Source of the DNA: SAR202 cluster bacterium
Lineage (GTDB): Bacteria > Chloroflexota > Dehalococcoidia > Lucifugimonadales > UBA3495
NCBI GenBank assembly: GCA_013204585.1
Contig: JABMNL010000037.1
Span: forward strand, 44,409-108,408
Length of the DNA: 64,000 nt
Direction: 5' to 3'
Positions within the stretch are counted from its first letter, which is position 1. Each line of letters begins with the position of its first letter. The notes under the pieces are model-generated. The model saw only the letters and a list, made by a program, of their open reading frames with translations, did no database searches and was not told where the DNA came from. Below, in pieces: positions 1 through 64,000 of this stretch. The position numbers were made by a program, and so were the translations under genes.

Positions 1-173
1 GCCAGCGCCACTCGCTCACCTGGGCCTACGGTGAAATCCAAGGGCGCCAAAGCGGTGAGCGCGCCAAAGGATTTACCAATGCTGCGGCTATCCACGATGG
101 GCCGCACACCACCGTTAGGCGGCGTAGACGCACCGGATCCGCCTACTTCGTTCGTGCTCGGCGGCTGGCTCAA
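1..173 (-). CDS. ABC transporter ATP-binding protein, PhnC-like (N-terminal part, cut by window edge)
   Basis: Reading the minus strand from a TTG at 173, 57 codons stay open to the window edge. They end in a stretch typical of the start of an ABC ATPase: a strand with SIGKSFGALTAL followed by LDFTVGPGERVAL, which normally sits just before Walker A. Walker A itself lies outside the window. A stop codon (TAA, 176-174) lies directly upstream in frame, so TTG is the first possible start. The phnD-like stop is only 11 bases upstream, so the two genes form one operon. By position it should be the ATPase of a phosphonate/phosphite-type importer. The subfamily is inferred from the neighbour because too little of the protein is visible. 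Confidence 0.7.
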   Translation of the reverse strand, partial: MSQPPSTNEVGGSGASTPPNGGVRPIVDSRSIGKSFGALTALAPLDFTVGPGERVAL

Positions 174-184
174 TTAATGCTGGC

Positions 185-1069
185 TCACTTGATGATTCCC
201 AAGCCCAGGGCCACGTCCTTAATAGCCTGGTAGTTGTCATTCTTGGTGGCGATGAATCGCTCCGTGCTAAACAGCTCCAATATTTCGGAGTGTTCGCTGG
301 TATTCAGCGCCAAGAGCGCATCTTGGACCTTCTGGGTGAACCCTTCGCCAAACCGTTCATCCATCCCCGAAGCAGCAGTCCAGTTATAGTCGAAATATGG
401 AGGGGTGGTCTCTAGAATCCGCACTTTGTTGGTGTCCACCTTGCCCTCGCTCACCGCCCTTGCCCACACTTCCTCGCTCAACGCTCCTACATCGAACGTC
501 CCACTCTCCACTAGCTGCCAAGTCAGATCGTGGGAACCCGAGTAATTCGGCTCGGACTTGAAGTCGGAGTCCGAATCCAAACCCATTTTTCTAAGAAAGA
601 AACGAGGCATCAAATGGCCGGACGTCGAGCTTTCGCTCCCAAAGGTAATTGTTAGATTCCCTGCTTGGTCCAACAAGTCTTCCAAGGAGTTAACCGGCAC
701 ACCTGCTCGGACTATGAAATTGGAGTGAAATGCCGCGTCGTTCTCCCGCTGGGCGATGGCCGTGGCGCCGGGGTCTTGTAAACGGGCCTGCACGCCGGTG
801 AGCCCCCCAAAGAAAGCCAAATCTAGGTTCCCCTGGGTAAATGCCGTGACCACCGCTGCGTAGTCAGAGCTGGGAATATATTCAACTTCCACCCCCAGTT
901 TTTGGGAGAGGTAATCGGCGAACCCATCGTACCGCCGGACAAGCCTAGCGGCGTCCTGGTCTGGAATGCCGCCGACCCTAAGCGCCGGGGCGTCGCCACC
1001 ACCGCCGCAAGCAACGACCAACAACAATATCCCAAAGAGAACTAGCCCGAGCCATGGTTTCTTGTTCAA
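185..1069 (-). CDS. phnD: PhnD-like phosphate/phosphite/phosphonate substrate-binding lipoprotein
   Basis: The 294-residue protein has a lipoprotein signal peptide (hydrophobic 6-20, lipobox VVAC with Cys21, then a Gly-rich linker). A type 2 periplasmic-binding fold of the PhnD/PtxB kind follows: RVGGIPDQD, the YAAVVTAF helix, the DLAFFGG motif and TFGSESSTSGHLMPRFFL. The SSTSG loop is where this family binds the phosphonate or phosphate oxyanion. The start is TTG at 1069 with AAGGGAG only 2-3 bases upstream. The gene is followed by a PhnC-like ATPase. Ligand identity (phosphonate, phosphite or phosphate) cannot be read from the sequence. Confidence 0.85.
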   Translation of the reverse strand: MNKKPWLGLVLFGILLLVVACGGGGDAPALRVGGIPDQDAARLVRRYDGFADYLSQKLGVEVEYIPSSDYAAVVTAFTQGNLDLAFFGGLTGVQARLQDPGATAIAQRENDAAFHSNFIVRAGVPVNSLEDLLDQAGNLTITFGSESSTSGHLMPRFFLRKMGLDSDSDFKSEPNYSGSHDLTWQLVESGTFDVGALSEEVWARAVSEGKVDTNKVRILETTPPYFDYNWTAASGMDERFGEGFTQKVQDALLALNTSEHSEILELFSTERFIATKNDNYQAIKDVALGLGIIK

Positions 1070-1094
1070 AACTCCCTTATCCCTTTTATCATTC

Positions 1095-1118
1095 GAATTG
1101 CCCAGCGAATTGCCCAGC
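1095..1118. repeat. 12-bp perfect tandem duplication
   Basis: The unit gaattgcccagc occurs twice head to tail, between the phnD start and its presumed promoter. It is one of several such short duplications in the spacers of this window. Confidence 0.9.
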
Positions 1119-1161
1119 GGTCGATGTGTCTGGGCTTATCTAGCGGTCTACCGGGCGCAAC

Positions 1162-1190
1162 GTTATAACGCTCAGATGAATGACCAACAA
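1162..1190 (-). promoter_or_regulatory. Putative sigma-70-type promoter of phnD
   Basis: On the minus strand TTGTTG (1190-1185) and TATAAC (1167-1162) are separated by 17 bases, about 95 bases upstream of the phnD start. The -10 box sits inside the palindrome CGTTATAACG. This is a prediction from consensus only. Confidence 0.4.
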
Positions 1191-1626
1191 GATTGTGGTA
1201 ATCCAACGGTTTACCTGGGGCTGGAAAGGAAAAAGGCGGAAAGGGCGAGCAAATAATCGGGGTTTAGTTACCCGGTGCTACAAGAAAACCCATTGGGACC
1301 GCCGGCCAGTCCAGGCCCCATAGGCACGGACTCAAGTAAAGCCGGGGTTGGGATTCCCGTTAGTTATGCTGTTCGTGGCTGACACATAAAGAATATTAAT
1401 GAGCTATATATAGTCTGTCAAATACCCTAGCTATCAATAGCCCTTTGTTCCTGCCTGACCAGGCCGAAGATTCCTTTACAAGGCCTAAGCCCGGCATTAC
1501 AATCGCTACCCAGTGGAGATGACGCATTTCGCTGTTTTCTCCAGGTATTTCCCGGTATTTGTTCAAGATATAAGCAGAAAATTCCGGCCAGACCGCGCCC
1601 AGCTTCGCGCGTCTATTTAGGACTTG
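1191..1626. other. Spacer upstream of lysS, no gene supported
   Basis: No convincing coding frame lies here. An 80-codon minus-strand frame (1638-1396) matches no family I recognise and overlaps the lysS start, so I treat it as chance. The segment 1381-1430 is AT-rich and may hold the lysS promoter, but no clear -35/-10 pair stands out. Confidence 0.5.
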
Positions 1627-3153
1627 ATGGCAGACCAAGAAGACACACTCCTAAGCAACCGGGCCGCCAAGCTCGAACGCATGCGCGCCGATGGCATTGA
1701 CCCCTACCCAGCCCGATTCCACCGCACCTGCGACGCCGCCACGGCCAGCGCATTGTTTGAGACCGTGGAACGCGGCGAGCAGCCTGACGATAAACTCGAA
1801 AATCTCTCCTTGGCCGGACGAATCGTCTCCATGCGAACCATGGGCAAGGCCGCCTTTTTAGACTTGCAAGACGCTTCTGGCCGTATCCAAGCCCTTTTGC
1901 GTCAAAACAACCTGAACGAGGGCTTCGACCTGCTCAAGAACCTGGATCTAGGCGACCATTTAGGGGTTCGGGGCAACCTGATTCGGACGCGCACTGGCGA
2001 GATAACCATCGACGCCCTGGAGCTGACCGTCACCGCCAAGGGCATGCGCCCGCTGCCAGAGAAATTCCATGGGCTCCGCGACATTGAAACCCGTTACCGG
2101 CAGCGCTACTTGGACCTGATATCCAACCAAGAAATCATGCCGGTATTTGTCCTGCGCAGCAAGGTAATCAGCGGTATCCGCCGCTTCCTGGACGACCGGG
2201 GTTTTCTTGAAGTGGACACCCCCATATTGGTGCCAGTGGCCGCAGGGGCCCACGCCAAACCTTTCGTCACCCACCACAACGCCCTTGACCAGCAACTCTA
2301 CCTGCGCATTGCCACCGAGCTTTACCTGAAGCGGCTGATTATCGGCGGCTTCGACAAGGTTTACGAAATTGGCCGAGTCTTCCGCAACGAAGGTATCGAC
2401 CAGGACCACAACCCCGAGTTCTCTCTGCTAGAAAGCTACGAGGCCTACGCCGACTACAACGACGTGATGAATATGGTGGAGGAGATGATTTCTTCTATCT
2501 GCATCGCAGTGAACGGCTCGGCCCAGGTGACAATGGGAGAGCAGGTTATCGATTTCACCCCACCGTGGCAGCGGGTCAGCCTGCGCGAGGAATTACAAAA
2601 CCGCAGCGGCGTCGATTTGGAGTCGATGGACGACGCAGCGCTGCGCAAACGGGCGACTGAGTTGGGCATCGACACCAAAGTGCTGGAAAGCCGAGGACGC
2701 TTGATCGACAAGCTGTTGTCCACTTTTGTGGAACCACACCTAATCCAGCCGACGTTTGTCTTGGACTACCCAGAAGAAATGTCCCCCCTGGCCAAGGCCA
2801 AGCCCGACGCCCCCGGCTACGTGGAACGGTTCGAGGCCTTTGCCTTCGGTATGGAGATTGCCAACTCTTACAGCGAGCTCAACGACCCCAAGGTGCAACG
2901 GGAACGCTTCGAGGGCCAAGAGCAGATTCGCGAACTGTACGAAGACGAAGAAGTTGACCGGCAAGACGAAGACTTCCTCACCGCCATGGAGTACGGAATG
3001 CCCCCAACCGGCGGCCTCGGCATTGGCATCGACCGGTTGGTGATGCTACTGGCGGGCCAACCGTCGATTCGCGACGTGCTCCTATTTCCCCAGATGCGTA
3101 CCTTGCAAGGCGGCTCCACGGAAGATGCTTCCGACGAGCCAGTCCAGGAATAA
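1627..3153 (+). CDS. lysS: Lysyl-tRNA synthetase, class II
   Basis: This enzyme charges tRNA-Lys with lysine. The 508-residue protein has the usual architecture: an N-terminal OB-fold anticodon-binding domain (about 60-145) and a class II catalytic domain. Motif 2 is visible at about 250-270 (RVFRNEGIDQDHNPEF) and motif 3 near the C-terminus (GLGIGIDRLVML). The length is normal for bacterial LysRS. I take ATG 1627 as the start rather than the TTG just before it, because an AGGA lies about 5 bases upstream. serS starts 2 bases after the stop, so the two synthetases are co-transcribed. Confidence 0.97.
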   Translation: MADQEDTLLSNRAAKLERMRADGIDPYPARFHRTCDAATASALFETVERGEQPDDKLENLSLAGRIVSMRTMGKAAFLDLQDASGRIQALLRQNNLNEGFDLLKNLDLGDHLGVRGNLIRTRTGEITIDALELTVTAKGMRPLPEKFHGLRDIETRYRQRYLDLISNQEIMPVFVLRSKVISGIRRFLDDRGFLEVDTPILVPVAAGAHAKPFVTHHNALDQQLYLRIATELYLKRLIIGGFDKVYEIGRVFRNEGIDQDHNPEFSLLESYEAYADYNDVMNMVEEMISSICIAVNGSAQVTMGEQVIDFTPPWQRVSLREELQNRSGVDLESMDDAALRKRATELGIDTKVLESRGRLIDKLLSTFVEPHLIQPTFVLDYPEEMSPLAKAKPDAPGYVERFEAFAFGMEIANSYSELNDPKVQRERFEGQEQIRELYEDEEVDRQDEDFLTAMEYGMPPTGGLGIGIDRLVMLLAGQPSIRDVLLFPQMRTLQGGSTEDASDEPVQE

Positions 3154-3155
3154 CC

Positions 3156-4439
3156 ATGCTATCCATTGAACAAATACGAGAAACCCCCGATGAGGTGCGC
3201 CGCGCCCTACAGACCAGGGGCGAAGACGACCCCATCACCGCGATACTGGAACTAGACACCCAGATTCGCCGCGTCATCACCGAGCGGGACGACTTGAACG
3301 CCGAACGGAACCGGGTCAGCAAAGAACTAGGGCAGGCGCGTTCCCAAGGCCAGGAAGTCTCCGAAGAAGCCCGGGCCGAGATGCGTAAGATTGGCGACCA
3401 GGCCGACGTCCTTAACGAGCAGACCAAGGACTTGGGCGAGAAGCTAAATGCGCTATTGCTCGAACTGCCCAATCTGCCTCAAGCCGACGTTCCGGTTGGC
3501 GAAGACGAGTCGGGCAGCATTGTGGTTCGCCAGAACGGCGAGCCTCCGGTATTGGATTTCCAACCCAAGCCCCATTGGGACCTGGGCCCAGAACTTGGCA
3601 TCATCGACTTTGAACGGGGCACCAAGCTGGCGGGCAGCCGGTTCTACACCATGTTGGGCTACGGCCCCAAGCTGGAACGGGCGCTCATATCCTGGATGCT
3701 CGACCTGCATTCGCTGGAGCACGGATATACCGAAATTTCGCTGCCAGCAGTCGTGAAACGCGAGATTATGGAAGGCTCCGGCAACCTACCCAAGTTTGCC
3801 GACCAACTCTACCACGACGCCGAAGACGACCTCTGGATGATACCCACTGCCGAGGTTCCCATCACCAACCTGTACCGGGACGAGATAATCCCGGCCAACA
3901 CCCTGCCCCTAAAGTACGTCGCGCAAACGCCCTGCTTCCGCCGGGAGCGGGCATCGGCGGGCCGCGACACCAGGGGCATCAAGCGGGTGCACCAGTTCAA
4001 CAAGGTTGAGATGTACCAATTCGTGGAACCCGATACCTCCAACCGGGAATTAGAGAACTTGGTGGACAACGCCGAGGATGTCTGCCGCAAGCTGGGCTTC
4101 ACCTACCGGGTGCTGCAACTCTGCACCGGCGACATGGGTTTCGCATCGTCCAAGACCTACGACATCGAGGTCTGGGCCGCTGGGTGCCAGGAATGGCTGG
4201 AGGTCAGCTCCTGCTCCAACTGCACCGACTTCCAGGCCCGCCGCTCCAACATCCGCTACCGGGCCGAAGAGGGTGGCCGTCCCCGTCTGCCCCATACGCT
4301 GAACGGCTCTGGCTTGGCCCTCCCCCGCGTCATGATTGCCATCCTAGAGAACTACCAACAGCCGGATGGCTCAGTGGTTATCCCAGAAGTGCTGCGCCCC
4401 TACACCGGGTTTGACGTGATTCCCGCAGCGACTACTTAG
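3156..4439 (+). CDS. serS: Seryl-tRNA synthetase
   Basis: This enzyme charges tRNA-Ser (and tRNA-Sec where present). At 427 residues it is standard length, with an N-terminal coiled-coil arm (about 25-110) and a class II core. Motif 2 is FRRERASAGRDTRGIKR and motif 3 is NGSGLALPRVMIAILE. The ATG lies 2 bases after the lysS stop, with an AGGA inside the end of lysS acting as ribosome-binding site. The lysS-serS pairing suggests a small translation operon. Confidence 0.97.
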   Translation: MLSIEQIRETPDEVRRALQTRGEDDPITAILELDTQIRRVITERDDLNAERNRVSKELGQARSQGQEVSEEARAEMRKIGDQADVLNEQTKDLGEKLNALLLELPNLPQADVPVGEDESGSIVVRQNGEPPVLDFQPKPHWDLGPELGIIDFERGTKLAGSRFYTMLGYGPKLERALISWMLDLHSLEHGYTEISLPAVVKREIMEGSGNLPKFADQLYHDAEDDLWMIPTAEVPITNLYRDEIIPANTLPLKYVAQTPCFRRERASAGRDTRGIKRVHQFNKVEMYQFVEPDTSNRELENLVDNAEDVCRKLGFTYRVLQLCTGDMGFASSKTYDIEVWAAGCQEWLEVSSCSNCTDFQARRSNIRYRAEEGGRPRLPHTLNGSGLALPRVMIAILENYQQPDGSVVIPEVLRPYTGFDVIPAATT

Positions 4440-4470
4440 CCGCACGCCAATCCCTCTCAGCCACGCACCT

Positions 4471-4500
4471 TTCGACACTCGTCCCTCCGTGGGCTAGAAT
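4471..4500 (+). promoter_or_regulatory. Putative promoter of the deacetylase gene
   Basis: TTCGAC (4471-4476) and TAGAAT (4495-4500) are spaced by 18 bases, about 50 bases upstream of the deacetylase ATG. The -10 is good and the -35 weak. A TAGAAT or GATAAT box shortly before a gene recurs at other sites in the window. Confidence 0.35.
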
Positions 4501-4546
4501 GCCTGCATTCAGACCCAGCCCGGCAAACTCAGCCCGGAGGATAACG

Positions 4547-5356
4547 ATGGCGGGAATATGGCCCGGTGATACTCAGTGCGTGGTGCTACTTGGATTCGAC
4601 GTGGACGGTGTGTCGTCCTGGTTGAACCGCAACCCAGACTTCATCAACCATCCCAGCCTCATGTCCATGGCCGAGTACGGCCCCTCAGTCGCCACACCGC
4701 GCATCCTCGATTTGCTGGACGACAACTCTGTCCCCGCCAGTTTTTACATTCCCGGCTACGTGGCCGAGACCCACGAAGACATGGTCCGCGAGATTGCCAA
4801 GCGGGGCCATGAAATCGCCCACCACGGCTACATGCACGAGCCGCCGTCCTCACTAACCAGAGAGCAAGAGAACGAGGTCATCGAGTCGGGCATCCGCATT
4901 CTCAGCGGTATCACCGGCGAGAAACCCCTGGGCTACCGTTCCCCCAGTTGGGAACTTAGTGAGCATTCCCTGGAATTGCTGACCGACCACGGGTTCATTT
5001 ACGACAGCAGCCTGATGGGCGACGATGCGCCCTACATCGTCAATTCCGAGACCAACGGCAAGACCATCGTTGAGATTCCTATTCACTGGCTACTGGACGA
5101 CGCCCCCAACTTTGTCTACGCGCCAGTTGCCAACCGGCTTGGCCCCATGCGTAATCCCGACGAGGTCTACGGCACCTGGGCCGCCGAGTTCGAAGGCCTG
5201 TATCGCTATGGCCGCGCTTTCACTCTGACCATGCACCCACAGTACATTGGCAGGCCGGGTCGACTACTGATGCTGGAACGTCTCATCAAGCACATCAAGA
5301 CCTTCCCCAACGTCGAGTTCATGCGGGCCATTGACGTTGCCAAGCTGTGGGTTTAG
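4547..5356 (+). CDS. Polysaccharide deacetylase family protein (NodB fold, PuuE/PgdA-like)
   Basis: The 269-residue protein carries the NodB homology domain. Motif 1 is the metal and base pair D18/D20 (GFDVDG), motif 2 is the HxxxH zinc site at 93-97 (HHGYMH), and motif 3 is around R131 (GYRSPSW). The DVDG form and HGYMHE resemble the allantoinase-like PuuE and HpPgdA branch rather than classical chitin deacetylases, so a C-N hydrolase acting on a small amide is possible. There is no signal peptide, which favours a cytosolic role. The start at 4547 is set by GGAGG six bases upstream; an in-frame ATG at 4499 lies inside the predicted -10 box. Confidence 0.85.
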   Translation: MAGIWPGDTQCVVLLGFDVDGVSSWLNRNPDFINHPSLMSMAEYGPSVATPRILDLLDDNSVPASFYIPGYVAETHEDMVREIAKRGHEIAHHGYMHEPPSSLTREQENEVIESGIRILSGITGEKPLGYRSPSWELSEHSLELLTDHGFIYDSSLMGDDAPYIVNSETNGKTIVEIPIHWLLDDAPNFVYAPVANRLGPMRNPDEVYGTWAAEFEGLYRYGRAFTLTMHPQYIGRPGRLLMLERLIKHIKTFPNVEFMRAIDVAKLWV

Positions 5357-5392
5357 ACGGCAACCAATTGACTACCGTCTTGTATTAGTTGC

Positions 5393-5419
5393 TAGGTAGA
5401 TTTAATAGGTAGATTTAAT
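5393..5419. repeat. 13-bp perfect tandem duplication
   Basis: The unit taggtagatttaa is present twice (5393-5405 and 5406-5418) in the spacer between the deacetylase and the MMPL gene. Confidence 0.9.
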
Positions 5420-5526
5420 CAGATTGAGCGATTGGAATTGGGTCTCGTGACTCTGTTCATAATCAGCGCTCGCCGATTTAATATAGACTTGCGCATAGCT
5501 AATCCTTCGGCGAATTGGGGGATAAT

Positions 5527-7734
5527 ATGTCTTCACCTTCAGCCTCATTCACCGGCCGAGTAGCCGGATGGACCGCTCGGCACGCCTGGATCACCATCGC
5601 AGCATGGGTACTTGTCTTGGGAGGCGCCTACCTTCTGTCCGGCAATCTGAGCGTATCGAGCGCGGGCGGTGTTGAAACCACCGATGCCCGAAGAGCTAGC
5701 GCCCTGATTGAGGAGGCAACCGGGGAAGACCAGCGCGCTGAAGAATACGTGCTTGTAGAGTCCAATCCTGGCCCAATTAACGAAGAACTACTCGCCTCCG
5801 TTGTCAGTTCAATCGTCACCGAGATGCGTGCGATTCCGGTTGTGGGCTCGGTTACTAGCTATCTGGACGGGGCCGAGACATTGCGCACACCCGATGGTCG
5901 CATGACAATAATCCAGGTCACCACCACCCTCAGCATTGATGATGACCTCGACCCTGCCGACCCCATCTTGGACGTGATCGAGCAAGCGAACCTAAATTCT
6001 GGCCTCCGGGTCACTACAATCGGCAACATGAGCGTGACACGCCTCTTTGGCGAGATGGCCGACGAGACCTTTAAAAAGGGCGAGATGATTGGCATCATCG
6101 CGGCACTCATAATCATGCTTGCTGTGTTCGGTGCCGTGGTCGCGGCAATCATTCCGATTCTGGTTGCCATTGTCGCCATCTTCACGGCGGTGGGAATTAT
6201 TGCAGCCATCAGCATGGCCAAGGAATTGAACGAATTCACCGTAATCGTTACCACCATGGTCGGCCTGGCCGTCGGCATTGATTACACACTGTTCATCGTT
6301 CAGCGATTTCGCGAGGAGCGTGAAAACGGTCTGGAGCGTTACGACGCAATCATCATGGCTGGCTCCACCGCCAGCCGCACCGTACTCTTCTCTGGATGCG
6401 CGGTGGCCATCGCACTGGCCGGCATGCTAATCATGCCCGACATTCTTTTCAAGAGCTTCGGGATTGGGACGATGGTCGTCGTCGTAACCGCAGTGGCGGC
6501 GGCGCTGACCCTACTCCCAGCCGTGCTCGGCCTACTCGGTGACCGCGTTAATTGGTTGACCATCCCAATCATCGGTCGGCGGCGGTCGGCAGAAAGCGGC
6601 GGCGGTTTCTGGGGCGCCATTACCGGCGTTGTCACGGCCCATCCAGCTATCAGTGTAATGATTACTGCGGCCATCCTAATTGGTCTGACACTGCCGGTAA
6701 CAACCCTTAATCTTGGCTCGGGCGGAATTAGCATGCTACCGCATGACACCGACGAGCGGCACGCGTTCGATATCGTCATATCCAAGTTTTCCGATGGCAT
6801 CATCACTGCCGACGTCGTGGTGCTGGCACCGGACATTGGCACTGCTGCAATTCAAGAGGCCATCGGAAAACTGTCTGCTTCCATCGAGTCCGACGACTTC
6901 TTTGGAACTACGGAATCGTTGACTGGGCCAAACGGCGACCTCATGGACATTCGGTTCTCAATCTCAGGAGATATCTCCAGCGCCGAATCCATCGCTGCAA
7001 TCCAGCGCCTGCGCGAGGACTATGTTCCGGCAGCATTCGCTAATGTGGACGCCGAAGTGCTCGTGGGGGGCGCGACCGCGGAAGTGATCGACTCCGTCGC
7101 CATCGTTAAGCAATACGTGCCGATTATCATGGCCGCAGTGCTGGCGGCGAGCTTCATATTGCTGCTGATTGCCTTCCGGTCCATCGTTGTGCCGTTGAAG
7201 GCGGTGGTGATGAACCTGCTATCGGTCGGTGCTGCCTACGGCATGGTGGTACTGGTCTTCCAGAAGGGCGTGGGGAGCACTCTCTTCGGCTTCCAAGAAG
7301 TCCCGGTCATTGAATCTTGGATTCCCCTGTTCCTGTTCGCCATCCTCTTCGGGCTGTCCATGGACTACCACGTATTCCTGCTCAGCCGCATCAAGGAGCG
7401 GTACGACCAGACCGGCGATAACTCCGGCTCCGTGGTCTACGGCCTGCACTCGACGGCTTCAATCATCACGGGTGCTGCCCTAATCATGGTGGCTGTCTTC
7501 GGAGGCTTCGCCCTCGGCCCGCTGTCCATGTTCCAGCAGATGGGCTTCGGCCTGGCGGTCGCGGTAATCTTGGACGCAACCATCGTCCGCATGGTCTTAG
7601 TCCCGGCCAGCATGGAACTGCTGGGCGATAAGAACTGGTACTTCCCCAATTGGCTGGAATGGCTGCCCAAGATTAGCATCGAGGGTGCGCGAAGAGCCGA
7701 ACCGGCCATGTCCGCCAGCGACGACGGGAATTAG
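5527..7734 (+). CDS. MMPL/RND family transporter
   Basis: The 735-residue membrane protein has the duplicated MMPL layout. TM1 (about 20-40) is followed by a large extracytoplasmic loop, five TMs, a second loop (about 430-540) and five more TMs. Each half carries the proton-relay signature G-x3-DY: GLAVGIDYTLFIVQRFREE in the first half and FGLSMDYHVFLLSRIKER in the second. The family exports lipids or hydrophobic compounds using the proton gradient. The start is ATG 5527 with GGGGGA five bases upstream; the in-frame TTG at 5515 lies before that site. It has its own spacers on both sides and no obvious substrate clue. Confidence 0.9.
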   Translation: MSSPSASFTGRVAGWTARHAWITIAAWVLVLGGAYLLSGNLSVSSAGGVETTDARRASALIEEATGEDQRAEEYVLVESNPGPINEELLASVVSSIVTEMRAIPVVGSVTSYLDGAETLRTPDGRMTIIQVTTTLSIDDDLDPADPILDVIEQANLNSGLRVTTIGNMSVTRLFGEMADETFKKGEMIGIIAALIIMLAVFGAVVAAIIPILVAIVAIFTAVGIIAAISMAKELNEFTVIVTTMVGLAVGIDYTLFIVQRFREERENGLERYDAIIMAGSTASRTVLFSGCAVAIALAGMLIMPDILFKSFGIGTMVVVVTAVAAALTLLPAVLGLLGDRVNWLTIPIIGRRRSAESGGGFWGAITGVVTAHPAISVMITAAILIGLTLPVTTLNLGSGGISMLPHDTDERHAFDIVISKFSDGIITADVVVLAPDIGTAAIQEAIGKLSASIESDDFFGTTESLTGPNGDLMDIRFSISGDISSAESIAAIQRLREDYVPAAFANVDAEVLVGGATAEVIDSVAIVKQYVPIIMAAVLAASFILLLIAFRSIVVPLKAVVMNLLSVGAAYGMVVLVFQKGVGSTLFGFQEVPVIESWIPLFLFAILFGLSMDYHVFLLSRIKERYDQTGDNSGSVVYGLHSTASIITGAALIMVAVFGGFALGPLSMFQQMGFGLAVAVILDATIVRMVLVPASMELLGDKNWYFPNWLEWLPKISIEGARRAEPAMSASDDGN

Positions 7735-7773
7735 ACCGGACTAAGCAAGTCGATTAAATAAATACGGCGCAGA

Positions 7774-7805
7774 ACATACGGCCACCGGACTAGGTGGCCG
7801 TATGT
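7774..7805. terminator. Strong hairpin after the MMPL gene
   Basis: A perfect 13-bp inverted repeat (arms 7774-7786 and 7793-7805, six-base loop) lies 40 bases after the MMPL stop. No U-tract follows, so it is terminator-like or an mRNA-stabilising hairpin rather than a canonical intrinsic terminator. Confidence 0.6.
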
Positions 7806-7898
7806 CTACCGATTCCCTTGCCAACCCACCGCTGCGCAATTACCATGTGCCCATATTAGAGGAGCCCTCGGCCTCAGCAGGCCAGGCAGGAGCAAAAC

Positions 7899-8201
7899 AT
7901 GCCAAAGGTACATGACCGCGGCAGTTGGCCCAACGACGACCCCATCGACCATTCTGAGCACGAAATGGAAGAGTGGGAGCGGAAGGTCGACGCCCTCAGC
8001 AGCGTGCTGGGCGAGAAGGGCCTCAAGAACACCGACCAGTTGCGACGCGCCATTGAAAGTCTCGACCTGAAGACCTATGAGTCGCTGAGCTATTACGAGA
8101 AATGGACGGCGGCCATGGAGACTCTCCTCGTCGAACAGGGTGTCATGACCACTGCCGAAATCGACGCCAAGATGTCTGAGCTGGAGCGAGGGCAAAAGTA
8201 G
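7899..8201 (+). CDS. Nitrile hydratase beta-subunit N-terminal half (ScnB/accessory-like)
   Basis: The 100-residue protein matches the helical N-terminal part of nitrile hydratase beta subunits; the diagnostic segment is SYYEKWTAAMETLLVEQGVMT at about 63-83. In ordinary enzymes this is fused to the C-terminal SH3-like domain. Here it is separate, and the C-half follows 2 bases after its stop. Separate halves in the order N-half, C-half, alpha are what thiocyanate hydrolase has (ScnB-ScnA-ScnC). The same N-domain also gives rise to the metallochaperone-like activators (P14K/P15K) of cobalt nitrile hydratases, so it could serve as subunit, activator or both. RBS AGGAG lies 6 bases before the ATG. 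Confidence 0.8.
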   Translation: MPKVHDRGSWPNDDPIDHSEHEMEEWERKVDALSSVLGEKGLKNTDQLRRAIESLDLKTYESLSYYEKWTAAMETLLVEQGVMTTAEIDAKMSELERGQK

Positions 8202-8203
8202 CC

Positions 8204-8500
8204 GTGGCCAGCAGCACAACAGCACGTTATCGTCCCGGCGACCAAGTACGCATTAGAGTCGGCACTCCGCCAACTCACTTTCGAACGCCTGAATACGTCC
8301 AAGGCAAACTTGGCAGGATTGACACCCTCTACGGAGCATTCAAAAACCCAGAGTCCCTGGCTTACGGCGGCGACGGACTGCCCGCCCAGCCGCTCTACCG
8401 AGTGGAGTTCGCCCAGACCGACCTGTGGCAGAACTACAGCGGCCCCGCCACCGATACTCTACTCATCGACATCTATGAACACTGGCTGGAATCCATCTAG
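8204..8500 (+). CDS. Nitrile hydratase beta-subunit C-terminal half (ScnA-like, SH3-like barrel)
   Basis: The 98-residue protein is the SH3-like beta-barrel half of a nitrile hydratase beta subunit. It shows the typical RYRPGDQVRIR start, HFRTPEYVQGKLGRID, and LYRVEFAQTDLW near the end. In the family this half packs on the metal-bearing alpha subunit, and the arginines of the RTPxYxxGKxG segment hydrogen-bond the oxidised cysteines. It starts with GTG, 2 bases after the preceding stop. No frameshift joins it to the previous gene: each has its own start and stop, so the split is genuine rather than a sequencing artefact. Confidence 0.82.
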   Translation: MASSTTARYRPGDQVRIRVGTPPTHFRTPEYVQGKLGRIDTLYGAFKNPESLAYGGDGLPAQPLYRVEFAQTDLWQNYSGPATDTLLIDIYEHWLESI

Positions 8501-8517
8501 CGCGGAGGAGACCTCCC

Positions 8518-9141
8518 ATGGCCGAGAACGGACACAACCACGGCGACAATGCCGAATACTACGCCCTAAGGGCCGAGGCCATCCAGGCCCTCCTGGTGGA
8601 GAAAGGCGTCTGTAGCATCAACGACATCCTGTCCATGGCCGACAAGCTGGACTCCCGCTCACCCAAGGACGGCGCCAAGGTGCTGGCCCATGCCTGGGTG
8701 GACCCAGCGTACAAAGAACGCCTCTTGGCCGACGCCGAATCAGCCCTCTTAGAGCTGGGCTACGACCTGCCCGAAACTGCTCCCCGACTCACCGTGCTGG
8801 AGAACACGTCAGAGGTGCACCACATGGCGGTGTGCACGCTGTGTTCCTGCTATCCAAGAGCGATTATTGGGCGGCCTCCTGCCTGGTACAAGGGTTTGGC
8901 CTACCGCTCGAAGGTCGTGGTTGACCCCAGGGGCGTATTGAAAGAATTCGGCACCGAGCTAGATGAGTCGGTTCAAGTTCGGGTCATCGACAGCAGCGCC
9001 GACTACCGTTATCTAGTGCTGCCGACTCGGCCCGCTGGCACTGAAGGCATGAGCGAGGAAGAACTGGCCAAGCTAATCACCCAAGAAAGCATGATTGGCG
9101 TCGCGCTGGCCCTATCGCCGGAGTCCGTCTCCACCAGCTAG
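8518..9141 (+). CDS. Nitrile hydratase alpha / thiocyanate hydrolase gamma subunit, cobalt type
   Basis: The 207-residue catalytic subunit holds the metal-claw motif VCTLCSC at 105-111 (Cys106, Cys109, Cys111). Thr after the first Cys is the signature of the non-corrin Co(III) enzymes; Fe enzymes have Ser. Flanking blocks are canonical: GRPPAWYKGLAYRSKVV, DPRGVLKEFG, and LPTRPAGTEGMSEEELA. The enzyme would hydrate nitriles to amides, or thiocyanate if it is an SCNase. RBS GGAGGAG lies 7 bases before the ATG. No separate activator gene follows, since a terminator comes next. The His-rich N-terminus (GHNHGDN) might help metal loading, which is speculation. Confidence 0.92.
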   Translation: MAENGHNHGDNAEYYALRAEAIQALLVEKGVCSINDILSMADKLDSRSPKDGAKVLAHAWVDPAYKERLLADAESALLELGYDLPETAPRLTVLENTSEVHHMAVCTLCSCYPRAIIGRPPAWYKGLAYRSKVVVDPRGVLKEFGTELDESVQVRVIDSSADYRYLVLPTRPAGTEGMSEEELAKLITQESMIGVALALSPESVSTS

Positions 9142-9163
9142 CCAACCCTGTATGTCAAAATAA

Positions 9164-9200
9164 AAAAGGCCCCGCCGAAACAAATTCGGCGGGGCCTTTT
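9164..9200. terminator. Bidirectional intrinsic terminator
   Basis: A perfect 16-bp stem (9164-9179 with 9185-9200) with a five-base loop has an A-run on one side and a T-run on the other. It serves both the nitrile hydratase operon and the convergent surE. Confidence 0.93.
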
Positions 9201-9218
9201 ACGTTCTCTCAGATAGCC

Positions 9219-10028
9219 TTAGTCGGGCCGATCCAGCATTTGTTGTGGTATTTCGCCCAGCAGGGATTCCACATCGGGCATGGCCGCGTTATTGCCGAGG
9301 CCGATGTGCATCGGCGTAATAGAAATGCAGTTGCCTTTGATCGCGGCGATATCGCTGTCTGGATCAGGGGTCGCATTGTTGGGCTTGTTCCTGGATATCC
9401 AGTAGCGCTTCTCTGGCCCGACATTCTCTGCTCGGACGTTTTCGCCCCACGACCGGCCACCCAATTTAGTAACCCGGACTCCCGCCACTTGGCTCATCTC
9501 AATTTTGGGGATGTTGACGTTCAAGAACAGCGGGTCACCGGAGTAGTCCTTAAACTTCTCGGCCAGGGGTTTCAGGATCTTCTCGGCAATGTCGTACTTG
9601 GTGTTGGTCACAGCGGCCACAGAAATGGCAATCGTATTGATGCCCCGCACAAAACTCTGCACCGCGCCGCCAACGGTCCCGGAGACCATCACGTCCCAGC
9701 CCACGTTCGAGCCAGCATTTACTCCAGACACCACCAGATCGACATCTTTGACCAGACTTTCCAGGGCCAAGACGCAACTATCGCCAGGAGTGCCCTCTAC
9801 CGAAAACGCGCTCACCGGGAATAGCCCGTCGCCTTCAGCCTGAAATTCGGGTGCCACGGTCCATTCGCCCGCCTTGACCGGGGCATGGAGGGTTAGACAA
9901 GCGCCCACGCCGCTCTGTTGGCGGTCGGGAGCGACCACGACGACTTCGCCAACCTGACGCAGAGCACGGGCAGCCGCCCAGATGCCGGGTGCGTTGATTC
10001 CATCGTCGTTTATGACCAGTATTTTCAT
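9219..10028 (-). CDS. surE: 5'/3'-nucleotidase SurE
   Basis: The 269-residue metal-dependent survival-type nucleotidase dephosphorylates nucleoside monophosphates. The N-terminus MKILVINDDG carries the metal-binding Asp8-Asp9. The Ser site is in APDRQQSGVG and the Asn in SGVNAGSNVG. SGTVGGA, which lines the active site, and the FLNVNIP segment are also present. An in-frame ATG at 10055 exists, but the canonical SurE N-terminus points to 10028. The gene is alone between the nitrile hydratase terminator and the cox operon. A palindromic repeat lies between it and coxM. Confidence 0.95.
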   Translation of the reverse strand: MKILVINDDGINAPGIWAAARALRQVGEVVVVAPDRQQSGVGACLTLHAPVKAGEWTVAPEFQAEGDGLFPVSAFSVEGTPGDSCVLALESLVKDVDLVVSGVNAGSNVGWDVMVSGTVGGAVQSFVRGINTIAISVAAVTNTKYDIAEKILKPLAEKFKDYSGDPLFLNVNIPKIEMSQVAGVRVTKLGGRSWGENVRAENVGPEKRYWISRNKPNNATPDPDSDIAAIKGNCISITPMHIGLGNNAAMPDVESLLGEIPQQMLDRPD

Positions 10029-10151
10029 GTGTCTCGCTTTGTCCAAACCGCCCATTATTTCAACACCAGGCAATGAGTAGTATTTTATCAGCCGGGATTT
10101 CTAAACACAAAAGTAGGGAACTTGAACTGCCATGAGCAGTAACAGCACCTA

Positions 10152-10181
10152 CCGTCATTCCAGCGAACGCTGGAATGACGG
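10152..10181. repeat. REP-like extragenic palindrome
   Basis: Perfect 14-bp arms (10152-10165 and 10168-10181) flank a two-base centre in the 3' spacer of coxM. The form cattccagcg / cgctggaatg is like REP or MITE-type palindromes that occur in many copies in other genomes. I found only one copy here. It could alternatively act as a weak terminator for the cox operon. Confidence 0.7.
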
Positions 10182-10247
10182 GGGGTTAACGTTGACCCGC
10201 AGTAACGCCAACAATCGGAGCGGTAAGGTCGACCTGCCGTCGATTGC

Positions 10248-11132
10248 CTAGTGGTGGGCCAGTCCGGTGGCGTGGAAGATGGCGTGCTTCAGTTCGATGG
10301 CCGCCATGGCACGCCGGTATTCAGCCGACGCGAAAATATCTCCGATGATGTCGGAGCCAAGGTCGTTGTCGATCAAATTTGCGGCGGCAGCGATGGTCTC
10401 CGCATTCAGTTCCTGTCCCACCAGTGCTTGCTCTACAGACTGGCCGCGCACTGGACTGGGGGTGAGGCCACCCACGGCAACCCTGGCGACCGTGCAAGTG
10501 TTGCCGTCCATGGTCACCACCGCTGCAGCACCGACCACGGCATAGGATGTGGCTGGGTGGGCCATCTTGGCGTACTCGGAATGCTGGTTGGCTGCCAAAA
10601 CCGGCATCTCGATGGCCGTCAGAATCTCATTTTCGGCCAAGACGGTGCTGAACGCACCCGTGAAGAAATCGGCTGCCGCCACAGTCCTTGAGCCACGGCG
10701 GGTAATTCCACCCTGGCCTTGAATGGTGAACTTGGCATCCATTGCCACCAGAACCGTGGGCAGGTCGGACGCAGGGTCAGCATGGGACACGTTGCCGCCG
10801 ATAGTCCCCCGGTTCCTTACCTGGGGGTCGCCGATGCCGTAGGCGGTCTCCCACAGGATACGGGCCGAGTCCCGTACTAGGGGCGACTCGGCAAGCTGGG
10901 CGTGGGTGGTCAGCGCACCAATGCGAAGGATGCCATTATTGGCAGTGATGCCTTGCAGCTCCGCGATTCCGCCAATATCGATGACGGTGCCGGGACGGGC
11001 CAACCGCAGCTTCATCAGCGGGATAAGACTATGTCCGCCAGCCATTAGCTTTGCGTCGGCGTCGTTGCTCAGAAGCTGAATCGCCTCCGACACGGAGTTG
11101 GCCTTTTTATATTCGAACTCTGTTGCAAACAT
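10248..11132 (-). CDS. coxM: CO dehydrogenase-type medium subunit (FAD-binding)
   Basis: The 294-residue flavoprotein belongs to a xanthine oxidase-family molybdenum hydroxylase. The FAD-binding motifs AGGHSLIPLMKLR (about 31-43) and TIGGNVSHADPASD (about 110-123) are intact, and the C-terminal CO dehydrogenase flavoprotein domain is present. It passes electrons from the 2Fe-2S subunit to FAD and then to quinone or another acceptor. It is the last gene of coxS-coxL-coxM, starting 3 bases after the coxL stop. The S-L-M order is that of form II operons. Confidence 0.93.
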   Translation of the reverse strand: MFATEFEYKKANSVSEAIQLLSNDADAKLMAGGHSLIPLMKLRLARPGTVIDIGGIAELQGITANNGILRIGALTTHAQLAESPLVRDSARILWETAYGIGDPQVRNRGTIGGNVSHADPASDLPTVLVAMDAKFTIQGQGGITRRGSRTVAAADFFTGAFSTVLAENEILTAIEMPVLAANQHSEYAKMAHPATSYAVVGAAAVVTMDGNTCTVARVAVGGLTPSPVRGQSVEQALVGQELNAETIAAAANLIDNDLGSDIIGDIFASAEYRRAMAAIELKHAIFHATGLAHH

Positions 11133-11135
11133 CGT

Positions 11136-13487
11136 TTAGCTCCCCTGCTTTTCGCGAATGGCCTGCCAGACCTTTTCCGGGGTGAGGGGCATGTCTATGC
11201 CGGTGACGCCCAGTGGCCGTAGGGCGTCCATCACTGCGTTGTAGATGGTCGCCGTGGAGGCGATGGCCCCCGTTTCGCCGATTCCCTTCACACCCAACGG
11301 GTTGTGGGGCGACGGAGTGACCGTGAATAGTGTTTCAATGTTCGGAAACATGTGGGCCCTGGGCAGGGCGTAGTCGGTCATCGAGCCGGTCAGGAGTTGG
11401 CCGTTGTCGTCGTAGACCGCTCCTTCCCAGAGCACTTGGCCGGCCCCTTGCACAACGCCACCGTGGACCTGACCCTCGACAATCATCGGGTTAATCTGCG
11501 GGCCGCAGTCGTCGCCGGCCACGTAGCGTTTGACCTCGATGTGTCCGTTGTCCGGATCCACATGCACCACCGCGACGTGGGCACCGAATGGGTAGACGAA
11601 GTTGGGCGGGTCGTAGAACGCCGAGGCTTCAAGCCCTGGCTCCATGCCTTCCGGCATGTTCCAGGCCACGTTGGCCATGGTCGCCATCTCTTGGATGGTC
11701 TTGCTCTGGTCGGGCGAGCCCTTGACGAAGAATTTGCCGTCTGCATACTCAACGTCTGCTTCAGCGGCTTCCAGTAGGTGAGCAGCTAACAGCCGGGCCT
11801 TCTCTTTCACTTTGCGAACTGCCAACACCAAGGCTGCGGCTCCCACTGCTGTGGTGCGGCTGCCGTAGGTGCCCCAGCCCATGGGTGTGTTGCTGGTGTC
11901 ACCATGAACAATGCCCACATCGTCCACATCTACGCCCAATTCGTCGGAAACTATCTGGGCGAAGGTGGTCTCCTCTCCCTGTCCGTGGGGCGAGACTCCG
12001 GTGTACACATTCACTTTGCCCGTGGGGTGGAAGCGTACGATGGCACTCTCCCACAGGCCGCCGCCGAACCCAACGGCCCCGGCAACCTGTGAGGGGCCAA
12101 GCCCGCAGATCTCGGAGTAGCAGGTGACGCCGATGCCCATATACTCGCCATGCTCCCGCATGCGGGCTTGTTCTTGGCGCAGGGCTTGGTAGTCCACATG
12201 ACCCAATACCATATTCAAGATGGGCTCGTAGTCGCCGCTGTCGTAGGTTATTCCACTGGCCACATCATGGCCGTCTTCAAATTTGGGAATCAGGTTCTTC
12301 CGCCGGAGTTCCACCGGATCAATCCCCAGCTCCACCGCCAGTAAATCAACCAACCGTTCCACCAAGAAGGTGGCCTCGGGACGGCCTGCGCCTCGGTAGG
12401 CGTCCACCGGCGTGGCGTTGCTGAACACCCCGTAAATATCGGCCTTGGTCGCTGCGATGTCATAGGGGCCGCAGTACATCAGTCCATGAAGGATTGTGGG
12501 GACTCCGGGGCCAGCCGTGGACAGATAAGCGCCCATGCCAGCGTAAATCACGCTACGGACGGCAGTGATTTTACCCTCACGGGTGGCCGCCATTTCCACA
12601 TGCTCTACATGGTCGCGGCCATGGATGGTCGCTTGGAAACCCTCGGACCGGGTCGCAGTCCATTTGACCGGGCGTCCCAGCTGCATGGAGCAAAAAGAGG
12701 TAATCATCTCATCGGCATATACAGGAATCTTGCTGCCGAACCCGCCGCCGACTTCGGTGGCGATGACCCGAATCTTATGCTCGGCTACTCCAGTCACCAA
12801 CGAGGCTAGGAACCGGCAAATATGGGGGTTTTGGCTGGTGCTCCATAGGGTTAACTCGCCCATGGACTCGGTCCAGGTAGCCACCGCCGACCTCGGTTCC
12901 ATGGCGTTGGGTATCAACCTTTGATGGACGATGGTGTCTTTTACGATAACGTCGGCGCTGGCGAAGGCTGCGTCCGTATCGCCACCGGCAGCAACCCAGT
13001 GAAACGCCTGGTTGTTGGGGGCGTCTTCGTGCAACTGGGGCGCGCCCGGCTGCATCGCCGCCTCAGGATTGACCACTGCCGGAAGGATGCTGTAGTCCAC
13101 CTTAATCAATTCCAGGGCGTCTTCAGCCTGGTAGCGGTTCTCGGCTACCACCACCGCCACCGCGTCGCCTTGATAACGGACCACATCTTTGGCTAAAGCC
13201 GGATGGTCTACTGCCTTCACATCGGAATCGGGCGGAATCCAAGCGCACGGAATGGGGTTCAACACCCCGTCGGTGTCGGCGCCGGTGTAAACCGCGACCA
13301 CTCCGGGGGCCGCAGCGGCTGCGCTGGTGTCGATGCTGTTTATCTTGGCGTGAGCGTGGGGACTACGCAATATGGCAGCAAAGGCCATCCCTGGCAGCTT
13401 CACATCGTCGGTATAAGTCGCGCCTCCCGTAATCAACCGAGGGTCTTCACGACGGCGAATTCCGGAGCCAAATATTCTAGTCGTCAT
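11136..13487 (-). CDS. coxL: Form II (AYRGAGR-type) CO dehydrogenase large subunit, molybdopterin-binding
   Basis: The 783-residue molybdenum subunit carries AYRGAGR at about 363-369. That is the form II signature; form I CO dehydrogenases have AYxCSFR with the Cu-binding cysteine. Other molybdopterin contacts are visible: GGGFGSK (about 247-253), and the catalytic Glu in [12 protein letters not shown] (about E738). Form II enzymes are of disputed substrate: some organisms use them for CO, others probably for aldehydes or N-heterocycles. No maturation genes (coxD/E/F/G) are in the window. The start ATG lies 3 bases after the coxS stop. Confidence 0.93.
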
Positions 13488-13490
13488 GGC

Positions 13491-13955
13491 TTAACTCCTC
13501 TTCGCTTCCGCAGCCGCTAGAACTGCTTTCACAATATTGTGGTACCCCGTGCAACGGCAAATATTGCCTTTTAAGCCTTCTCGCACCTGGTCCTCGGTTG
13601 GATTGGGGTTCTTATCAATCAATTCAACTGCGGTCATAATCATTCCGGCGGTGCAGTAACCGCATTGCAGGCCATGGTTGTTCCAAAAGGCCTCTTGGAC
13701 CGCGTCCAGTTCACCCTTCGGAGACAGTCCCTCAATGGTGGTAATCTGGCTCCCGTCGGCTTGAACGGCCAGGCAGGTGCATGATTTCACCGTTGTGCCG
13801 TCCATATTCACCACGCAGGCGCCGCATTGGCTGGTGTCGCATCCAACCTTGGTCCCGGTCAGTCCAAGGTCTTCTCTGAGAAAATGGACCAACAACGTAC
13901 GCGGGTCCACATCCTTTTCATGGGCTTTTCCGTTCACGGTTACCTGAATTTTCAA
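13491..13955 (-). CDS. coxS: CO dehydrogenase-type small subunit, two 2Fe-2S clusters
   Basis: The 154-residue iron-sulfur subunit has an N-terminal plant-type ferredoxin domain with CDTSQCGAC and a later Cys, and a C-terminal helical domain with CGYCTAGM and CRCTGY. It carries electrons from the Mo site to FAD. I start it at TTG 13955 because AAGGGAG lies 5 bases upstream and the protein then begins KIQVTVNGK as usual. An upstream in-frame start would add 24 unrelated residues. It is the first gene of the coxSLM operon, divergent from lysA. Confidence 0.94.
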
Positions 13956-13973
13956 GGTAGCTCCCTTGCATAG

Positions 13974-13991
13974 TAGGTTTGCTAGGTTTGT
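13974..13991. repeat. 9-bp near-perfect tandem duplication
   Basis: taggtttgc is followed by taggtttgt, just upstream of the coxS ribosome-binding site. Confidence 0.75.
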
Positions 13992-14200
13992 GTTGTCGGT
14001 GGTTGGTTTCCAGGCGTAAATAGGCACAGGGGCCGAAGTGCCCCGAGTATATACGCGGCCACATACCCCGTCAACGTGCCTGGCGCAGCCCTGTTAGTTG
14101 CGGAATTTCCTGCCTGGCCCTATGATTTTAGATGCGTCTGCCCAGCGGCCACTGGACACCGACGCCCGACCTGCCTTTTTGCTAACTAATGAGGACTTCA

Positions 14201-15508
14201 ATGTTCCCACAAAGTATCTTTCCCGATACCGCCGAAATTGACGCCCAAGGGCAACTAATACTGGGCGGGTGCAAGGCCACCGATTTAGCCGAAGAATACG
14301 GCACGCCGGTGTACATTTTTGATGAAGACACCCTGCGTGGCCGCTGCCGCAGCTTCATCGGTGAGTTCCGCAAGCTATACCCAGCAACCAACGTCAGCTA
14401 CGCCAGCAAGGCCTACATCAACCCCGCGTTGGCCAAGCTTTTTCAAGAAGAAGGCATGGGCTTCGACGTGGTCTCGGGCGGCGAGTTAGCTACCCTCATA
14501 GCCGCGGGCATCCCCATGAATGAGGTCTATTTCCACGGCAACAACAAGACTCCCCAGGAATTGTCCGAAGCGCTGGAGAACTCCATCGGTTGGGTGGTAG
14601 TCGATAGTTTTCATGAACTTGAGCTGCTCGACCAGTTAGCGGGTCTGGCAGGCAAGACCCAAGACATTCTGATTAGAGTTTCTCCCGGCGTAGACCCACA
14701 TACCCATGTGTACACCACTACAGGCATCTTGGATTCCAAATTCGGGTTTTCAATTCAGACCGGCCACGCTGCCGAAGCGGTCCGCCTGGGCCTGGCAGCC
14801 AAGAACCTCAACCTGCGCGGTCTGCACTTCCATTTGGGCTCGCCCATATTTGAGATGGAGCCCTACCGAGTAGCCACTGAGTTGGTGTTGAAATTCGCCG
14901 CCGAATTCCGGGAAGACGGCCTGAATCTGCAGCGGTTCAGCCCCGGCGGAGGATTCGCCATCGGGTACACCCGCGACCAAGAACCCCCTCCGGTGTCCGA
15001 CTACGCCGAAACTATCGTGTCCACCATGATTGCCACCTGCCAAGAATTGGGTATGGAACCGCCGACCTTGGTCATTGAGCCAGGCCGGGCAGTCATTGGC
15101 CCCGCTGGAGTGGCCCTCTACCGCATTGGCGCCATTAAAGACGTGCCAGGCGTGCGCAAGTTCGTCAGCGTCGACGGTGGCATGGGCGACAATATTCGTC
15201 CGGCACTCTACCAGGCGAAGTACGAAGTGGTAGCCGCCAACAAAGCCAACCAAGAACCCACCGAGAAAGTTACGATTGCAGGTAAATATTGCGAGTCGGG
15301 CGACCTGCTAGCTTCAGATATAATGCTGCCCAAGATGGAATCCGGCGACTTGATTGCCATTCCCGCAGCGGGAGCCTACTGCCCCTCCATGGCCAGCAAT
15401 TACAACATGAACCCGCGACCGCCAATGGTCATAGTTAAGGATGGCAAAAGCCGCTTGATTCGTAGACGGGAGAGCTACCAAGACCTGATGCACTGCGACG
15501 TGGTTTAA
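14201..15508 (+). CDS. lysA: Diaminopimelate decarboxylase
   Basis: This PLP enzyme converts meso-diaminopimelate to lysine. The protein is 435 residues. The N-terminal alanine-racemase-type barrel holds the PLP lysine in SYASKAY. HFHLGS and SPGGGFAIGY bind cofactor phosphate, and EPGRAV and the C-terminal CESGDLLA motif supply the second-subunit Cys and substrate contacts. I use ATG 14201 with AGGA five bases upstream rather than ATG 14189. holB follows 21 bases after the stop, so the genes may be co-transcribed, but no functional link is implied. Confidence 0.95.
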   Translation: MFPQSIFPDTAEIDAQGQLILGGCKATDLAEEYGTPVYIFDEDTLRGRCRSFIGEFRKLYPATNVSYASKAYINPALAKLFQEEGMGFDVVSGGELATLIAAGIPMNEVYFHGNNKTPQELSEALENSIGWVVVDSFHELELLDQLAGLAGKTQDILIRVSPGVDPHTHVYTTTGILDSKFGFSIQTGHAAEAVRLGLAAKNLNLRGLHFHLGSPIFEMEPYRVATELVLKFAAEFREDGLNLQRFSPGGGFAIGYTRDQEPPPVSDYAETIVSTMIATCQELGMEPPTLVIEPGRAVIGPAGVALYRIGAIKDVPGVRKFVSVDGGMGDNIRPALYQAKYEVVAANKANQEPTEKVTIAGKYCESGDLLASDIMLPKMESGDLIAIPAAGAYCPSMASNYNMNPRPPMVIVKDGKSRLIRRRESYQDLMHCDVV

Positions 15509-15529
15509 AAACCACGCCGCCAAAGACTT

Positions 15530-16549
15530 ATGTGGACAATCTTCGGACAAGACCACCTACTCAAGCAGCTTGAACCCAGCCTTCGGCTAGGCAGACAGTC
15601 CCACGCCTATTTACTCAGCGGTCCACCCCATGTGGGCAAGATGGCTCTTGCCATTAATCTCGCCCAGGCCGTAAATTGTTTAGAGGGAAACGCAATGCCC
15701 TGCGGTTCTTGCACTCAGTGCACCAGAATCGCCCAAGGACACCACGCCGACATACGGATACTTGCCCCCGGCCAAGGTGAAGAAGGCCGGTCGGCCCGCA
15801 CCGTTATCGGCATCAACGAAATAAAAGAAATCCTGCGCCGGGCAAACCTGAACCCTTACGAGGGTTCGTGCAGCGTAGTGATTCTTGACGGCGCTGAATC
15901 CATGAGTGACGAAGCTGCCAACGCATTGTTAAAAACACTAGAAGAGCCACCCCCACAGGTGATGTTCCTGTTGCTTACAGCCAACGAAAGCTCTGTATTA
16001 ACCACTGTTCGGTCTCGGTGCCAGACCTTGACCCTGGTTCCTCTTTCCAAAAATCAAATGGAGGAAAGGCTGGTAACAGACCGTCAGGTAACACCGGAGC
16101 AGGCCGAGCAGTTGTTTCGTCTATCACGAGGTTGCCTTGGCTGGGCTATCAGCGCACTAGACGACACCCAAGTGCTGGAGCAACGGCAGGCTGACCTGGA
16201 AAAGATGCAAGAAACCCTGGACGCAGGGCTCGAGACCCGGTTCACCTATGCCAATGAAGTTGCCTCGCTGTTTAGCAGCGACCGCGACGCCGCCAAGGCC
16301 CTGCTGGCCCTGTGGCTTCGTTGGTGGCGAGACCTTCTCTTAATCAAAGAAGGCGCCGAAGAATTCCTGCACAACGCGGACCACGCCGATTCTCTACGCA
16401 GCCAAGCATCTAGCCTAAGCACAGCGCAGATTGTGCAGTTCATCAAACGTCTAATGCAGACCTTATCCAACCTAGATAGTAACGTCAGCCCCCGGCTGGC
16501 GATGGAAGTATTAATGCTGAACCTACCCATAGAAGCTGGTCAAGTATGA
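15530..16549 (+). CDS. holB: DNA polymerase III, delta' subunit
   Basis: The 339-residue clamp-loader AAA+ protein has a zinc-binding insertion with CGSCTQC and an upstream Cys. The P-loop is GPPHVGKMAL. The sensor or Walker B-like stretch VVILDGAESM leads into ANALLKTLEEPP, and the SRC motif (VRSRCQ) provides the arginine finger to the neighbouring clamp-loader subunit. The residue after GK is Met rather than Ser/Thr, consistent with delta' being a stator that need not hydrolyse ATP. It overlaps the next gene by ATGA. The same holB-ricT order is seen in Firmicutes. Confidence 0.93.
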   Translation: MWTIFGQDHLLKQLEPSLRLGRQSHAYLLSGPPHVGKMALAINLAQAVNCLEGNAMPCGSCTQCTRIAQGHHADIRILAPGQGEEGRSARTVIGINEIKEILRRANLNPYEGSCSVVILDGAESMSDEAANALLKTLEEPPPQVMFLLLTANESSVLTTVRSRCQTLTLVPLSKNQMEERLVTDRQVTPEQAEQLFRLSRGCLGWAISALDDTQVLEQRQADLEKMQETLDAGLETRFTYANEVASLFSSDRDAAKALLALWLRWWRDLLLIKEGAEEFLHNADHADSLRSQASSLSTAQIVQFIKRLMQTLSNLDSNVSPRLAMEVLMLNLPIEAGQV

Positions 16550-17403
16550 CCTTGGTTACTGAACCCACTAACCAAAGCAGGGCACATTTGACGCGGGTTG
16601 TCGGTGTGCGCTGGCGTAAGTCTGACCCCGTAAGTTATGCCAGCGTTGGCGACCTACCGCTGCGCCTGAACACATGGGTCATATTGCAAATGGAGAAAGG
16701 GCAAGAAATTGCCTGGGTTTGCCGGGAGGTTAAGGAGCTGGTTGCCTGCCAACCCGATGAAGAGCCGACCATTCGCGTGGTGCGCAAAGCGACCGCCAGC
16801 GACCTGGGACGACTGCAAGAGAACCGAAGCGCAGAACAGGACACTTTTAAGCTAGCCCGCACCAAGGCCCGCGAGTTGGAAATACCCATGAAGGTTGTGG
16901 ACGCCCACTACGTCTTCGACCGTTCCCGCATGGTTGTGACCTTTGGCGCGGAGGGCCGAGTGGATTTCCGTCCGCTAATCCACGCATTAAGTTCGACCAT
17001 CGGGGGTCGAGTGGAATTACGCCAAGTGGGTGACCGCGATGTGGCCAAGATTGCCGGAGGCCTAGGACGTTGCGGCAAGTCGCTGTGCTGCGAACAGTGG
17101 ATGGACAAGTTCGAGTCTATTTCAGTGCGGATGGCTAAAGAACAGGCCCTGCCCATCAGCGCAGAAGGTCTGGCCGGAGCCTGTGGCAGATTGCGCTGTT
17201 GCCTAAAGTTTGAATACGAGCAATACCGAGAGATAAACCGGGCGCTACCCAAGATTGGTGAATTGGTTGGAACGCCCACCGGGGCCGCCACTGTGATAGT
17301 CGGACACCGGATGAAAGAAACCGTATCGGTTCGCTACCAGGACGACCGAATTCTGGAACTGGCCTTAGCCGACATCACCAGGGATCAGACTCCCCGAAAG
17401 TAG
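16546..17403 (+). CDS. ricT: PSP1-domain protein RicT (YaaT)
   Basis: The 285-residue PSP1 family member has its conserved cysteines in GRCGKSLCC and CGRLRCCLKFEYE. In Bacillus these bind a 4Fe-4S cluster of the RicAFT complex, which influences RNase Y-dependent mRNA maturation and phosphorelay. The PSP1 C-terminal domain spans about 95-185. The start codon overlaps the holB stop, so expression is coupled. No ricA or ricF is nearby. Confidence 0.9.
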   Translation: MTLVTEPTNQSRAHLTRVVGVRWRKSDPVSYASVGDLPLRLNTWVILQMEKGQEIAWVCREVKELVACQPDEEPTIRVVRKATASDLGRLQENRSAEQDTFKLARTKARELEIPMKVVDAHYVFDRSRMVVTFGAEGRVDFRPLIHALSSTIGGRVELRQVGDRDVAKIAGGLGRCGKSLCCEQWMDKFESISVRMAKEQALPISAEGLAGACGRLRCCLKFEYEQYREINRALPKIGELVGTPTGAATVIVGHRMKETVSVRYQDDRILELALADITRDQTPRK

Positions 17404-17443
17404 CCCCTTAGTCTCAGGTCAACCCCGGTCTGCAACTAACCAG

Positions 17444-18040
17444 TTAGTCTCTAATGGACCAGGGAATATACAACTTCCACTCGTCCAGAATCACCCTGTT
17501 CTGAAGAATTAGGTACGGATTGGGGTCTGGGGCACGCGGCGTTTTTGCCAAGCGCATTTTTGCTTCAGCCGGAGTACGCCCCGCTTTGTGAAGGTTGCAG
17601 CCGTTACAGGCCGCCACGACGTTTTCCCAAGTATGCGCGCCGTTCTGACGTCGGGGAATAACGTGGTCAATGGTTAAGTCTGGGGCCTTCTTACCACAGT
17701 ATTGGCAGCTGAACCGGTCCCGCAGAAAAACTTCCTTCTTGGACAGTTTGCGGGGCAAAAAGGGCCGCTTCACCATGTAGTCCAACCGAATGATTGAAGG
17801 TGCGTCAATCGCCTGACTTACGGTATGAATCTGACCCCGGTGGTTCTCGAGGAGTTCGGCCTTGCCCTTGGTAACCAAGACAATGGCACGGCGAACGGTG
17901 CAGACGTTCACCGGAACGTAGTTCAGGTTTAAAACCAAGACTGGCGCACGGATGAGTACAGCAACATCCACCGCCTCCGCAACCCCATTTTCGGAAGCGC
18001 CAATCGCCGTCAGTTGTCTTATTTCTGCCTGTTCAACCAT
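17444..18040 (-). CDS. HNH endonuclease family protein
   Basis: The 198-residue protein has a beta-rich N-terminal part (about 28-95; VLVLNLNYVPVNVCTVRRA) and a C-terminal HNH domain. Zinc cysteines are in SCQYCGKK and ACNGCNLHKAG. The catalytic His is in LTIDHVIPRRQNG, and WENVVAAC gives the Asn. This subfamily is widespread in bacteria as a stand-alone gene, without a partner methylase, and its cellular role is unsettled. It is convergent with ricT across 40 bases. The first ATG is used, with AAGG upstream. Confidence 0.9.
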   Translation of the reverse strand: MVEQAEIRQLTAIGASENGVAEAVDVAVLIRAPVLVLNLNYVPVNVCTVRRAIVLVTKGKAELLENHRGQIHTVSQAIDAPSIIRLDYMVKRPFLPRKLSKKEVFLRDRFSCQYCGKKAPDLTIDHVIPRRQNGAHTWENVVAACNGCNLHKAGRTPAEAKMRLAKTPRAPDPNPYLILQNRVILDEWKLYIPWSIRD

Positions 18041-18231
18041 GTCGGCCGGCCTTTTGGAACTCCCACACTCTGGTTAAGTAGCGCTATTTAGAAGCGCTGG
18101 GGGGAAGTAACCGCCCGGACGTTGCCGGGGCCACCATACATGAATATTAGGCCTGGCGCGGGCAAAACCTGCGCCCGGAGCCTGATGCAAGCTATGGTAG
18201 CACATAGGCTACGGAACAATTTTAAAGCTAG

Positions 18232-18257
18232 AAAAAAGCCGCCCGACCGGGCGGCTT
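18232..18257 (-). terminator. Intrinsic terminator of the cvpA-like gene
   Basis: Nine-bp arms (18236-18244 and 18249-18257) form a GC-rich stem with a four-base loop. On the minus strand it is followed by a run of six T. It lies a few bases after the cvpA-like stop. Confidence 0.88.
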
Positions 18258-18262
18258 AGTCT

Positions 18263-18775
18263 TTAATTCGTCAGCTTATTCAGCTCGTTGTCCCAGTCCC
18301 CTGGGATCAGCTTTACACCACGCATTACCACATCAAAGTTATCGGCCAAGAACGTGCCCAGGGTCGACTCGTCGATCGTCTTATCCAAGTCTTGAAACGG
18401 GAACCGCTGTATCCCCGTCAAGACTCCCGACAGCAGCAGGAACCCGACCAACACGCCAACGGCCATACCCGCCAAACTGTTGGCCAGCCCAAAGAGCGGA
18501 ATAATCTTCAGCACGCTCCGGAGCATGAAGCTGATTATTCCGCCCACAACAAACAGGACTACGAAAATCAGGATGAAGCCAGCCACCGTTTGAGCGTTTT
18601 CATTGTCGGTGACGCCAGCAAAGATGTTGCCCACCGAGTCGCCAATACGGCTGGAAAGCGCCAGACCGATTATTAGCGATAGTAATGGCACCACCACTTG
18701 TAGCAGCCCCGAGGAAAATCCCCAAAGAGCAGAGATTCCCCAAACGACCAAAATCGCAATATCAATCCAGTTCAT
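18263..18775 (-). CDS. CvpA-family membrane protein
   Basis: The 170-residue protein has four predicted membrane segments (about 5-20, 25-45, 63-88, 100-122), beginning MNWIDIAILVVWGISALWGF. This is the usual CvpA/colicin V production family start. The family also includes proteins near biofilm or stress genes, and the exact function is unknown. ATG 18775 is favoured over the longer frame because GGAGA lies upstream at good spacing. The gene is a single transcription unit ending in a terminator. Confidence 0.82.
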   Translation of the reverse strand: MNWIDIAILVVWGISALWGFSSGLLQVVVPLLSLIIGLALSSRIGDSVGNIFAGVTDNENAQTVAGFILIFVVLFVVGGIISFMLRSVLKIIPLFGLANSLAGMAVGVLVGFLLLSGVLTGIQRFPFQDLDKTIDESTLGTFLADNFDVVMRGVKLIPGDWDNELNKLTN

Positions 18776-18854
18776 AATTCTCCATCTCCAGTAGGCCGAC
18801 ACATAAGCCGGGTACTACGAGTGTACATGGCGTAATTCCAGGTCGCCAAGGGGG

Positions 18855-19505
18855 TTAGCGGACGGATGCTATTCCATTTCGAAGACTGACCAGGCCAACC
18901 AACGCCGTCACTCCAAACACATACGAACCGATAACGTCGCTGGGCCAGTGGACTCCCATGTAGACCCTAGAAGCCCCCATCGCCAGCACAACCAAGATTA
19001 TCCCGGCTTGTATCCCGCGCCGAAGAGCAATCGGTTTCACCAACTGCTCGATTAGGTAGACCACCATCCCGCCCAAAATCACTGCCAAAAGGGCATGACC
19101 GCTGGGAAAGCTCAGGCTACTGGGGTCGGGACCAATCATATGATATTCCGGCCGAGGTCTATCCACCAATTCCTTCAGACCGTTGCCAAGCGCAATGACC
19201 GCCAACCCGGCTACAACCATGAACGCATCGGCGTGGCGGCGGGTAATCGCCAATCCTCCGGCCAACACGGCCATCACCGGTAAAAATACTAGGGTGTGCC
19301 CAAAACTGGCGAAGGCTAACGCCAAATCGTCCAGCCAGCCAGTGCGGAGCGCCTGGAATCGCTGTATGGCGCCTTCATCGCCTGGGAAGTTGGGATACAC
19401 TGCGGCCAGGACGAACAGAACCAGGGTGCCAATAACCCCGGCGGCCACCAGACCCGCCTTCCAAGAGACCTTGCTTGTCGAACGGTCTATTACGGTTGTT
19501 TCCAT
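18855..19505 (-). CDS. PAP2-family phosphatase (membrane)
   Basis: The integral membrane acid phosphatase family is recognised by its three motifs: KELVDRPRP (Kx6RP), SFPSGH, and SRVYMGVHWPSDV. About six membrane helices are present. Enzymes of this kind dephosphorylate undecaprenyl pyrophosphate, phosphatidate or similar lipids. Two starts are possible: ATG 19505 (METTVID, 216 residues) and ATG 19565 (20 residues longer). Neither has a clear ribosome-binding site. I prefer the shorter, which puts the first TM near the N-terminus. It is divergent from cmk. Confidence 0.87.
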   Translation of the reverse strand: METTVIDRSTSKVSWKAGLVAAGVIGTLVLFVLAAVYPNFPGDEGAIQRFQALRTGWLDDLALAFASFGHTLVFLPVMAVLAGGLAITRRHADAFMVVAGLAVIALGNGLKELVDRPRPEYHMIGPDPSSLSFPSGHALLAVILGGMVVYLIEQLVKPIALRRGIQAGIILVVLAMGASRVYMGVHWPSDVIGSYVFGVTALVGLVSLRNGIASVR

Positions 19506-19597
19506 TGCTGCGATATACGCCAACCTTTGGTTGATTGGACTCCAATCTAATCCTCCAGCCCTCATCTCCGCAAGGTAAATAGCGCGAGGCTGCGGTG

Positions 19598-19603
19598 TAT
19601 AAT
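19598..19603 (+). promoter_or_regulatory. Putative -10 box of the cmk-plsC operon
   Basis: A perfect TATAAT overlaps the first in-frame ATG of the cmk reading frame. No convincing -35 is seen 16-18 bases upstream. If it is used, translation must begin downstream, supporting the TTG at 19662. Confidence 0.35.
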
Positions 19604-19661
19604 GCCCGTGCGTGCCAGATACGCCTACTTAACACCCCTAGAAGATAAAACGAGGGAGCAA

Positions 19662-20330
19662 TTGGCCCAAGGAATTAGCGTAATCGCCATCGACGGCCCA
19701 GTAGCTGCCGGTAAGACCGTAGTGGGTCGCAAGTTGGCCCAAAACCTTGGCTTTGCCTACCTTGATACCGGCGTCATGTACCGCGCCGTAACCTGGCTGG
19801 CCCTGCAATGCGGCACCTCCGTTGAAGACGGGTCGGCCCTGGGTAAGCTTGCCCGGAGCAACCCGGTCGCGATAGAGGGTAGTGAAGGCAGCCGGGTATT
19901 GGTTGCCGGCCACTCCCTGGGGCCAGAGCTAAGAGAATCTTCGGTGGACACCAATGTCTCAGCGGTCGCCAAGGCCTCGCCGGTACGCAAAGAGTTGGTC
20001 GCTCAACAAAGGCAGATTGCCGCCCAAGGCAAGATAGTCATGATTGGCCGCGACATTGGGACCGTCGTCCTGCCCGATGCCGACCTCAAGATTTACCTCA
20101 CTGCTTCTCCTGCGAAACGTGCCCAGAGACGCTGGCAAGAAATGCGCGACCGGGGGCAAGAAGTGGAGCTTGAAACCGTCTTGAGCGAGACTCTGGCCCG
20201 GGATGAGATAGACAGCAACCGAGAGGATTCGCCTCTCAGACCAGCACCAGACGCCTGGGAGCTAAACACCGACGGCCTCAGCATCGAACAAGTGGTGCAG
20301 AAAATCATTGACCGGTCTAATAGCCTTTGA
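19662..20330 (+). CDS. cmk: Cytidylate kinase
   Basis: This enzyme phosphorylates CMP/dCMP. The P-loop is IDGPVAAGKT (Lys-Thr), followed by AYLDTGVMYRA (CMP site), MIGRDIGTVVLPDADLK and the LARDEIDSNREDSPL lid region. With TTG 19662 as start the protein is 222 residues, typical for Cmk, and GAGGGAG lies 3 bases upstream. The longer frame from ATG 19602 adds 20 residues not usual for the family, and its ATG lies inside a TATAAT box. The stop overlaps the plsC start as TTGA, so the two are coupled. Confidence 0.93.
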   Translation: MAQGISVIAIDGPVAAGKTVVGRKLAQNLGFAYLDTGVMYRAVTWLALQCGTSVEDGSALGKLARSNPVAIEGSEGSRVLVAGHSLGPELRESSVDTNVSAVAKASPVRKELVAQQRQIAAQGKIVMIGRDIGTVVLPDADLKIYLTASPAKRAQRRWQEMRDRGQEVELETVLSETLARDEIDSNREDSPLRPAPDAWELNTDGLSIEQVVQKIIDRSNSL

Positions 20331-21010
20331 ACGGTTTCAAAGACACCAAGTTTCTCTACCGCATGGGCCGGTTGTTGGCCCGGTTTTGCTTTCGGGTGTT
20401 TGGCCGATTGGAGATTTCCGGGTCAGAATGTGTTCCCCAGAACGGGCCGCTGATTGTGGTCTGCAACCACTTATCTCTAAACGACCCGCCCCTATTGGTG
20501 GCCGCCATCCCCAGGCCGCTTTTCTTCGTCGGCAAGAAAGAGCTGTTTGGCAACGTAATTACCCGTTTCGCCATGCGGTCATTCCACGTGTCACCCTTCA
20601 ATCGGTCTACCGTCGGGATTGACGCAATCCGGATCCTGATGCAGAATCTTGAACGCGACAGGGCCGTTGTGATTTTCCCAGAGGGGCACCGCAGCCCGGA
20701 CGCAACCTTACAAAGGGCAATGCAGGGCGTGGTGTACCTGGCAATGAAATCCCAAGCGCCCATTCTGCCGGTGGGGGTTACGGGCACGGAAAAATTCCCG
20801 CTCTGGCGCATTCCATTTCCATTCCGCCGCATGAAAGCCGTCATTGGGCCGCCATTCACTCTGCCCATAATCGAAGGCAATCCCAGCAAGGCGGTGATGT
20901 CGAGTATGCTAGACATGGTGATGGGCCGTATCGCCGACCAATTGCCACCGGAGTATCGTGGCGTCTACCGCAGGAAGCCAGCGGACAAACCAACCGGCCA
21001 GCCGATCTAA
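20327..21010 (+). CDS. plsC: 1-acyl-sn-glycerol-3-phosphate acyltransferase (PlsC family)
   Basis: The 227-residue protein has the LPLAT motifs in order: NHLSLND (NHx4D catalytic), the GKKELF stretch, the third motif FPEGHRS, and the LPVGVTGTE block. It acylates lysophosphatidate in phospholipid synthesis. It starts with TTG overlapping the cmk stop; cmk-plsC neighbours are common in bacteria. No transmembrane anchor beyond a hydrophobic N-terminal patch is evident. Confidence 0.92.
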   Translation: MNGFKDTKFLYRMGRLLARFCFRVFGRLEISGSECVPQNGPLIVVCNHLSLNDPPLLVAAIPRPLFFVGKKELFGNVITRFAMRSFHVSPFNRSTVGIDAIRILMQNLERDRAVVIFPEGHRSPDATLQRAMQGVVYLAMKSQAPILPVGVTGTEKFPLWRIPFPFRRMKAVIGPPFTLPIIEGNPSKAVMSSMLDMVMGRIADQLPPEYRGVYRRKPADKPTGQPI

Positions 21011-21045
21011 ACCAGGTTCACGATAAAGATCCGATAAATTTCATT

Positions 21046-21090
21046 AAAAACCAAGCCCGGAAAAACCAAGCCCGGAAAAACCAAATCCGG
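21046..21090. repeat. Three tandem 15-bp units
   Basis: aaaaaccaagcccgg is repeated perfectly at 21046-21060 and 21061-21075, and a third copy at 21076-21090 has two substitutions. It ends 12 bases before the small gene at 21103. Confidence 0.9.
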
Positions 21091-21102
21091 TCGGAGAGAT
21101 TC

Positions 21103-21321
21103 ATGCAGCAAGCATCAAAATTCGGCATCTACTTGAACGCCAACGACAATCAAGTGGTGCGCATCAATTCGCCTTACTGGATTCCCGACGAGCCTGATTG
21201 GGTATTTTTAACTCCCGAAGTTAATTCCACCCTGCTCAACATCCGCGACATGGCCAAAGAAAAGGGCCTCGCCAAAGACTCGGGGTCAATTACCTGGGGA
21301 ACCATACCGCTCAAGGACTAG
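21103..21321 (+). CDS. Small hypothetical protein (72 residues)
   Basis: I do not recognise the family. The gene has a good ribosome-binding site (GGAGAG, about 5 bases from the ATG), a normal amino-acid mix, and sits on the coding strand between plsC and dgt. The protein is soluble, with a predicted beta-rich first half (KFGIYLNANDNQVVRINSPYW), then WVFLTPEVNSTLLNIRDMAKEKGL, which looks helical. No Cys, metal motif or signal peptide is seen. Confidence 0.65.
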   Translation: MQQASKFGIYLNANDNQVVRINSPYWIPDEPDWVFLTPEVNSTLLNIRDMAKEKGLAKDSGSITWGTIPLKD

Positions 21322-21356
21322 AGCCCTACAAGATGCGGAAGAGGTTGGGAGGATAA

Positions 21357-22454
21357 ATGGATACCAGGCCGGTAGAGGAACTACAGGTACGGCAACGGCT
21401 CGAGGCCCAGGAAGAGAACCTATCTCCCTACGCCAGCCGTTCTAGCAAATCTTTGGGACGCGAGCGACCCGAAACGCCGTCGCCTCTACGCACCGAGTTC
21501 CAACGCGACCGCGACCGGATTATCCACACCAACGCCTTTCGCCGCCTGAAGCACAAGACCCAGGTATTTCTTGCCCCATCCGGCGACCACTATGTCACCC
21601 GGCTGACCCACACCCTAGAAGTGGCCCAAGTTGGCCGCACCATCGCCAGGGCCTTGAACCTGAACGAAGACCTGGTCGAAGCCATGTCCTACGGCCACGA
21701 CCTTGGTCATACACCGTTCGGTCACTTGGGCGAGGAGACTCTCGACCAGGTCTACCCCCCTGGCTTCACCCACAGCGCCCAGAGTCTGCGCATCGTGGAG
21801 CAGTTGGCCAAAGAAGGCGAAGGACTAAACCTCACCGGAGAAGTACGGCAGGGAATAATCTCCCATTCAAAACCCAGGGGCGACTTTCTCGACATCAAGC
21901 TGGAGGAATCGCTGACCCTGGAAGCCCAGATACTGCGCTTGGCCGACTCGGTGGCCTACTTGAACCACGACATCGCCGACGCCATTAGGGCTGGCATGTT
22001 AAAAGTTGAAGACCTGCCCAAACGGGCCAACCAAGTCTTGGGCACTACCCACGCGGAACGGGCCAATGCCCTGATTACCGGCATCGTCCAAGAGTCATGG
22101 CCGGTCTCTGGACTGGCGAGCGAACCGCTGGAAGACAAGCCAATGATTGCCATGGACGCGGAAACCCGCGACGCCATGATGGAACTGCGGGAATACATGT
22201 TCCAAAACATCTACCTGCCCCTGGGCAAGACACAACAGTCAGCGGTGGGCCGTGAGGTCGTAAAGCTGCTGTACTACCATTTTGTGGAGAACGCAGAGCA
22301 GATACCCCCGCCTTACTTCGGCCCCGGCGCCGACCCAGAGCGGGCCGCAATAGACTACGTGTCGGGCATGACCGACCATTACGCCATCCGCCAGGCAGAA
22401 AAGCTACAGCCTGGCATAACCCAAGGGGCATTCCACAACGTGCCGCTAGATTAG
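21357..22454 (+). CDS. dgt: dGTP triphosphohydrolase-like HD-domain protein
   Basis: The 365-residue protein is of the deoxyguanosinetriphosphate triphosphohydrolase-like type. The N-terminal RDRDRIIHTNAFRRLKHKTQ leads into the metal-binding HD core: His in TRLTHTLEVAQV, the HD pair in YGHDLGHTPFGH, and a later Asp in VAYLNHDIADA. Proteins of this class hydrolyse dNTPs to the nucleoside and triphosphate. RBS GGGAGGA precedes ATG 21357. A hairpin spans the stop codon and is followed by a T-run. Confidence 0.92.
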   Translation: MDTRPVEELQVRQRLEAQEENLSPYASRSSKSLGRERPETPSPLRTEFQRDRDRIIHTNAFRRLKHKTQVFLAPSGDHYVTRLTHTLEVAQVGRTIARALNLNEDLVEAMSYGHDLGHTPFGHLGEETLDQVYPPGFTHSAQSLRIVEQLAKEGEGLNLTGEVRQGIISHSKPRGDFLDIKLEESLTLEAQILRLADSVAYLNHDIADAIRAGMLKVEDLPKRANQVLGTTHAERANALITGIVQESWPVSGLASEPLEDKPMIAMDAETRDAMMELREYMFQNIYLPLGKTQQSAVGREVVKLLYYHFVENAEQIPPPYFGPGADPERAAIDYVSGMTDHYAIRQAEKLQPGITQGAFHNVPLD

Positions 22455-22476
22455 CGGCTCGCCGCCTTTTCTTTTT
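22442..22476 (+). terminator. Probable terminator of dgt
   Basis: A 7-bp perfect stem (22442-22448 with 22452-22458) covers the dgt stop codon, and a second possible GC stem (22454-22457 with 22462-22465) directly precedes TTTTCTTTTT. Confidence 0.55.
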
Positions 22477-22518
22477 AGTTAGAGCTTGGTCCCGTACCAA
22501 GTGCCGAGATATCAGCGT

Positions 22519-23670
22519 TTACCCCTTGAACGCGGGCATTACCTCTTCGGCGACAATGCTTAGTTGGTCCTTGAACACTTCCAGGGGCATTCCCATTACC
22601 GCACCAACGTTGACTCGTTCTATGCCTGGGTATTGCTCTTCGATTCCCTTGAAGTGGGCGACCATGTCTTCCGATGTGCCGCAGAGCCAGGAACCAGCCT
22701 CGACGGCTTCGTCCAGGGTCGGCAGGGCAACTCCCGGAGTCCGGCCCTTGTTAACCACCGAGGCGTTCTGCTCAGGCGTTAGGGGCATGACGCCCAAAGG
22801 CCCGGCGAACTTCATGGCTTCTTCGAAATAGGGGCGGGCCAGTTTAATGGCTTTTTCTTTGGTCTCGGCGATAAACATCCGGCAGCCCAGGGCCACGTCT
22901 TCACCCAAACCAGTCTCTTTACCGTACTTGGCCCTAGCTGTTTGCAGCATCTCCAGCTTTTCGGCCAAGGCCGGGGCCGGGTTATTGGCGATTAACGGCT
23001 TGATGCCCATCCGCGCCATGAAGTCGATTCCCCTGGGGTTGGCGCTGACCAGCGGCTGCCAAATCTCGACGGGCTGGGTCAGAGGGCGGGGCACCAACGT
23101 TAGCTCCTTAAGTTGGTAGCCACGGTAAGGGACATCCGGGGGCAGTTGGTAGTGCTTGCCGTGGTGGGAGAACTTCTCTTGGGTAAAGGCCTTAACCATG
23201 ACCTCCACCTGCTCTTCGAACAGTTCCCGGTTGGCGTCGGAGTCCAGCATCGGCGCGCCGAAGGTTTCCACTTCCCTGGTGTGATAGCCACGGCCCACGC
23301 CGAAGATGACCCGGCCCTTGCTTAGGATATCGGCCATGGCGAAGTCTTCGGCCAGGCGAAGGGGGTGCCACATGGGTACGATGTTGAACCCACAACCGAG
23401 CTTCAGTTTTTCAGTCTGGGTGGAAAGATAGAGTCCCAACATCAACAGGTTGGGGATGGCTTCGTAACCCTCTGGCTGAAAGTGGTGCTCGGCCATCCAA
23501 AATTCCTGGAACCCCAGTTTCTCCAGGTGCTTGGAAATGTCCAAGGCCCAGTCGAAACTCTGGATTAATTGCTCATTGGTGTACGAGCGTTCGTTGGCTG
23601 GCATTCCATCAAGCCCAACATTTTCGTCTACCACGTGACCCGCATATGATGCGGAAAAATTGTGAATCAT
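22519..23670 (-). CDS. LLM-class (luciferase-like) flavin-dependent monooxygenase
   Basis: The 383-residue TIM-barrel protein belongs to the bacterial luciferase family. Family blocks include GFQEFWMAEHHFQPEGYE, RVIFGVGRGYHTREVETFG, VEIWQPLVSANPRGIDF, and the C-terminal LCGTSEDMVAHFKGIEE. Such enzymes use FMNH2 or F420H2 to oxidise organic substrates, including Baeyer-Villiger type reactions; the substrate here is unknown. It is separated from the upstream SDR by a terminator, so it is its own unit in the accessory oxidation region. Confidence 0.9.
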   Translation of the reverse strand: MIHNFSASYAGHVVDENVGLDGMPANERSYTNEQLIQSFDWALDISKHLEKLGFQEFWMAEHHFQPEGYEAIPNLLMLGLYLSTQTEKLKLGCGFNIVPMWHPLRLAEDFAMADILSKGRVIFGVGRGYHTREVETFGAPMLDSDANRELFEEQVEVMVKAFTQEKFSHHGKHYQLPPDVPYRGYQLKELTLVPRPLTQPVEIWQPLVSANPRGIDFMARMGIKPLIANNPAPALAEKLEMLQTARAKYGKETGLGEDVALGCRMFIAETKEKAIKLARPYFEEAMKFAGPLGVMPLTPEQNASVVNKGRTPGVALPTLDEAVEAGSWLCGTSEDMVAHFKGIEEQYPGIERVNVGAVMGMPLEVFKDQLSIVAEEVMPAFKG

Positions 23671-23709
23671 TGGTTTAACCCCTGTTTATTATCTCGTAAT
23701 TAAAATATT

Positions 23710-23731
23710 GAGGCACCATCTCTGGTGCCTC
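23710..23731 (-). terminator. Terminator between SDR-1 and the LLM monooxygenase
   Basis: Nine-bp perfect arms (23710-23718 and 23723-23731) have a four-base loop. On the minus strand the stem is followed by a T/A-rich tail, 50 bases after the SDR-1 stop. Confidence 0.75.
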
Positions 23732-23781
23732 TTTTCTTATCGATAGCTATGCGGCTGGTCCGAACAAAACGCGGCGACCCG

Positions 23782-24702
23782 CTATTCTCTCGGCACCTGG
23801 CTGGGCGCCGGGTTGACCAGTTCGATGCCAATGGTCACCGGGAACACTCGCACCAATTCTTCCACCGTCCATTTGCCGTCTTTCTGAATCGTCCGCACCG
23901 GCTCTGGTTCGTTGAGCAGGGTGATTAGACCCTCGGTGACGTGGAAGACGTGCCCATTGACGTGGGCCGCCTCGTCGGAGGCCAGCCAGGCCACCATGGG
24001 CGCAATGTCATCGGCCCCGCCGCGAAGCGTTAGGGCTGCACCAGTGCTGATACCACGGGCGGCCCGTAAGGCGCGGGCGTCATCGGGAATGCTGCCAATC
24101 ATTCGGGTGGCGGCGCTGGGGGAGATGGCGTTGGCAGTTACGCCGTAACGGCCCAAGTCTCTGGCCACAACGCGGGTGAACCCGGCGATACCGTCTTTGG
24201 CCGCGCCATAATTGGCCTGGCCCGAGTTGCCGTACAACCCGGTTGTGGAACTAAAGGTGATTATCCGGCCAGATTTCTGCTGGCGGAAAAGCACGCTGGC
24301 GTTCTTGACGATGGAGAAGGTGCCCTTAAGGTGGACGGCAATAACATCGTCCCACTCTTGTTCGCTCATGTTGAAAATCATGCGGTCCCGGAGAATTCCG
24401 GCCACGGTGACCACAATATCCAGCTTGCCGTAGTTGTCGAGCGCGGTCTGGATGATTTTCTCGCCGCCGGACATGGTAGCCACCGACTCAAGAGAGGCGA
24501 CTGCCTCCCCGCCCGCAGCTTTAATCTCATCCACCACCTGTTGGGCGAAGGACGAATCTTCCCCGGTGCCGTCAACGTTGACGCCAGGGTCAACCACCAC
24601 AACTTTGGCCCCTTGGGAGGCCATCAGCTTGGCGACGCCCCGGCCGATGCCACGGCCCGAACCGGTTACAATCGCCACTTTGCCTTTTAGCAGGTCATCC
24701 AT
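23782..24702 (-). CDS. SDR-family dehydrogenase 1 (hydroxyacyl-CoA dehydrogenase-like)
   Basis: The 306-residue classical SDR has the cofactor motif TGSGRGIG and the VVVDPGVNVDG insertion. TVAG stands at the NNAG position, the Ser is in FSSTTG, and the catalytic YGAAK is intact. The long insertion after beta-2 and the AGILRDRMIFNMSEQEWD block resemble the hydroxyacyl-CoA dehydrogenase domain of multifunctional beta-oxidation proteins (HSD17B4-like). It is clearly paralogous to the SDR at 25195-26115. RBS GGAG is 8 bases upstream. Substrate unknown. Confidence 0.9.
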   Translation of the reverse strand: MDDLLKGKVAIVTGSGRGIGRGVAKLMASQGAKVVVVDPGVNVDGTGEDSSFAQQVVDEIKAAGGEAVASLESVATMSGGEKIIQTALDNYGKLDIVVTVAGILRDRMIFNMSEQEWDDVIAVHLKGTFSIVKNASVLFRQQKSGRIITFSSTTGLYGNSGQANYGAAKDGIAGFTRVVARDLGRYGVTANAISPSAATRMIGSIPDDARALRAARGISTGAALTLRGGADDIAPMVAWLASDEAAHVNGHVFHVTEGLITLLNEPEPVRTIQKDGKWTVEELVRVFPVTIGIELVNPAPSQVPRE

Positions 24703-24751
24703 CGGATTTTCTCCATTTGATTACTAGTCAACTTTATTGCGCTGCGGTCAG

Positions 24752-25186
24752 CTATTCAGCCCGCTCCCACAGCAGGGTTACCGTAAGGTCGGCCTTGGCC
24801 CCTTTTATCGGCAGGGTGTTCAGCCGTAATTGTTCACCGTCAAATTCGTAATTCCGAGTCTGAACATCCCCCATCCAATTGGGGAACAGGCTACCTTCAA
24901 CGTGGTGGGTCATTTGGCTATTGGCCTCGTCTACCTCGTAGGTTCCGTAGTAGGCGATGTAGCCCTCGAATGCTGTTTTTAATTCCTCGGCAGTCCCCTT
25001 CAGCAGGTTACCCGACTGGAACTCCGGTCTGCCGCTACCGGCTATTTGGCCAGAGAAGTTGCCCTGACCGTCATACATCAGCAGGCCGGTCGGTTCTTTG
25101 CCGTAAGGGTAGGTGATTCGGCCATCGGTCCACTTGCCATAGCACTCCAGCAACCGCCAGGCGCCAGCAAATTTATCGCCAGCCAA
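24752..25186 (-). CDS. Lipocalin-like domain protein
   Basis: The 144-residue protein starts KFAGAWRLLECYGKWTDG, has PTGLLMYDGQGNFSGQI, EGYIAYYGTYEVDE and HHVEGSLFPNWMGD, matching the bacterial lipocalin-like (Lipocalin_5) family: a beta-barrel that binds small hydrophobic ligands. No signal peptide is present, so it is cytosolic. It starts with TTG, 8 bases after the SDR-2 stop, with GGGAG about 10 bases upstream. It sits between two paralogous SDRs in one operon, which suggests it handles the same substrate. Confidence 0.8.
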   Translation of the reverse strand: MAGDKFAGAWRLLECYGKWTDGRITYPYGKEPTGLLMYDGQGNFSGQIAGSGRPEFQSGNLLKGTAEELKTAFEGYIAYYGTYEVDEANSQMTHHVEGSLFPNWMGDVQTRNYEFDGEQLRLNTLPIKGAKADLTVTLLWERAE

Positions 25187-25194
25187 GTCTTTGC

Positions 25195-26115
25195 TTACTC
25201 CCTGGCCGGGGCCGGGTTGAAGATGTCCTTGGTCAGAACGTCGCGGGCCATGACACGCAGCTTATCCATGTCCCAGGTGCCTGTTGGCTCGTAAATGGCC
25301 CGTTGTGGCCTGGGCTGGGACACCAACGAGACGGTGTCGCCATAGACCAAAAAGGTCTGGCCGTTAACGTTATCCGCGAAATCGCTGGCCAAGTAGCAAA
25401 CGAAGGGCGCGATATGGTCGGGGTCCAGGTTTGCCAGGTCTTCCTCTCCGGCGATGGGAGCCACGCCGCTGCGGGCACGTATCTCAGACGCGCTGCCGGG
25501 GATGTCGGCAATCATGCGGGTGCTGGCCCTGGGGGCTATGGCATTAACCGTCACGCCGTAGCGGCCCATGTCTTTGGCCACCACCTTGGTGAACCCGGCG
25601 ATGCCGGACTTGGCCGCGCCATAGTTGGCCTGACCGGAGTTGCCCATGAGGCCCGATTCGGACGTGAAGGTAATGATGCGACCGGAGCGCTGTTGGCGCA
25701 TCAGGATGCTGGCATTCTTCACCACCGTGAAGGTGCCCTTGAGGTGAACGGCAATCACGTCGTCCCATTCCTCTTCGGACATGTTGAAAATCATGCGGTC
25801 CCTAAGAATTCCGGCGCAGGTAACCACGATGTCCAGCTTGCCGAAGGTTTCCACCGCGGTCTGAACGATTCTTTCGCCGCCTTCCATCTCAGTTACCGAC
25901 TCGCGGCAGGCAACGGCGTTGCCACCGGCGGCCTTAATCTCTGCCACCACTTGGTCTGCAATTGAGGTGTCATTACCGCTGCCGTCGACGTTCACGCCGG
26001 GGTCGACGACCACCACGCTGGCGCCTTCTGCAGCCATCATCATGGCGATACCGCGACCGATACCGCGACCGGAGCCGGTGACGATGGCCACTTTTCCGTT
26101 CAACATTTCCGCCAT
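25195..26115 (-). CDS. SDR-family dehydrogenase 2, paralogue of SDR 1
   Basis: The 306-residue SDR is the same length as SDR 1 and collinear with it: TGSGRGIGRG, VVVDPGVNVDG, TCAGILRDRMIFNMSEEEWD, TFTSESGLMG and the catalytic YGAAK. The tails diverge (ends FNPAPARE). An NAD(P)-dependent oxidation of a hydroxyacyl or cyclic alcohol is likely. RBS GGGAGG lies 5 bases upstream. The two copies flank the lipocalin-like gene, indicating a tandem duplication followed by divergence. Confidence 0.9.
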   Translation of the reverse strand: MAEMLNGKVAIVTGSGRGIGRGIAMMMAAEGASVVVVDPGVNVDGSGNDTSIADQVVAEIKAAGGNAVACRESVTEMEGGERIVQTAVETFGKLDIVVTCAGILRDRMIFNMSEEEWDDVIAVHLKGTFTVVKNASILMRQQRSGRIITFTSESGLMGNSGQANYGAAKSGIAGFTKVVAKDMGRYGVTVNAIAPRASTRMIADIPGSASEIRARSGVAPIAGEEDLANLDPDHIAPFVCYLASDFADNVNGQTFLVYGDTVSLVSQPRPQRAIYEPTGTWDMDKLRVMARDVLTKDIFNPAPARE

Positions 26116-26195
26116 TATTGCCTCCCTGGGTACTGGGTTTAGATTGAATCTGGGCAGCCCTAGCCGCCCCTAATTACTATTTACTTACGCGAGGG

Positions 26196-26627
26196 TTAAT
26201 TACGCACTGGCAAAGCCACCGTTGCCGAACCGGGGGTGGTTTTTTCACCGTCCTTGTTCTCGAGCCATATCTCGCAGTCGACCAGGTTGGCCCCCTGCTT
26301 TTGGTATTTGCGGGTGACCAGGCCTTTGGCCGTGACTGGGCTGCCTGGCATATCCATGCCCCGGTATTGGCAAGCCAGGCGTTTCAAGTCGCCTTGGGGG
26401 CCCATCCATTTGGTGACCAAATGGCCCAAGAATGCATTCTTCAATGCGCCGTGGAGAATAACGCCGTCCAGATTATTGCTCTTGGCAAAATCTTGGTCGT
26501 AGTGAATCTGGTAGTAATCGCCCGATGCGCCAGCGTACTTCACCAATTGTTGGGTGGTAGGGTTCTTCACCACGGGCGTCAATTCCGTGCCCTCTTTTAC
26601 GTCATCCCAATAGACCTGTTCGGCCAT
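26196..26627 (-). CDS. MaoC-like hot-dog hydratase, C-terminal type
   Basis: The 143-residue hot-dog protein carries the hydratase 2-type segment: ASGDYYQIHYDQDFAKS (Asp and His of the active-site loop), then VILHGALKNAFLGHLV. It likely hydrates enoyl-CoA or forms the catalytic half of a two-subunit dehydratase with the preceding gene, as in HadAB-like systems. It is in the same operon as the FAS1-like dehydratase (upstream) and the SDR-2/lipocalin/SDR-1 genes. Confidence 0.88.
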   Translation of the reverse strand: MAEQVYWDDVKEGTELTPVVKNPTTQQLVKYAGASGDYYQIHYDQDFAKSNNLDGVILHGALKNAFLGHLVTKWMGPQGDLKRLACQYRGMDMPGSPVTAKGLVTRKYQKQGANLVDCEIWLENKDGEKTTPGSATVALPVRN

Positions 26628-26665
26628 ACCTAGGCTCCCGTCGTACCGTGTTTTAATACAGTGTT

Positions 26666-26685
26666 TTAGTATCGATTAGTATCGA
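26666..26685. repeat. 10-bp perfect tandem duplication across a stop codon
   Basis: ttagtatcga occurs twice. The right copy contains the stop codon (26676-26678) and final codons of the dehydratase gene; the left copy lies just after it, so the stop is duplicated in frame-shifted register. Confidence 0.9.
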
Positions 26686-27134
26686 ATCGAAGTGCTGGTC
26701 TGCGTGGCGGCAACCTGATTGAACTGGTTGTGGTAGGTCACCACTATGGTGGTAATAATCATGAGGCCCATGCGCCCAGTCCGCTCGTTGACGTCGGCTA
26801 TCTCGGAGATAGCGGTAATCCGGTCACCAGCACGCACCGGGTGGAAGTATTCCCAATCGCTTCCGCCGTCCAGCATTCTGTTGAAGGGCATGTCATAGGG
26901 GAACGCCGGACGGTCAACTCCCACCGAACGTAGGAAGGTCGGCGGGGCAATCAGACCGCCGTAGCGGCTTTCTCTGGCGGCCATTTCATCGGAGAAAACG
27001 GGGTTATCGTCCTCAATGGCGGCGGCGAACTTTATGATGGCGCCCTTCTCGACGTCAATGGTGCGAGGCGCGCTCTTTTGGCCGATGGCTTGTTGGCGCA
27101 TTTCTTCGGTTAAAAAAGACCCGGCAGTAGTCAC
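26676..27134 (-). CDS. FAS1-like dehydratase (MaoC N-terminal hot-dog)
   Basis: The 152-residue protein matches the FAS1-like dehydratase/MaoC_dehydrat_N family: RTIDVEKGAIIKFAAAIEDD, NPVFSDEMAARESRYGG and LIAPPTFLRS. The set partners a MaoC-C protein in known heterodimers. The start is GTG 27134 with GGAGG six bases upstream; the longer frame adds 19 residues unlike the family. It is the first gene of the minus-strand operon and divergent from the LLM gene at 27360. Confidence 0.88.
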   Translation of the reverse strand: MTTAGSFLTEEMRQQAIGQKSAPRTIDVEKGAIIKFAAAIEDDNPVFSDEMAARESRYGGLIAPPTFLRSVGVDRPAFPYDMPFNRMLDGGSDWEYFHPVRAGDRITAISEIADVNERTGRMGLMIITTIVVTYHNQFNQVAATQTSTSIRY

Positions 27135-27222
27135 GAAATACCTCCAGTCACAGTGCACGGCAAGTCTACAAGTCACCCTGTTTGGTGTCAAGAAATCGTA
27201 GCTTTAACAGCCAGGCTCGCGA

Positions 27223-27250
27223 TTGGACAGGCCAGCAACGCCGATATATA
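27223..27250 (+). promoter_or_regulatory. Putative promoter of the LLM/CMD/hydrolase operon
   Basis: TTGGAC (27223-27228) and TATATA (27245-27250) are 16 bases apart. A leader of about 100 bases follows, holding an 8-bp stem-loop (27280-27287 with 27296-27303) of unknown role. Confidence 0.35.
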
Positions 27251-27359
27251 GTTTGGTGAACTCCAGCTAAGACCCGGCGCTCAGGCACGTTTCCCTGCCT
27301 GAGACAGGCCTGCTGCCCGCTACCGGTTTACGGGCGATTTTCCCACCAGGAGACATGCT

Positions 27360-28307
27360 ATGGAATACGGTTTTTATCTCCCCAGCGGCGGCCCATCAGC
27401 CCAGCCCGACGCCCTGGCCAGCATTGCACGCACAGGGGACAAGTTGGGGTTCTTCTGTATGGTGATGCCCGATCATATCGTGCAGCCGAGAACTGTCGAG
27501 TCCCAGTACCCCTACAGCGTGACGGGAGACATCCAGAAAGCCCATCAGACGGCATCGGATGAGCGGCTGGAACAGGTGACGACCTTAGCGTACCTGGCGG
27601 GAATTACTGAGCGGATAAAGCTGGTCACCAGCGTGATGATTATTCCCTACCGCAACCCCATCCTCACCGCCAAAATGTTGTCCACCCTGGACATGCTGTC
27701 CAAGGGCCGTTTGATTCTGGGCGCTGGCGTCGGCTGGATGGAAGAAGAGTTTGAGGCTCTGAGCACAGAGCCCTTTGCCGAGCGTGGCGCGGTGACCAAC
27801 GAGTACCTAAGGGCATTCATCGAGCTTTGGACCAAGGACGACCCGGTGTTTGAAGGCAAGTACGTCAATTTCTCAAACATCACCTTCCTGCCCAAGCCAG
27901 TGCAAAAGCCGTATCCACCCATCTGGATTGGCGGCCAGAGCAAACCGGCCATCCGGCGTGCGGCACAAATTGGCGACTGCTGGCACCCGGTGGGCGCAAT
28001 TCCCGCCGCTCCATTGGAGCCAGAAGAGCTGGCCGAGAACCTGGTTCTTTTGCGCCAGTACGCCGAAAAAGCAGGCCGCGACCCCTCCAAGATTCAGGTC
28101 TCGGTGAAAGCGCCGTTGTATGACGCCAGCAATTCCAGCGGCCCCCGGCGCCGGTTCTCCGGCTCACCCGATGAAGTCTGCCAAGATGTGCAGACCTACG
28201 CCGACGTGGGAGTCACCCACCTAATCTTCGACTTCCGCACCGGCGACCCCCACCAAAACGAAGACCGGATGGCCAGCTTCGCGGAAGAGGTCATGGCTGT
28301 CACTTAG
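27360..28307 (+). CDS. LLM-class flavin/F420-dependent oxidoreductase
   Basis: The 315-residue TIM-barrel protein is of the luciferase-like class, close in pattern to TIGR03619-type probable F420-dependent oxidoreductases. Visible blocks are EYGFYLPSGGP, FCMVMPDHIVQP, GRLILGAGVGWMEEEFEAL, and KPYPPIWIGGQSKPAIRRAA. The cofactor (F420 or FMN) is not decided by the sequence. RBS AGGAGA precedes the ATG. It leads a plus-strand set with the CMD-domain protein and an alpha/beta hydrolase, divergent from the SDR/hot-dog operon. Confidence 0.9.
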   Translation: MEYGFYLPSGGPSAQPDALASIARTGDKLGFFCMVMPDHIVQPRTVESQYPYSVTGDIQKAHQTASDERLEQVTTLAYLAGITERIKLVTSVMIIPYRNPILTAKMLSTLDMLSKGRLILGAGVGWMEEEFEALSTEPFAERGAVTNEYLRAFIELWTKDDPVFEGKYVNFSNITFLPKPVQKPYPPIWIGGQSKPAIRRAAQIGDCWHPVGAIPAAPLEPEELAENLVLLRQYAEKAGRDPSKIQVSVKAPLYDASNSSGPRRRFSGSPDEVCQDVQTYADVGVTHLIFDFRTGDPHQNEDRMASFAEEVMAVT

Positions 28308-28379
28308 ATATTTCGTTAAATAACTGGTTGTGGATAACAATTTGCGATATTCCTATTCTTCAACACCAGGAGGCGATTC

Positions 28380-29180
28380 ATGGAAACTTTGAATGACCGG
28401 TACGAAAGGGGCCAGGCTACACGCGCACTCATGGCTCAAGGCGACCCCACCCATTCCACCCTACCCGGCATTGACCGTTTGGCTCCCGACCTGCGACGCA
28501 TCATTGACGAAGCCCTGTTCGGTCAGGTTTGGAACCGGCCTGGGCTAGACGCCAAGCACCGTTGTATTTCGACCATCTCGGCATTGATGGCCCTGGGGCA
28601 GCTACCCCTTTTGCGCCGCCACATTGAGCGCGGCTTGAACGTGGGGTTGACCCCGGAACAGATTGTTGAAATGTTCATCCAACTCACCTTCTATGTTGGG
28701 GTGTCGTCCGTGGAAACCGCCATGCGGACCACCCACGTGGTTTTCGAAGCCAGGGGTATCGACTTCAAGCCCACCCAGAGCTACGACACCACCAGGACCG
28801 CCGACGAACTGTTTGAAGTCGGCAAGCAGAGCTACCAAGAGCACATCGGCGAGTCTGTCCTGTATCCCGTGGATGACCCCAACTCTGTGGAGATGGAAGT
28901 CTCGCGCCTAATCGACGAGTATCACTGGGGCGCAATCTACACCCGGCCCAACCTTGACCCGCAAAGCCGCGCCATCTGCGCTCTCTCCGCCATGACCGTG
29001 ATGGGCCAATACGACCGCCAGATTCGCCGCCGCATCGAAGGCGCGCTAAAGGTGGGCGTGACCCCGCAGCAGGTGATGGAGGTGTTTGTCCATCTCATCC
29101 TCTACGGCGGGTACATAAATTCACGCACCGCCATGCGGGTGGCACGTTCGGTATTCACGGAACGGGGACTAACCATCTAA
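28380..29180 (+). CDS. Double carboxymuconolactone decarboxylase-domain protein
   Basis: The 266-residue protein consists of two CMD (AhpD-like fold) repeats, about 30-125 and 165-260. Both contain the H/R..ISALMALGQ-type helix, then RRHIERGLNVGLTPEQIVE and RRRIEGALKVGVTPQQVME respectively. Neither repeat has the CxxC redox pair of AhpD, so a PcaC-like lactone decarboxylase or binding role is more likely. PcaC is normally a single domain of about 130 residues. An alpha/beta hydrolase gene follows, an arrangement recalling pcaC-pcaD of the beta-ketoadipate pathway. Confidence 0.87.
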   Translation: METLNDRYERGQATRALMAQGDPTHSTLPGIDRLAPDLRRIIDEALFGQVWNRPGLDAKHRCISTISALMALGQLPLLRRHIERGLNVGLTPEQIVEMFIQLTFYVGVSSVETAMRTTHVVFEARGIDFKPTQSYDTTRTADELFEVGKQSYQEHIGESVLYPVDDPNSVEMEVSRLIDEYHWGAIYTRPNLDPQSRAICALSAMTVMGQYDRQIRRRIEGALKVGVTPQQVMEVFVHLILYGGYINSRTAMRVARSVFTERGLTI

Positions 29181-29224
29181 ATTCAGTCTTATACCCAGGC
29201 TAAATTCAGTCTTATACCCAGGCT
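29177..29224. repeat. 23-bp perfect tandem duplication
   Basis: The 23-bp unit at 29177-29199 is repeated exactly at 29200-29222 (match continues two bases). It begins at the stop codon of the CMD-domain gene and ends just before the ribosome-binding site of the next gene. Confidence 0.95.
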
Positions 29225-29235
29225 GGAGTAGAATC

Positions 29236-30027
29236 ATGAAACTGCGTTTGGACGACGGCATAGAGCTTTTCTACACTATTGACGACTTCACCGACCCCTG
29301 GACTAAACCGGAAACGGTGGTGATGCACCACGGCATGGCCAAGAGCCATAAAATGTGGTTTGGCTGGGTGCCCATAATTGCCCGGCATTACCGGGTTATT
29401 CGCTTCGACATGCGGGGCATGGGCTTATCCGACGTGTCTGGCCCCGAACACAATTGGACGCTGGACGGCTTTACCGACGACCTGAAAGAGTTCGTGGACA
29501 AGATGGAATTGGATAAGTTCCACCTCATCGGCGAGACGGTGGGCGGTTCCATCTCCATGAACTTCTCGATTAAGAACCAGGAGCGGCTGAAGTCGCTAAC
29601 CGTCTGCACTTCGCCCACCAATTTCAACGCCCACCACAAAGAGAGCGCAGAGCTTATCGAACGGGAAGGATTAAATGTCTGGGTGGAAGATTCCATCGGA
29701 AGGCGGCTGGACCCACAGATTGTGGACCCGGCTTATATCCGCTGGTATGCCGAGCAGATGAAGGCCACCCCCGCCCATGTGGTGGCTGGCTTCCAGGCTA
29801 GGGCTAGCGGGGACATCGGCCCACTGCTGAAAAACGTTCAAACGCCAATGTTGATGCTGGCGGCGGCCAGCTTGCGAGAGGAAGTCCTCGGGGATTTCAG
29901 GGGGGCCTCAGACCTATTCCCGAACGGCCGGAAGGTAATTTTCCCCGGCGTGCAAGGCTTTGTTCAACACATCCTACCGGTGCCATGCGCCAGAGTTTGG
30001 CTCGATTTTGCCCAGGGACTTGGCTAG
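29236..30027 (+). CDS. Alpha/beta-hydrolase fold protein with a degenerate catalytic triad
   Basis: The 263-residue protein aligns with PcaD-type hydrolases: MHHGMAKSHKMW (oxyanion region), FDMRGMGLSD, then the nucleophile elbow FHLIGETVGGS. The elbow reads G-E-T-V-G, so the nucleophile Ser is Thr101. The acid region, usually AGxxD, reads LMLAAASLR with no Asp, and the usual GAGH at the end reads GVQGFVQH. All three triad positions thus differ. It may be a non-hydrolytic member (as some dehydratases or lyases of this fold) or may be inactive. It lies 55 bases after the CMD gene. Confidence 0.85.
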   Translation: MKLRLDDGIELFYTIDDFTDPWTKPETVVMHHGMAKSHKMWFGWVPIIARHYRVIRFDMRGMGLSDVSGPEHNWTLDGFTDDLKEFVDKMELDKFHLIGETVGGSISMNFSIKNQERLKSLTVCTSPTNFNAHHKESAELIEREGLNVWVEDSIGRRLDPQIVDPAYIRWYAEQMKATPAHVVAGFQARASGDIGPLLKNVQTPMLMLAAASLREEVLGDFRGASDLFPNGRKVIFPGVQGFVQHILPVPCARVWLDFAQGLG

Positions 30028-30226
30028 GGCTATAAACAGTTGCACAGAATGTCCTTGTGACCGATGACAATCCTGTATCCGTTAACCGCCCTCGGCCGTC
30101 GCCCGGCAGCGAGGCTTGGCGTAGGCTGGGAATTAGCGAACCCCTATGTTGGTTTCGACACCAATTCCTTGAGGGAACGGAATGACTTTTTCAACTATTT
30201 CTTATACCAAGACCAAAAGTAAGTAA

Positions 30227-32143
30227 GTGGAAGACTTTTCGTTCCTGCCCCTTCTGGTAGTCTCCGGTCTGGCCTTTGCGGTGCCGGTGGTGTTGTCCCG
30301 GTTTCGCCACGGCTTGGTCCCCATCGTTGCCGGTGAGCTGCTAGCGGGCATCGCCTTTGGGCGAGCTGGCCTTGGGATTATCAAATCCGATCCCGCATCG
30401 GAAGTAATGGCCACCACCGACCCAGAGCAGGCCATTCTAACGTTTCTATCTCTGTTCGGCTTCGCCTTTCTCATGTTCCTAGCCGGGCTTCAAGTGGACT
30501 TCGGCTTGTTGTCTAGACGGGACGGGGGGAGTCTCTGGCGCTGGCAATCGTGGATAGAGAACCCTTTGCTGGCGGGCTGCGTAATTTTCGTGCTTACCCT
30601 TGGCTTGGCCCTCGTGGCGGCCTGGCTATTACCTGGAGCTAACAGCCTTAGCCGTATTCTGGTAATCGGGCTAATTCTGTCTACCACCTCGGTGGGGATT
30701 GTAGTACCAACCCTACGGGAGAGGGGCCTCTCCAGGTCACCGATTGGGCAGACCATACTGATGGCCGCCTTTGTGGCCGACTTCGCCACCGTCGTCCTCC
30801 TCACTCTTTTGGCCGGGCTGATGGAGGGCGAGAACGTTGTCGAGGTTGCTCTTATCGCGGTCCTGTTCGCCGCATTTTTCCTGGCTATTCGGGTGGGCGA
30901 CAGGGCCAGGGAACACAGCTGGGTGAGCGCAACTCTGGGGCAGCTTGCCCACGCCACGGCCCAGATACAGGTCCGGGGCGCCCTCGCCCTCATGATCGTA
31001 TTCGTAGTTCTGGCGGAAACCCTGGAAGCCGAGCTAATCCTGGGCGCCTTCTTGGCAGGCGCTGCTATCTCTTCCCTTTCACGAGAGGAAGGTTCCAGCC
31101 TGCGGGAGAAGTTGGACGCCATTGGCTACGGATTTTTCGTGCCCTTCTTTTTTATAACGGTTGGGGCGTCATTTGACCCCGGTGCCCTGGGGCGATCAAC
31201 CGAAAACCTGGCACTTATTCCAGCTCTTTTGGTCGCCGCTATCGCCGTTAAGATCCTGCCTAGCCTTTGCCTGCGGCTGAAATTCACCTGGCGGGAAACA
31301 CTTAGCGCCGGTGTATTGCTAAGCCCGCGGCTCAGCTTAATCATTGCCGCCTCGGTCGTAGGCTTGCGGCTGGGTGTCATTGACGAGGCGACCAACTCCA
31401 GCATTATCCTGGTGGCCCTGGTAACGTCCACCCTTGCGCCCGCCATATTTGCTCGCCTTAGCCCGCGTCTGGAACCCGAGTCTAGCCACGTAATAGTCGT
31501 GGGCGCTGGCGAGGTCGGCTCTTTGCTAGGAGTCCAGCTGGCCGGGCAGCACATGAGGCCAGTTCTAGTAGAGCAGGACCCTGAACGGGCCGCCCGAGCG
31601 GCAAGTCGTGGTCTGGAAGTGGTCACCGGCTCAGCATTGTCGCCGGAGGTCCTCGCTCAAGCGGGCGCTCTGGGAGCCGATGCCATTGTAGCCGCCACCG
31701 CCGACGCCGAAACCAACCGCCGTATTTGCTTGTTGGCCCGGGACAGCTTCAATGTTAAGAACCTGCTGGCGAGGGTCGACAACCCACGGCAGCGCTTGGA
31801 ATTTGACCAATACGGCATTCGGGCATTGAGCGAGCCGATGGCTTTGGCCATTGCCCTGGACAGCCTGTTGGTGCGGCCCGACATCTTCCGGGTGATTGCG
31901 GAGCCAAGGATGGACGTGGAGATTCTGGAGGCGTCTGTTCTCAATCGACAATTCGTGGGGCACCCCATCCATCTGTTGCCGTTGCCTGGCGACGCAACCG
32001 TCATCCTAGTGCGGCGAGGGCAGCGGCCTCTGGTTCCTCATACCGGAACGCTATTGGAAATGGGGGACTTGGTGACGCTGGCCGGGGACGCTGAGTCGGT
32101 AGCCGAAGGGGTTAGGCTGCTGGAAGCGGCGGATAACCCATAG
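30227..32143 (+). CDS. CPA2 (Kef-type) cation:proton antiporter with RCK domain
   Basis: The 638-residue protein has about twelve N-terminal membrane helices (1-410) of the Na+/H+ exchanger fold, including FLMFLAGLQVDF and LVIGLILSTTSVGIVVPTL. A cytosolic RCK/TrkA-N domain follows (about 415-530) with the nucleotide motif VVVGAGEVGSLLG, and a TrkA-C domain ends the protein (about 555-635, MGDLVTLAGD). It should exchange K+ or Na+ for H+ under nucleotide control. The start is GTG 30227, without a clear ribosome-binding site. Monocistronic. Confidence 0.9.
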   Translation: MEDFSFLPLLVVSGLAFAVPVVLSRFRHGLVPIVAGELLAGIAFGRAGLGIIKSDPASEVMATTDPEQAILTFLSLFGFAFLMFLAGLQVDFGLLSRRDGGSLWRWQSWIENPLLAGCVIFVLTLGLALVAAWLLPGANSLSRILVIGLILSTTSVGIVVPTLRERGLSRSPIGQTILMAAFVADFATVVLLTLLAGLMEGENVVEVALIAVLFAAFFLAIRVGDRAREHSWVSATLGQLAHATAQIQVRGALALMIVFVVLAETLEAELILGAFLAGAAISSLSREEGSSLREKLDAIGYGFFVPFFFITVGASFDPGALGRSTENLALIPALLVAAIAVKILPSLCLRLKFTWRETLSAGVLLSPRLSLIIAASVVGLRLGVIDEATNSSIILVALVTSTLAPAIFARLSPRLEPESSHVIVVGAGEVGSLLGVQLAGQHMRPVLVEQDPERAARAASRGLEVVTGSALSPEVLAQAGALGADAIVAATADAETNRRICLLARDSFNVKNLLARVDNPRQRLEFDQYGIRALSEPMALAIALDSLLVRPDIFRVIAEPRMDVEILEASVLNRQFVGHPIHLLPLPGDATVILVRRGQRPLVPHTGTLLEMGDLVTLAGDAESVAEGVRLLEAADNP

Positions 32144-32353
32144 GAACCAAGGTTGCCCTGGGACGCTTGATGTCTTCGCTGCCATTCTTGGGGCACTCAT
32201 AGTAACGGCGTATTGGCGCTATTCAAATTTGTCTTGAAGCCGCGTCTTCACGACCTCATATAGGCCGTCAACGTCAGAAATCTGAATGGTACAGTCTAAT
32301 ATCGATTGGCTCGACGGTAACCAGGCCTTCGCCTAACAACATCCTTAAGCTAA

Positions 32354-32740
32354 CTACGCCGCTTGGGTAACGGAATATCCGACCCAAACCGCCGCCAGCC
32401 CCACCGCGACCTGAATAAACATATTGGAAAAGGCGGCGACGGACTGCCCATTTCTTAGCAACTCAAACGATTCATAACCAAAGGCCGAGAAAGTGGTGAA
32501 CCCACCCAGCAGTCCAACAATCACCAAGGCTCGCACCTCTGGGCCCAAGAAATTGCGGCTTTCAGAAACGCCCGCAAGTGCTCCAATCACCAAACAGCCA
32601 AGAATGTTGACAGTGAATATCCCATAGGGAAACGAGGCACCGTAGAAAAGGTCTTGAACCCACCCCGTGACCAGATAGCGCATCACAGCGCCAACAAACC
32701 CACCTAGCCCCACCAGCAATATTAGCTGCACGCTAGACAT
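32354..32740 (-). CDS. crcB: Fluoride ion channel FluC (CrcB)
   Basis: The 128-residue four-helix protein has all family motifs: GLGGFVGAVMRYLVTG (Arg of the GAxxRY motif), TVNILGCLVIG (conserved Asn), and GLLGGFTTFSAFGYES (the TTFS break and Phe-box). Fluc channels work as dual-topology dimers that leak out toxic fluoride. Only one copy is present, consistent with a homodimer. It is divergent from a ClC-family gene across a 410-base spacer. Confidence 0.95.
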   Translation of the reverse strand: MSSVQLILLVGLGGFVGAVMRYLVTGWVQDLFYGASFPYGIFTVNILGCLVIGALAGVSESRNFLGPEVRALVIVGLLGGFTTFSAFGYESFELLRNGQSVAAFSNMFIQVAVGLAAVWVGYSVTQAA

Positions 32741-32890
32741 CCTCCGAACAAAGTTGTCGCTCAGCCAGCCAATACGGATGGCACCTTTCCACCAGAAGTA
32801 TTATCATGGGCGAAGCCGTCGACCATTTAGTGCAACTTGATACACGGGAACCATCTTTTTCATTACCACCGATTCGTTAACCGGTAATGG

Positions 32891-32921
32891 TTGACCGGTT
32901 CTCAGGCAACCGGCATAGAAT
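32891..32921 (+). promoter_or_regulatory. Possible promoter for the ClC leader
   Basis: TTGACC (32891-32896) and TAGAAT (32916-32921) are 19 bases apart, a little long. The -35 overlaps the AACCGGT inverted repeat, which could be an operator. Confidence 0.28.
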
Positions 32922-32958
32922 TCTGAACTAATTGGAATTCGTGCCCGCCCGCTTCTCT

Positions 32959-33001
32959 TGTGCTGGCGAACCTCTCAACTGTGAGAGTCCGAAGAGCACA
33001 A
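32959..33001 (+). other. Nested stem-loop, candidate structured RNA element
   Basis: Outer arms TTGTGCT (32959-32965) and AGCACAA (32995-33001) enclose a symmetric 7x7 internal loop and an inner stem CTCTCA/TGAGAG with tetraloop ACTG. All pairs are Watson-Crick. It matches no riboswitch consensus I know. Confidence 0.45.
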
Positions 33002-33150
33002 CCTGGTGCCATTGAACGAACCTGTTAAATCAGATTCGCCCGGAAGCCCCCGGACATTAAAAGCCTCGGATGATGGTGGCCCCAGACGATAGAAGCCTCT
33101 GCCAAGCAGGGCCGAACGACTAATCTGCCCTCGCAGGTGCGTACCACGTA

Positions 33151-34929
33151 TTGTTAGGTAAAAGTATCTCACGCGGTGTTGGCCATTGGGGCCACCGGCT
33201 CAACCCCAATTTGGACATTTACCCCTCCCTCCGTCGCACTCTCAATCTCCTCCACCGAGCGCATATTCCGCTCGATGCCCTCTTTGCCATTTTAGTAGGA
33301 GCCGCGGCCGGGCTTGGCGCCGTTGGATTCCGGTATCTGCTGAGCTTTGTCCACGACATCTTCTTCATAGGGGGTGCGGATCTCCTGAGTCCGATGGGCA
33401 AATGGTACGTTATCTTGATTCCTGCTGCCGGCGGTCTTTTGGTGGGGCCGCTCGTATATCTATTGGCCAGGGAAGCCAAAGGACACGGCGTGCCAGAAGT
33501 AATGGCGGCGGTGGCGGCCCGGGGTGGCCGTATTCGCCCCCGCGTGGCGGTCGTAAAAGCGTTGGCATCCTCCATCTGCATTGGTAGCGGCGGTTCGGTA
33601 GGACGCGAAGGCCCAATTGTTCAGATTGGTTCTGCCATTGGTTCCACGATTGGACAAATCCTGCGACTTCCCGCTGAAGACGTGCGGCTGTTGGTGGCCT
33701 GTGGCGCTGCGGGCGCAATCTCCGGCACGTTTAACGCACCGTTAGCCGGCGTCTTGTTCAGCATGGAAGTCATATTGCACCGGTATACCGGTCGTAGCTT
33801 CGGCTTAGTTGCATTAAGCTCCGTCACCGCGGCGGCAATAGCCCACGCCTTCGTAGGGGACACTCCAGCCTTTTCCATACCCCATTATGAATTGGTCAGC
33901 GCCTGGGAATTTCCCCTTTATGTTTTGCTGGGAATTCTGGCTGCGTTTACCGCAATCATCTTTGTGAAGGTACTTTACAAAAGTGAAGACCTCTTCGAAG
34001 CGCTGAAGTTCCCTGGGTACTTCAAGCCCGTCATTGGCGGGCTGGCGGTTGGCCTCATTGGGGTCTACTACCCCCAAATCTTTGGGGTTGGCTATAGCAC
34101 CGTTGAATTCGTCTTGGCCGGTAACTTGGCCCTCAGCCTGCTAATTCCGCTGATATTCATCAAGATTCTAGCAACGTCATTGACCCTAGGCAGCGGCGGC
34201 AGTGGTGGTGTGTTCGCCCCGTCCCTATTCATGGGCGCTGTGTTAGGCGGGGCCTTTGGAAGCGTTGTCAATGAGCTATTTCCTGCCATTACCGGACCCG
34301 AAGGTGCCTACGCCTTGGTCGGAATGGCCGCAGTTTTCGCGGCGGCCAGTCGTGCTCCTGCCACCTCCATCGTCATACTTTTCGAGATGACCCGCGACTA
34401 TGACATAATCCTCCCTCTAATCGCCACCGTGGTCATTAGTATGATTGTGGCCCGGCTAATTCAGCGGGAGAGCATCTACACCATCAAAATGCGCCAACAA
34501 GGAATATCCATTCCCGAGGATGATCAGTGGGACGCACTACGCGATATTCTGGTTGCGACCGCAATGACCACCAACTACCCGACCATACATCCGGAAGCCA
34601 CCCTGCATGAACTCAACGACTTGTTCCTAAAATCCGGGCACCACGGCTTCCCGGTAGTTGATGACCATCAAAATCTTGTCGGAATAGTCACTGTTTCCGA
34701 CCTTAAGTTGGTTCACCCCAATTCTACTCAAATGGTGTCAGAAATCGCCACGTCCGACGTTGTCGTCGCTTATCCAGACCAATCGCTGCACGACGCCTTG
34801 GCACAATTTGGGGGAAGAGATGTGGGCCACATTCCCGTCGTTGGCCGAGACAACCGACGCCAACTCCTAGGCATGGTCCGTAGGCACGATATTATTCAAG
34901 CTTACACGGACAGCACCAGAGCCGAATAA
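33151..34929 (+). CDS. ClC-family chloride channel/antiporter with C-terminal CBS domains
   Basis: The 592-residue protein has the ClC core with its three ion-binding motifs: GHGVPE (about 108-113), GREGPIVQIGSAIG (gating Glu), and GSGGSGGVFAPSLFMG. The helix R region (ALVGMAAVFAAASRAPAT) and two CBS domains (about 465-590) follow. The gating Glu suggests H+/Cl- exchange is possible. GHGVPE is the ordinary ClC form rather than the fluoride-selective branch. The TTG 33151 start is uncertain: no good ribosome-binding site is seen and no ATG lies near the N-terminus. Confidence 0.9.
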   Translation: MLGKSISRGVGHWGHRLNPNLDIYPSLRRTLNLLHRAHIPLDALFAILVGAAAGLGAVGFRYLLSFVHDIFFIGGADLLSPMGKWYVILIPAAGGLLVGPLVYLLAREAKGHGVPEVMAAVAARGGRIRPRVAVVKALASSICIGSGGSVGREGPIVQIGSAIGSTIGQILRLPAEDVRLLVACGAAGAISGTFNAPLAGVLFSMEVILHRYTGRSFGLVALSSVTAAAIAHAFVGDTPAFSIPHYELVSAWEFPLYVLLGILAAFTAIIFVKVLYKSEDLFEALKFPGYFKPVIGGLAVGLIGVYYPQIFGVGYSTVEFVLAGNLALSLLIPLIFIKILATSLTLGSGGSGGVFAPSLFMGAVLGGAFGSVVNELFPAITGPEGAYALVGMAAVFAAASRAPATSIVILFEMTRDYDIILPLIATVVISMIVARLIQRESIYTIKMRQQGISIPEDDQWDALRDILVATAMTTNYPTIHPEATLHELNDLFLKSGHHGFPVVDDHQNLVGIVTVSDLKLVHPNSTQMVSEIATSDVVVAYPDQSLHDALAQFGGRDVGHIPVVGRDNRRQLLGMVRRHDIIQAYTDSTRAE

Positions 34930-35175
34930 GCAGTCTTCGGCTCTTCCCGGCATCTGTAGAGTTGCCATTTAAACCCGGCTTGCCGCCCGTTCGTTGACCG
35001 CTGTGGCCCGTCGGAATACAATCTGGCGTGGCTGCCCACAGACCCTTGTTGCGAACCTATTATCACCAATCCCAGGTCGCAGAGTGAAATCGTGCCGGAC
35101 TGGCAACTGCCAATCTGATTAACACCTGCGTTTCCGCCTAGCTTCAAACCACCAAAATTCTGGAGGCCAATTGCC

Positions 35176-35970
35176 ATGGACCTGTCACTAGAAGGAAAAA
35201 TCGCCATCGTAACCGGCGGCAGCAAAGGTATTGGCCGGGCTACTGCACTGGCCCTAGCCCAAGAGGGTGTGGACGTGGCCATCTGCGCCAGGGGCGCAGA
35301 AGACCTTGAAAATGCCGCTACCGAGATTCGGGCCAAGACCGGACGCAAGGTGTTGGCTGTGCAGGCCGACATGAGCAACCCGGAGGACATCAAGAAGTTG
35401 GTCGCCACCACCGTGTCCGAGCTGGGAGGTGTGGACATCTTGGTCAACAATGCCGTGAACTCCACCGCTGCGCCGTTCATGGAACTAACCGACGAAGACT
35501 GGCTAAACCACATCAACGTCAAAGTCATGGGCTACGTGCGCTGCTCCCGTGAAGTCATCCCGCACATGCAAAAACGGGGCGGTGGGAGAATTATTCATAT
35601 CGGCGGCATGGCCGCCCGGTCGGTCAATCGCCTCGCCAACAGCAACGGAGTGACCAATTCGTCCGTCTCCAACATGGCCAAAAATCTTTCCGACCAATTC
35701 GCGTCCGACGGCATTCTGGTCAATTGCATTCATCCCGGCACCACTAGGACCGAACGGCAAGACCGGAGCCTTAAGGCCCGAGCGGAATACGGCAACATTA
35801 GCGTTGAGGAAGCTGAACGCCGCGCCGTTGCCGACATTCCCATTGGCCGCATGGTCGAGTCTCAGGACATCGCCGACCTAATACTGTTCCTGGTATCAAA
35901 CCGCGCCGGGGCCATCACCGGCCAGACCATCGCCGTCGAAGGCGGCGCGGGCCGTGGAATGAACTATTAA
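35176..35970 (+). CDS. SDR-fold protein lacking the catalytic Tyr and Lys
   Basis: The 264-residue SDR has an intact cofactor site (TGGSKGIG, CARG, DILVNNAV) and an intact C-terminal IHPGTTRTE and GQTIAVEGGAGRG. Aligned to the usual YxxxK-x7-N-x-x-K helix, the segment reads NGVTN at 157-161, so Tyr becomes Asn157 and Lys becomes Asn161. The Ser of the triad falls at IGGMAA, where Gly stands. It can bind NAD(P) but should not do classical SDR chemistry. RBS GGAGG lies 9 bases upstream. It is a single gene with its own terminator. Confidence 0.88.
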   Translation: MDLSLEGKIAIVTGGSKGIGRATALALAQEGVDVAICARGAEDLENAATEIRAKTGRKVLAVQADMSNPEDIKKLVATTVSELGGVDILVNNAVNSTAAPFMELTDEDWLNHINVKVMGYVRCSREVIPHMQKRGGGRIIHIGGMAARSVNRLANSNGVTNSSVSNMAKNLSDQFASDGILVNCIHPGTTRTERQDRSLKARAEYGNISVEEAERRAVADIPIGRMVESQDIADLILFLVSNRAGAITGQTIAVEGGAGRGMNY

Positions 35971-36032
35971 CCTCCGTATCTGTTAGTGTCGAAGCACATC
36001 AAAGTACCAAAGCTAATTCAGAAAAAACAGAC

Positions 36033-36076
36033 CGGGGTGAGCGTCCAAGAGTTGGTCGGAGCGCCACCCCGTTTTT
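36033..36076 (+). terminator. Intrinsic terminator after the SDR gene
   Basis: CGGGGTG (36033-36039) pairs with CACCCCG (36065-36071), extended by an inner GCG/CGC with one bulge, and TTTTT follows. Confidence 0.85.
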
Positions 36077-36118
36077 GCGCCCAGCGTTTCTCATAGCCAC
36101 GAAACCAAAGGACTCAAC

Positions 36119-37060
36119 TTGAAAATTAAGCTGCCCAGCGGGCTAGGACAGATCCCTCGAGGCCTAAAACTCCAAACCCTAATCTTCTTGGTGCCGCTGT
36201 TGCTCTTGTTCGCCGCTGGCTGCTCTTCTGGCTCGAACGATCCCATTATCTCCAGCGAACTGGAAGCCGGCGGGCCCGAATACTCGGCCGTTATCATTAC
36301 CACCGACCTGGCAGTGGGCTACAACCGCATCTTGTTCGGCATCATCAACCGTGAAGGCATGCCCGTGCCGGGCGCAAGTTCAGAAGTGGCCGCATATTTT
36401 CTGGTTCCCCAGGAAGATGCCAGAGAACTCAAAGAAACGGTGACGGCCCCATTCATCAAGTGGCCCACCGCCGCACAAGGTGTGTTCGCAGCGCCGATTG
36501 ACTTGGACATTCCCGGACTCTACGAACTAGACGTAAATTTCACGTCCAATGACGGCATCCCAATCTTCGCCCAGGCCAATTTCATCATTAAGGAAACGGC
36601 CAGCACTCCAGCCATTGGAGGCGCCGCCCCGACTAGCGTGACGCACACTGCGGCCAAAGCAGACGACATTTCCCACATTACCAGCGCTACCGAGCCCGAC
36701 TTGGACCTATATGAATACTCGATTCACGAGGCATTGCTGCAGGAAAAGCCCTTGGTGATAGTGTTCGCAACTCCCGCTTTTTGCGTCAGTGCCACCTGCG
36801 GACCCCAAGTAGGAGAACTGACCAAGGTAAAAGAAAAACTGGGAGACCAGGCCAACTATATCCACGTGGAAGTCTTCGAGGACCCGCATTTGGCGGACGG
36901 AGAGCGACCGACCGGTGGACTGGTGCCTGCCGTGGGTGAATGGGGCCTGCCCACTGAACCGTGGACGTTCATCGTCGATAGCAAGGGCCTGATTTACGCC
37001 AAGTTCGAGCAGTTCACTACAGCCGAGGAAATTGAAGCGAGACTTCTAGAGATTTTTTAA
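36119..37060 (+). CDS. Thioredoxin-like fold lipoprotein
   Basis: The 313-residue exported lipoprotein has hydrophobic residues 19-33 and a lipobox FAAGC. A beta-sandwich-like middle (about 55-155) is followed by a thioredoxin-like domain from about 195. The active-site region is VIVFATPAFCVSATCGPQV: two Cys separated by four residues, not the CxxC of TlpA/DsbE. This CxxxxC form is seen in some actinobacterial and chloroflexal thioredoxin-like lipoproteins. It ends with the usual cis-Pro-type region EPWTFIVDSKGLIYAKF. The start is TTG with AAAGGA six bases upstream. It converges with a small lipoprotein gene, their stops sharing TTAA. Confidence 0.8.
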   Translation: MKIKLPSGLGQIPRGLKLQTLIFLVPLLLLFAAGCSSGSNDPIISSELEAGGPEYSAVIITTDLAVGYNRILFGIINREGMPVPGASSEVAAYFLVPQEDARELKETVTAPFIKWPTAAQGVFAAPIDLDIPGLYELDVNFTSNDGIPIFAQANFIIKETASTPAIGGAAPTSVTHTAAKADDISHITSATEPDLDLYEYSIHEALLQEKPLVIVFATPAFCVSATCGPQVGELTKVKEKLGDQANYIHVEVFEDPHLADGERPTGGLVPAVGEWGLPTEPWTFIVDSKGLIYAKFEQFTTAEEIEARLLEIF

Positions 37061-37383
37061 CCGCCAGGGCTAGAAGCGTCTCTAACATCAATCGCAATCA
37101 GGCGTCCATCGTCTTCCCGGTAGGTAACTAAGACCCTTTCGCCACCGATTTGGTGCTGCCTCAGATGGGCGGCGCTGGTGCCAACCTGTCCCTCGGAAGC
37201 GAACTCCCAAATCTTGCCGTTGTCGTCCCGCACCTTGAGTAACTCAATCTCTGCCAGATTGCGTTCGACCGCCGCCAGCACCAAACCCGTTACCTGCTTT
37301 TCGCCGTTACCGCCACAAGCCCCAGCAACAAGCAGCAGGACTGCTCCCAAAGCCATGACCAGCGCTAATCGCTTAATCGTCAA
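37057..37383 (-). CDS. Small lipoprotein coupled to an ABC-2 exporter
   Basis: With TTG 37383 as start the protein is 108 residues: a signal peptide (KRLALVMALGAVLLLVAGAC, lipobox AGAC), a short linker, then a single small beta domain (EIELLKVRDDNGKIWEFASEG, RVLVTYREDDGRLIAIDV) that looks OB- or DUF-like. No named family is recognised. The TTG overlaps the permease stop as TTGA, so it is translated with the exporter and may be an extracytoplasmic accessory. Confidence 0.75.
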   Translation of the reverse strand: MTIKRLALVMALGAVLLLVAGACGGNGEKQVTGLVLAAVERNLAEIELLKVRDDNGKIWEFASEGQVGTSAAHLRQHQIGGERVLVTYREDDGRLIAIDVRDASSPGG

Positions 37384-38468
37384 CCGAACTTGAATACCTT
37401 GATGGCAGCAAGCCCGGTGACAAGTATCCAGCCCCCTAAGGCCGCCAAATAGGGCCAGGTGTCCCAAATGGGCACACTGTCGATTGCGACTTCGCGCAGG
37501 GCCGTCAACATGGGCGTCAGCGGTAAGGCCAGGGAAAGCTGGGGCAGCAGCCAGGGCAAGGACGCGGTTGAGAAAAAGGTTCCCGCCAAAAACATCATCG
37601 GCAGGGCAACGGCATTACCCATGCCCGAAGCTGCCGCCGGACTCTTGGCCCAAGCCGACAGTATGAATCCAATATTCAAGAACACGATGCTGCCCAAGGC
37701 CGTGATAGCAAAGACCCACAGGATGTTTCCGTGGACGTGCCCGCCAAAGCCAAAGACCCCCACTGCCAGGATGATGGCCGCCTGCACCATGGCTAAAATC
37801 ACGTGGGCGGCAATCTCACCGGCAAAATATTTCCAGATGGGCAGTGGCGTAACCAGAAGCCGTTTCAAGATGGACTGGTTGCGATAGGTGCTGATACGGA
37901 CTGCGATGGAAATTATGGAGTTGGTCATAATCCCCAGTCCCAGCAACCCCAGCAAGACATTGTCGAAATAATCGACTTCTGGAACACTAATTACGTCCGA
38001 AGTCAGCAACTCGGACGGCACAATGGGGCCGCCATCAGATTGAATTTCTGACACCAGGTTGCGCACCGCGCCGTCGACCAATTGATTCCGGTCTGGGTCG
38101 CGGGTGCTATAAACCAATGTCACCGGCGCCGGAGCCCCGGTTTGGGCTTGCCCTGCTGGGTCGTCGAACATCGCCGGAATGATTATCAGGTAGCCCAGGT
38201 CGCCATCGGCCACCTTATTCCATGCTTCGTCCGGGGAAATGTCGATGTACTCAATCTCCAGGAACGCTATCCCTTCCAACCGCTCCCGAAGTAATTCGGA
38301 CCTCGGGCCACCAGACTGGTCTATGACAACTACGTCGGCAGCGCCCACTCCGTTAAAGTCGAACAGGCCGAACACCACCACCAAGAGCAGGGGGAAGAAT
38401 AGAGCCCAAAATATGCCTTGTCGGTTGCGCGACATCATCTTGAGGTTCGCCAGTGTCAGTGCAATCAA
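37380..38468 (-). CDS. ABC-2 type transporter permease
   Basis: The 362-residue protein starts with a TM (about 20-38), has an extracytoplasmic domain (about 40-170), and ends in a cluster of five TMs (about 175-360), the typical layout of ABC-2 permeases of the NodJ/YhhJ kind. The IWKYFAGEIAAHVILA coupling region follows the RNQSILKRLLVTPLP cytosolic segment. It starts with TTG two bases after the ATPase stop. Likely an exporter of a drug, lipid or polymer; substrate unknown. Confidence 0.9.
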   Translation of the reverse strand: MIALTLANLKMMSRNRQGIFWALFFPLLLVVVFGLFDFNGVGAADVVVIDQSGGPRSELLRERLEGIAFLEIEYIDISPDEAWNKVADGDLGYLIIIPAMFDDPAGQAQTGAPAPVTLVYSTRDPDRNQLVDGAVRNLVSEIQSDGGPIVPSELLTSDVISVPEVDYFDNVLLGLLGLGIMTNSIISIAVRISTYRNQSILKRLLVTPLPIWKYFAGEIAAHVILAMVQAAIILAVGVFGFGGHVHGNILWVFAITALGSIVFLNIGFILSAWAKSPAAASGMGNAVALPMMFLAGTFFSTASLPWLLPQLSLALPLTPMLTALREVAIDSVPIWDTWPYLAALGGWILVTGLAAIKVFKFG

Positions 38469-38470
38469 GG

Positions 38471-39418
38471 CTAGTCCCGTAGCTCAGTGCCGGTCAGGTC
38501 CAAGAAAACGTCCTCTAAAGTAACCGGGGTAATTTGCAGGTTCTCCAGACCCAGGTTGGCCTTGGCTATCTCATCCAGCATGGTCTGAAGGGCAGAAGGG
38601 CTATTGGTGAGGCGCAGCAAGTAAGTATTCTCCGGCCCCGGCTCCTCGCCCGCTTGTTCTCCAGATTGAATAACCTCGATGCCGCCGTTTAGGGCTTTCA
38701 ACTGGGCCATAGTCATTGGCTTAGTCATGGTCAGCTTTACGGTATAGGTGGCTTCAAGTTGATTAATCAGGTTCTGGGGAGTGTCCAGGGCCAATATCTG
38801 CCCGTGGTCCATGATGGCCAATCGGTTGCAGAGGTTTTCCGCCTCGTCCATATAATGGGTGGTCATTACCACAGTGACCCCGCGCTGGTTGACCTCTTTG
38901 ATCAGACCCCAAAGATTGCGGCGGGCCTGGGGGTCAAGACCGGTGGTGGGCTCGTCTAAAATAACCAGTTCCGGCGCGTTGACCAGACTGGCGGCAACGG
39001 CGAACCGCTGCTGTTGACCACCGGAGAGTTCGCCCATACGGCTGCTGGCCTTATCCGATAGGCCTACCTGTTCGAGCAAAGTTTCCGAGGAGACACGTTT
39101 GGGGTAAAAACTGCCCAACAGGGCCAGTATCTCTTTGAGGTTGAGATAGTCGTAGTAGGCGGATGCCTGGAGTTGGACGCCAATACGGGCTTTTACTTCT
39201 GCCGCATTGGTCTGAACATCCAGTCCCAATACACTGACACGCCCTTCCGTCGGCTTCTGGAGGCTTTCGATAATTTCGAGCGTGGTGGTCTTACCTGCGC
39301 CGTTCGGGCCCAGTATCCCGAAGACTTCACCACGGTCAACACCAAAAGTCACCCCGTCAACCGCGGTGAAAGTGCCGAATCGTTTAACTAGATGTTCAAC
39401 TTGGACAGCGTGCTCCAT
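38471..39418 (-). CDS. ABC transporter ATP-binding protein (ABC-2/DrrA type)
   Basis: The 315-residue ATPase has Walker A GPNGAGKTTT, Q-loop IGVQLQASAYYDYLNL, signature LSGGQQQRFAVAASL, Walker B LVILDEPTTGLD and the H-loop MTTHYMDEA. The C-terminal extension (about 225-315, ending ITPVTLEDVFLDLTG) is typical of DrrA-like exporters. It is the first gene of a three-gene exporter operon. Confidence 0.95.
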   Translation of the reverse strand: MEHAVQVEHLVKRFGTFTAVDGVTFGVDRGEVFGILGPNGAGKTTTLEIIESLQKPTEGRVSVLGLDVQTNAAEVKARIGVQLQASAYYDYLNLKEILALLGSFYPKRVSSETLLEQVGLSDKASSRMGELSGGQQQRFAVAASLVNAPELVILDEPTTGLDPQARRNLWGLIKEVNQRGVTVVMTTHYMDEAENLCNRLAIMDHGQILALDTPQNLINQLEATYTVKLTMTKPMTMAQLKALNGGIEVIQSGEQAGEEPGPENTYLLRLTNSPSALQTMLDEIAKANLGLENLQITPVTLEDVFLDLTGTELRD

Positions 39419-39826
39419 GACAGCTAGGAATCATATCACAGAGTACGCCTAAATCGGGCCGTTTCCACCAAGATGCCGCTATCTCGGACAAGAGTTAACT
39501 TACCTTGTTCAATGGGCAGCGGTTCGTGCCTGGCCACGCACAAGATTCGTTGACATCATCTAGGCCCTATGATAATGTTCGTGACGCGGTGGCAGGCCCA
39601 TTTCCGCCATGTTTAAAAAACGTTTACCAACCCGGCGAACAACGCCGTGGCGATATTTTGAGCCCCGCTAACACACAAGTCCCACCGAAAACGACGCCGG
39701 TCTCTTCTCATAGACCCCCAAACCAGGAACCCCTAAACAAATGAAAAGCAGTAACCGCCTGCTACCACCCCCAAGCGACTTCAGCTCAACCCTAGTCGAT
39801 TCAACCGCATTTACCGAGCCAACCTT
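39419..39826. other. Divergent spacer between the exporter operon and ctaA
   Basis: No convincing gene lies here; a 79-codon plus frame (39505-39744) is low-complexity, Pro-rich and lacks family resemblance. The notable element is the promoter at 39550-39576. The last 100 bases before ctaA are unusually C/A-rich, as an untranslated leader could be. Confidence 0.5.
39550..39576 (+). promoter_or_regulatory. Putative promoter of ctaA-ctaB
   Basis: Consensus TTGACA (39550-39555) and GATAAT (39571-39576) are spaced by 15 bases, about 250 bases before the ctaA start. It resembles the promoter at 41722, which has the same two boxes followed by GT. Confidence 0.45.
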
Positions 39827-40774
39827 ATGGCGCTAGGCAACACCAGCGGATTCCACGCCTGGTTCAGGGGAATATCCGCCTTTACTGTCCTTGCCGCATT
39901 TGCCTTGGTCATCATCGGCGGGATTGTGCGAGTCACCGGGTCGGGCCTGGGATGCCCTGATTGGCCGGGTTGCGACGGCGGCATCTTTCCTCCCTGGGAA
40001 ACCAAAGCCCTAATCGAGTACTCCCACCGGATTACGGCATCGTTCGTGGTCGGTCCGCTGATATTGTTTCTGTTCATCTCCGCCTGGGTGCGGTACCGGC
40101 GAGAGCTGTGGGTATTAATTCCTACAACGTTGGCCTTTGTCTTGGTCATTGCCCAAGCAGCGTTGGGCGGGGCCACGGTGCTTACCGAACTGCCCGGTGC
40201 TACCGTCATGGCCCACTTGGCCGTCGGCGAAGCCTTGGTGGCCTGCCTGGTCGTACTAGCCGTGGTGGCCTACCGAGGCCCACTGCAACTAGAAAAACCC
40301 GATTGGGCGACTGGCAAGACTGGCAAGTTTCCTACCCTGGCGGTAATCGCGGGTGTGGCGGTATTTTTGCTGCTTCTTTCTGGTTCCTACGTAACCATCA
40401 GCGGGTCCACCGGAGCATGTTTCGAGTGGCCTTTATGCCAGGGCGAAATATTCCCAGACCACCGGCTTCAACTCATTCACATGATTCACCGTTACATAGC
40501 TGGCATTGTGGGCCTGTTCGTCTTGTATAGTCTGCATCTCGGATTTAGGGGGAAGACCCAGCCTTCTGAGATACGTGTCTTTTCCATGATTTCCGTGGCG
40601 CTCATCGTCGCGCAAGTTATAGCTGGCGCTTGGGCCGTCCAGTCCGACTTCAGCCAAGAAGCCCGCGCCCTGCACCTGGCCTTGGCAACTGGAGTCTGGA
40701 TTGCCGTCTCTGGACTCGTTGTGCTGATATTCTCCAAGCCCGGTATCAGGTGGAGCGGAATATCCCGTGGCTGA
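39827..40774 (+). CDS. ctaA: Heme A synthase (CtaA/COX15)
   Basis: The 315-residue, eight-TM protein oxidises the C8 methyl of heme O to make heme A for cytochrome oxidase. Heme-ligand histidines are in EYSHRITAS and MAHLAVGEA of the first half and in LIHMIHRY and ALHLALATG of the second. The loop motifs TGSGLGCPDWPGC and STGACFEWPLCQG carry the paired cysteines. It leads ctaA-ctaB, with an 8-base overlap to ctaB. Confidence 0.95.
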   Translation: MALGNTSGFHAWFRGISAFTVLAAFALVIIGGIVRVTGSGLGCPDWPGCDGGIFPPWETKALIEYSHRITASFVVGPLILFLFISAWVRYRRELWVLIPTTLAFVLVIAQAALGGATVLTELPGATVMAHLAVGEALVACLVVLAVVAYRGPLQLEKPDWATGKTGKFPTLAVIAGVAVFLLLLSGSYVTISGSTGACFEWPLCQGEIFPDHRLQLIHMIHRYIAGIVGLFVLYSLHLGFRGKTQPSEIRVFSMISVALIVAQVIAGAWAVQSDFSQEARALHLALATGVWIAVSGLVVLIFSKPGIRWSGISRG

Positions 40775-41684
40775 GCATGTCGAAGCTGGCCTGCCTGCCC
40801 ATGAAAACCACAGCGGTCTCATTGCCTTGGGTAAAGATTACCTAACCCTCACCAAGCCACCGATAATAATTCTCCTGGTCATTACGGCCATTGGCGGAAT
40901 GTTCCTCGCAGCAGAAGGGGTTCCTTCGCTCCGGATCCTCGCCTTGGTCTGCATCGGAGGGGCGCTGGGCGCCGGCGGGGCAAACGCCATCAACCACTTC
41001 CTGGACCAAGACATCGACGCAGTGATGTCCAGAACGGTGAAACGGCCGGTGGCCAGCAATCGCATCTCCCCAATCCACGCTCTAATCTTCGGCATTGCGC
41101 TAAATGTTGGGTCATTCTTAATTCTGACCTACGGGGTCAACCTGCTATCCGCCTGTCTCACTATGTCCGCCACGTTGTTCTACGTCTTGATTTACACCGG
41201 CTGGCTCAAACGCAACACCCCACAAAATATCGTGATTGGGGGTGCAGCCGGTTCCATACCGCCGATGGTCGGCTGGACCGCAGTGACCGGGTCCGTAGAC
41301 CTACCCGCCGTTTACCTATTCACCATCATCTTCTTCTGGACCCCGCCCCACTTTTGGGCACTGGCCCTGATGATTAAAAATGATTACCATGCAGCGGGCA
41401 TACCCATGCTCCCGGTGGTCATGGGAGTAGAGCGGACCGTACAGAACATCTTCACCTACAGCCTGGCGCTGGTAGCCCTAACGTTGGTTTTCGCCACTAC
41501 GGACGCAGTGGGCCTAATCTATTTGGCATCTGCCGCAGTCTTGGGCGCAGTGTTTATCCTGATGGCTTGGAACCTCAAAAGGGACCAGACAACCAAGAAG
41601 GCCAAACATCTGTATCTATACTCGCTGCTCTATTTGGCGCTTTTGTTCGCCGTTATGTTGGCCGACGCCGTATTCCGGTTTTAG
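40767..41684 (+). CDS. ctaB: Protoheme IX farnesyltransferase (heme O synthase)
   Basis: The 305-residue UbiA-family prenyltransferase has nine TMs. The first Asp-rich motif is NAINHFLDQDIDAVMSRTVK, with the second loop YTGWLKRNTPQNIVIGG and AAGSIPPMVGW. It attaches farnesyl to protoheme to give heme O, the substrate of CtaA. The GTG start lies inside the end of ctaA, so the genes are coupled. The oxidase structural genes follow with their own promoter. Confidence 0.95.
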   Translation: MAEHVEAGLPAHENHSGLIALGKDYLTLTKPPIIILLVITAIGGMFLAAEGVPSLRILALVCIGGALGAGGANAINHFLDQDIDAVMSRTVKRPVASNRISPIHALIFGIALNVGSFLILTYGVNLLSACLTMSATLFYVLIYTGWLKRNTPQNIVIGGAAGSIPPMVGWTAVTGSVDLPAVYLFTIIFFWTPPHFWALALMIKNDYHAAGIPMLPVVMGVERTVQNIFTYSLALVALTLVFATTDAVGLIYLASAAVLGAVFILMAWNLKRDQTTKKAKHLYLYSLLYLALLFAVMLADAVFRF

Positions 41685-41721
41685 TAGTGAAAGCAATGGT
41701 CTGGACTGATGCCCTGATACG

Positions 41722-41749
41722 TTGACAGGCGTGCCGGGGCTGTGATAAT
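41722..41749 (+). promoter_or_regulatory. Near-consensus promoter of the ctaCDEF operon
   Basis: TTGACA (41722-41727), a 16-base spacer ending in TGT, and GATAAT (41744-41749) make an extended -10 promoter. The predicted transcript start near 41756 lies after the first in-frame start codons of the ctaC frame (41742-41750), so those cannot be used from this promoter. Confidence 0.7.
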
Positions 41750-41882
41750 GTCCCCGGAGATTAGTGAAAATTCGCACACACTACGCTCAAATGACGATTA
41801 TTCCACGGTCAAAATGGCCTCATTGGAACGATTAGCCGAAAGCGTGGTAGACGAGCTAAATAAAGCTCAGGGGGAGTCACAA

Positions 41883-43082
41883 ATGGGGCTGTTGCCCTTC
41901 CGGCGGACAGGAAACGTTTCCGAGCAGTCCGTCTCGAACACTACCAAGTCCATAGGACGCCGCAGTAGTCTGAAGAACCGTTCGGTTATTTTTGGTCTAT
42001 TGGCGGCCCTTTTCTTGTTTGCCGTCGGTTGCAGCAAAGACGGCATGTCCCCATTTGATCCGATGGGTCCCGTCGCCGCCAAACAACTCGACCTTTTCAA
42101 CGTCCTAATGTGGGTCATGGTCATTGTTTTCGTCCTGGTTGAAGGCGTTCTTCTCTACGCCATCATCCGGTACCGAAAGCGCCCCGGCCAAGCAAAGCCG
42201 CCCCAGACCCATGGCAATACATCACTAGAAATTACCCTGACGATAATCCCGACCATCTTAGTCTTGGGATTAGCCATCTGGTCCGTCTTCACCCTGTTTG
42301 ACCTACAAGACCCGCCTGAAGGGTCTCCAGAAGCCTTGCACGTAAATGTCACCGGCCACCAATGGTGGTTTGAGTTCGAATACCCTGACGCGGGCAACGG
42401 CAAAAAGATTATTACCGCCAATGAGCTGCGGATACCGGTTGACCGCCCCATCACATTGAGCTTGGAATCTGACGACGTGATTCACAGCTTCTGGGTTCCC
42501 AAGCTGGCTGGTAAGCTGGATATGATTCCGACCCACACCAACGAAATGTGGTTCCAGGCCGACTCGGATAAAATTAACGATGACTTGCCCGTAACTCTGT
42601 ACGGACAGTGCGCCGAGTTGTGCGGTCTGTCCCATGCATTGATGAAGTTCCAAGTCACAGTCATGGACCAAGCAGACTTTGATTCTTGGGCAGCAGCCTA
42701 CGGGCCACCGCCCACCATCTCGGCAAGAGCTAAAGCGGGGCAAGCGGTCTTCGCGGCCAATTGCACCCTATGCCATACCATTGACGGCCCCGATGACCCG
42801 GTGCTTTCGGCCAGTCGATTAACCGGTTTCTTAACCGGGGGTGACATCACCCCTGTTCCCGCGCCCAACCTGACTGACCTCAGGACCCGGCATACCTTGG
42901 CAGCGGGTTTGGTTGACCTCTCAGAGACCAACCTTCTCTCATGGTTGCACGACCCCAGTGAGATTAAAGCTAACAACTACATGTCCCAACGGGCCGTGAT
43001 GTACAAAACCGAAACCGGGACGTCTAACCTTACTAACGAAGAAATAGATGCCCTAATTGGGTATCTGCTAGACCTGCAATAG
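41883..43082 (+). CDS. ctaC: caa3-type cytochrome c oxidase subunit II with fused cytochrome c
   Basis: With ATG 41883 (GGGGAG six bases upstream) the protein is 399 residues. It has a lipoprotein signal with lipobox FAVGC (Cys50), two TMs (about 71-95, 117-138), and a CuA domain. CuA ligands are His201, Cys243, Glu245, Cys247, His251 and Met254 (CAELCGLSHALM). A C-terminal class I cytochrome c follows (about 282-399; heme motif CTLCH at 294-298). This is the caa3 architecture, taking electrons from soluble or membrane donors. Upstream in-frame starts at 41742-41748 fall within the promoter. Confidence 0.95.
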   Translation: MGLLPFRRTGNVSEQSVSNTTKSIGRRSSLKNRSVIFGLLAALFLFAVGCSKDGMSPFDPMGPVAAKQLDLFNVLMWVMVIVFVLVEGVLLYAIIRYRKRPGQAKPPQTHGNTSLEITLTIIPTILVLGLAIWSVFTLFDLQDPPEGSPEALHVNVTGHQWWFEFEYPDAGNGKKIITANELRIPVDRPITLSLESDDVIHSFWVPKLAGKLDMIPTHTNEMWFQADSDKINDDLPVTLYGQCAELCGLSHALMKFQVTVMDQADFDSWAAAYGPPPTISARAKAGQAVFAANCTLCHTIDGPDDPVLSASRLTGFLTGGDITPVPAPNLTDLRTRHTLAAGLVDLSETNLLSWLHDPSEIKANNYMSQRAVMYKTETGTSNLTNEEIDALIGYLLDLQ

Positions 43083-43156
43083 AATCGACCAACTAGGAGC
43101 GAACACCGCGGCGTCTGTACCCGACTAATCGGTAAAGAGCCCGGAGAAAGCTAACG

Positions 43157-44995
43157 ATGGCAGCTATAACCAGCGTCATACCACGACCAACCAGTTACGA
43201 AGGCCTTTGGGGCTGGATGACGACGGTCGACCACAAGCGCATTGCTGTGCTTTACGGTGTCACCGCGTTCATCTTCCTGTTAATTGCGGGCCTCGAAGCC
43301 GGTGTAATCCGCATGCAATTGGCCAGCGCCGACAGCACTCTGGTTAGCCCAGGCCGATTTAACCAGATGTTCACCATGCACGCCACCACCATGGTGTTCA
43401 TGGTTATCATGCCACTGTCAGTCAGCTTCTTTAACTTCGTAATACCTCTAGCGATTGGGGCACGGGATGTTGCATTCCCAAGACTTAATGCGTTGAGTTA
43501 CTGGATTTTCCTATTCGGCGGGATTCTCCTACACATGAGTTTCGTCGTAGACCAGGTGCCGGACGCCGGTTGGTTCTCCTACGCCAACCTCACTGAGAAA
43601 CCCTTTAGCGTGGACCGAGGCTTGGACTTCTGGTCCATCAGCCTCTTGGTTCTGGGTACATCGTCCGTCGCTGGTGGCCTGAACTTCATTGTGACGATTA
43701 TCAACATGCGCGCGCCGGGCATGTCCATGATGCGCATGCCGGTCTTCGTTTGGATGACGTTAATTACGTCGATTTTGCTAGTCCTAGCCTTCCCGGTTAT
43801 TACGGTCGGCTTAATTGAACTGACAATGGACCGGAACTTCGGAACCCACTTCTTCATCCCAGCGCAAGGTGGCGACCCCATTCTCTGGCAGCACCTGTTC
43901 TGGGTCTTTGGCCACCCTGAAGTCTATATTCTGATATTGCCGGCCATGGGAATAGTTTCGGAGATCCTGCCGACCTTCTCGCGAAAGCCTTTGTTTGGCT
44001 ACCCGTTCGTCATATTCTCCGGAATCGTCATCGCCATCATGGGCTGGGCGGTCTGGAGCCACCATATGTTCACCGTCGGCCTCGGGCCGGTGGCAAACTC
44101 TGTCTTCACCATTACGACCATGCTGATTGCAGTCCCAACTGGCGTGAAAATATTCAACTGGATTGGCACCCTATGGCGAGGGGCGCTCGAGTTCACAACT
44201 CCCATGATGTTCGCCTTGGGATTTGTGGCGCTGTTCATCATTGGCGGTCTAAGCGGCGTGTCCCACGCTGTTTCACCGTCTGACTTCCAGCAACAAGACA
44301 CTTATTACATCGTCGCCCATATCCACTACGTGCTCTTTGGCGGGTCGATGTTTGGAATCTTCGCCGGTACGTATTACTGGTTCCCCAAGATAACGGGAAA
44401 GATGCTAAACGAAACTCTCGGAAAGATTAATTTCTGGCTGCTGTTTATCGGCATGAACCTAACGTTCTTCCCGATGCACTTCCTCGGATTAAACGGAATG
44501 CCCCGCCGTATCTACACCTACACCGCAGAGTTCGGCTGGGAGTACCTGAACCAGATAGCCAGCTTTGGCTACCTAGTCCTTCTAATTGGCATCTTGGTCT
44601 TCATGTACAACGTTTGGCAGTCCCGTAACTCGCGGCACGTTGGCCACGATCCTTGGGACGCCCCTGGAATAGAGTGGAGCATTGCTTCACCGCCCCCGCC
44701 GTATAACTTTGCAGAAATCCCCCAGGTTCTGGGCCGCGACCATTACTGGATTGTCAAAGAAAACGCGGAAGCTGCCGGGACTCCCATCACAGGACCCGAG
44801 CCTACTGTAGATCCTAAGTCAATTCACATGCCCAGCCCATCGTACTGGCCGTTATTCACCGCGGTTGGCGTTGCGCTAATTGGTGGCGGACTGCTTTCCC
44901 ATTTTGCCCTCAGTTTTGTGGGCGGAGCCATAGCTTTCGTGGGTGTAATCGGTTGGAGCAACGAGCCCGCCGCCGCGCCCAACGACCACCACTAG
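43157..44995 (+). CDS. ctaD: Cytochrome c oxidase subunit I, type A1
   Basis: The 612-residue heme-copper oxidase core has all the metal ligands. His75 (MFTMHATTM) and His390 bind the low-spin heme. CuB is bound by His253 of GHPEVY and His302-His303 (SHHMF), with Tyr257 cross-linked. His388 (VAHIHY) binds heme a3. The Glu in HPEVY and the GARDVAFPRLNALSYW segment mark the A1 class with D and K proton channels. About twelve TMs are followed by a C-terminal extension with two further TMs (about 570-605). Confidence 0.97.
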   Translation: MAAITSVIPRPTSYEGLWGWMTTVDHKRIAVLYGVTAFIFLLIAGLEAGVIRMQLASADSTLVSPGRFNQMFTMHATTMVFMVIMPLSVSFFNFVIPLAIGARDVAFPRLNALSYWIFLFGGILLHMSFVVDQVPDAGWFSYANLTEKPFSVDRGLDFWSISLLVLGTSSVAGGLNFIVTIINMRAPGMSMMRMPVFVWMTLITSILLVLAFPVITVGLIELTMDRNFGTHFFIPAQGGDPILWQHLFWVFGHPEVYILILPAMGIVSEILPTFSRKPLFGYPFVIFSGIVIAIMGWAVWSHHMFTVGLGPVANSVFTITTMLIAVPTGVKIFNWIGTLWRGALEFTTPMMFALGFVALFIIGGLSGVSHAVSPSDFQQQDTYYIVAHIHYVLFGGSMFGIFAGTYYWFPKITGKMLNETLGKINFWLLFIGMNLTFFPMHFLGLNGMPRRIYTYTAEFGWEYLNQIASFGYLVLLIGILVFMYNVWQSRNSRHVGHDPWDAPGIEWSIASPPPPYNFAEIPQVLGRDHYWIVKENAEAAGTPITGPEPTVDPKSIHMPSPSYWPLFTAVGVALIGGGLLSHFALSFVGGAIAFVGVIGWSNEPAAAPNDHH

Positions 44996-45007
44996 GAGAC
45001 TGAGAAC

Positions 45008-45625
45008 TTGGCCCACGCAATAGAGCACGAATATACGACCACCGGTTTAAACCACCGGAAGATGCTCATGTGGGTATTTTTGGGGTCGGACTGTCTTTTC
45101 TTCGGCTCATTAATCGCCACCTACATGGTCTACCGCGGCCAAAGCCTAGTCGGCCCGTACCCGGTAGACATCATCAACGTTCCTGTAACGACTATCAGCA
45201 CCTTCGTGTTGCTGTTGAGCAGCTTCGCCATGGTGCAAGCCCTGGCAGCAACCCACGCCGATAATAGACGCGCGATAGTCGGCTGGCTTCTAGCCACCGC
45301 ATTCTTGGGCGCGATATTCATCGGATTTCAGATAGTAGAATTCAACACCTTCAAGAATGAGGGTCTTACCCTGGGCGGCAACCTGTTTGGCGCAACCTTC
45401 TTTACCCTGACCGGTTTCCACGGCGCTCACGTGACACTGGGTATCATCTGGCTCGTGGCTCTGGCCATACTCGGCAAGAAGGGCCGACTTGGCCCTAACA
45501 CTGCACTAGACGTCGAACTCTGCGGCCTATATTGGCACTTTGTAGACATCGTCTGGATTGTCATCTTCACGCTGCTCTATCTGATTGGCGGCTTCGATGC
45601 CGGCCCTGCTCCCCTGGGCGGCTAA
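45008..45625 (+). CDS. ctaE: Cytochrome c oxidase subunit III
   Basis: The 205-residue protein has five TMs, the short bacterial form of subunit III. Typical segments are KMLMWVFLGSDCLFFGSLI near the N-terminus, FTLTGFHGAHVTLGIIW, and the end LYWHFVDIVWIVIFTLLYL. It stabilises subunit I and its proton uptake. The start is TTG with GGAG eight bases upstream, 12 bases after the ctaD stop. Confidence 0.95.
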   Translation: MAHAIEHEYTTTGLNHRKMLMWVFLGSDCLFFGSLIATYMVYRGQSLVGPYPVDIINVPVTTISTFVLLLSSFAMVQALAATHADNRRAIVGWLLATAFLGAIFIGFQIVEFNTFKNEGLTLGGNLFGATFFTLTGFHGAHVTLGIIWLVALAILGKKGRLGPNTALDVELCGLYWHFVDIVWIVIFTLLYLIGGFDAGPAPLGG

Positions 45626-45679
45626 TAAATTAACCTAGCTTATCTCTGCCGAACTCCTTCAGGAGTCCCTTAGACCACT

Positions 45680-46480
45680 ATGGCCCATCAAACAGAACAT
45701 ACAACAAACCATCCCTCGACCAAACAATATGTGACGATTGCGATAATCTTATTCGCCATCACCATTGTTGAATTCCTGCTAATTTGGGATCGGGTCGGAA
45801 TCGCCGATGACCTTGGCGCTTCCAAGATACCGCTGCTGGTTGCACTGTCAGCGGTTAAATTCGCCATCGTCATCCTGTTCTACATGCACCTGAAGTTCGA
45901 CAACCCCTTCTTCTTGAGGGTATTCGTCGCTGGTTTAACTCTCGCGTTCTTGGTTGGGATAGCAGTCATCAGCCTATTCGTCGGCTTCGAAGGCAAACCA
46001 CGAACGTTCGCACAGAATACGGCCGTTCCCTACGAAGAGCACGCAGAAAAAGACAGTGGCGAGGCCGTGACTGGCGAGACCGGTGCCAAGGAAACGGACA
46101 CCCCGATAATGACTGGTCCAGTAACCCTGGTCGTGGGTGTAGCAGGTGAGACCCTTGGCTTTGACACCCAGAGCATAACTGCCGCCTCGGGTGCCGAAGT
46201 AACTATTAGCGTCACCAACCCCTCGGCCAACAACTCCCATAACCTGGTCATTGTTAAGGCAGGAACCAAAGATGCCGTGGCGGCTGACGGCACCGCTGCC
46301 GGTCCGACGAACGACTGGGTGACCCCAGGAGATTCGAGGGTCATTGCACATACCAAGCTGCTTACCCCCGGAGTAGACGGTGAAGTAACCTTCACTGCGC
46401 CCGCGCCGGGCACCTACCAGTTTGTCTGCACGTTCCCCGGTCACAACTTCACCATGTTCGGTGACTTTGTAGTCAACTAA
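45680..46480 (+). CDS. Cytochrome c oxidase subunit IV (CtaF) fused to an azurin/auracyanin-like cupredoxin
   Basis: Residues 1-105 form a three-TM subunit IV: EFLLIWDRVG, KFAIVILFYMHLKFDNPFF, and a third TM about 80-102. After a charged linker (about 105-145) comes a beta-sandwich cupredoxin (about 146-266). Its type 1 copper ligands are His187 (NSHNLVIV), Cys250, His255 and Met259 (CTFPGHNFTM). The C-x4-H-x3-M spacing is that of azurin. Normal CtaF is about 100 residues, so this is a true fusion in one frame. A weak hairpin (45653-45666) covers the Shine-Dalgarno sequence. The domain could pass electrons to CuA or the fused cytochrome c of CtaC. Confidence 0.9.
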   Translation: MAHQTEHTTNHPSTKQYVTIAIILFAITIVEFLLIWDRVGIADDLGASKIPLLVALSAVKFAIVILFYMHLKFDNPFFLRVFVAGLTLAFLVGIAVISLFVGFEGKPRTFAQNTAVPYEEHAEKDSGEAVTGETGAKETDTPIMTGPVTLVVGVAGETLGFDTQSITAASGAEVTISVTNPSANNSHNLVIVKAGTKDAVAADGTAAGPTNDWVTPGDSRVIAHTKLLTPGVDGEVTFTAPAPGTYQFVCTFPGHNFTMFGDFVVN

Positions 46481-46499
46481 ACCCACTAGCTTGAAATTT

Positions 46500-46534
46500 A
46501 AAAAGGCCCCGCTGTTTTTCAGCGGGGCCTTTTT
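46500..46534. terminator. Bidirectional terminator after the cta operon
   Basis: A perfect 15-bp stem (46500-46514 with 46520-46534) begins with an A-run and ends with a T-run. It is shared with the convergent kinase-like gene. Confidence 0.95.
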
Positions 46535-46555
46535 GTTTATCCAGGATGCAATGAG

Positions 46556-47497
46556 CTACGCAGAGTACGCCCGAATAAACCCCTCTTTGACCGGCTCTAT
46601 GATTCGCTCTCCCATGCGCTGGGCCGCAAGGTTCAACCCCTCCTGCGCAAAGATTAGGTCGCGGGAGGTAATCTCCGATTTGGATGCTGCTGCCATCTTT
46701 TTGGCGTACTCAATCAGGAACCGGTCTACATGGTCTTGGTCCTCCGCCATCCCTCGGAAAACTCGGTACATAGGCAATGTGCGGACGAAATTGTGCACCT
46801 CATCCAGTCTAAAGTCCGGGTGCCGTGCCAACAGCACCGAGACGCCAAAGTCGATTAACCGGCAAGAACCGTCGGTGTCCACCAACAGGTGCGACCGGCC
46901 CTTAGGGTCGGAAAAGGTCACGTCGTTGTAATAGATATCCGCCTGGTGCAACCGGCGTATCATAGCGCCCAACGTAGCGCCAACCCCATTCAAGAAGACG
47001 TCTGTGAGTTGTGCTTCCGGTAGCTCGGTGAAGAACGTCCCGGCGACAAACTCTTCAGTCAGAAAACCGGGCAAGGTCTCCAGTTGGCGTGGCCCAACTC
47101 CAATCTCCCCAGAGATACTCGCTATCCGGTCCTCACCTACGCTTTGCAACGGCTTTATCACAATCGCCTGGTCATCAAACCGCAGGGTGGCCACCATCCC
47201 CCTAGCCCGGCCAGAGAACTCCAACTTAGGAATGTCTTGTCCCGCACGCAGCCGGTCAAATACCTCGGGAAAGAATGCGTAGCGGGAGAGAGCCTTGACC
47301 ACTGGGTCGCCTGAGAGCCTTAAAAATAGCGGCATGGCCAAGTCCGACAGCTTCCAAAACGGTGGCATATGCTCTGGCACTGGCATCCCCGCAGCGGGGC
47401 GCATCGCTTCAATCACCTCTTCTGGAGGCTTGGGCGGTGGCGGAGCAATCGCGCGCCGAATCACCGCCAGTTCATCTGCTGTGTAGTCTAGAACCAT
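46556..47497 (-). CDS. Protein-kinase-like fold protein (Bud32/LPS-kinase-like)
   Basis: The 313-residue protein has a recognisable small-kinase core in its second half. A Lys-bearing strand (AIVIKPLQ) is followed by a helix with Glu, the hinge-like LTEEFVAGTFF, the catalytic-loop position IRRLHQADIYYNDVTFSD (Asp in YND) and the metal motif LIDFGVSV. A standard HxDxxxxN is not complete, since Asn of the loop is not clear. The N-terminal 100 residues are Pro-rich and unassigned. It could phosphorylate a sugar, lipid or protein. It is followed upstream on the same strand by a DUF952 gene, 11 bases apart. Confidence 0.65.
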   Translation of the reverse strand: MVLDYTADELAVIRRAIAPPPPKPPEEVIEAMRPAAGMPVPEHMPPFWKLSDLAMPLFLRLSGDPVVKALSRYAFFPEVFDRLRAGQDIPKLEFSGRARGMVATLRFDDQAIVIKPLQSVGEDRIASISGEIGVGPRQLETLPGFLTEEFVAGTFFTELPEAQLTDVFLNGVGATLGAMIRRLHQADIYYNDVTFSDPKGRSHLLVDTDGSCRLIDFGVSVLLARHPDFRLDEVHNFVRTLPMYRVFRGMAEDQDHVDRFLIEYAKKMAAASKSEITSRDLIFAQEGLNLAAQRMGERIIEPVKEGFIRAYSA

Positions 47498-47508
47498 TAT
47501 TTCCCCCG

Positions 47509-47844
47509 TCAGTCTTCTAAAAAGTGTCCGCCGTCAGCGCCCACCTGTAAAACACGCTCCTGAACCACAGCATCAGCGTTCAGCTTCCCGTAGATGTGGG
47601 GATAAATCTCACCAGATCGACTGGGCTCTTCTTTAAGCGGCGAGGTAAGTTTGTCTAGGTCAACATCTAGCACCATTAGGCTGGTCTCGCCGGGGTATAA
47701 ACGCCCGGCGACCCGGAGGAGCTGCGGTATGTCTTGGGAGCAGTGGATGAAGCCCTCTTCGGCCAGACTCGGGGCGGCGTATTCGCCGGTTGGCCGGGCG
47801 TTCTCCCAAGCATCCTTGTAGGTCAGGTGATAAATCAAAGCCAT
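47509..47844 (-). CDS. DUF952 family protein
   Basis: The 111-residue protein matches DUF952: IYHLTYKDAWENA at the N-terminus, EEGFIHCSQDIPQLLRVAGR, SLMVLDVDLDKL and the late EIYPHIYGKLNADAVV. The family function is unknown; distant similarity to ADP-ribosyl-transferring folds has been suggested from structure. It is first in a two-gene unit with the kinase-like gene. Confidence 0.85.
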   Translation of the reverse strand: MALIYHLTYKDAWENARPTGEYAAPSLAEEGFIHCSQDIPQLLRVAGRLYPGETSLMVLDVDLDKLTSPLKEEPSRSGEIYPHIYGKLNADAVVQERVLQVGADGGHFLED

Positions 47845-47912
47845 GAATAAAACTCCGTAGTTAATACCGTTTTTGTTAAATTAAATGTTTCTATGCAGCA
47901 CGTCGCCGCAAA

Positions 47913-47941
47913 TTGTACCCCAGAGCGGAGGATGTTAGGAT
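47913..47941 (+). promoter_or_regulatory. Putative promoter of the esterase gene
   Basis: TTGTAC (47913-47918) and TAGGAT (47936-47941) have a 17-base spacer, about 30 bases upstream of ATG 47974. Confidence 0.45.
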
Positions 47942-47973
47942 GATACCCGCAATAAACAGGGAGGACTTCCAGC

Positions 47974-48663
47974 ATGCGCGCAGAGATACACGAGGGAACG
48001 GGACTACAGTACGTCACAGTTGTCCCCGACGAATATACCCCGGAAGACTCCTACCCCCTAGTGGTCATGCTCCACGGCTTCGGCGCCAACATGCAGGATT
48101 TAGCCGGGCTGGCCCCAGCCATTAACCCCACGGGGTATGTTTACGCCTGCCCCAACGCGCCGATTCCCTTTAACCTTGGCCCCGGCCACACCGGGTTCGG
48201 CTGGATGACGCCACGCGGCGGAGGCACGCCCGAGGAAACGGCCAACTCGGAATCGCTGCTCAGCGATTTCTTCGACACCGTTTTCCAGCAGTTTAATGTT
48301 TCGCCAGGCGATGCGCTTTTATTGGGATTCTCCCAGGGCGGCGGCATGACCTACCGCTGCGGACTGGGCGATTCCGGCCGCTTCGCCGCACTGGTGGCAC
48401 TAAGCGCCACCCTTCCCGACCAAGACGAACTAGCCACCAAATTGCCAGAAGAACGCACCCAGCCAATCTTCGTCGCCCATGGCACCCACGACCAAATGGT
48501 CTCCGTGGACACCGCGCACTCTGCCAAGTCGTTCCTAGAAGGAAACGGCTACAGTCCTGAGTTCCACATCTACAGCATGGGCCACGAGATTAGCAATGAC
48601 GTGCTAAATGACCTGATTCCCTGGATTGCCAAGGTGCTGCCGCCATTAAAGGCCGGTGACTAG
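47974..48663 (+). CDS. Phospholipase/carboxylesterase-type alpha/beta hydrolase
   Basis: The 229-residue cytosolic serine hydrolase has the oxyanion-hole segment VVMLHGFGANMQDL, nucleophile elbow LLGFSQGGGM, acid Asp in AHGTHDQMVS and His in YSMGHEIS, so the triad is complete. It is most like the carboxylesterase/phospholipase-thioesterase (PF02230) family that cleaves short acyl esters. RBS GGGAGGA lies 7 bases upstream. Its stop is 5 bases from the end of the convergent PPOX gene. Confidence 0.92.
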   Translation: MRAEIHEGTGLQYVTVVPDEYTPEDSYPLVVMLHGFGANMQDLAGLAPAINPTGYVYACPNAPIPFNLGPGHTGFGWMTPRGGGTPEETANSESLLSDFFDTVFQQFNVSPGDALLLGFSQGGGMTYRCGLGDSGRFAALVALSATLPDQDELATKLPEERTQPIFVAHGTHDQMVSVDTAHSAKSFLEGNGYSPEFHIYSMGHEISNDVLNDLIPWIAKVLPPLKAGD

Positions 48664-48668
48664 CTGGG

Positions 48669-49094
48669 TTATCCCAGTTCTTTGTCATCCTGCCAAGACA
48701 TTACCCGGTCAACGGATATCTCCAATAGGACCATTCGCTCGTCACCAAGTAACTCTTTGGCAAATTCGGCCCCGCGCTCCGACCCGTCGTAGAGCACGCA
48801 CATTCGCTCCACCACGGAAGCCAAGTTTTCTGAAGTAATCGCAGCCTGCCCTTCCAACACCACGTAGGACAGAGGCCGTTCTGGGGTTGCGATGGACACG
48901 GCTACCGCCGGGTTGAGTTTGATATTCCGGACCTTCACCGCATTGGCGTCAGCCATTACCAACACCCGGCCTTGGTTCCATAAAAACCAAACCGGAGCGA
49001 CGTGGGGCGTGCCTTCTGGACGCAACGTCACCAGATGGGCAATCCTCGGTTGGGCTAGAAATTGTTCTGTTTCTTGTTGGCTAAGCTTCGCCAT
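48669..49094 (-). CDS. PPOX-class (pyridoxamine phosphate oxidase fold) flavin/F420-binding protein
   Basis: The 141-residue split-barrel protein begins EQFLAQPRIAHLVTLRPEG and contains TPHVAPVWFLWNQGRVLVM, KVRNIKLNPAVAVSIATPE and YVVLEGQAAIT. These are the landmarks of the PNPOx-like family that binds FMN or F420. The product is likely a small oxidoreductase. A similar protein is encoded at 57500-57922. Confidence 0.88.
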   Translation of the reverse strand: MAKLSQQETEQFLAQPRIAHLVTLRPEGTPHVAPVWFLWNQGRVLVMADANAVKVRNIKLNPAVAVSIATPERPLSYVVLEGQAAITSENLASVVERMCVLYDGSERGAEFAKELLGDERMVLLEISVDRVMSWQDDKELG

Positions 49095-49152
49095 GAAGCC
49101 TCCTCAGGGTCGTCTTAGGCGTAAGATTGCCCTAATATATCAAATCAGGTCT

Positions 49153-50211
49153 ATGAAATATCTAGCGCTTCTCATTTTCTCTCTGCTTATCCTGGCCGCA
49201 GCCTGCGGCGGGTCTGCCACGCCTGCGCCACACATTTATTACCACGCATCGGAGATATCGCTGCCCGAGGACGAAGGCCCCCACGACTCCGGTATCGAGT
49301 GGTGGTATTTCAACGGCCTGTTGACCGACGACCAGGGGAACGAATACAGCTACCACTACGTAACTTTCAAGAGCGAAAGCGTGGGCACGGCCGTCCCCCA
49401 CCTACTGCAAGCCAGCCTGGGCGACCACACGGCTGGCAAGCATCTAACAGGGGAAGGGGTGCTGTTGGGCACCCTGAACAGCGATGCCACCAGCGTCGAC
49501 GTTAGCGTGAACGGCTGGGAGATGAAGGGCGTAAGCGACGGTGTTTACAGCCTAGAGTTCAACCTTGACGAGTATTTCTTAGACCTAAAAGCAACTTCAA
49601 CTCGCCCGCCAGTGTTGCACCAAGACACCGGACTGGTGAACTTGGGGCCAGCAGGGGACACCTTCTACTACTCGCGTACTCGCCTTGATATGACCGGATC
49701 AATAACCGTGAACGGAGAACAACGTCCGGTTACCGGGTTAACCTGGATGGACCACCAATGGGGCGATGTGATGGGGCAACGGGTTGGTTGGGACTGGGCA
49801 AGCTTGCAACTGGACGACGGCAGCGACCTAATGGCTGTTCTGGTCTGGGACCCGTCAGATAGGACGCCGTTCGCCGGCTACGGCACCCTGGTTTCGCCCG
49901 ATGGGTCATCACTGACACTGGCCCAAGCTGACATCTCTCTAACGTCCCACGATATCTGGACCAGTCCTTCCACCGGCATCCAATACCCCAGCGGCTGGAC
50001 GCTAAAAGTCCCGTCACTAGACCTCAGCTTGGAACTCGAACCCGTACTGGTGAACGCGGAATTCGCCAACAGCAAATTCACCCCAGCCGCCTACTGGGAA
50101 GGGGAAGTGCGCGTCACCGGAACAAGCCGTGAACACAGCATTGGCGGTAGAGGATTTGTAGAGTTGGTTGGCTACGACCCGAAGCAGCTAGAGCCTGCCC
50201 CGGCCCCATGA
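49153..50211 (+). CDS. AttH/CrtC-like lipoprotein (carotenoid hydratase-type lipocalin fold)
   Basis: The 352-residue exported lipoprotein has signal YLALLIFSLLILAAAC and lipobox LAAAC. It shows the CrtC/AttH signature at DSGIEWWYFNGLL and the second-domain GLTWMDHQWGDVMG. The family consists of two lipocalin-type barrels and includes bacterial carotenoid 1,2-hydratase and AttH proteins of unknown activity. Membrane anchoring outside the cell is unusual for a carotenoid enzyme, so an extracytoplasmic hydrophobic-ligand role is possible. ATG 49153 is chosen because it directly precedes the signal peptide. Confidence 0.88.
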   Translation: MKYLALLIFSLLILAAACGGSATPAPHIYYHASEISLPEDEGPHDSGIEWWYFNGLLTDDQGNEYSYHYVTFKSESVGTAVPHLLQASLGDHTAGKHLTGEGVLLGTLNSDATSVDVSVNGWEMKGVSDGVYSLEFNLDEYFLDLKATSTRPPVLHQDTGLVNLGPAGDTFYYSRTRLDMTGSITVNGEQRPVTGLTWMDHQWGDVMGQRVGWDWASLQLDDGSDLMAVLVWDPSDRTPFAGYGTLVSPDGSSLTLAQADISLTSHDIWTSPSTGIQYPSGWTLKVPSLDLSLELEPVLVNAEFANSKFTPAAYWEGEVRVTGTSREHSIGGRGFVELVGYDPKQLEPAPAP

Positions 50212-50229
50212 CCTATTCGTCATGGCCTA

Positions 50230-50259
50230 CCCATGCAGGCCCATGCAGGCCCATGCAGG
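50230..50259. repeat. Three perfect tandem 10-bp units
   Basis: cccatgcagg is repeated three times, 18 bases after the AttH-like stop and upstream of gcvT. Confidence 0.95.
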
Positions 50260-50377
50260 TTTAAGTACTTTTAACACTCCGCCACCCATTCCTCTTGCCT
50301 CGATAACGGGCAGAAGTTATCATTCTTAGCGCACCTATCCATCGCCTGGGTTTTCCGCGCCGGGAGCGCCTTCACAG

Positions 50378-51481
50378 TTGACCACAGACAGCCTCCAGAC
50401 CGCCCTTTTCGACACCCACGTCTCCCTGGGCGGTCGTATGGTGCCCTTCGGCGGTTGGGACATGCCGGTGCAATACCCCGAAGGCATCTTGGCCGAGGTA
50501 AAAGCCGTCCGCACCGCCACTGGCGTGTTCGACGTTTCCCACATGGGCCGACTCTACCTTTCCGGCCCAAAAGCCACCGAATTTCTTGACTGGGTGCTCA
50601 CTGGCTCCGCATCCACCCTCCGCGTGGGCCGCGCCCGGTACTGCATGATTTGCAACGAGAAAGGCGGGGTCATCGACGACACCATCTTTTACCGCCTTTC
50701 CGAAGACCGTTACCTTCTGATTCCCAACGCTGGCAACCGCCCAGCGGTTGTCGCCTGGTTCCAGCGCTGGATTGACGAGAAATTCTCTCCAGGCTGCATC
50801 ATGGAGGATGTCACCACCTCGACCGGCCTACTCGCCTTCCAAGGCCCCGGCACGCCCGATGCCATGGACAAGCTGGCCGACAAGCCGGTTTCGGAGATTC
50901 GACCCTTCTCTTGGACTGAGAGGGCCATTCAGGGCGCTCCAGTGCTCGTGGGTCGCACCGGTTACACCGGAGAAGATGGCTTCGAAATGATGATCCAGGG
51001 CAACGATGTGGTCAAAGTCTGGACTGCCCTCACCGACTCCGGCGCCGTACCTTGCGGACTGGGCGCCAGAGACGTTCTGCGGCTGGAAGCGGCGTTGCCC
51101 CTGCACGGTCACGAGATAAACGAAGAAACCACCCCAATCGAAGCTGGCCTAGACCGGTTCGTACGCTCCGAAGGCCGGTACCTTGGTTCCGATGTTCTGC
51201 AACGCCAGCAAGAGAATGGAGTCGAACGCAAACTGGTCGGGTTTACCCTGCCCGGACGCAGCGCCCCACGCGCTGGGTATAGCCTGCTCCATCAGGGCGA
51301 GATTATCGGCATTGTAACCAGCGGCAGCTATTCGCCAACCCTTGACACCAGCATCGGCATGGGCTACGTTTTGGAGCGTCATGCTGAGCCTGGAACCCCA
51401 CTAGATTTGGACATCCGGGGCCGCACTGCCCAAGTGACATTAACTGAGCTTCCCTTTTATTCTCGGCCGAGGAGGTCCTAG
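50378..51481 (+). CDS. gcvT: Glycine cleavage system T protein (aminomethyltransferase)
   Basis: The 367-residue T protein moves the aminomethyl carbon from lipoyl-H protein to tetrahydrofolate, releasing ammonia. Typical segments are MVPFGGWDMPVQYPEGI, GVFDVSHMGRL, RTGYTGEDGFEM, and ARDVLRLEAALPLHGHEI. It starts with TTG; GGGAG lies 11 bases upstream, a little far. First gene of gcvT-H-PA-PB. No glycine riboswitch is visible in the 166-base spacer before it. Confidence 0.95.
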   Translation: MTTDSLQTALFDTHVSLGGRMVPFGGWDMPVQYPEGILAEVKAVRTATGVFDVSHMGRLYLSGPKATEFLDWVLTGSASTLRVGRARYCMICNEKGGVIDDTIFYRLSEDRYLLIPNAGNRPAVVAWFQRWIDEKFSPGCIMEDVTTSTGLLAFQGPGTPDAMDKLADKPVSEIRPFSWTERAIQGAPVLVGRTGYTGEDGFEMMIQGNDVVKVWTALTDSGAVPCGLGARDVLRLEAALPLHGHEINEETTPIEAGLDRFVRSEGRYLGSDVLQRQQENGVERKLVGFTLPGRSAPRAGYSLLHQGEIIGIVTSGSYSPTLDTSIGMGYVLERHAEPGTPLDLDIRGRTAQVTLTELPFYSRPRRS

Positions 51482-51486
51482 GCAAA

Positions 51487-51876
51487 GTGAGTCCCGAAGA
51501 CCGCAAATACACACAAGAACACGAGTGGATCAAGGTTGAAGACGTAGCAACCAAGACCGCTGTGGCTGGCATCACCGACTTCGCCCAGGACCAACTTGGG
51601 GACATCGTATATTTCGAGCTGCCCAAGGTCGGCGAAAACGTAACCCACCTGGTCAAGATGGGCGAGGTTGAATCGGTAAAGGCCGTTTCGGACCTATTCT
51701 CCCCCATCACGGGCGAGGTATCCGAGATTAATGAAAAGCTGTTGGACCATCCGGAACTGGTCAACCAAGACCCTTTCGGTGAAGGCTGGCTCATCAAAGT
51801 CACTATGAACGACGTGGCAGAGGCTGAAGGGCTAATGTCGGCCCAAGATTACGACGCCTACACCGCTGGACTGTAA
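51487..51876 (+). CDS. gcvH: Glycine cleavage system H protein
   Basis: The 129-residue lipoyl carrier has the lipoylated Lys in GEVESVKAVSDLFSP, preceded by the strand LGDIVYFELPKVG and followed by GEVSEINEKL. It shuttles the aminomethyl group between GcvP and GcvT. It starts with GTG 5 bases after the gcvT stop and overlaps gcvPA as TAATG. Confidence 0.97.
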   Translation: MSPEDRKYTQEHEWIKVEDVATKTAVAGITDFAQDQLGDIVYFELPKVGENVTHLVKMGEVESVKAVSDLFSPITGEVSEINEKLLDHPELVNQDPFGEGWLIKVTMNDVAEAEGLMSAQDYDAYTAGL

Positions 51877-53228
51877 TGACCACAACCCGGCCCGGCGCTG
51901 CGGGAACTGGCGAAGACCACTTCCAGTCCCACTACATCCCGAATACCACTGACGAACAAGCCGAGATGCTGGCTGCATTGGGCATCAACTCCATTGACCA
52001 GCTTTTCGCCGATATTCCGGCCGAGTTTCGCAACCCGACCCTAAACCTGCCTACTCCGCTGTCCGAACTTGAGATACAGCGTGAATTAGGCGGCATGGCG
52101 GCCAAGAACCGCCCCTTGGGTAGTGGGCCTTCGTTCTTGGGAGCCGGTTCTTACAACCACTTTATCCCCGCCATCGTAAAATCGTTGATAACCCGTGGCG
52201 AGTTCATCACCGCCTATACGCCATACCAGGCTGAAGCCAGCCAGGGCACCCTGCAGGTTATCTACGAGTTCCAAACACTAATATGCAACCTCTACGACAT
52301 GGAGGTGGCCAACGCTGGCATGTATGACGGAGCGACCAGCCTGGCCGAGGCCGCATTGATGGCCTGTCGCGTGACCAAGCGAGGAAAAGTCGCCTTAGCC
52401 GACACCGTTTCTCCGGCCTATTCCGCCGTGATTCGCACCTACTGTCAATCCCAAGATATTGTAGTTGAGACCGTTAACCCATCTGCGCCTGCCTTGGACG
52501 ACCAAACCGCTTGCTTGGTGCTGCAATACCCCAATTATTTCGGGTACATCGAAGACCTGCAATCACTGGTGGACACCGCTCATCAACAGGGCGCATTGGC
52601 GGTGGTTTCCTGCGACCCAACGGCAATGGGCATGTTTCAAACTCCCGGCCACTACGGGGCCGACATTGTCACCGGCGAAGGACAGCCCCTAGGAATACCG
52701 CCTAGCTACGGTGGGCCGTATGTCGGCCTGTTCGCCACTAAGCAACAATACATCCGGCAGATGCCCAGTCGGCTCTCGGGTCGTACTGTGGACAAGAACG
52801 GCAAGATTGGCTACGTTCTCACCCTCCAAACCCGGGAACAGCACATACGCCGCGAGCGGGCCACGTCCAACATCTGCACCAACGAGGCACTCTACGCCTT
52901 AGCATCCACCGTCTACCTATCGGCCATGGGCAAACAAGGTATGCGCCAAGTCGCCGAATTGTGCTACCACAAGGCCCATTACGCAGCGTCTCAAATTAGC
53001 GACCTACCAGGCTATAGCCTTCCTATTTCCAGCCCCTTCTTCCAGGAGTTCGTTATCCAGTGCCCCGTCGCCCCGGCCGAGATTAACCGAAAATTGATGG
53101 AAAAGAACATCCTGGGCGGTTTGGACGTGAGTAATCAAATGGCCAACGGCATGCTGCTCTGCGTGACTGAAGTGAGCATCAAAGAGGACATTGACGCCTT
53201 GGTGGCAGCCCTGGCGGAGTTCAAGTAA
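51876..53228 (+). CDS. gcvPA: Glycine dehydrogenase (decarboxylating) subunit 1
   Basis: The 450-residue N-terminal half of the P protein belongs to a two-subunit enzyme. Characteristic blocks are HYIPNTTDEQAEMLAALG, GAGSYNHFIPAIVKSL, FITAYTPYQAEASQGTLQ and MYDGATSLAEAALMACR. It carries the catalytic fold without the PLP lysine, which sits on GcvPB. Its start and stop overlap gcvH and gcvPB as TAATG, so stoichiometric translation is likely. Confidence 0.96.
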   Translation: MTTTRPGAAGTGEDHFQSHYIPNTTDEQAEMLAALGINSIDQLFADIPAEFRNPTLNLPTPLSELEIQRELGGMAAKNRPLGSGPSFLGAGSYNHFIPAIVKSLITRGEFITAYTPYQAEASQGTLQVIYEFQTLICNLYDMEVANAGMYDGATSLAEAALMACRVTKRGKVALADTVSPAYSAVIRTYCQSQDIVVETVNPSAPALDDQTACLVLQYPNYFGYIEDLQSLVDTAHQQGALAVVSCDPTAMGMFQTPGHYGADIVTGEGQPLGIPPSYGGPYVGLFATKQQYIRQMPSRLSGRTVDKNGKIGYVLTLQTREQHIRRERATSNICTNEALYALASTVYLSAMGKQGMRQVAELCYHKAHYAASQISDLPGYSLPISSPFFQEFVIQCPVAPAEINRKLMEKNILGGLDVSNQMANGMLLCVTEVSIKEDIDALVAALAEFK

Positions 53229-54694
53229 TGAAGCAAGGCGGCAACAGGCAAACAGAAAAACTGCTGATGCAACGGAGCGTGCCGGGCCGAGTGGGTGCCG
53301 TGTTGCCAGACTTGGACGTTCCAGCCCAGCCGCTACCCGACGACGCCCTTCTGCGGAACGAACTACCGCTGCCCGAGGTTTCGGAGCCAGAAGTAGTCCA
53401 GTACTTCACTGGGCTCAGCCAATTGAACTTCTCCATCGACACCCATTTCTATCCCTTGGGCAGTTGCACCATGAAGTACAACCCCAAGATTAACGACGAA
53501 GTGGCCTTCCAGCCCGGGTTCGCTGGCATTCACCCCTTGCAGCCCATCGAGCAATCCCAGGGCGCACTGGAGCTACTACACAAGCTACAGGGATTCTTGG
53601 GCGAAATTACCGGCCTGCCCGCAGTGAGCCTGGCCACACTGGCCGGTGCCCACGGGGAATTGGGCGGCATGCTAATGATTCGGGCCCATCACCTGGCCAA
53701 CGGTGACACCGGCCGCAGAAAGGTTGCCATCCCAGACAGCGCCCACGGCACCAACCCGGCGTCGGCCGCCATGGCTGGCTTCGAAGTCGTGGAGTTGGCC
53801 TCGGACAAGGACGGCAACGTCGATTTAGACGGCCTGCGCGCAGTCGCCGGTCCCGACTTAGCTGGCGTAATGATTACCTTGCCCAGCACTCTGGGCCTGT
53901 TCGACACCAACATCGTCGAGGTCTGCCGAATAGTCCACGAGGCGGGCGGACTGGTCTACGGCGACGGCGCCAACATGAACGCCCTGTTGGGTCGTGTGAA
54001 GCTGGGCGACCTGGGCTTTGACGTGGCGCACTTGAACCTGCACAAGACCTTCAGCACCCCCCACGGCGGCGGCGGACCCGGAGCCGGTCCGGTCTGCACC
54101 ACCAGTCAGTTGGCCCCCTATCTGGCGGCCCCTATCGTGACCAAACGGGGTGAATCGTTCGAGTTATCGACACCCGAGAAGAGCATCGGGAAGCTGAGCG
54201 GCTTCCACGGCAACTTCGGTGTGTTGGTACGCGCTTACACCTACATCCGCACCTTGGGCGACGCGGGAATCAAGTCCATCAGCGGTAACGCGGTACTGAA
54301 CGCCAACTACATGATGAACGAGCTGAAGGGCACCTATCACCTGCCCTATGACCGGACGTGTATGCACGAGGCGGTGTTCTCCGCCGACCTACAAAAGGAA
54401 CGGGGTTCCAGCGGCCTGGAAATTGCCAAGCGGTTATTGGATTACGGTTTCCACGCGCCGACCATGTACTTCCCGCTCATCGTCCACGAAGCGCTAATGA
54501 TTGAGCCAACAGAATCAGAGACCAAGGAAACCATTGACGCGTTCATCCAGGCGCTGATTGACATCGACCGCGAAGTCACCGAGGACACCCAGTTGGTGAA
54601 CAATGCGCCCCATACCACGCCGGTGGCCAGGCTGGACGAAGCCCGAGCGGCCCGTCAGCCCGACCTACGCTGGCAACCGGATGCAGCGGACTAA
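53228..54694 (+). CDS. gcvPB: Glycine dehydrogenase (decarboxylating) subunit 2
   Basis: The 488-residue PLP-bearing half of the P protein has the cofactor lysine in AHLNLHKTFSTPHGGGGPG. Other blocks are FYPLGSCTMKYNPKIN and IPDSAHGTNPASAAMAGFE. With GcvPA it decarboxylates glycine and loads the aminomethyl group on GcvH. The stop is 3 bases from the end of the convergent dehydrogenase gene, with no terminator between them. GcvL is not in the window. Confidence 0.97.
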   Translation: MKQGGNRQTEKLLMQRSVPGRVGAVLPDLDVPAQPLPDDALLRNELPLPEVSEPEVVQYFTGLSQLNFSIDTHFYPLGSCTMKYNPKINDEVAFQPGFAGIHPLQPIEQSQGALELLHKLQGFLGEITGLPAVSLATLAGAHGELGGMLMIRAHHLANGDTGRRKVAIPDSAHGTNPASAAMAGFEVVELASDKDGNVDLDGLRAVAGPDLAGVMITLPSTLGLFDTNIVEVCRIVHEAGGLVYGDGANMNALLGRVKLGDLGFDVAHLNLHKTFSTPHGGGGPGAGPVCTTSQLAPYLAAPIVTKRGESFELSTPEKSIGKLSGFHGNFGVLVRAYTYIRTLGDAGIKSISGNAVLNANYMMNELKGTYHLPYDRTCMHEAVFSADLQKERGSSGLEIAKRLLDYGFHAPTMYFPLIVHEALMIEPTESETKETIDAFIQALIDIDREVTEDTQLVNNAPHTTPVARLDEARAARQPDLRWQPDAAD

Positions 54695-54697
54695 CTT

Positions 54698-55633
54698 CTA
54701 GGCGTTCTTCTCGGCGTCCAATACCGCTTTCAGGACTTCTTCGTCCACCCGCACTTCCACTCCGGCACGCTCTTCCTGCAGCAACATTGCCACGCGGGAG
54801 TCACGGTTGCCCCAACCACGGTTGATGGCTTCGGTCATCTCCGCAAGGGCCATGTTGGCCAAGCGCATGGGGACATCAAACTCTCGTCCCACAGAAACGG
54901 CCAAATCCACGTCTTTGCGGGCCAAATTTAAGGCGAAGTCCGGCGGATCGAACTTGCCGGGGAGCAGGTGTTCGGCCAGACCCTCAAAGGTTCCGCGTCG
55001 TCCTTGTGCACCCTTGCGAACTGCCTGCCACAATGCCAGAGGCTCGACGCCAGCCTTAACGCCCATGGTGAACACCTCAGCCAGGGCCGCCTGGACGACG
55101 TAGCCGGTGCAGTTGTGCACCAACTTGGCAATTGCACCACAGCCGATGGGGCCAACGTAGTAGGCCTGGTTGCCAATGGCGTCCAACACCGGCTTACAGC
55201 GGTCAAACACAGCTTTGTCTCCGCCGACCCAGATGGCCAAGTTGCGGCTGGCCGCGCCCTTGGGGCCACCGCTCACCGGGGCATCTAAAACATCGATTCC
55301 CCGCGCCGCAACCTCAGCGTGAATCTTCCGAATCATGCTTGGCGTGCTGGTGCTCAGGTCGAAGTAGACCTTACCCGCGCTCATGCCTTCCATGATGCCC
55401 GACTCGCCCAGGGCGACAGCCTCGACTTGGGTGGGGCCAGGTAGCGAGGTGAAAACAATCTCCGATTGCTCTGCTACTTCTTTCGGAGTGTCAGCCCAAG
55501 TCGCGCCAGCTTCCAAGTGCCGCGTGGCTGAAGCCGGGTTGATGTCATGGACAACCAACTCATTGCCGCCGTCCAGGGCGTTATAGGCCATATGGCCGCC
55601 CATGGTGCCCAGCCCGATAAATCCTACCTTCAT
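54698..55633 (-). CDS. NAD(P)-dependent beta-hydroxyacid dehydrogenase (3-hydroxyisobutyrate dehydrogenase family)
   Basis: The 311-residue protein is a standard member: cofactor motif VGFIGLGTMGGHMA at the N-terminus, substrate motif DAPVSGGPKGAAS, and the catalytic-lysine helix GPIGCGAIAKLVHNC. Possible substrates are 3-hydroxyisobutyrate, tartronate semialdehyde or related acids. The start is ATG 55633, preceded by three tandem GGAGG units. It is convergent with gcvPB. Confidence 0.92.
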   Translation of the reverse strand: MKVGFIGLGTMGGHMAYNALDGGNELVVHDINPASATRHLEAGATWADTPKEVAEQSEIVFTSLPGPTQVEAVALGESGIMEGMSAGKVYFDLSTSTPSMIRKIHAEVAARGIDVLDAPVSGGPKGAASRNLAIWVGGDKAVFDRCKPVLDAIGNQAYYVGPIGCGAIAKLVHNCTGYVVQAALAEVFTMGVKAGVEPLALWQAVRKGAQGRRGTFEGLAEHLLPGKFDPPDFALNLARKDVDLAVSVGREFDVPMRLANMALAEMTEAINRGWGNRDSRVAMLLQEERAGVEVRVDEEVLKAVLDAEKNA

Positions 55634-55669
55634 ATCGTGTCCTCCGGTTAGGCCTCCGTTCAGGCCTCC
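55634..55669 (-). repeat. Triplicated 12-bp Shine-Dalgarno unit
   Basis: On the minus strand three 12-base units each start with GGAGG: GGAGGCCTGAAC, GGAGGCCTAACC, GGAGGACACGAT, followed directly by the ATG at 55633. The unit next to the ATG is the functional spacing (7 bases). Confidence 0.85.
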
Positions 55670-55748
55670 GCGTCGGGTGTTACCCGCGCCTAATTATTGC
55701 CGATTCAGCGGGGCATAACATAACACAGCCAGGCTCAGCTAGACTACC

Positions 55749-55778
55749 TGAGCCGCGCTCCTAACTGTGAGGTAGAAT
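55749..55778 (+). promoter_or_regulatory. Possible promoter of the double hot-dog gene
   Basis: CTGAGC (55749-55754) and TAGAAT (55773-55778) have an 18-base spacer, 50 bases before the ATG. Only the -10 is convincing. Confidence 0.28.
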
Positions 55779-55828
55779 GAGGCTAGCAGCCTGCAAGCTA
55801 AATGCCTGAATGGAATTGGAGAACAACC

Positions 55829-56806
55829 ATGTTGGACCAACAAGAGAAACTATGGGACTTCGACGCGGTGGAAGCCGGTCAGGTCGGGAACGAAACGGTC
55901 GTGGAAATCACCGCTGAGAATATCGCTGAATACGCGCGGGTCTCGCTAAACCAAAACCCCTTCTACCAGGCGGGTGGCAGCGACTTGGTCGCACAACCCA
56001 CCATGATCATGACCTACGCCCCATTACTTAGGGACGAAATAGCCTCAGCCAACGGTTTCGTGGCCCTGGAACGCTCGAAGACTGCCCGGCGGCAGACGCC
56101 CTTCGCCAAGTGCGAGGCGCATTGGTATCAGCCAGTTGTGCCCGGTGACACCATTACCGGACGGCGGCGAGTGCTGGAGAAGTACGAGCGCCGGGGCAGC
56201 AAGTTCGTGACCTTCCGGGTTGAGGCCATCAACCAACGGGGCGAAAAAGCCGCCGAGTACGACTACACCTGCATCTTTGAGTACGCCAAAGGACAACGTG
56301 AAGTGCCAGCTAAGGCGGACGGCACTCAGCCTGATGTAGCGGCGGAAGCTCCCAAGTCTGGAAATGGCAAGTTGTTGGACTTTTCTGGAGGGTCGATTGG
56401 CGACACATTGGCCGAATTGAGCATCACCGAAAGCCAGGAAATCATGAACCGGAAGAACGACTTCCGACTGGCGGGCCGCCCCAGCGACAGCAACATCCAC
56501 ACCGATGAGGAATTCGCCAAGCAGAACATCTTCGGCAGCACCACCAACTCCGGCCCCGCCACCATGTCTTATGTAAACCAGATGCTGGAGCTTTCTTTCC
56601 CGGTTACCAGTTTCTACGCTGGCGGCAGTCTACTGATGCGGGCCATCACGCCGTTCCGGGGCGGCGACACGGTCACATTCCAAGGCGAGATAACGGGCAA
56701 ACGCGAGGACGGTGGGGAAAAAGTGCTGGAATGCCGGGTTAAGGGGATTAACCAACGTGGGGAGTTGGTGTGTTTGTCGAATGCGGTGTTGGTGGTGGAG
56801 AGATAG
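55829..56806 (+). CDS. Double hot-dog MaoC-like dehydratase
   Basis: The 325-residue protein has two hot-dog halves. The first (about 15-155) is FAS1-dehydratase-like, with RQTPFAKCEAHWYQPVVPGD. The second (about 190-325) is MaoC-like, with FRLAGRPSDSNIHTDEEFAKQ where the D/N..H hydratase loop lies, and SFYAGGSLLMRAITPFRGGD. The fused form is the one-chain equivalent of the gene pair at 26196-27134. ATG 55829 is used (GGAGA six bases upstream). It probably hydrates or dehydrates an acyl-CoA; substrate unknown. Confidence 0.85.
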   Translation: MLDQQEKLWDFDAVEAGQVGNETVVEITAENIAEYARVSLNQNPFYQAGGSDLVAQPTMIMTYAPLLRDEIASANGFVALERSKTARRQTPFAKCEAHWYQPVVPGDTITGRRRVLEKYERRGSKFVTFRVEAINQRGEKAAEYDYTCIFEYAKGQREVPAKADGTQPDVAAEAPKSGNGKLLDFSGGSIGDTLAELSITESQEIMNRKNDFRLAGRPSDSNIHTDEEFAKQNIFGSTTNSGPATMSYVNQMLELSFPVTSFYAGGSLLMRAITPFRGGDTVTFQGEITGKREDGGEKVLECRVKGINQRGELVCLSNAVLVVER

Positions 56807-56809
56807 CGC

Positions 56810-56999
56810 CTAGTGTAACAATCGAATCAATCGCAATCGGTCCCCATCGTCAAAATGGCTGCGTACCGCGTCCTGCGCCATTATTCTTAGCTTCTCAAGA
56901 GAGTCAGCTTGCGTATATATGGACTCGCCAAGGGGCCTTAGCTTCGTAGCCTCTCTCAGGCGATTCTTCCACCACAAAAATGATTTCACTTGCACTCAT
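56810..56999 (-). pseudogene. Frameshifted HicB-like small gene
   Basis: From ATG 56999 the minus strand encodes SASEIIFVVEESPERGYEAKA. After a one-base excess in the run of four G (56932-56935, plus strand), the next frame continues LGESIYTQADSLEKL, RIMAQDAVRSHFDDGD and RLIRLLH to the stop. Together the two frames read as one HicB-like protein of about 60-70 residues, whose family members normally continue RLHFVRDE at the end. So there is one internal frameshift, and the C-terminus is also cut. It follows hicB on the same strand and is likely a decaying antitoxin-type gene. Confidence 0.75.
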
Positions 57000-57021
57000 G
57001 GTCCGTTTCTCAGAATTCCCA

Positions 57022-57234
57022 CTACGCCGAAACGTTTACCATTTCAGTCCACGTCCCAGGCTCTGGAATCGCCTCTTCCGATTCGCGCAGTCCCTCCAAG
57101 TGGAATTCGATTGCCTCACGAATCAAACGTTCTGTGTCTTCCCGTGATTTACCGGCGGCTACGCAGCCAGGTAAGTCGGGCACATAAGCGGACCAGCCCG
57201 TGGCTGTCTGCTCGTAAACGACAATGTAGGTCAT
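57022..57234 (-). CDS. hicB: HicB-family antitoxin
   Basis: The 70-residue protein has the HicB partial RNase H-like fold: YIVVYEQTATGWSAYVPDLP, GCVAAGKSREDTERLIREAI and EFHLEGLRESEEAIP. There is no C-terminal DNA-binding domain, so it is the short form. It neutralises HicA. Its ATG overlaps the end of hicA by four bases, the normal arrangement of a hicAB operon. Confidence 0.92.
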   Translation of the reverse strand: MTYIVVYEQTATGWSAYVPDLPGCVAAGKSREDTERLIREAIEFHLEGLRESEEAIPEPGTWTEMVNVSA

Positions 57235-57434
57235 TCTTTTTCCTCTCTTGCCAGACCCGCTTGTTTCATAATGCTACTCCATGTGCCCGGAGCAACGTCC
57301 CTATTGCTATTGCCCGCTATAGTCACAATGCCGGTTTTGCTTGGGTGTTTGTACTGACGGTGGCTACCTTTCGTTCTCGCCAGAAACCAGCCATCGCGTT
57401 CGACCAGCCGGATGGCCTCTCTAACTTTCGGCAC
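57231..57434 (-). CDS. hicA: HicA-family mRNA interferase toxin
   Basis: The 67-residue dsRBD-like toxin has the pattern KVREAIRLVERDGWFLART, then the active-site His in KGSHRQYKHPSK, and the beta strand GIVTIAGNSN. HicA cleaves mRNA in translation-independent fashion, and its His is required. The start codon is GTG at 57434 with no clear ribosome-binding site. All catalytic features look intact, so the module should be active. Confidence 0.92.
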   Translation of the reverse strand: MPKVREAIRLVERDGWFLARTKGSHRQYKHPSKTGIVTIAGNSNRDVAPGTWSSIMKQAGLAREEKE

Positions 57435-57499
57435 AGCTACGTCCGGCCATCGGAACCTGCCTTACCATCGTTTCAGCGATATCTTAAATTCTATCATCC

Positions 57500-57922
57500 C
57501 TACCGCAGCATCCCGTAGACCCGCTCGGGTTTAACCAGCACTATTACTGCGTCTTGTTTGACCATGGCTTGGTCGTATTCTTCCCAGTCAGGGTGGTCTT
57601 TGTCTCCGCAGGCACGAAATACCTCCTGCAACGCGACGCGCATCTTCTCCGGGTCGGTGTTCCGGTAGTCCATTAGCGTGGCTTGGCCCTCGACCACGCC
57701 AAAGCTGCGCCAAGTGTCAGTTACCGACATGACCGTGCATCGGGGGTCTTTCCTTAGGTTGCGCGCTTTGGCAGATTTGCCGTTCACTATCACGAAGGCG
57801 GCGTTGCCTTGGTAAGCGCCGCAGACAACAATACTGGAATGACCAGCGCCGTTGGCTTGGAATGTAGTAATCACACCTCGGTGGTTCTTTTCGAAATGGG
57901 GGCGAACGTCTTCAAATTCCAC
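57500..57922 (-). CDS. PPOX-class F420-dependent oxidoreductase-like protein
   Basis: The 140-residue split-barrel protein has HFEKNHRGVITTFQANG, GNAAFVIVNGKSAKARNLRK, DPRCTVMSVTDTWRSFGVVE and GQATLMDYRNTDPEKM. This agrees with the Rv1155/TIGR03618-type PPOX family, members of which bind F420. Together with LLM proteins elsewhere in the window this may hint at F420 use, but no F420 biosynthesis gene is present here. The start is GTG. Confidence 0.85.
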   Translation of the reverse strand: MEFEDVRPHFEKNHRGVITTFQANGAGHSSIVVCGAYQGNAAFVIVNGKSAKARNLRKDPRCTVMSVTDTWRSFGVVEGQATLMDYRNTDPEKMRVALQEVFRACGDKDHPDWEEYDQAMVKQDAVIVLVKPERVYGMLR

Positions 57923-58029
57923 TAGTTGACCTCACTCGGTGTTTGTTTGTAGGGGTTCTGAACCCGCTTCTGGTATACCATATTAGGCGGTAAAACCGCA
58001 TTGTATGAATGCATTCAGGGGATGTGAAC

Positions 58030-58842
58030 GTGGAATATCGACTGTTGGGCGGTACGAGTCAGCGGGTTTCTGAAATTGGCCTTGGCACGTGGAAGTATAA
58101 AGGTGGGGCCGAGCCTTTGCAGAAGGGCATAGACCTAGGCGCTAACCTCATCGACACCGCCGAGATGTACCGAACCGAAGACGCTGTGGGCGCTGCCATC
58201 AAGGGCCGACGCGACAAGGTGTTTCTCGCCACCAAGGTCTCTGGCAATCACCTGGGCTACGATACCGTGCTGAAGGCCGCAGAAACCAGCCTGCGCCTCT
58301 TAAACGACAACGTCATCGACCTCTATCAGATCCATTGGTCCAACAGCGGTGTGCCCATTCACGAGACGATGCGGGCGATGGAACAGTTGGTAGACCGCGG
58401 CTTGGTGCGCTATATCGGCGTGAGCAACTTCTCAGTAGCCGAACTTAAGGAAGCACAGCAGGCAATGAGCAAATACCCGATAGTCTCGAACCAAGTTCTG
58501 TACAACCTCAAAAAGCGCGATATCGAGCGTGATCTTATCCCCTACTGCGCAGAGAACAACATCACAGTCATCGCCTACACCCCCCTAGCCGACGGCTCTC
58601 TGACGGGAAAGTCCAGATTTCTGCCCGATATCGGACGCTCAATTCTGGAAGGAATCGCCCAAGACCTCGGCAAAACGTCCGCTCAGGTCGCTCTTAACTG
58701 GTGCCTATCCCGGCCCAATATGATTGTCATCCCGAAGAGCAACAGCGTAGCCCGAACAGTGGAAAACTGCGGGGCCTCGGGCTGGTCCCTCACGTCAGAC
58801 CAAGTAGCAACGCTGGATGAAGCCTTTCCTCTTTCGGCCTGA
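58030..58842 (+). CDS. Aldo/keto reductase
   Basis: The 270-residue (beta/alpha)8 NAD(P)H-dependent reductase has a complete tetrad: Asp and Tyr in LIDTAEMY, Lys in FLATKVSG and His in YQIHWSN. Cofactor segments are YIGVSNFSVAEL and MIVIPKSNSVARTVEN. I use GTG 58030 (AGGGGA seven bases upstream), which makes the protein start EYRLLGG as usual. A longer frame from ATG 58009 adds 7 residues. Substrate unknown. Confidence 0.92.
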   Translation: MEYRLLGGTSQRVSEIGLGTWKYKGGAEPLQKGIDLGANLIDTAEMYRTEDAVGAAIKGRRDKVFLATKVSGNHLGYDTVLKAAETSLRLLNDNVIDLYQIHWSNSGVPIHETMRAMEQLVDRGLVRYIGVSNFSVAELKEAQQAMSKYPIVSNQVLYNLKKRDIERDLIPYCAENNITVIAYTPLADGSLTGKSRFLPDIGRSILEGIAQDLGKTSAQVALNWCLSRPNMIVIPKSNSVARTVENCGASGWSLTSDQVATLDEAFPLSA

Positions 58843-58993
58843 TTCTGAAAAGCTATCCTTCGATTTGTAGCCAACCCATACGTGCGAGTTTAATAACTGT
58901 GCGGTTTAGTACTATAGAACCAGCCATAATACTGTATTCGTAATATTTAGTGTCCCGGCTGCAGGTTTTACAGATGTTGATGTCCTTTATTGG

Positions 58994-59020
58994 TTGACAA
59001 AGCTCTGCCACGCCTATAGC
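58994..59020 (+). promoter_or_regulatory. Putative promoter of the tetR-proVW operon
   Basis: Consensus TTGACA (58994-58999) is followed by TATAGC (59015-59020, spacer 15) or TAGCTT (59017-59022, spacer 17). The -10 abuts the palindrome at 59023-59038, the geometry expected for autorepression. Confidence 0.5.
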
Positions 59021-59022
59021 TT

Positions 59023-59038
59023 GTAAGTGGACACTTAC
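59023..59038. promoter_or_regulatory. Putative TetR operator palindrome
   Basis: GTAAGTG and CACTTAC form perfect 7-bp arms around a two-base centre, 24 bases upstream of the TetR start and next to its -10 box. Confidence 0.6.
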
Positions 59039-59061
59039 TTACATAACTTGGTGGTGCGCGC

Positions 59062-59673
59062 TTGGTGCGGCAGACTTCTTCCATACGCAAACAACAAATT
59101 ATCGAAGCCGCCCGTGGCCTGATTACTGAAAAGGGCATGGAGGCCGTGACCATCGACGCAATCGCCGAAGCCGTGGGGCTCAGCGAAGGCGCGATTTATC
59201 GTCACTTCACCAGCAAGCGCGAGATACTTCTCCTCTTAATTGACGACTTAGAGCGTGGCCTGCTCGGCGCGGTCGAAACAGCCCAAAGTGTCGAGCCCAA
59301 CGCCCTCCGCGTCTTGGAGTGCATTCTAGAAACCCACTTGGCCGATGTGGAAGGCTCTCGAGGCGTGTCATTCGTGGTGGTGTCCGGCGCGATGAGTTTT
59401 GAAGGTATCGGCCTGGCAAACCGGGTAAGAGACATGCTAAACCAGTACTTGAAAGCGCTGGAAGGCGTGATGCAGCGGGGAGTCGATGAAGGGGCTTTTC
59501 ACTCGCATCTAGACGTAGAAGCAGCAGCCGTCACTTTTTTCGGGATAATTCAAAGTACCGCCACCATCTGGGCTCTCAGTGGCTACAGTTGGTCTTTGGA
59601 CCAGTGGCGCACACAAATTTTAGAGATCTACAAAAACGGGGTGGCAGCGACCCTCGAAAAAACGACCAATTGA
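59062..59673 (+). CDS. TetR-family transcriptional regulator
   Basis: The 203-residue regulator has the N-terminal helix-turn-helix at about 12-55 (RKQQIIEAARGLITEKG, TIDAIAEAVGLSEGAIYRHF) and an all-helical ligand domain with a conserved-looking C-terminus (AVTFFGIIQSTATIWAL). It starts with TTG. It is followed 38 bases later by the betaine-type transporter ATPase with no terminator between, so it probably controls proVW as well as itself through the palindrome upstream. Confidence 0.9.
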   Translation: MVRQTSSIRKQQIIEAARGLITEKGMEAVTIDAIAEAVGLSEGAIYRHFTSKREILLLLIDDLERGLLGAVETAQSVEPNALRVLECILETHLADVEGSRGVSFVVVSGAMSFEGIGLANRVRDMLNQYLKALEGVMQRGVDEGAFHSHLDVEAAAVTFFGIIQSTATIWALSGYSWSLDQWRTQILEIYKNGVAATLEKTTN

Positions 59674-59711
59674 CCAACCCCTGCACCGGGTGCCCAACAG
59701 GAGGAACATCT

Positions 59712-60956
59712 ATGGCTATCGAGACAATAAACACAACCAACGGGAATGGGCTACACCAACATAACAGTGGTGTTTTGCCCAGCATCTCCGTTAAGTCTCT
59801 TTGGAAAGTGTTCGGCAACAACCCAGAGCGGGCTCTTGAAGAACCCTACCGGAGCCAGAGCCGTGCCGAAGTTCAACAAGAACTAGGCTTGGTTACCGCT
59901 CTGCGCGATGTATCCTTCGACGTCTCCCCTGGAGAGACCTTTGTCGTGATGGGCCTGTCCGGCAGCGGCAAATCTACTCTGGTGCGTTGTCTAATCAGGC
60001 TGATTAGGGCCACCGCAGGCGAAATCATCGTAGACGGTGAAGACGTAACCCAATTCGACTCCAAAGAGTTGCGCGAGTTCCGGCGCTCCAAAATGGCAAT
60101 GGTGTTCCAGAACTTCGGCTTGTTGCCCCACAAAAACGTTCTCGACAACGCAGCATACGGGCTGGAGGTTAAGGGCGTTAATAAGGACGAGCGGTATTCC
60201 ATCGCTCAAGAAATGCTGGAAAAGGTTGGCCTGACCGGATGGGAGAACGCTAGCCAGCGGGAACTCAGCGGCGGCATGCAACAACGGGTGGGACTGGCCC
60301 GGGCCTTGGCTATGGACCCGTCCATCTTGCTCATGGACGAGCCTTTCAGTGGACTTGACCCTCTTATTCGCCGTCAGATGCGCGAAGAGCTATCCGACCT
60401 TCAGGATGAGATTCAAAAGACCATCATCTTCATCACCCATGACTTAGACGAGGCTATTTCCATCGGCGACCGCATCGCAATTATGCGCGACGGAGAAATT
60501 ATCCAACTGGGCACGCCCAAAGAAATTATCACCGAACCTGCCAACGACTTTGTTCGGGAATTCACCCAGGGCATTCCCAAGGCCAAGGTTATGGAGATTA
60601 GCAACATCGTTAGCGACCCAGACGTAATTTGTTTCGAAACCGAATCGCGGGAGACTCTTCGGGCCAAAATGGACCACGCACGGTCCGATTACGCTGTGGG
60701 TCTCAGTCACGACACAAACTACCTGGGCATGATTAGCCGCGAACAGTTGGACGCACCGGGTGGCTCGGGAGTCGAAGGCTTTCACGAAATGCTCGACACA
60801 ACTAATTCCCCGGTACTGCCGAACATTACATTGCAAGAAGCCCTCCCTTTGTGCAGCGATGATGATTTCCCGCTGGCCGTGGTAGACGAAAGCAACAATT
60901 TCATTGGCGTAGCCACCCAGCGAGACTTGTTGAAGGTCGTTGCCTCCGATATGTAG
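59712..60956 (+). CDS. proV: Glycine betaine/proline-type ABC transporter ATP-binding protein
   Basis: The 414-residue ATPase has Walker A GLSGSGKSTL, signature LSGGMQQRVGLARAL, Walker B ILLMDEPFSGLD and the H-loop FITHDLDEA. The ProV/OpuAA-typical N-terminal segment VKSLWKVFGNNPERAL and two C-terminal CBS-like repeats (about 300-410, ending VAVVDESNNFIGVATQRD-like) are present. These sense ionic strength in OpuA. The start is ATG 59712 with AGGAGG eight bases upstream; the frame open upstream overlaps the tetR end and is not used. Confidence 0.93.
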   Translation: MAIETINTTNGNGLHQHNSGVLPSISVKSLWKVFGNNPERALEEPYRSQSRAEVQQELGLVTALRDVSFDVSPGETFVVMGLSGSGKSTLVRCLIRLIRATAGEIIVDGEDVTQFDSKELREFRRSKMAMVFQNFGLLPHKNVLDNAAYGLEVKGVNKDERYSIAQEMLEKVGLTGWENASQRELSGGMQQRVGLARALAMDPSILLMDEPFSGLDPLIRRQMREELSDLQDEIQKTIIFITHDLDEAISIGDRIAIMRDGEIIQLGTPKEIITEPANDFVREFTQGIPKAKVMEISNIVSDPDVICFETESRETLRAKMDHARSDYAVGLSHDTNYLGMISREQLDAPGGSGVEGFHEMLDTTNSPVLPNITLQEALPLCSDDDFPLAVVDESNNFIGVATQRDLLKVVASDM

Positions 60957-61017
60957 GCCCATAAGCTTACCTGCCGACCTTCAATTCTTCTAACGCCTTA
61001 TTCATCGCGAGGAACCT

Positions 61018-62040
61018 GTGGGTACACGAATTAAACAGCTCGCGAAGCTCATTTCTGGAAACAGCGAAGAGCTTCCCAGCGAACGCGCCCAAACAACTAG
61101 AAAGTTCGCCCTCATTGCCACCGTTATCGGCATAGCATTGTTGGCGTCCTTTCTGATTCACGCCATGAACGCGGAACCGACCATGGATTATCCCACCAAC
61201 GTTGGCCCCGAGATTAGCAACGCCATTGATGACTCCATCGACTGGACAATTGTCAATCTTAACTGGTTTTTCGACGGCATCAGCGACAACCTCAAGGTTG
61301 CGTTGGGCAAGCTCCGTGATTTTCTAATTTGGATTCCATGGCCCGTGTTCGTGTCGTTGGTGTTCTTAATCGGTTGGCGTATGGCCACGTTCCGCATTGG
61401 CATAGCCTCAGCCCTAGGCATGATGGCCATCGGGCTGGTCAACCTTTGGGAGCCTGCGATGGTAACAGTTGCCATCATGATGGTAGCTGTGAGTATTGCA
61501 ATTGTAATTGGAGTTCCAATTGGCGTACTGGCTGCCAGAAATAATCTGGTCGATACCATTACCCGGCCAATATTAGACGCCATGCAGACCATGCCAAGCT
61601 TTGTTTACTTGGTGCCTGGAATAATGCTATTCGGCTTGGGCAACGTGGCCGCGATACTTGCTACGGTTCTCTACGCCATACCACCATGCATACGGCTGAC
61701 CAACTTGGGCATCCGCCAGGTCGATCCGTCTGTCGTGGAAGCAGGCCGGTCTTTCGGTTCCAGTCCATTGCAGCTATTAATTAAGGTGCAGATTCCCATG
61801 GCCATACCCACCATCATGGCCGGCATCAACCAAACGGTGATGATGGCATTAGCCATGGCTACGATTGCCGCCATGGTCGGGGCTGGAGGCCTTGGGATTG
61901 AGGTGCTCCGGTCGATGGGCCAACTTGAGGAAGGGCGGGCTTTCGTTGCAGGAGCCGCAATCGTGGTCATGGCGATTATCATTGACCGAATCTCCCAGGG
62001 ATATGTAGTTAACCGCGATGACTACCGGTCAAACGGCTAA
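61018..62040 (+). CDS. proW: Glycine betaine/proline-type ABC transporter permease
   Basis: The 340-residue permease has an N-terminal TM (about 29-49), a long linker with a second hydrophobic stretch, and the BPD-type domain (about 135-330) with the EAA loop EAGRSFGSSPLQLLIKVQIP. Scaffold segment QTMPSFVYLVPGIMLFG is typical of ProW/OpuAB. The start is GTG with GAGGA 4 bases upstream. It ends at a terminator shared with the convergent binding-protein gene. Confidence 0.93.
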   Translation: MGTRIKQLAKLISGNSEELPSERAQTTRKFALIATVIGIALLASFLIHAMNAEPTMDYPTNVGPEISNAIDDSIDWTIVNLNWFFDGISDNLKVALGKLRDFLIWIPWPVFVSLVFLIGWRMATFRIGIASALGMMAIGLVNLWEPAMVTVAIMMVAVSIAIVIGVPIGVLAARNNLVDTITRPILDAMQTMPSFVYLVPGIMLFGLGNVAAILATVLYAIPPCIRLTNLGIRQVDPSVVEAGRSFGSSPLQLLIKVQIPMAIPTIMAGINQTVMMALAMATIAAMVGAGGLGIEVLRSMGQLEEGRAFVAGAAIVVMAIIIDRISQGYVVNRDDYRSNG

Positions 62041-62070
62041 ACCTGGCCACTGACCGTCTTTACCAATACT

Positions 62071-62106
62071 AAAAAAGAGGCCCCGGAATATTCCGGGGCC
62101 TCTTCT
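62071..62106. terminator. Bidirectional terminator between proW and proX
   Basis: A perfect inverted repeat (arms 62075-62088 and 62091-62104) is GC-rich in the stem, with an A-run on its left flank, giving a T-run on the minus strand. Confidence 0.9.
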
Positions 62107-62141
62107 GTCTCCTTAGCAATTCCGTTGTAGAAAGGCGAGGT

Positions 62142-63176
62142 CTAGCTCTCTTCAGCCAGCGCACCCTCAACCTTCTCCAAAACGTCGACCGGGACCCAGG
62201 TCTTCCATGCATCGTTGTTGCTCAGATACCAAACGCCCGTGGCCGAATAAGCCTCTTCCGAGGTACTGTAGTTGTCCTTGTTCTCTCCGTACCAACCCTC
62301 GGCAGCCAGCTGGTTGCTGGCAGACCAGTCCCAATTACGGAAGAACTTAATCAGTTCGGGCGCTTCATCCACTAGCGAGGTATTCATGGCAATCATGACC
62401 TCGGCGGCTGGGAACGCGCACCCGAATACCGGGTCGTTATTAGGGCATTCTGAAGGATCCGGCTCTTCCAAGAACCGGAAGTCAAGTTCATGGGCCAGTT
62501 TAGTCGGGCCCCAGTAGTAGAACAGGAGGGGTTCTTCGGTCTTGAAGGCACCTTCGATAGCCGCAGCCAGCGCGCCAGCCGTGCCCGGGTCCCTCAACTC
62601 CACGTGGTCCGATAACCCGTAAGCCTCAATTTGTCCTTCGTTCACCGCCCGGCAGGACCACGAAGCGATACAACCGATTAATACGGCCTTGCCGCCGCTG
62701 TCGGCCTCGGAAAATAGACTCTTATACTCGTCTTTCTTCAGGTCTTGCACCGAGACCAGACCGGGGTTGGCGTCCGCAACGTAACCAGGAATGACAAACG
62801 TGCTCTGCCAGTTGTCTTCAAGGCTCCGACCAACCGGAATGACCTCCCCGTCTTTTATAGCTTCATTCCAGACTGCGATCTGGTTGGGCAGCCAAATCTC
62901 CATGGTGATGTCGAGGTCACCCTTCCGCAGGCCCTGGAACAGGGGGACCGTTGCTCCCTCAATTTGGGAGGTCGGGTAGCCGTAGCCCTCTTCAACGATA
63001 TACCGGGCGACGCCATTTTGAATCAGTGCGCTATCCCAGTTAAGGCCGCCAAAGACCAGTGTCCGCTTCTCTTTGCTGGCATCATCTGAGTCACCACCGC
63101 ACGCTGCGGCAATGATTGAGAAAGCCAAAACCAGAAGCACCAACAGGCCTAATTTCGAATGTAGTTTTCCTAACAT
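62142..63176 (-). CDS. proX: Glycine betaine/proline-type substrate-binding lipoprotein
   Basis: The 344-residue OpuAC-family lipoprotein has a hydrophobic segment 9-24 and lipobox AAAC. The type 2 binding fold shows LVFGGLNWDSALIQNGVARY, GDLDITMEIWLPNQIAVW, and LLFYYWGPTKLAHELDF; the Trp residues in these segments are positioned as the aromatic cage for quaternary amines. The gene is convergent with proVW rather than in the operon, so its supply is under a separate promoter. Confidence 0.93.
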   Translation of the reverse strand: MLGKLHSKLGLLVLLVLAFSIIAAACGGDSDDASKEKRTLVFGGLNWDSALIQNGVARYIVEEGYGYPTSQIEGATVPLFQGLRKGDLDITMEIWLPNQIAVWNEAIKDGEVIPVGRSLEDNWQSTFVIPGYVADANPGLVSVQDLKKDEYKSLFSEADSGGKAVLIGCIASWSCRAVNEGQIEAYGLSDHVELRDPGTAGALAAAIEGAFKTEEPLLFYYWGPTKLAHELDFRFLEEPDPSECPNNDPVFGCAFPAAEVMIAMNTSLVDEAPELIKFFRNWDWSASNQLAAEGWYGENKDNYSTSEEAYSATGVWYLSNNDAWKTWVPVDVLEKVEGALAEES

Positions 63177-63334
63177 CTTGTACGTTTTTCTCCTTCCGGG
63201 TCTTAATTGTCAGGTTGCATCCAGGGTTATGCGGTGCAAAATTAACCCGGCGCGACCTTTTAATCTTCCGCAACAACCCTAGCGCAGATGGCTTGGCAGG
63301 TCAATTGATCTATGAGTCCAGCTTAGATGAATGG

Positions 63335-64000
63335 TTAGGTCGGGCTTCCCCGTTTCATTCCCAATGCAGGCACAATAGCAATGAACGAAATTACCGAGGC
63401 GGTCAAGAAAAATTTCTGAAACAATTCCAGCCCCGCCGCGTTTAGATTGGCCGAATATTCCGCTGCTCTAGCCTCAAACACGCCGACAGCTTCACCCGGC
63501 AGGGGCAACGGAAATTCCAGCCCTGCGGTCAGCACCTGGAAATGCTCTACCCCCCAAGCCGATAGGGCAGCAAGGCCCAGCGTCATACCCATCATCCGCG
63601 ACACAACCACCAAGGACGCAGCCGTGCCCCGGTAGTCGTCGCTGACTGCCCCCAAGGCATGGGAGGTTATGGGCGCAATCACCAGTCCAAACCCGAACCC
63701 GGCTAGCAACAGGTGAACCGTAAGCTGAGGGTCGCTAATATCCAGGCCCCAGCCACTGGCTAAAAACATGCCGACACCCACCAATGCCAGTCCGGCAACG
63801 GTCAGCGGCCTTGCCCCCAACCGCAGCACCAGCAGGCCACCAACCACTGCACCCAGCGGAATGATTCCCGTGAGGCGTAGCAGCCATAACGCCCCAGTGA
63901 ACGGCGATTTTCCTAGTACGGTATTAGCCATCAGGGGAACGGTGCCCATCGGCATGGCGCTGGCGACCACGCTAGTCCCCAAAGGCCAACGGGGATTGGC
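63335..64000 (-). CDS. MFS transporter, DHA2/EmrB-like (C-terminal part, cut by window edge)
   Basis: The minus-strand frame is open from the right edge to a stop at 63335, giving about 221 residues. Six or so membrane segments are present, with LAGFGFGLVIAPITSHALG, DDYRGTAASLVVVSRMMG (motif of the 14-TM drug-efflux branch) and a final TM FLTASVISFIAIVPALGM. The internal TTG at 63982 is not the start because the preceding codons are also coding. Substrate unknown. Confidence 0.85.
   Translation of the reverse strand, partial: ANPRWPLGTSVVASAMPMGTVPLMANTVLGKSPFTGALWLLRLTGIIPLGAVVGGLLVLRLGARPLTVAGLALVGVGMFLASGWGLDISDPQLTVHLLLAGFGFGLVIAPITSHALGAVSDDYRGTAASLVVVSRMMGMTLGLAALSAWGVEHFQVLTAGLEFPLPLPGEAVGVFEARAAEYSANLNAAGLELFQKFFLTASVISFIAIVPALGMKRGSPT

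Follow-up and report, generated by a model that had tools for sequence, protein, structure and literature searches.

The final gene of a cytochrome oxidase operon in the genome of a SAR202 cluster bacterium was found to encode subunit IV (CtaF) joined to a cupredoxin domain with a complete set of type 1 copper ligands. The CtaF-cupredoxin fusion is a common trait of the lineage and no rarity. It is fairly probable that the cupredoxin works as a tethered arm, which would carry electrons from alternative complex III (ACIII) to the heme c/CuA of CtaC in the same caa3 oxidase. The window, that is, the whole stretch of 64,000 nucleotides analysed, holds the fusion gene with these parts:

45680..46480, + strand: ctaF-cupredoxin fusion gene, 266 amino acids, final gene in the cta row
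45719..45985, + strand: CtaF part with three predicted transmembrane helices (Pfam COX4_pro, hydropathy, AlphaFold model)
45986..46114, + strand: acidic linker, residues 103-145 (AlphaFold pLDDT <50 at 120-145)
46115..46477, + strand: predicted auracyanin-like type 1 copper (cupredoxin) domain (PF00127; 2aan, E 3.4e-24; Foldseek)
46238..46240, + strand: codon of His187, copper ligand 1 (invariant in 45/45 aligned fusions)
46427..46456, + strand: ligand loop Cys250-x4-His255-x3-Met259 (CTFPGHNFTM; motif in 176/179 domains)

Fusion gene and oxidase operon

The frame starts with ATG, includes its stop codon, and has no internal stop. The CtaF assignment follows from a COX4_pro (PF03626) match at residues 19-92 (32.6 bits, cut-off 28.9). 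Since the NCBIfam model caa3_sub_IV (TIGR02229) gave 22.2 bits, below its cut-off of 37.25, the CtaF part was filed under the broader COX4_pro only. Residues 150-265 match Copper-bind (PF00127) with 49 bits (cut-off 21.2). An earlier note on this DNA, made from the sequence alone, had called the ligand loop azurin-like. The C-x4-H-x3-M spacing is indeed present, but the best solved relative of the domain is auracyanin A (2aan), and the domain was not filed as an azurin because its score with the NCBIfam azurin equivalog (TIGR02695) was 71.7 bits against a cut-off of 105.1. The four residues that the note had named as ligands (His187, Cys250, His255, and Met259) lie where it had placed them and make up the complete His-Cys-His-Met set, without exception in an alignment of 45 fusion proteins picked from the 120 homologues listed. 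Judging from these residues, the domain is a predicted type 1 copper cupredoxin of the auracyanin kind and would bind copper.

An AlphaFold model was built from the alignment of the 45 fusions. It predicts three helices in the CtaF part (residues 14-35, 46-67, and 76-102), a disordered linker (pLDDT below 50 in the region 120-145), and an auracyanin fold, whose beta sandwich has block-mean pLDDT values of 83-96 from residue 151 onward. Together with the frame and the two Pfam matches, these helices bear out the uninterrupted joining of a three-helix CtaF to a cupredoxin that the note had read. The full chain has a mean pLDDT of 76.8 and a pTM of 0.47, and thus the relative placing of the CtaF and cupredoxin parts is not predicted. 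In Foldseek, the sandwich matched auracyanin A (2aan) with a TM-score of 0.94 by target length, an rmsd of 1.3, and 44% identity; the second auracyanin match was 6kol (38% identity, rmsd 1.6). The loop charges of the CtaF helices did not decide which membrane side holds the tail. Cytochrome c biogenesis matures heme c on the outer (positive) side of the membrane. Since the heme c tails of the relatives would need maturation there, the CtaF tail is probably located on that side.

With the fusion gene, the upstream oxidase genes form a row in the order ctaA-ctaB-ctaC-ctaD-ctaE-ctaF, as expected from the note, in which the fusion closes a caa3 operon:

39827..40774, + strand: CtaA-like protein of the COX15-CtaA family (profile match)
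40767..41684, + strand: CtaB-like protein of the UbiA family (profile match; the CtaB name is from gene position)
41742..43082, + strand: CtaC, subunit II, with a CuA motif and a C-terminal cytochrome c (COX2 + Cytochrom_C; CTLCH, Met ligand kept)
43157..44995, + strand: CtaD, subunit I (the sole COX1 match in the genome, which is 92% complete)
45008..45625, + strand: CtaE, subunit III (profile match)
46500..46534, + strand: hairpin and T run directly 3' of ctaF (read from the sequence)

The hairpin is likely the end of the operon, and it is absent from the output of a terminator scan. CtaD passes the A-type model CtaD_CoxA (701.1 bits, cut-off 670.75). The oxidase thus combines an A-type CtaD with a CtaC that has both the CuA motif and the cytochrome c domain claimed by the note, which makes it a caa3-type enzyme. 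The Met ligand of the CtaC heme c is retained in 48 of the 49 rows examined, including all 15 copper-tailed rows. Therefore, the CtaF copper would add to, rather than replace, the CtaC heme, and the oxidase may have two electron-entry domains, the CtaC heme c and the CtaF cupredoxin. The N end of CtaC looks lipobox-like by eye. Farther downstream in the window (50378-53228), there are frames that resemble, also by eye, the glycine cleavage T, H, and P1 proteins.

Distribution of the fusion and apparent exchange of the tail metal

Is the fusion common in relatives of this bacterium? The same domain pair was found in 11 of the 12 genomes of the genus, own genome counted; in the twelfth (G010, 78% complete), neither the fusion nor CtaD was found. 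The fusion protein has a match somewhere in 95 of the 99 genomes searched, again with the own genome counted. A protein database yielded 991 relatives, and among the 120 listed, all have a cupredoxin and 119 also have a CtaF part. The C-x4-H-x3-M motif is present in 176 of the 179 cupredoxin domains of the listed proteins and loci. The exceptions are P0039, in which Ile replaces the Met ligand, P0093, whose end diverges from the family beyond CTFPG, and the plastocyanin-like L123.

Two other explanations were rejected. A frameshift, chimera, or assembly artefact is ruled out by the recurrence of the fusion in the 11 genus genomes and the 119 listed homologues. A copper-free CtaF extension is ruled out by the retained ligands (45/45 aligned proteins; motif in 176/179 domains). 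The earlier note had considered that the C-terminal part could be a common extension lacking copper ligands: the tail is common, but in the family it bears either the full type 1 copper set or heme c.

Among the operons fetched for the 50 family genomes, 14 genomes (G000-G009, G011, G013, G016, and G024) have a cupredoxin as the CtaF tail and 31 have a heme c domain (CxxCH). One genome (G026) has a tail-less CtaF, and its CtaC is also without heme c. CtaF was not found in the fetched operons of G010, G015, G028, and G029: G010 and G028 have no CtaD match either, the G029 contig stops after CtaE, and the only CtaD of G015 is a distant one (42% identical). In this tally G022 was counted once; its second copy (L032), partly masked and without a readable heme motif, was scored as heme by its likeness to L031. 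At the order level, where 13 of 49 genomes were fetched, four have a heme tail (G058, G060, G061, and G063) and none has a copper tail. Iron saving was weighed as a possible reason for the use of copper; according to record titles, some heme-tailed relatives are also from open water.

Could the tail be a mere docking or anchoring module, with its copper or heme idle in turnover? CtaC already has heme c and a CuA motif, and two entry domains seem redundant. However, the domains found at this CtaF position in the 45 tailed family genomes are exclusively redox domains (14 copper and 31 heme c), and the ligand loop is retained in the 176 domains mentioned above. An idle module is therefore very improbable.

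Next to the single auracyanin-like domain, other kinds of arms were found. Two cupredoxin domains in tandem are present in 31 of the 119 CtaF fusions among the matches listed, and the CtaF tails of P0256 and P0257 have two heme c motifs (with Pfam matches for P0256). Thus, tandem arms occur with either metal. A search with L102 gave 57 proteins (P0121-P0177), 56 of which have the C-x4-H-x3-M loop. In L123 (L123:6914-7651) and its relatives (among P0200-P0252), CtaF is joined to a plastocyanin-like cupredoxin. A C-x2-PGH-x3-5-M loop is found in 52 of the 58 proteins listed for this group, including four that match just the copper profile; the names of the group point to Anaerolineae for three members and to Chloroflexi or Chloroflexota for others. 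The plastocyanin-like version is apparently an independent fusion, a case of convergence.

To place the tails on the oxidase core, a tree of the CtaC core, CtaD, and CtaE was made with 53 rows, leaving out the distant outgroups and L036. In this tree, the 43 family rows, 29 with heme and 14 with copper, group as one clade. Within it, a subclade of 17 rows (support 100/98) unites all the copper rows with three heme rows; here, the heme-tailed L042 is sister to the copper-tailed L085 (94/73) and the heme-tailed L033 and L041 adjoin the genus of the window (92/68). A single clade of all 14 family copper rows was rejected (p-AU 0.00078, at a cost of 64 log units). Since copper and heme tails interleave on the core tree and one copper clade is rejected, the tail metal was apparently exchanged more than once in the family. 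One gain of copper followed by two returns to heme is also possible; neither the AU test nor the trees tell gain from loss. The simplest reading of the tree is that heme is the older state in the family.

A tree of CtaF only, which has few columns, places the transmembrane part of L042 among the copper-tailed rows (fork support 88), and this CtaF part is 73% identical to that of L074. From these positions in the two trees, it follows that at least L042 has a different tail on a closely kin anchor and oxidase. L033 and L041 lie outside the copper-tailed rows in the CtaF-only tree. Their heme tails (G023 and G033) show 33-45% identity to the best tails beyond the pair, with a divergent transmembrane part, while the heme tail of L042 is 58-83% identical to its six best matches. 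This hints at a separate acquisition of heme c in L033 and L041. L102 also has a related cupredoxin on CtaF, and its oxidase clusters with tail-less rows, with support of 99 in a CtaD tree and 100/100 in the core tree. The CtaD tree was restricted to loci with a CtaD of 350 amino acids or more, which excluded the heme-tailed G025, G032, and G038 in the family; of the duplicate loci L091-L122, it kept L102 only.

A cupredoxin tree was made from 76 domains out of 179. Of the 32 two-domain proteins, 14 contributed each of their domains; single domains were sampled in steps, and the locus domains were included except for L123. Five lipoproteins of the genus form their own clade, and most forks are without resolution. 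This tree gives no count of copper-domain acquisitions and no support for an origin from the free lipoprotein.

Comparison with known systems

Oxidases are usually fed by a small carrier or through a heme c built into subunit II. The caa3 oxidases with a CtaC-cytochrome c fusion are of the same type as the SAR202 enzyme, whose CtaC has that fusion; what differs is the second redox domain on subunit IV, with copper here and heme in many relatives. The CtaF-cytochrome c proteins of other genera of the family (for example, L042 and L083) share the subunit, the position, the gene row, and a similar tail length with the CtaF-cupredoxin fusion, but have heme c rather than a type 1 copper domain. The auracyanins of Chloroflexus and Roseiflexus are the closest solved structures; they are separate proteins, whereas the auracyanin-like domain here is part of an oxidase subunit.

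The closest precedent is haloarchaeal. In Halobacterium and Haloarcula, halocyanin is described as fused to subunit IIa of the ba3 (B-type) oxidase and as the redox partner of ba3 (PMC3128077). In both cases, covalent fusion joins a blue copper carrier (predicted in SAR202) to a heme-copper oxidase through one of its small membrane subunits. In contrast to that archaeal B-type oxidase, with a one-helix IIa at the C end of halocyanin as described there, the SAR202 fusion is bacterial and consists of a three-helix CtaF (COX4_pro) with a C-terminal cupredoxin beside a CtaD of the A-type (CtaD_CoxA). Its oxidase also has its own heme c on CtaC, and heme c is an alternative on CtaF in relatives.

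Added cytochrome c or cupredoxin domains are also reported on nitrite reductases of Chloroflexi (PMC8756737). As described, these are carrier domains of both kinds on terminal reductases in the same phylum, although the enzyme is a different one and has no oxidase subunit IV. Fusions of COX1 with COX4 and of COX2 with cytochrome c are reported as well (PMC4013037). In a literature search, mostly at the level of titles and the openings of abstracts, no description of a cupredoxin or heme c tail on CtaF was found. Thus, a blue-copper carrier on an oxidase subunit has a known precedent, while the CtaF tail with copper or heme c is apparently undescribed. Surveys of carriers can miss such fusions; for example, an azurin survey, according to its text, excluded every match longer than 200 residues (PMC8779525). 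An article that treats SAR202 respiration has neither the word cupredoxin nor the word auracyanin in its main text (PMC5596340). At 250 m depth in one oceanic data set, a mean of 10.7% of the annotated transcripts belonged to SAR202 (PMC6769238), and in the available text of that article plastocyanin is named for Prochlorococcus only. A carrier domain on subunit IV with iron or copper among close relatives is a natural experiment that bears on the requirements of an electron-entry domain, and it makes the feeding of the oxidase in SAR202 testable.

Proposed electron donor and function of the arm

Where would the electrons come from? The own genome has an ACIII gene row (L180) encoding a multiheme ActA, ActB, two NrfD-like proteins, ActD, and a mono-heme ActE. 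The identification is based on the gene order, the NrfD pair, and Pfam matches for ActA, ActB1, and ActE; the ActC protein scored 25.4 against an NrfD cut-off of 25.8. The subunit names follow the known gene order. ActA is found in 48 of the 50 family genomes, and thus ACIII is common to the copper- and heme-tailed lineages. In two of the 50 (G015 and G029), ActE is fused to a related cupredoxin (L194:9671-10726 and L193:2376-3260, respectively) with 52-55% identity to the domain of the window. ActA, B1, B2, C, F, D, and E all match in the ACIII rows of these two genomes. P0189 is a third ActE-cupredoxin protein.

A free auracyanin-like lipoprotein was also found in the own genome (L179, contig 27); its last 23 residues are identical to those of the fused domain. 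It was missed by a PF00127 search of the genome and was found with a protein query. Outside CtaF, a free cupredoxin was found in 13 of the 14 copper-tailed and five of the 31 heme-tailed genomes (E up to 1e-6), a count that would let distant cupredoxins escape and that excludes a G044 match that spans just query residues 18-93 and does not reach the copper domain. After correction for kinship, a sign test of tail type against free cupredoxin was not significant with only three independent contrasts, of which, in most draws, two were concordant, none was opposite, and one was without difference.

One kind of cupredoxin is thus encountered as a free protein, on ActE where electrons would leave ACIII, and on CtaF where they would enter the oxidase, which is the strongest hint that it carries electrons from ACIII to the oxidase. 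Auracyanin is proposed to be the electron carrier from ACIII in Chloroflexus in an article that describes ACIII and auracyanins (PMC3150298). In the tethered-arm reading, the CtaF cupredoxin would accept electrons leaving ACIII, dock on CtaC, and pass them to its heme c/CuA entry. The tether would hold a small carrier at the enzyme, and either metal could serve the same job. This reading builds on features read directly from the sequences: the fusion and its ligands, the heme c and CuA motifs of CtaC, the ACIII genes, the free lipoprotein, and the heme c domain that relatives have in place of the cupredoxin. This interchange of heme c and copper on CtaF, together with the cupredoxin on ActE, lends better support to the idea of two entry domains. 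As a counterpoint, a second entry point is in principle not needed when CtaC already has heme c.

Alternatively, the arm may store copper or act as a copper chaperone, supplying CuA or CuB while the oxidase is assembled, and carry no electrons. Some cupredoxin-like proteins handle copper, and the arm belongs to an oxidase subunit whose gene lies among the oxidase genes. On the other hand, the Cys-His-His-Met ligand set is of the auracyanin/azurin type; heme c, which cannot deliver copper, takes the place of the arm in relatives; and a related domain is attached to ActE of ACIII, a complex that is not known to contain copper. A role in copper delivery is hence hardly to be expected.

The partner of the arm may also be other than ACIII, such as a cytochrome b/Rieske unit or an extracytoplasmic reductase. 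The own genome has a Rieske/cytochrome b cluster together with an ethylbenzene-dehydrogenase-like protein (L183) and, next to a protein resembling a multicopper oxidase by eye, further cupredoxin lipoproteins. Nevertheless, ActE of ACIII is the only other respiratory-complex fusion noticed for this cupredoxin, and a partner other than ACIII appears unlikely.

In a broader reading, subunit IV of these oxidases might generally be a redox arm whose metal is interchangeable and which, together with the ActE domain, would form a relay of tethered carriers from ACIII to the oxidase, for which a free carrier is maybe unneeded; I consider the chances of this even. Here, the same three-helix anchor and linker would bear heme c domains or auracyanin-like domains, in each case one or two, or a plastocyanin-like domain, and the domains would have replaced one another repeatedly while the oxidase core otherwise stayed conserved.

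Several other loci deserve mention. In L183:5638-8293 (contig 26, upstream of the window), genes for the ethylbenzene-dehydrogenase-like protein, a cytochrome b, and a Rieske protein lie in a row; this row may be an additional quinol-oxidising unit next to ACIII. On contig 11 of the own genome, L181:5430-13170 encodes two cupredoxin proteins, one of which is joined to a gluconolactonase-like region, and they adjoin the 1428-residue multicopper-oxidase-like protein labelled by eye. Four more cupredoxin frames, 168-421 amino acids in length, were found in G005, which belongs to the genus, on contigs 28, 49, 69, and 142.
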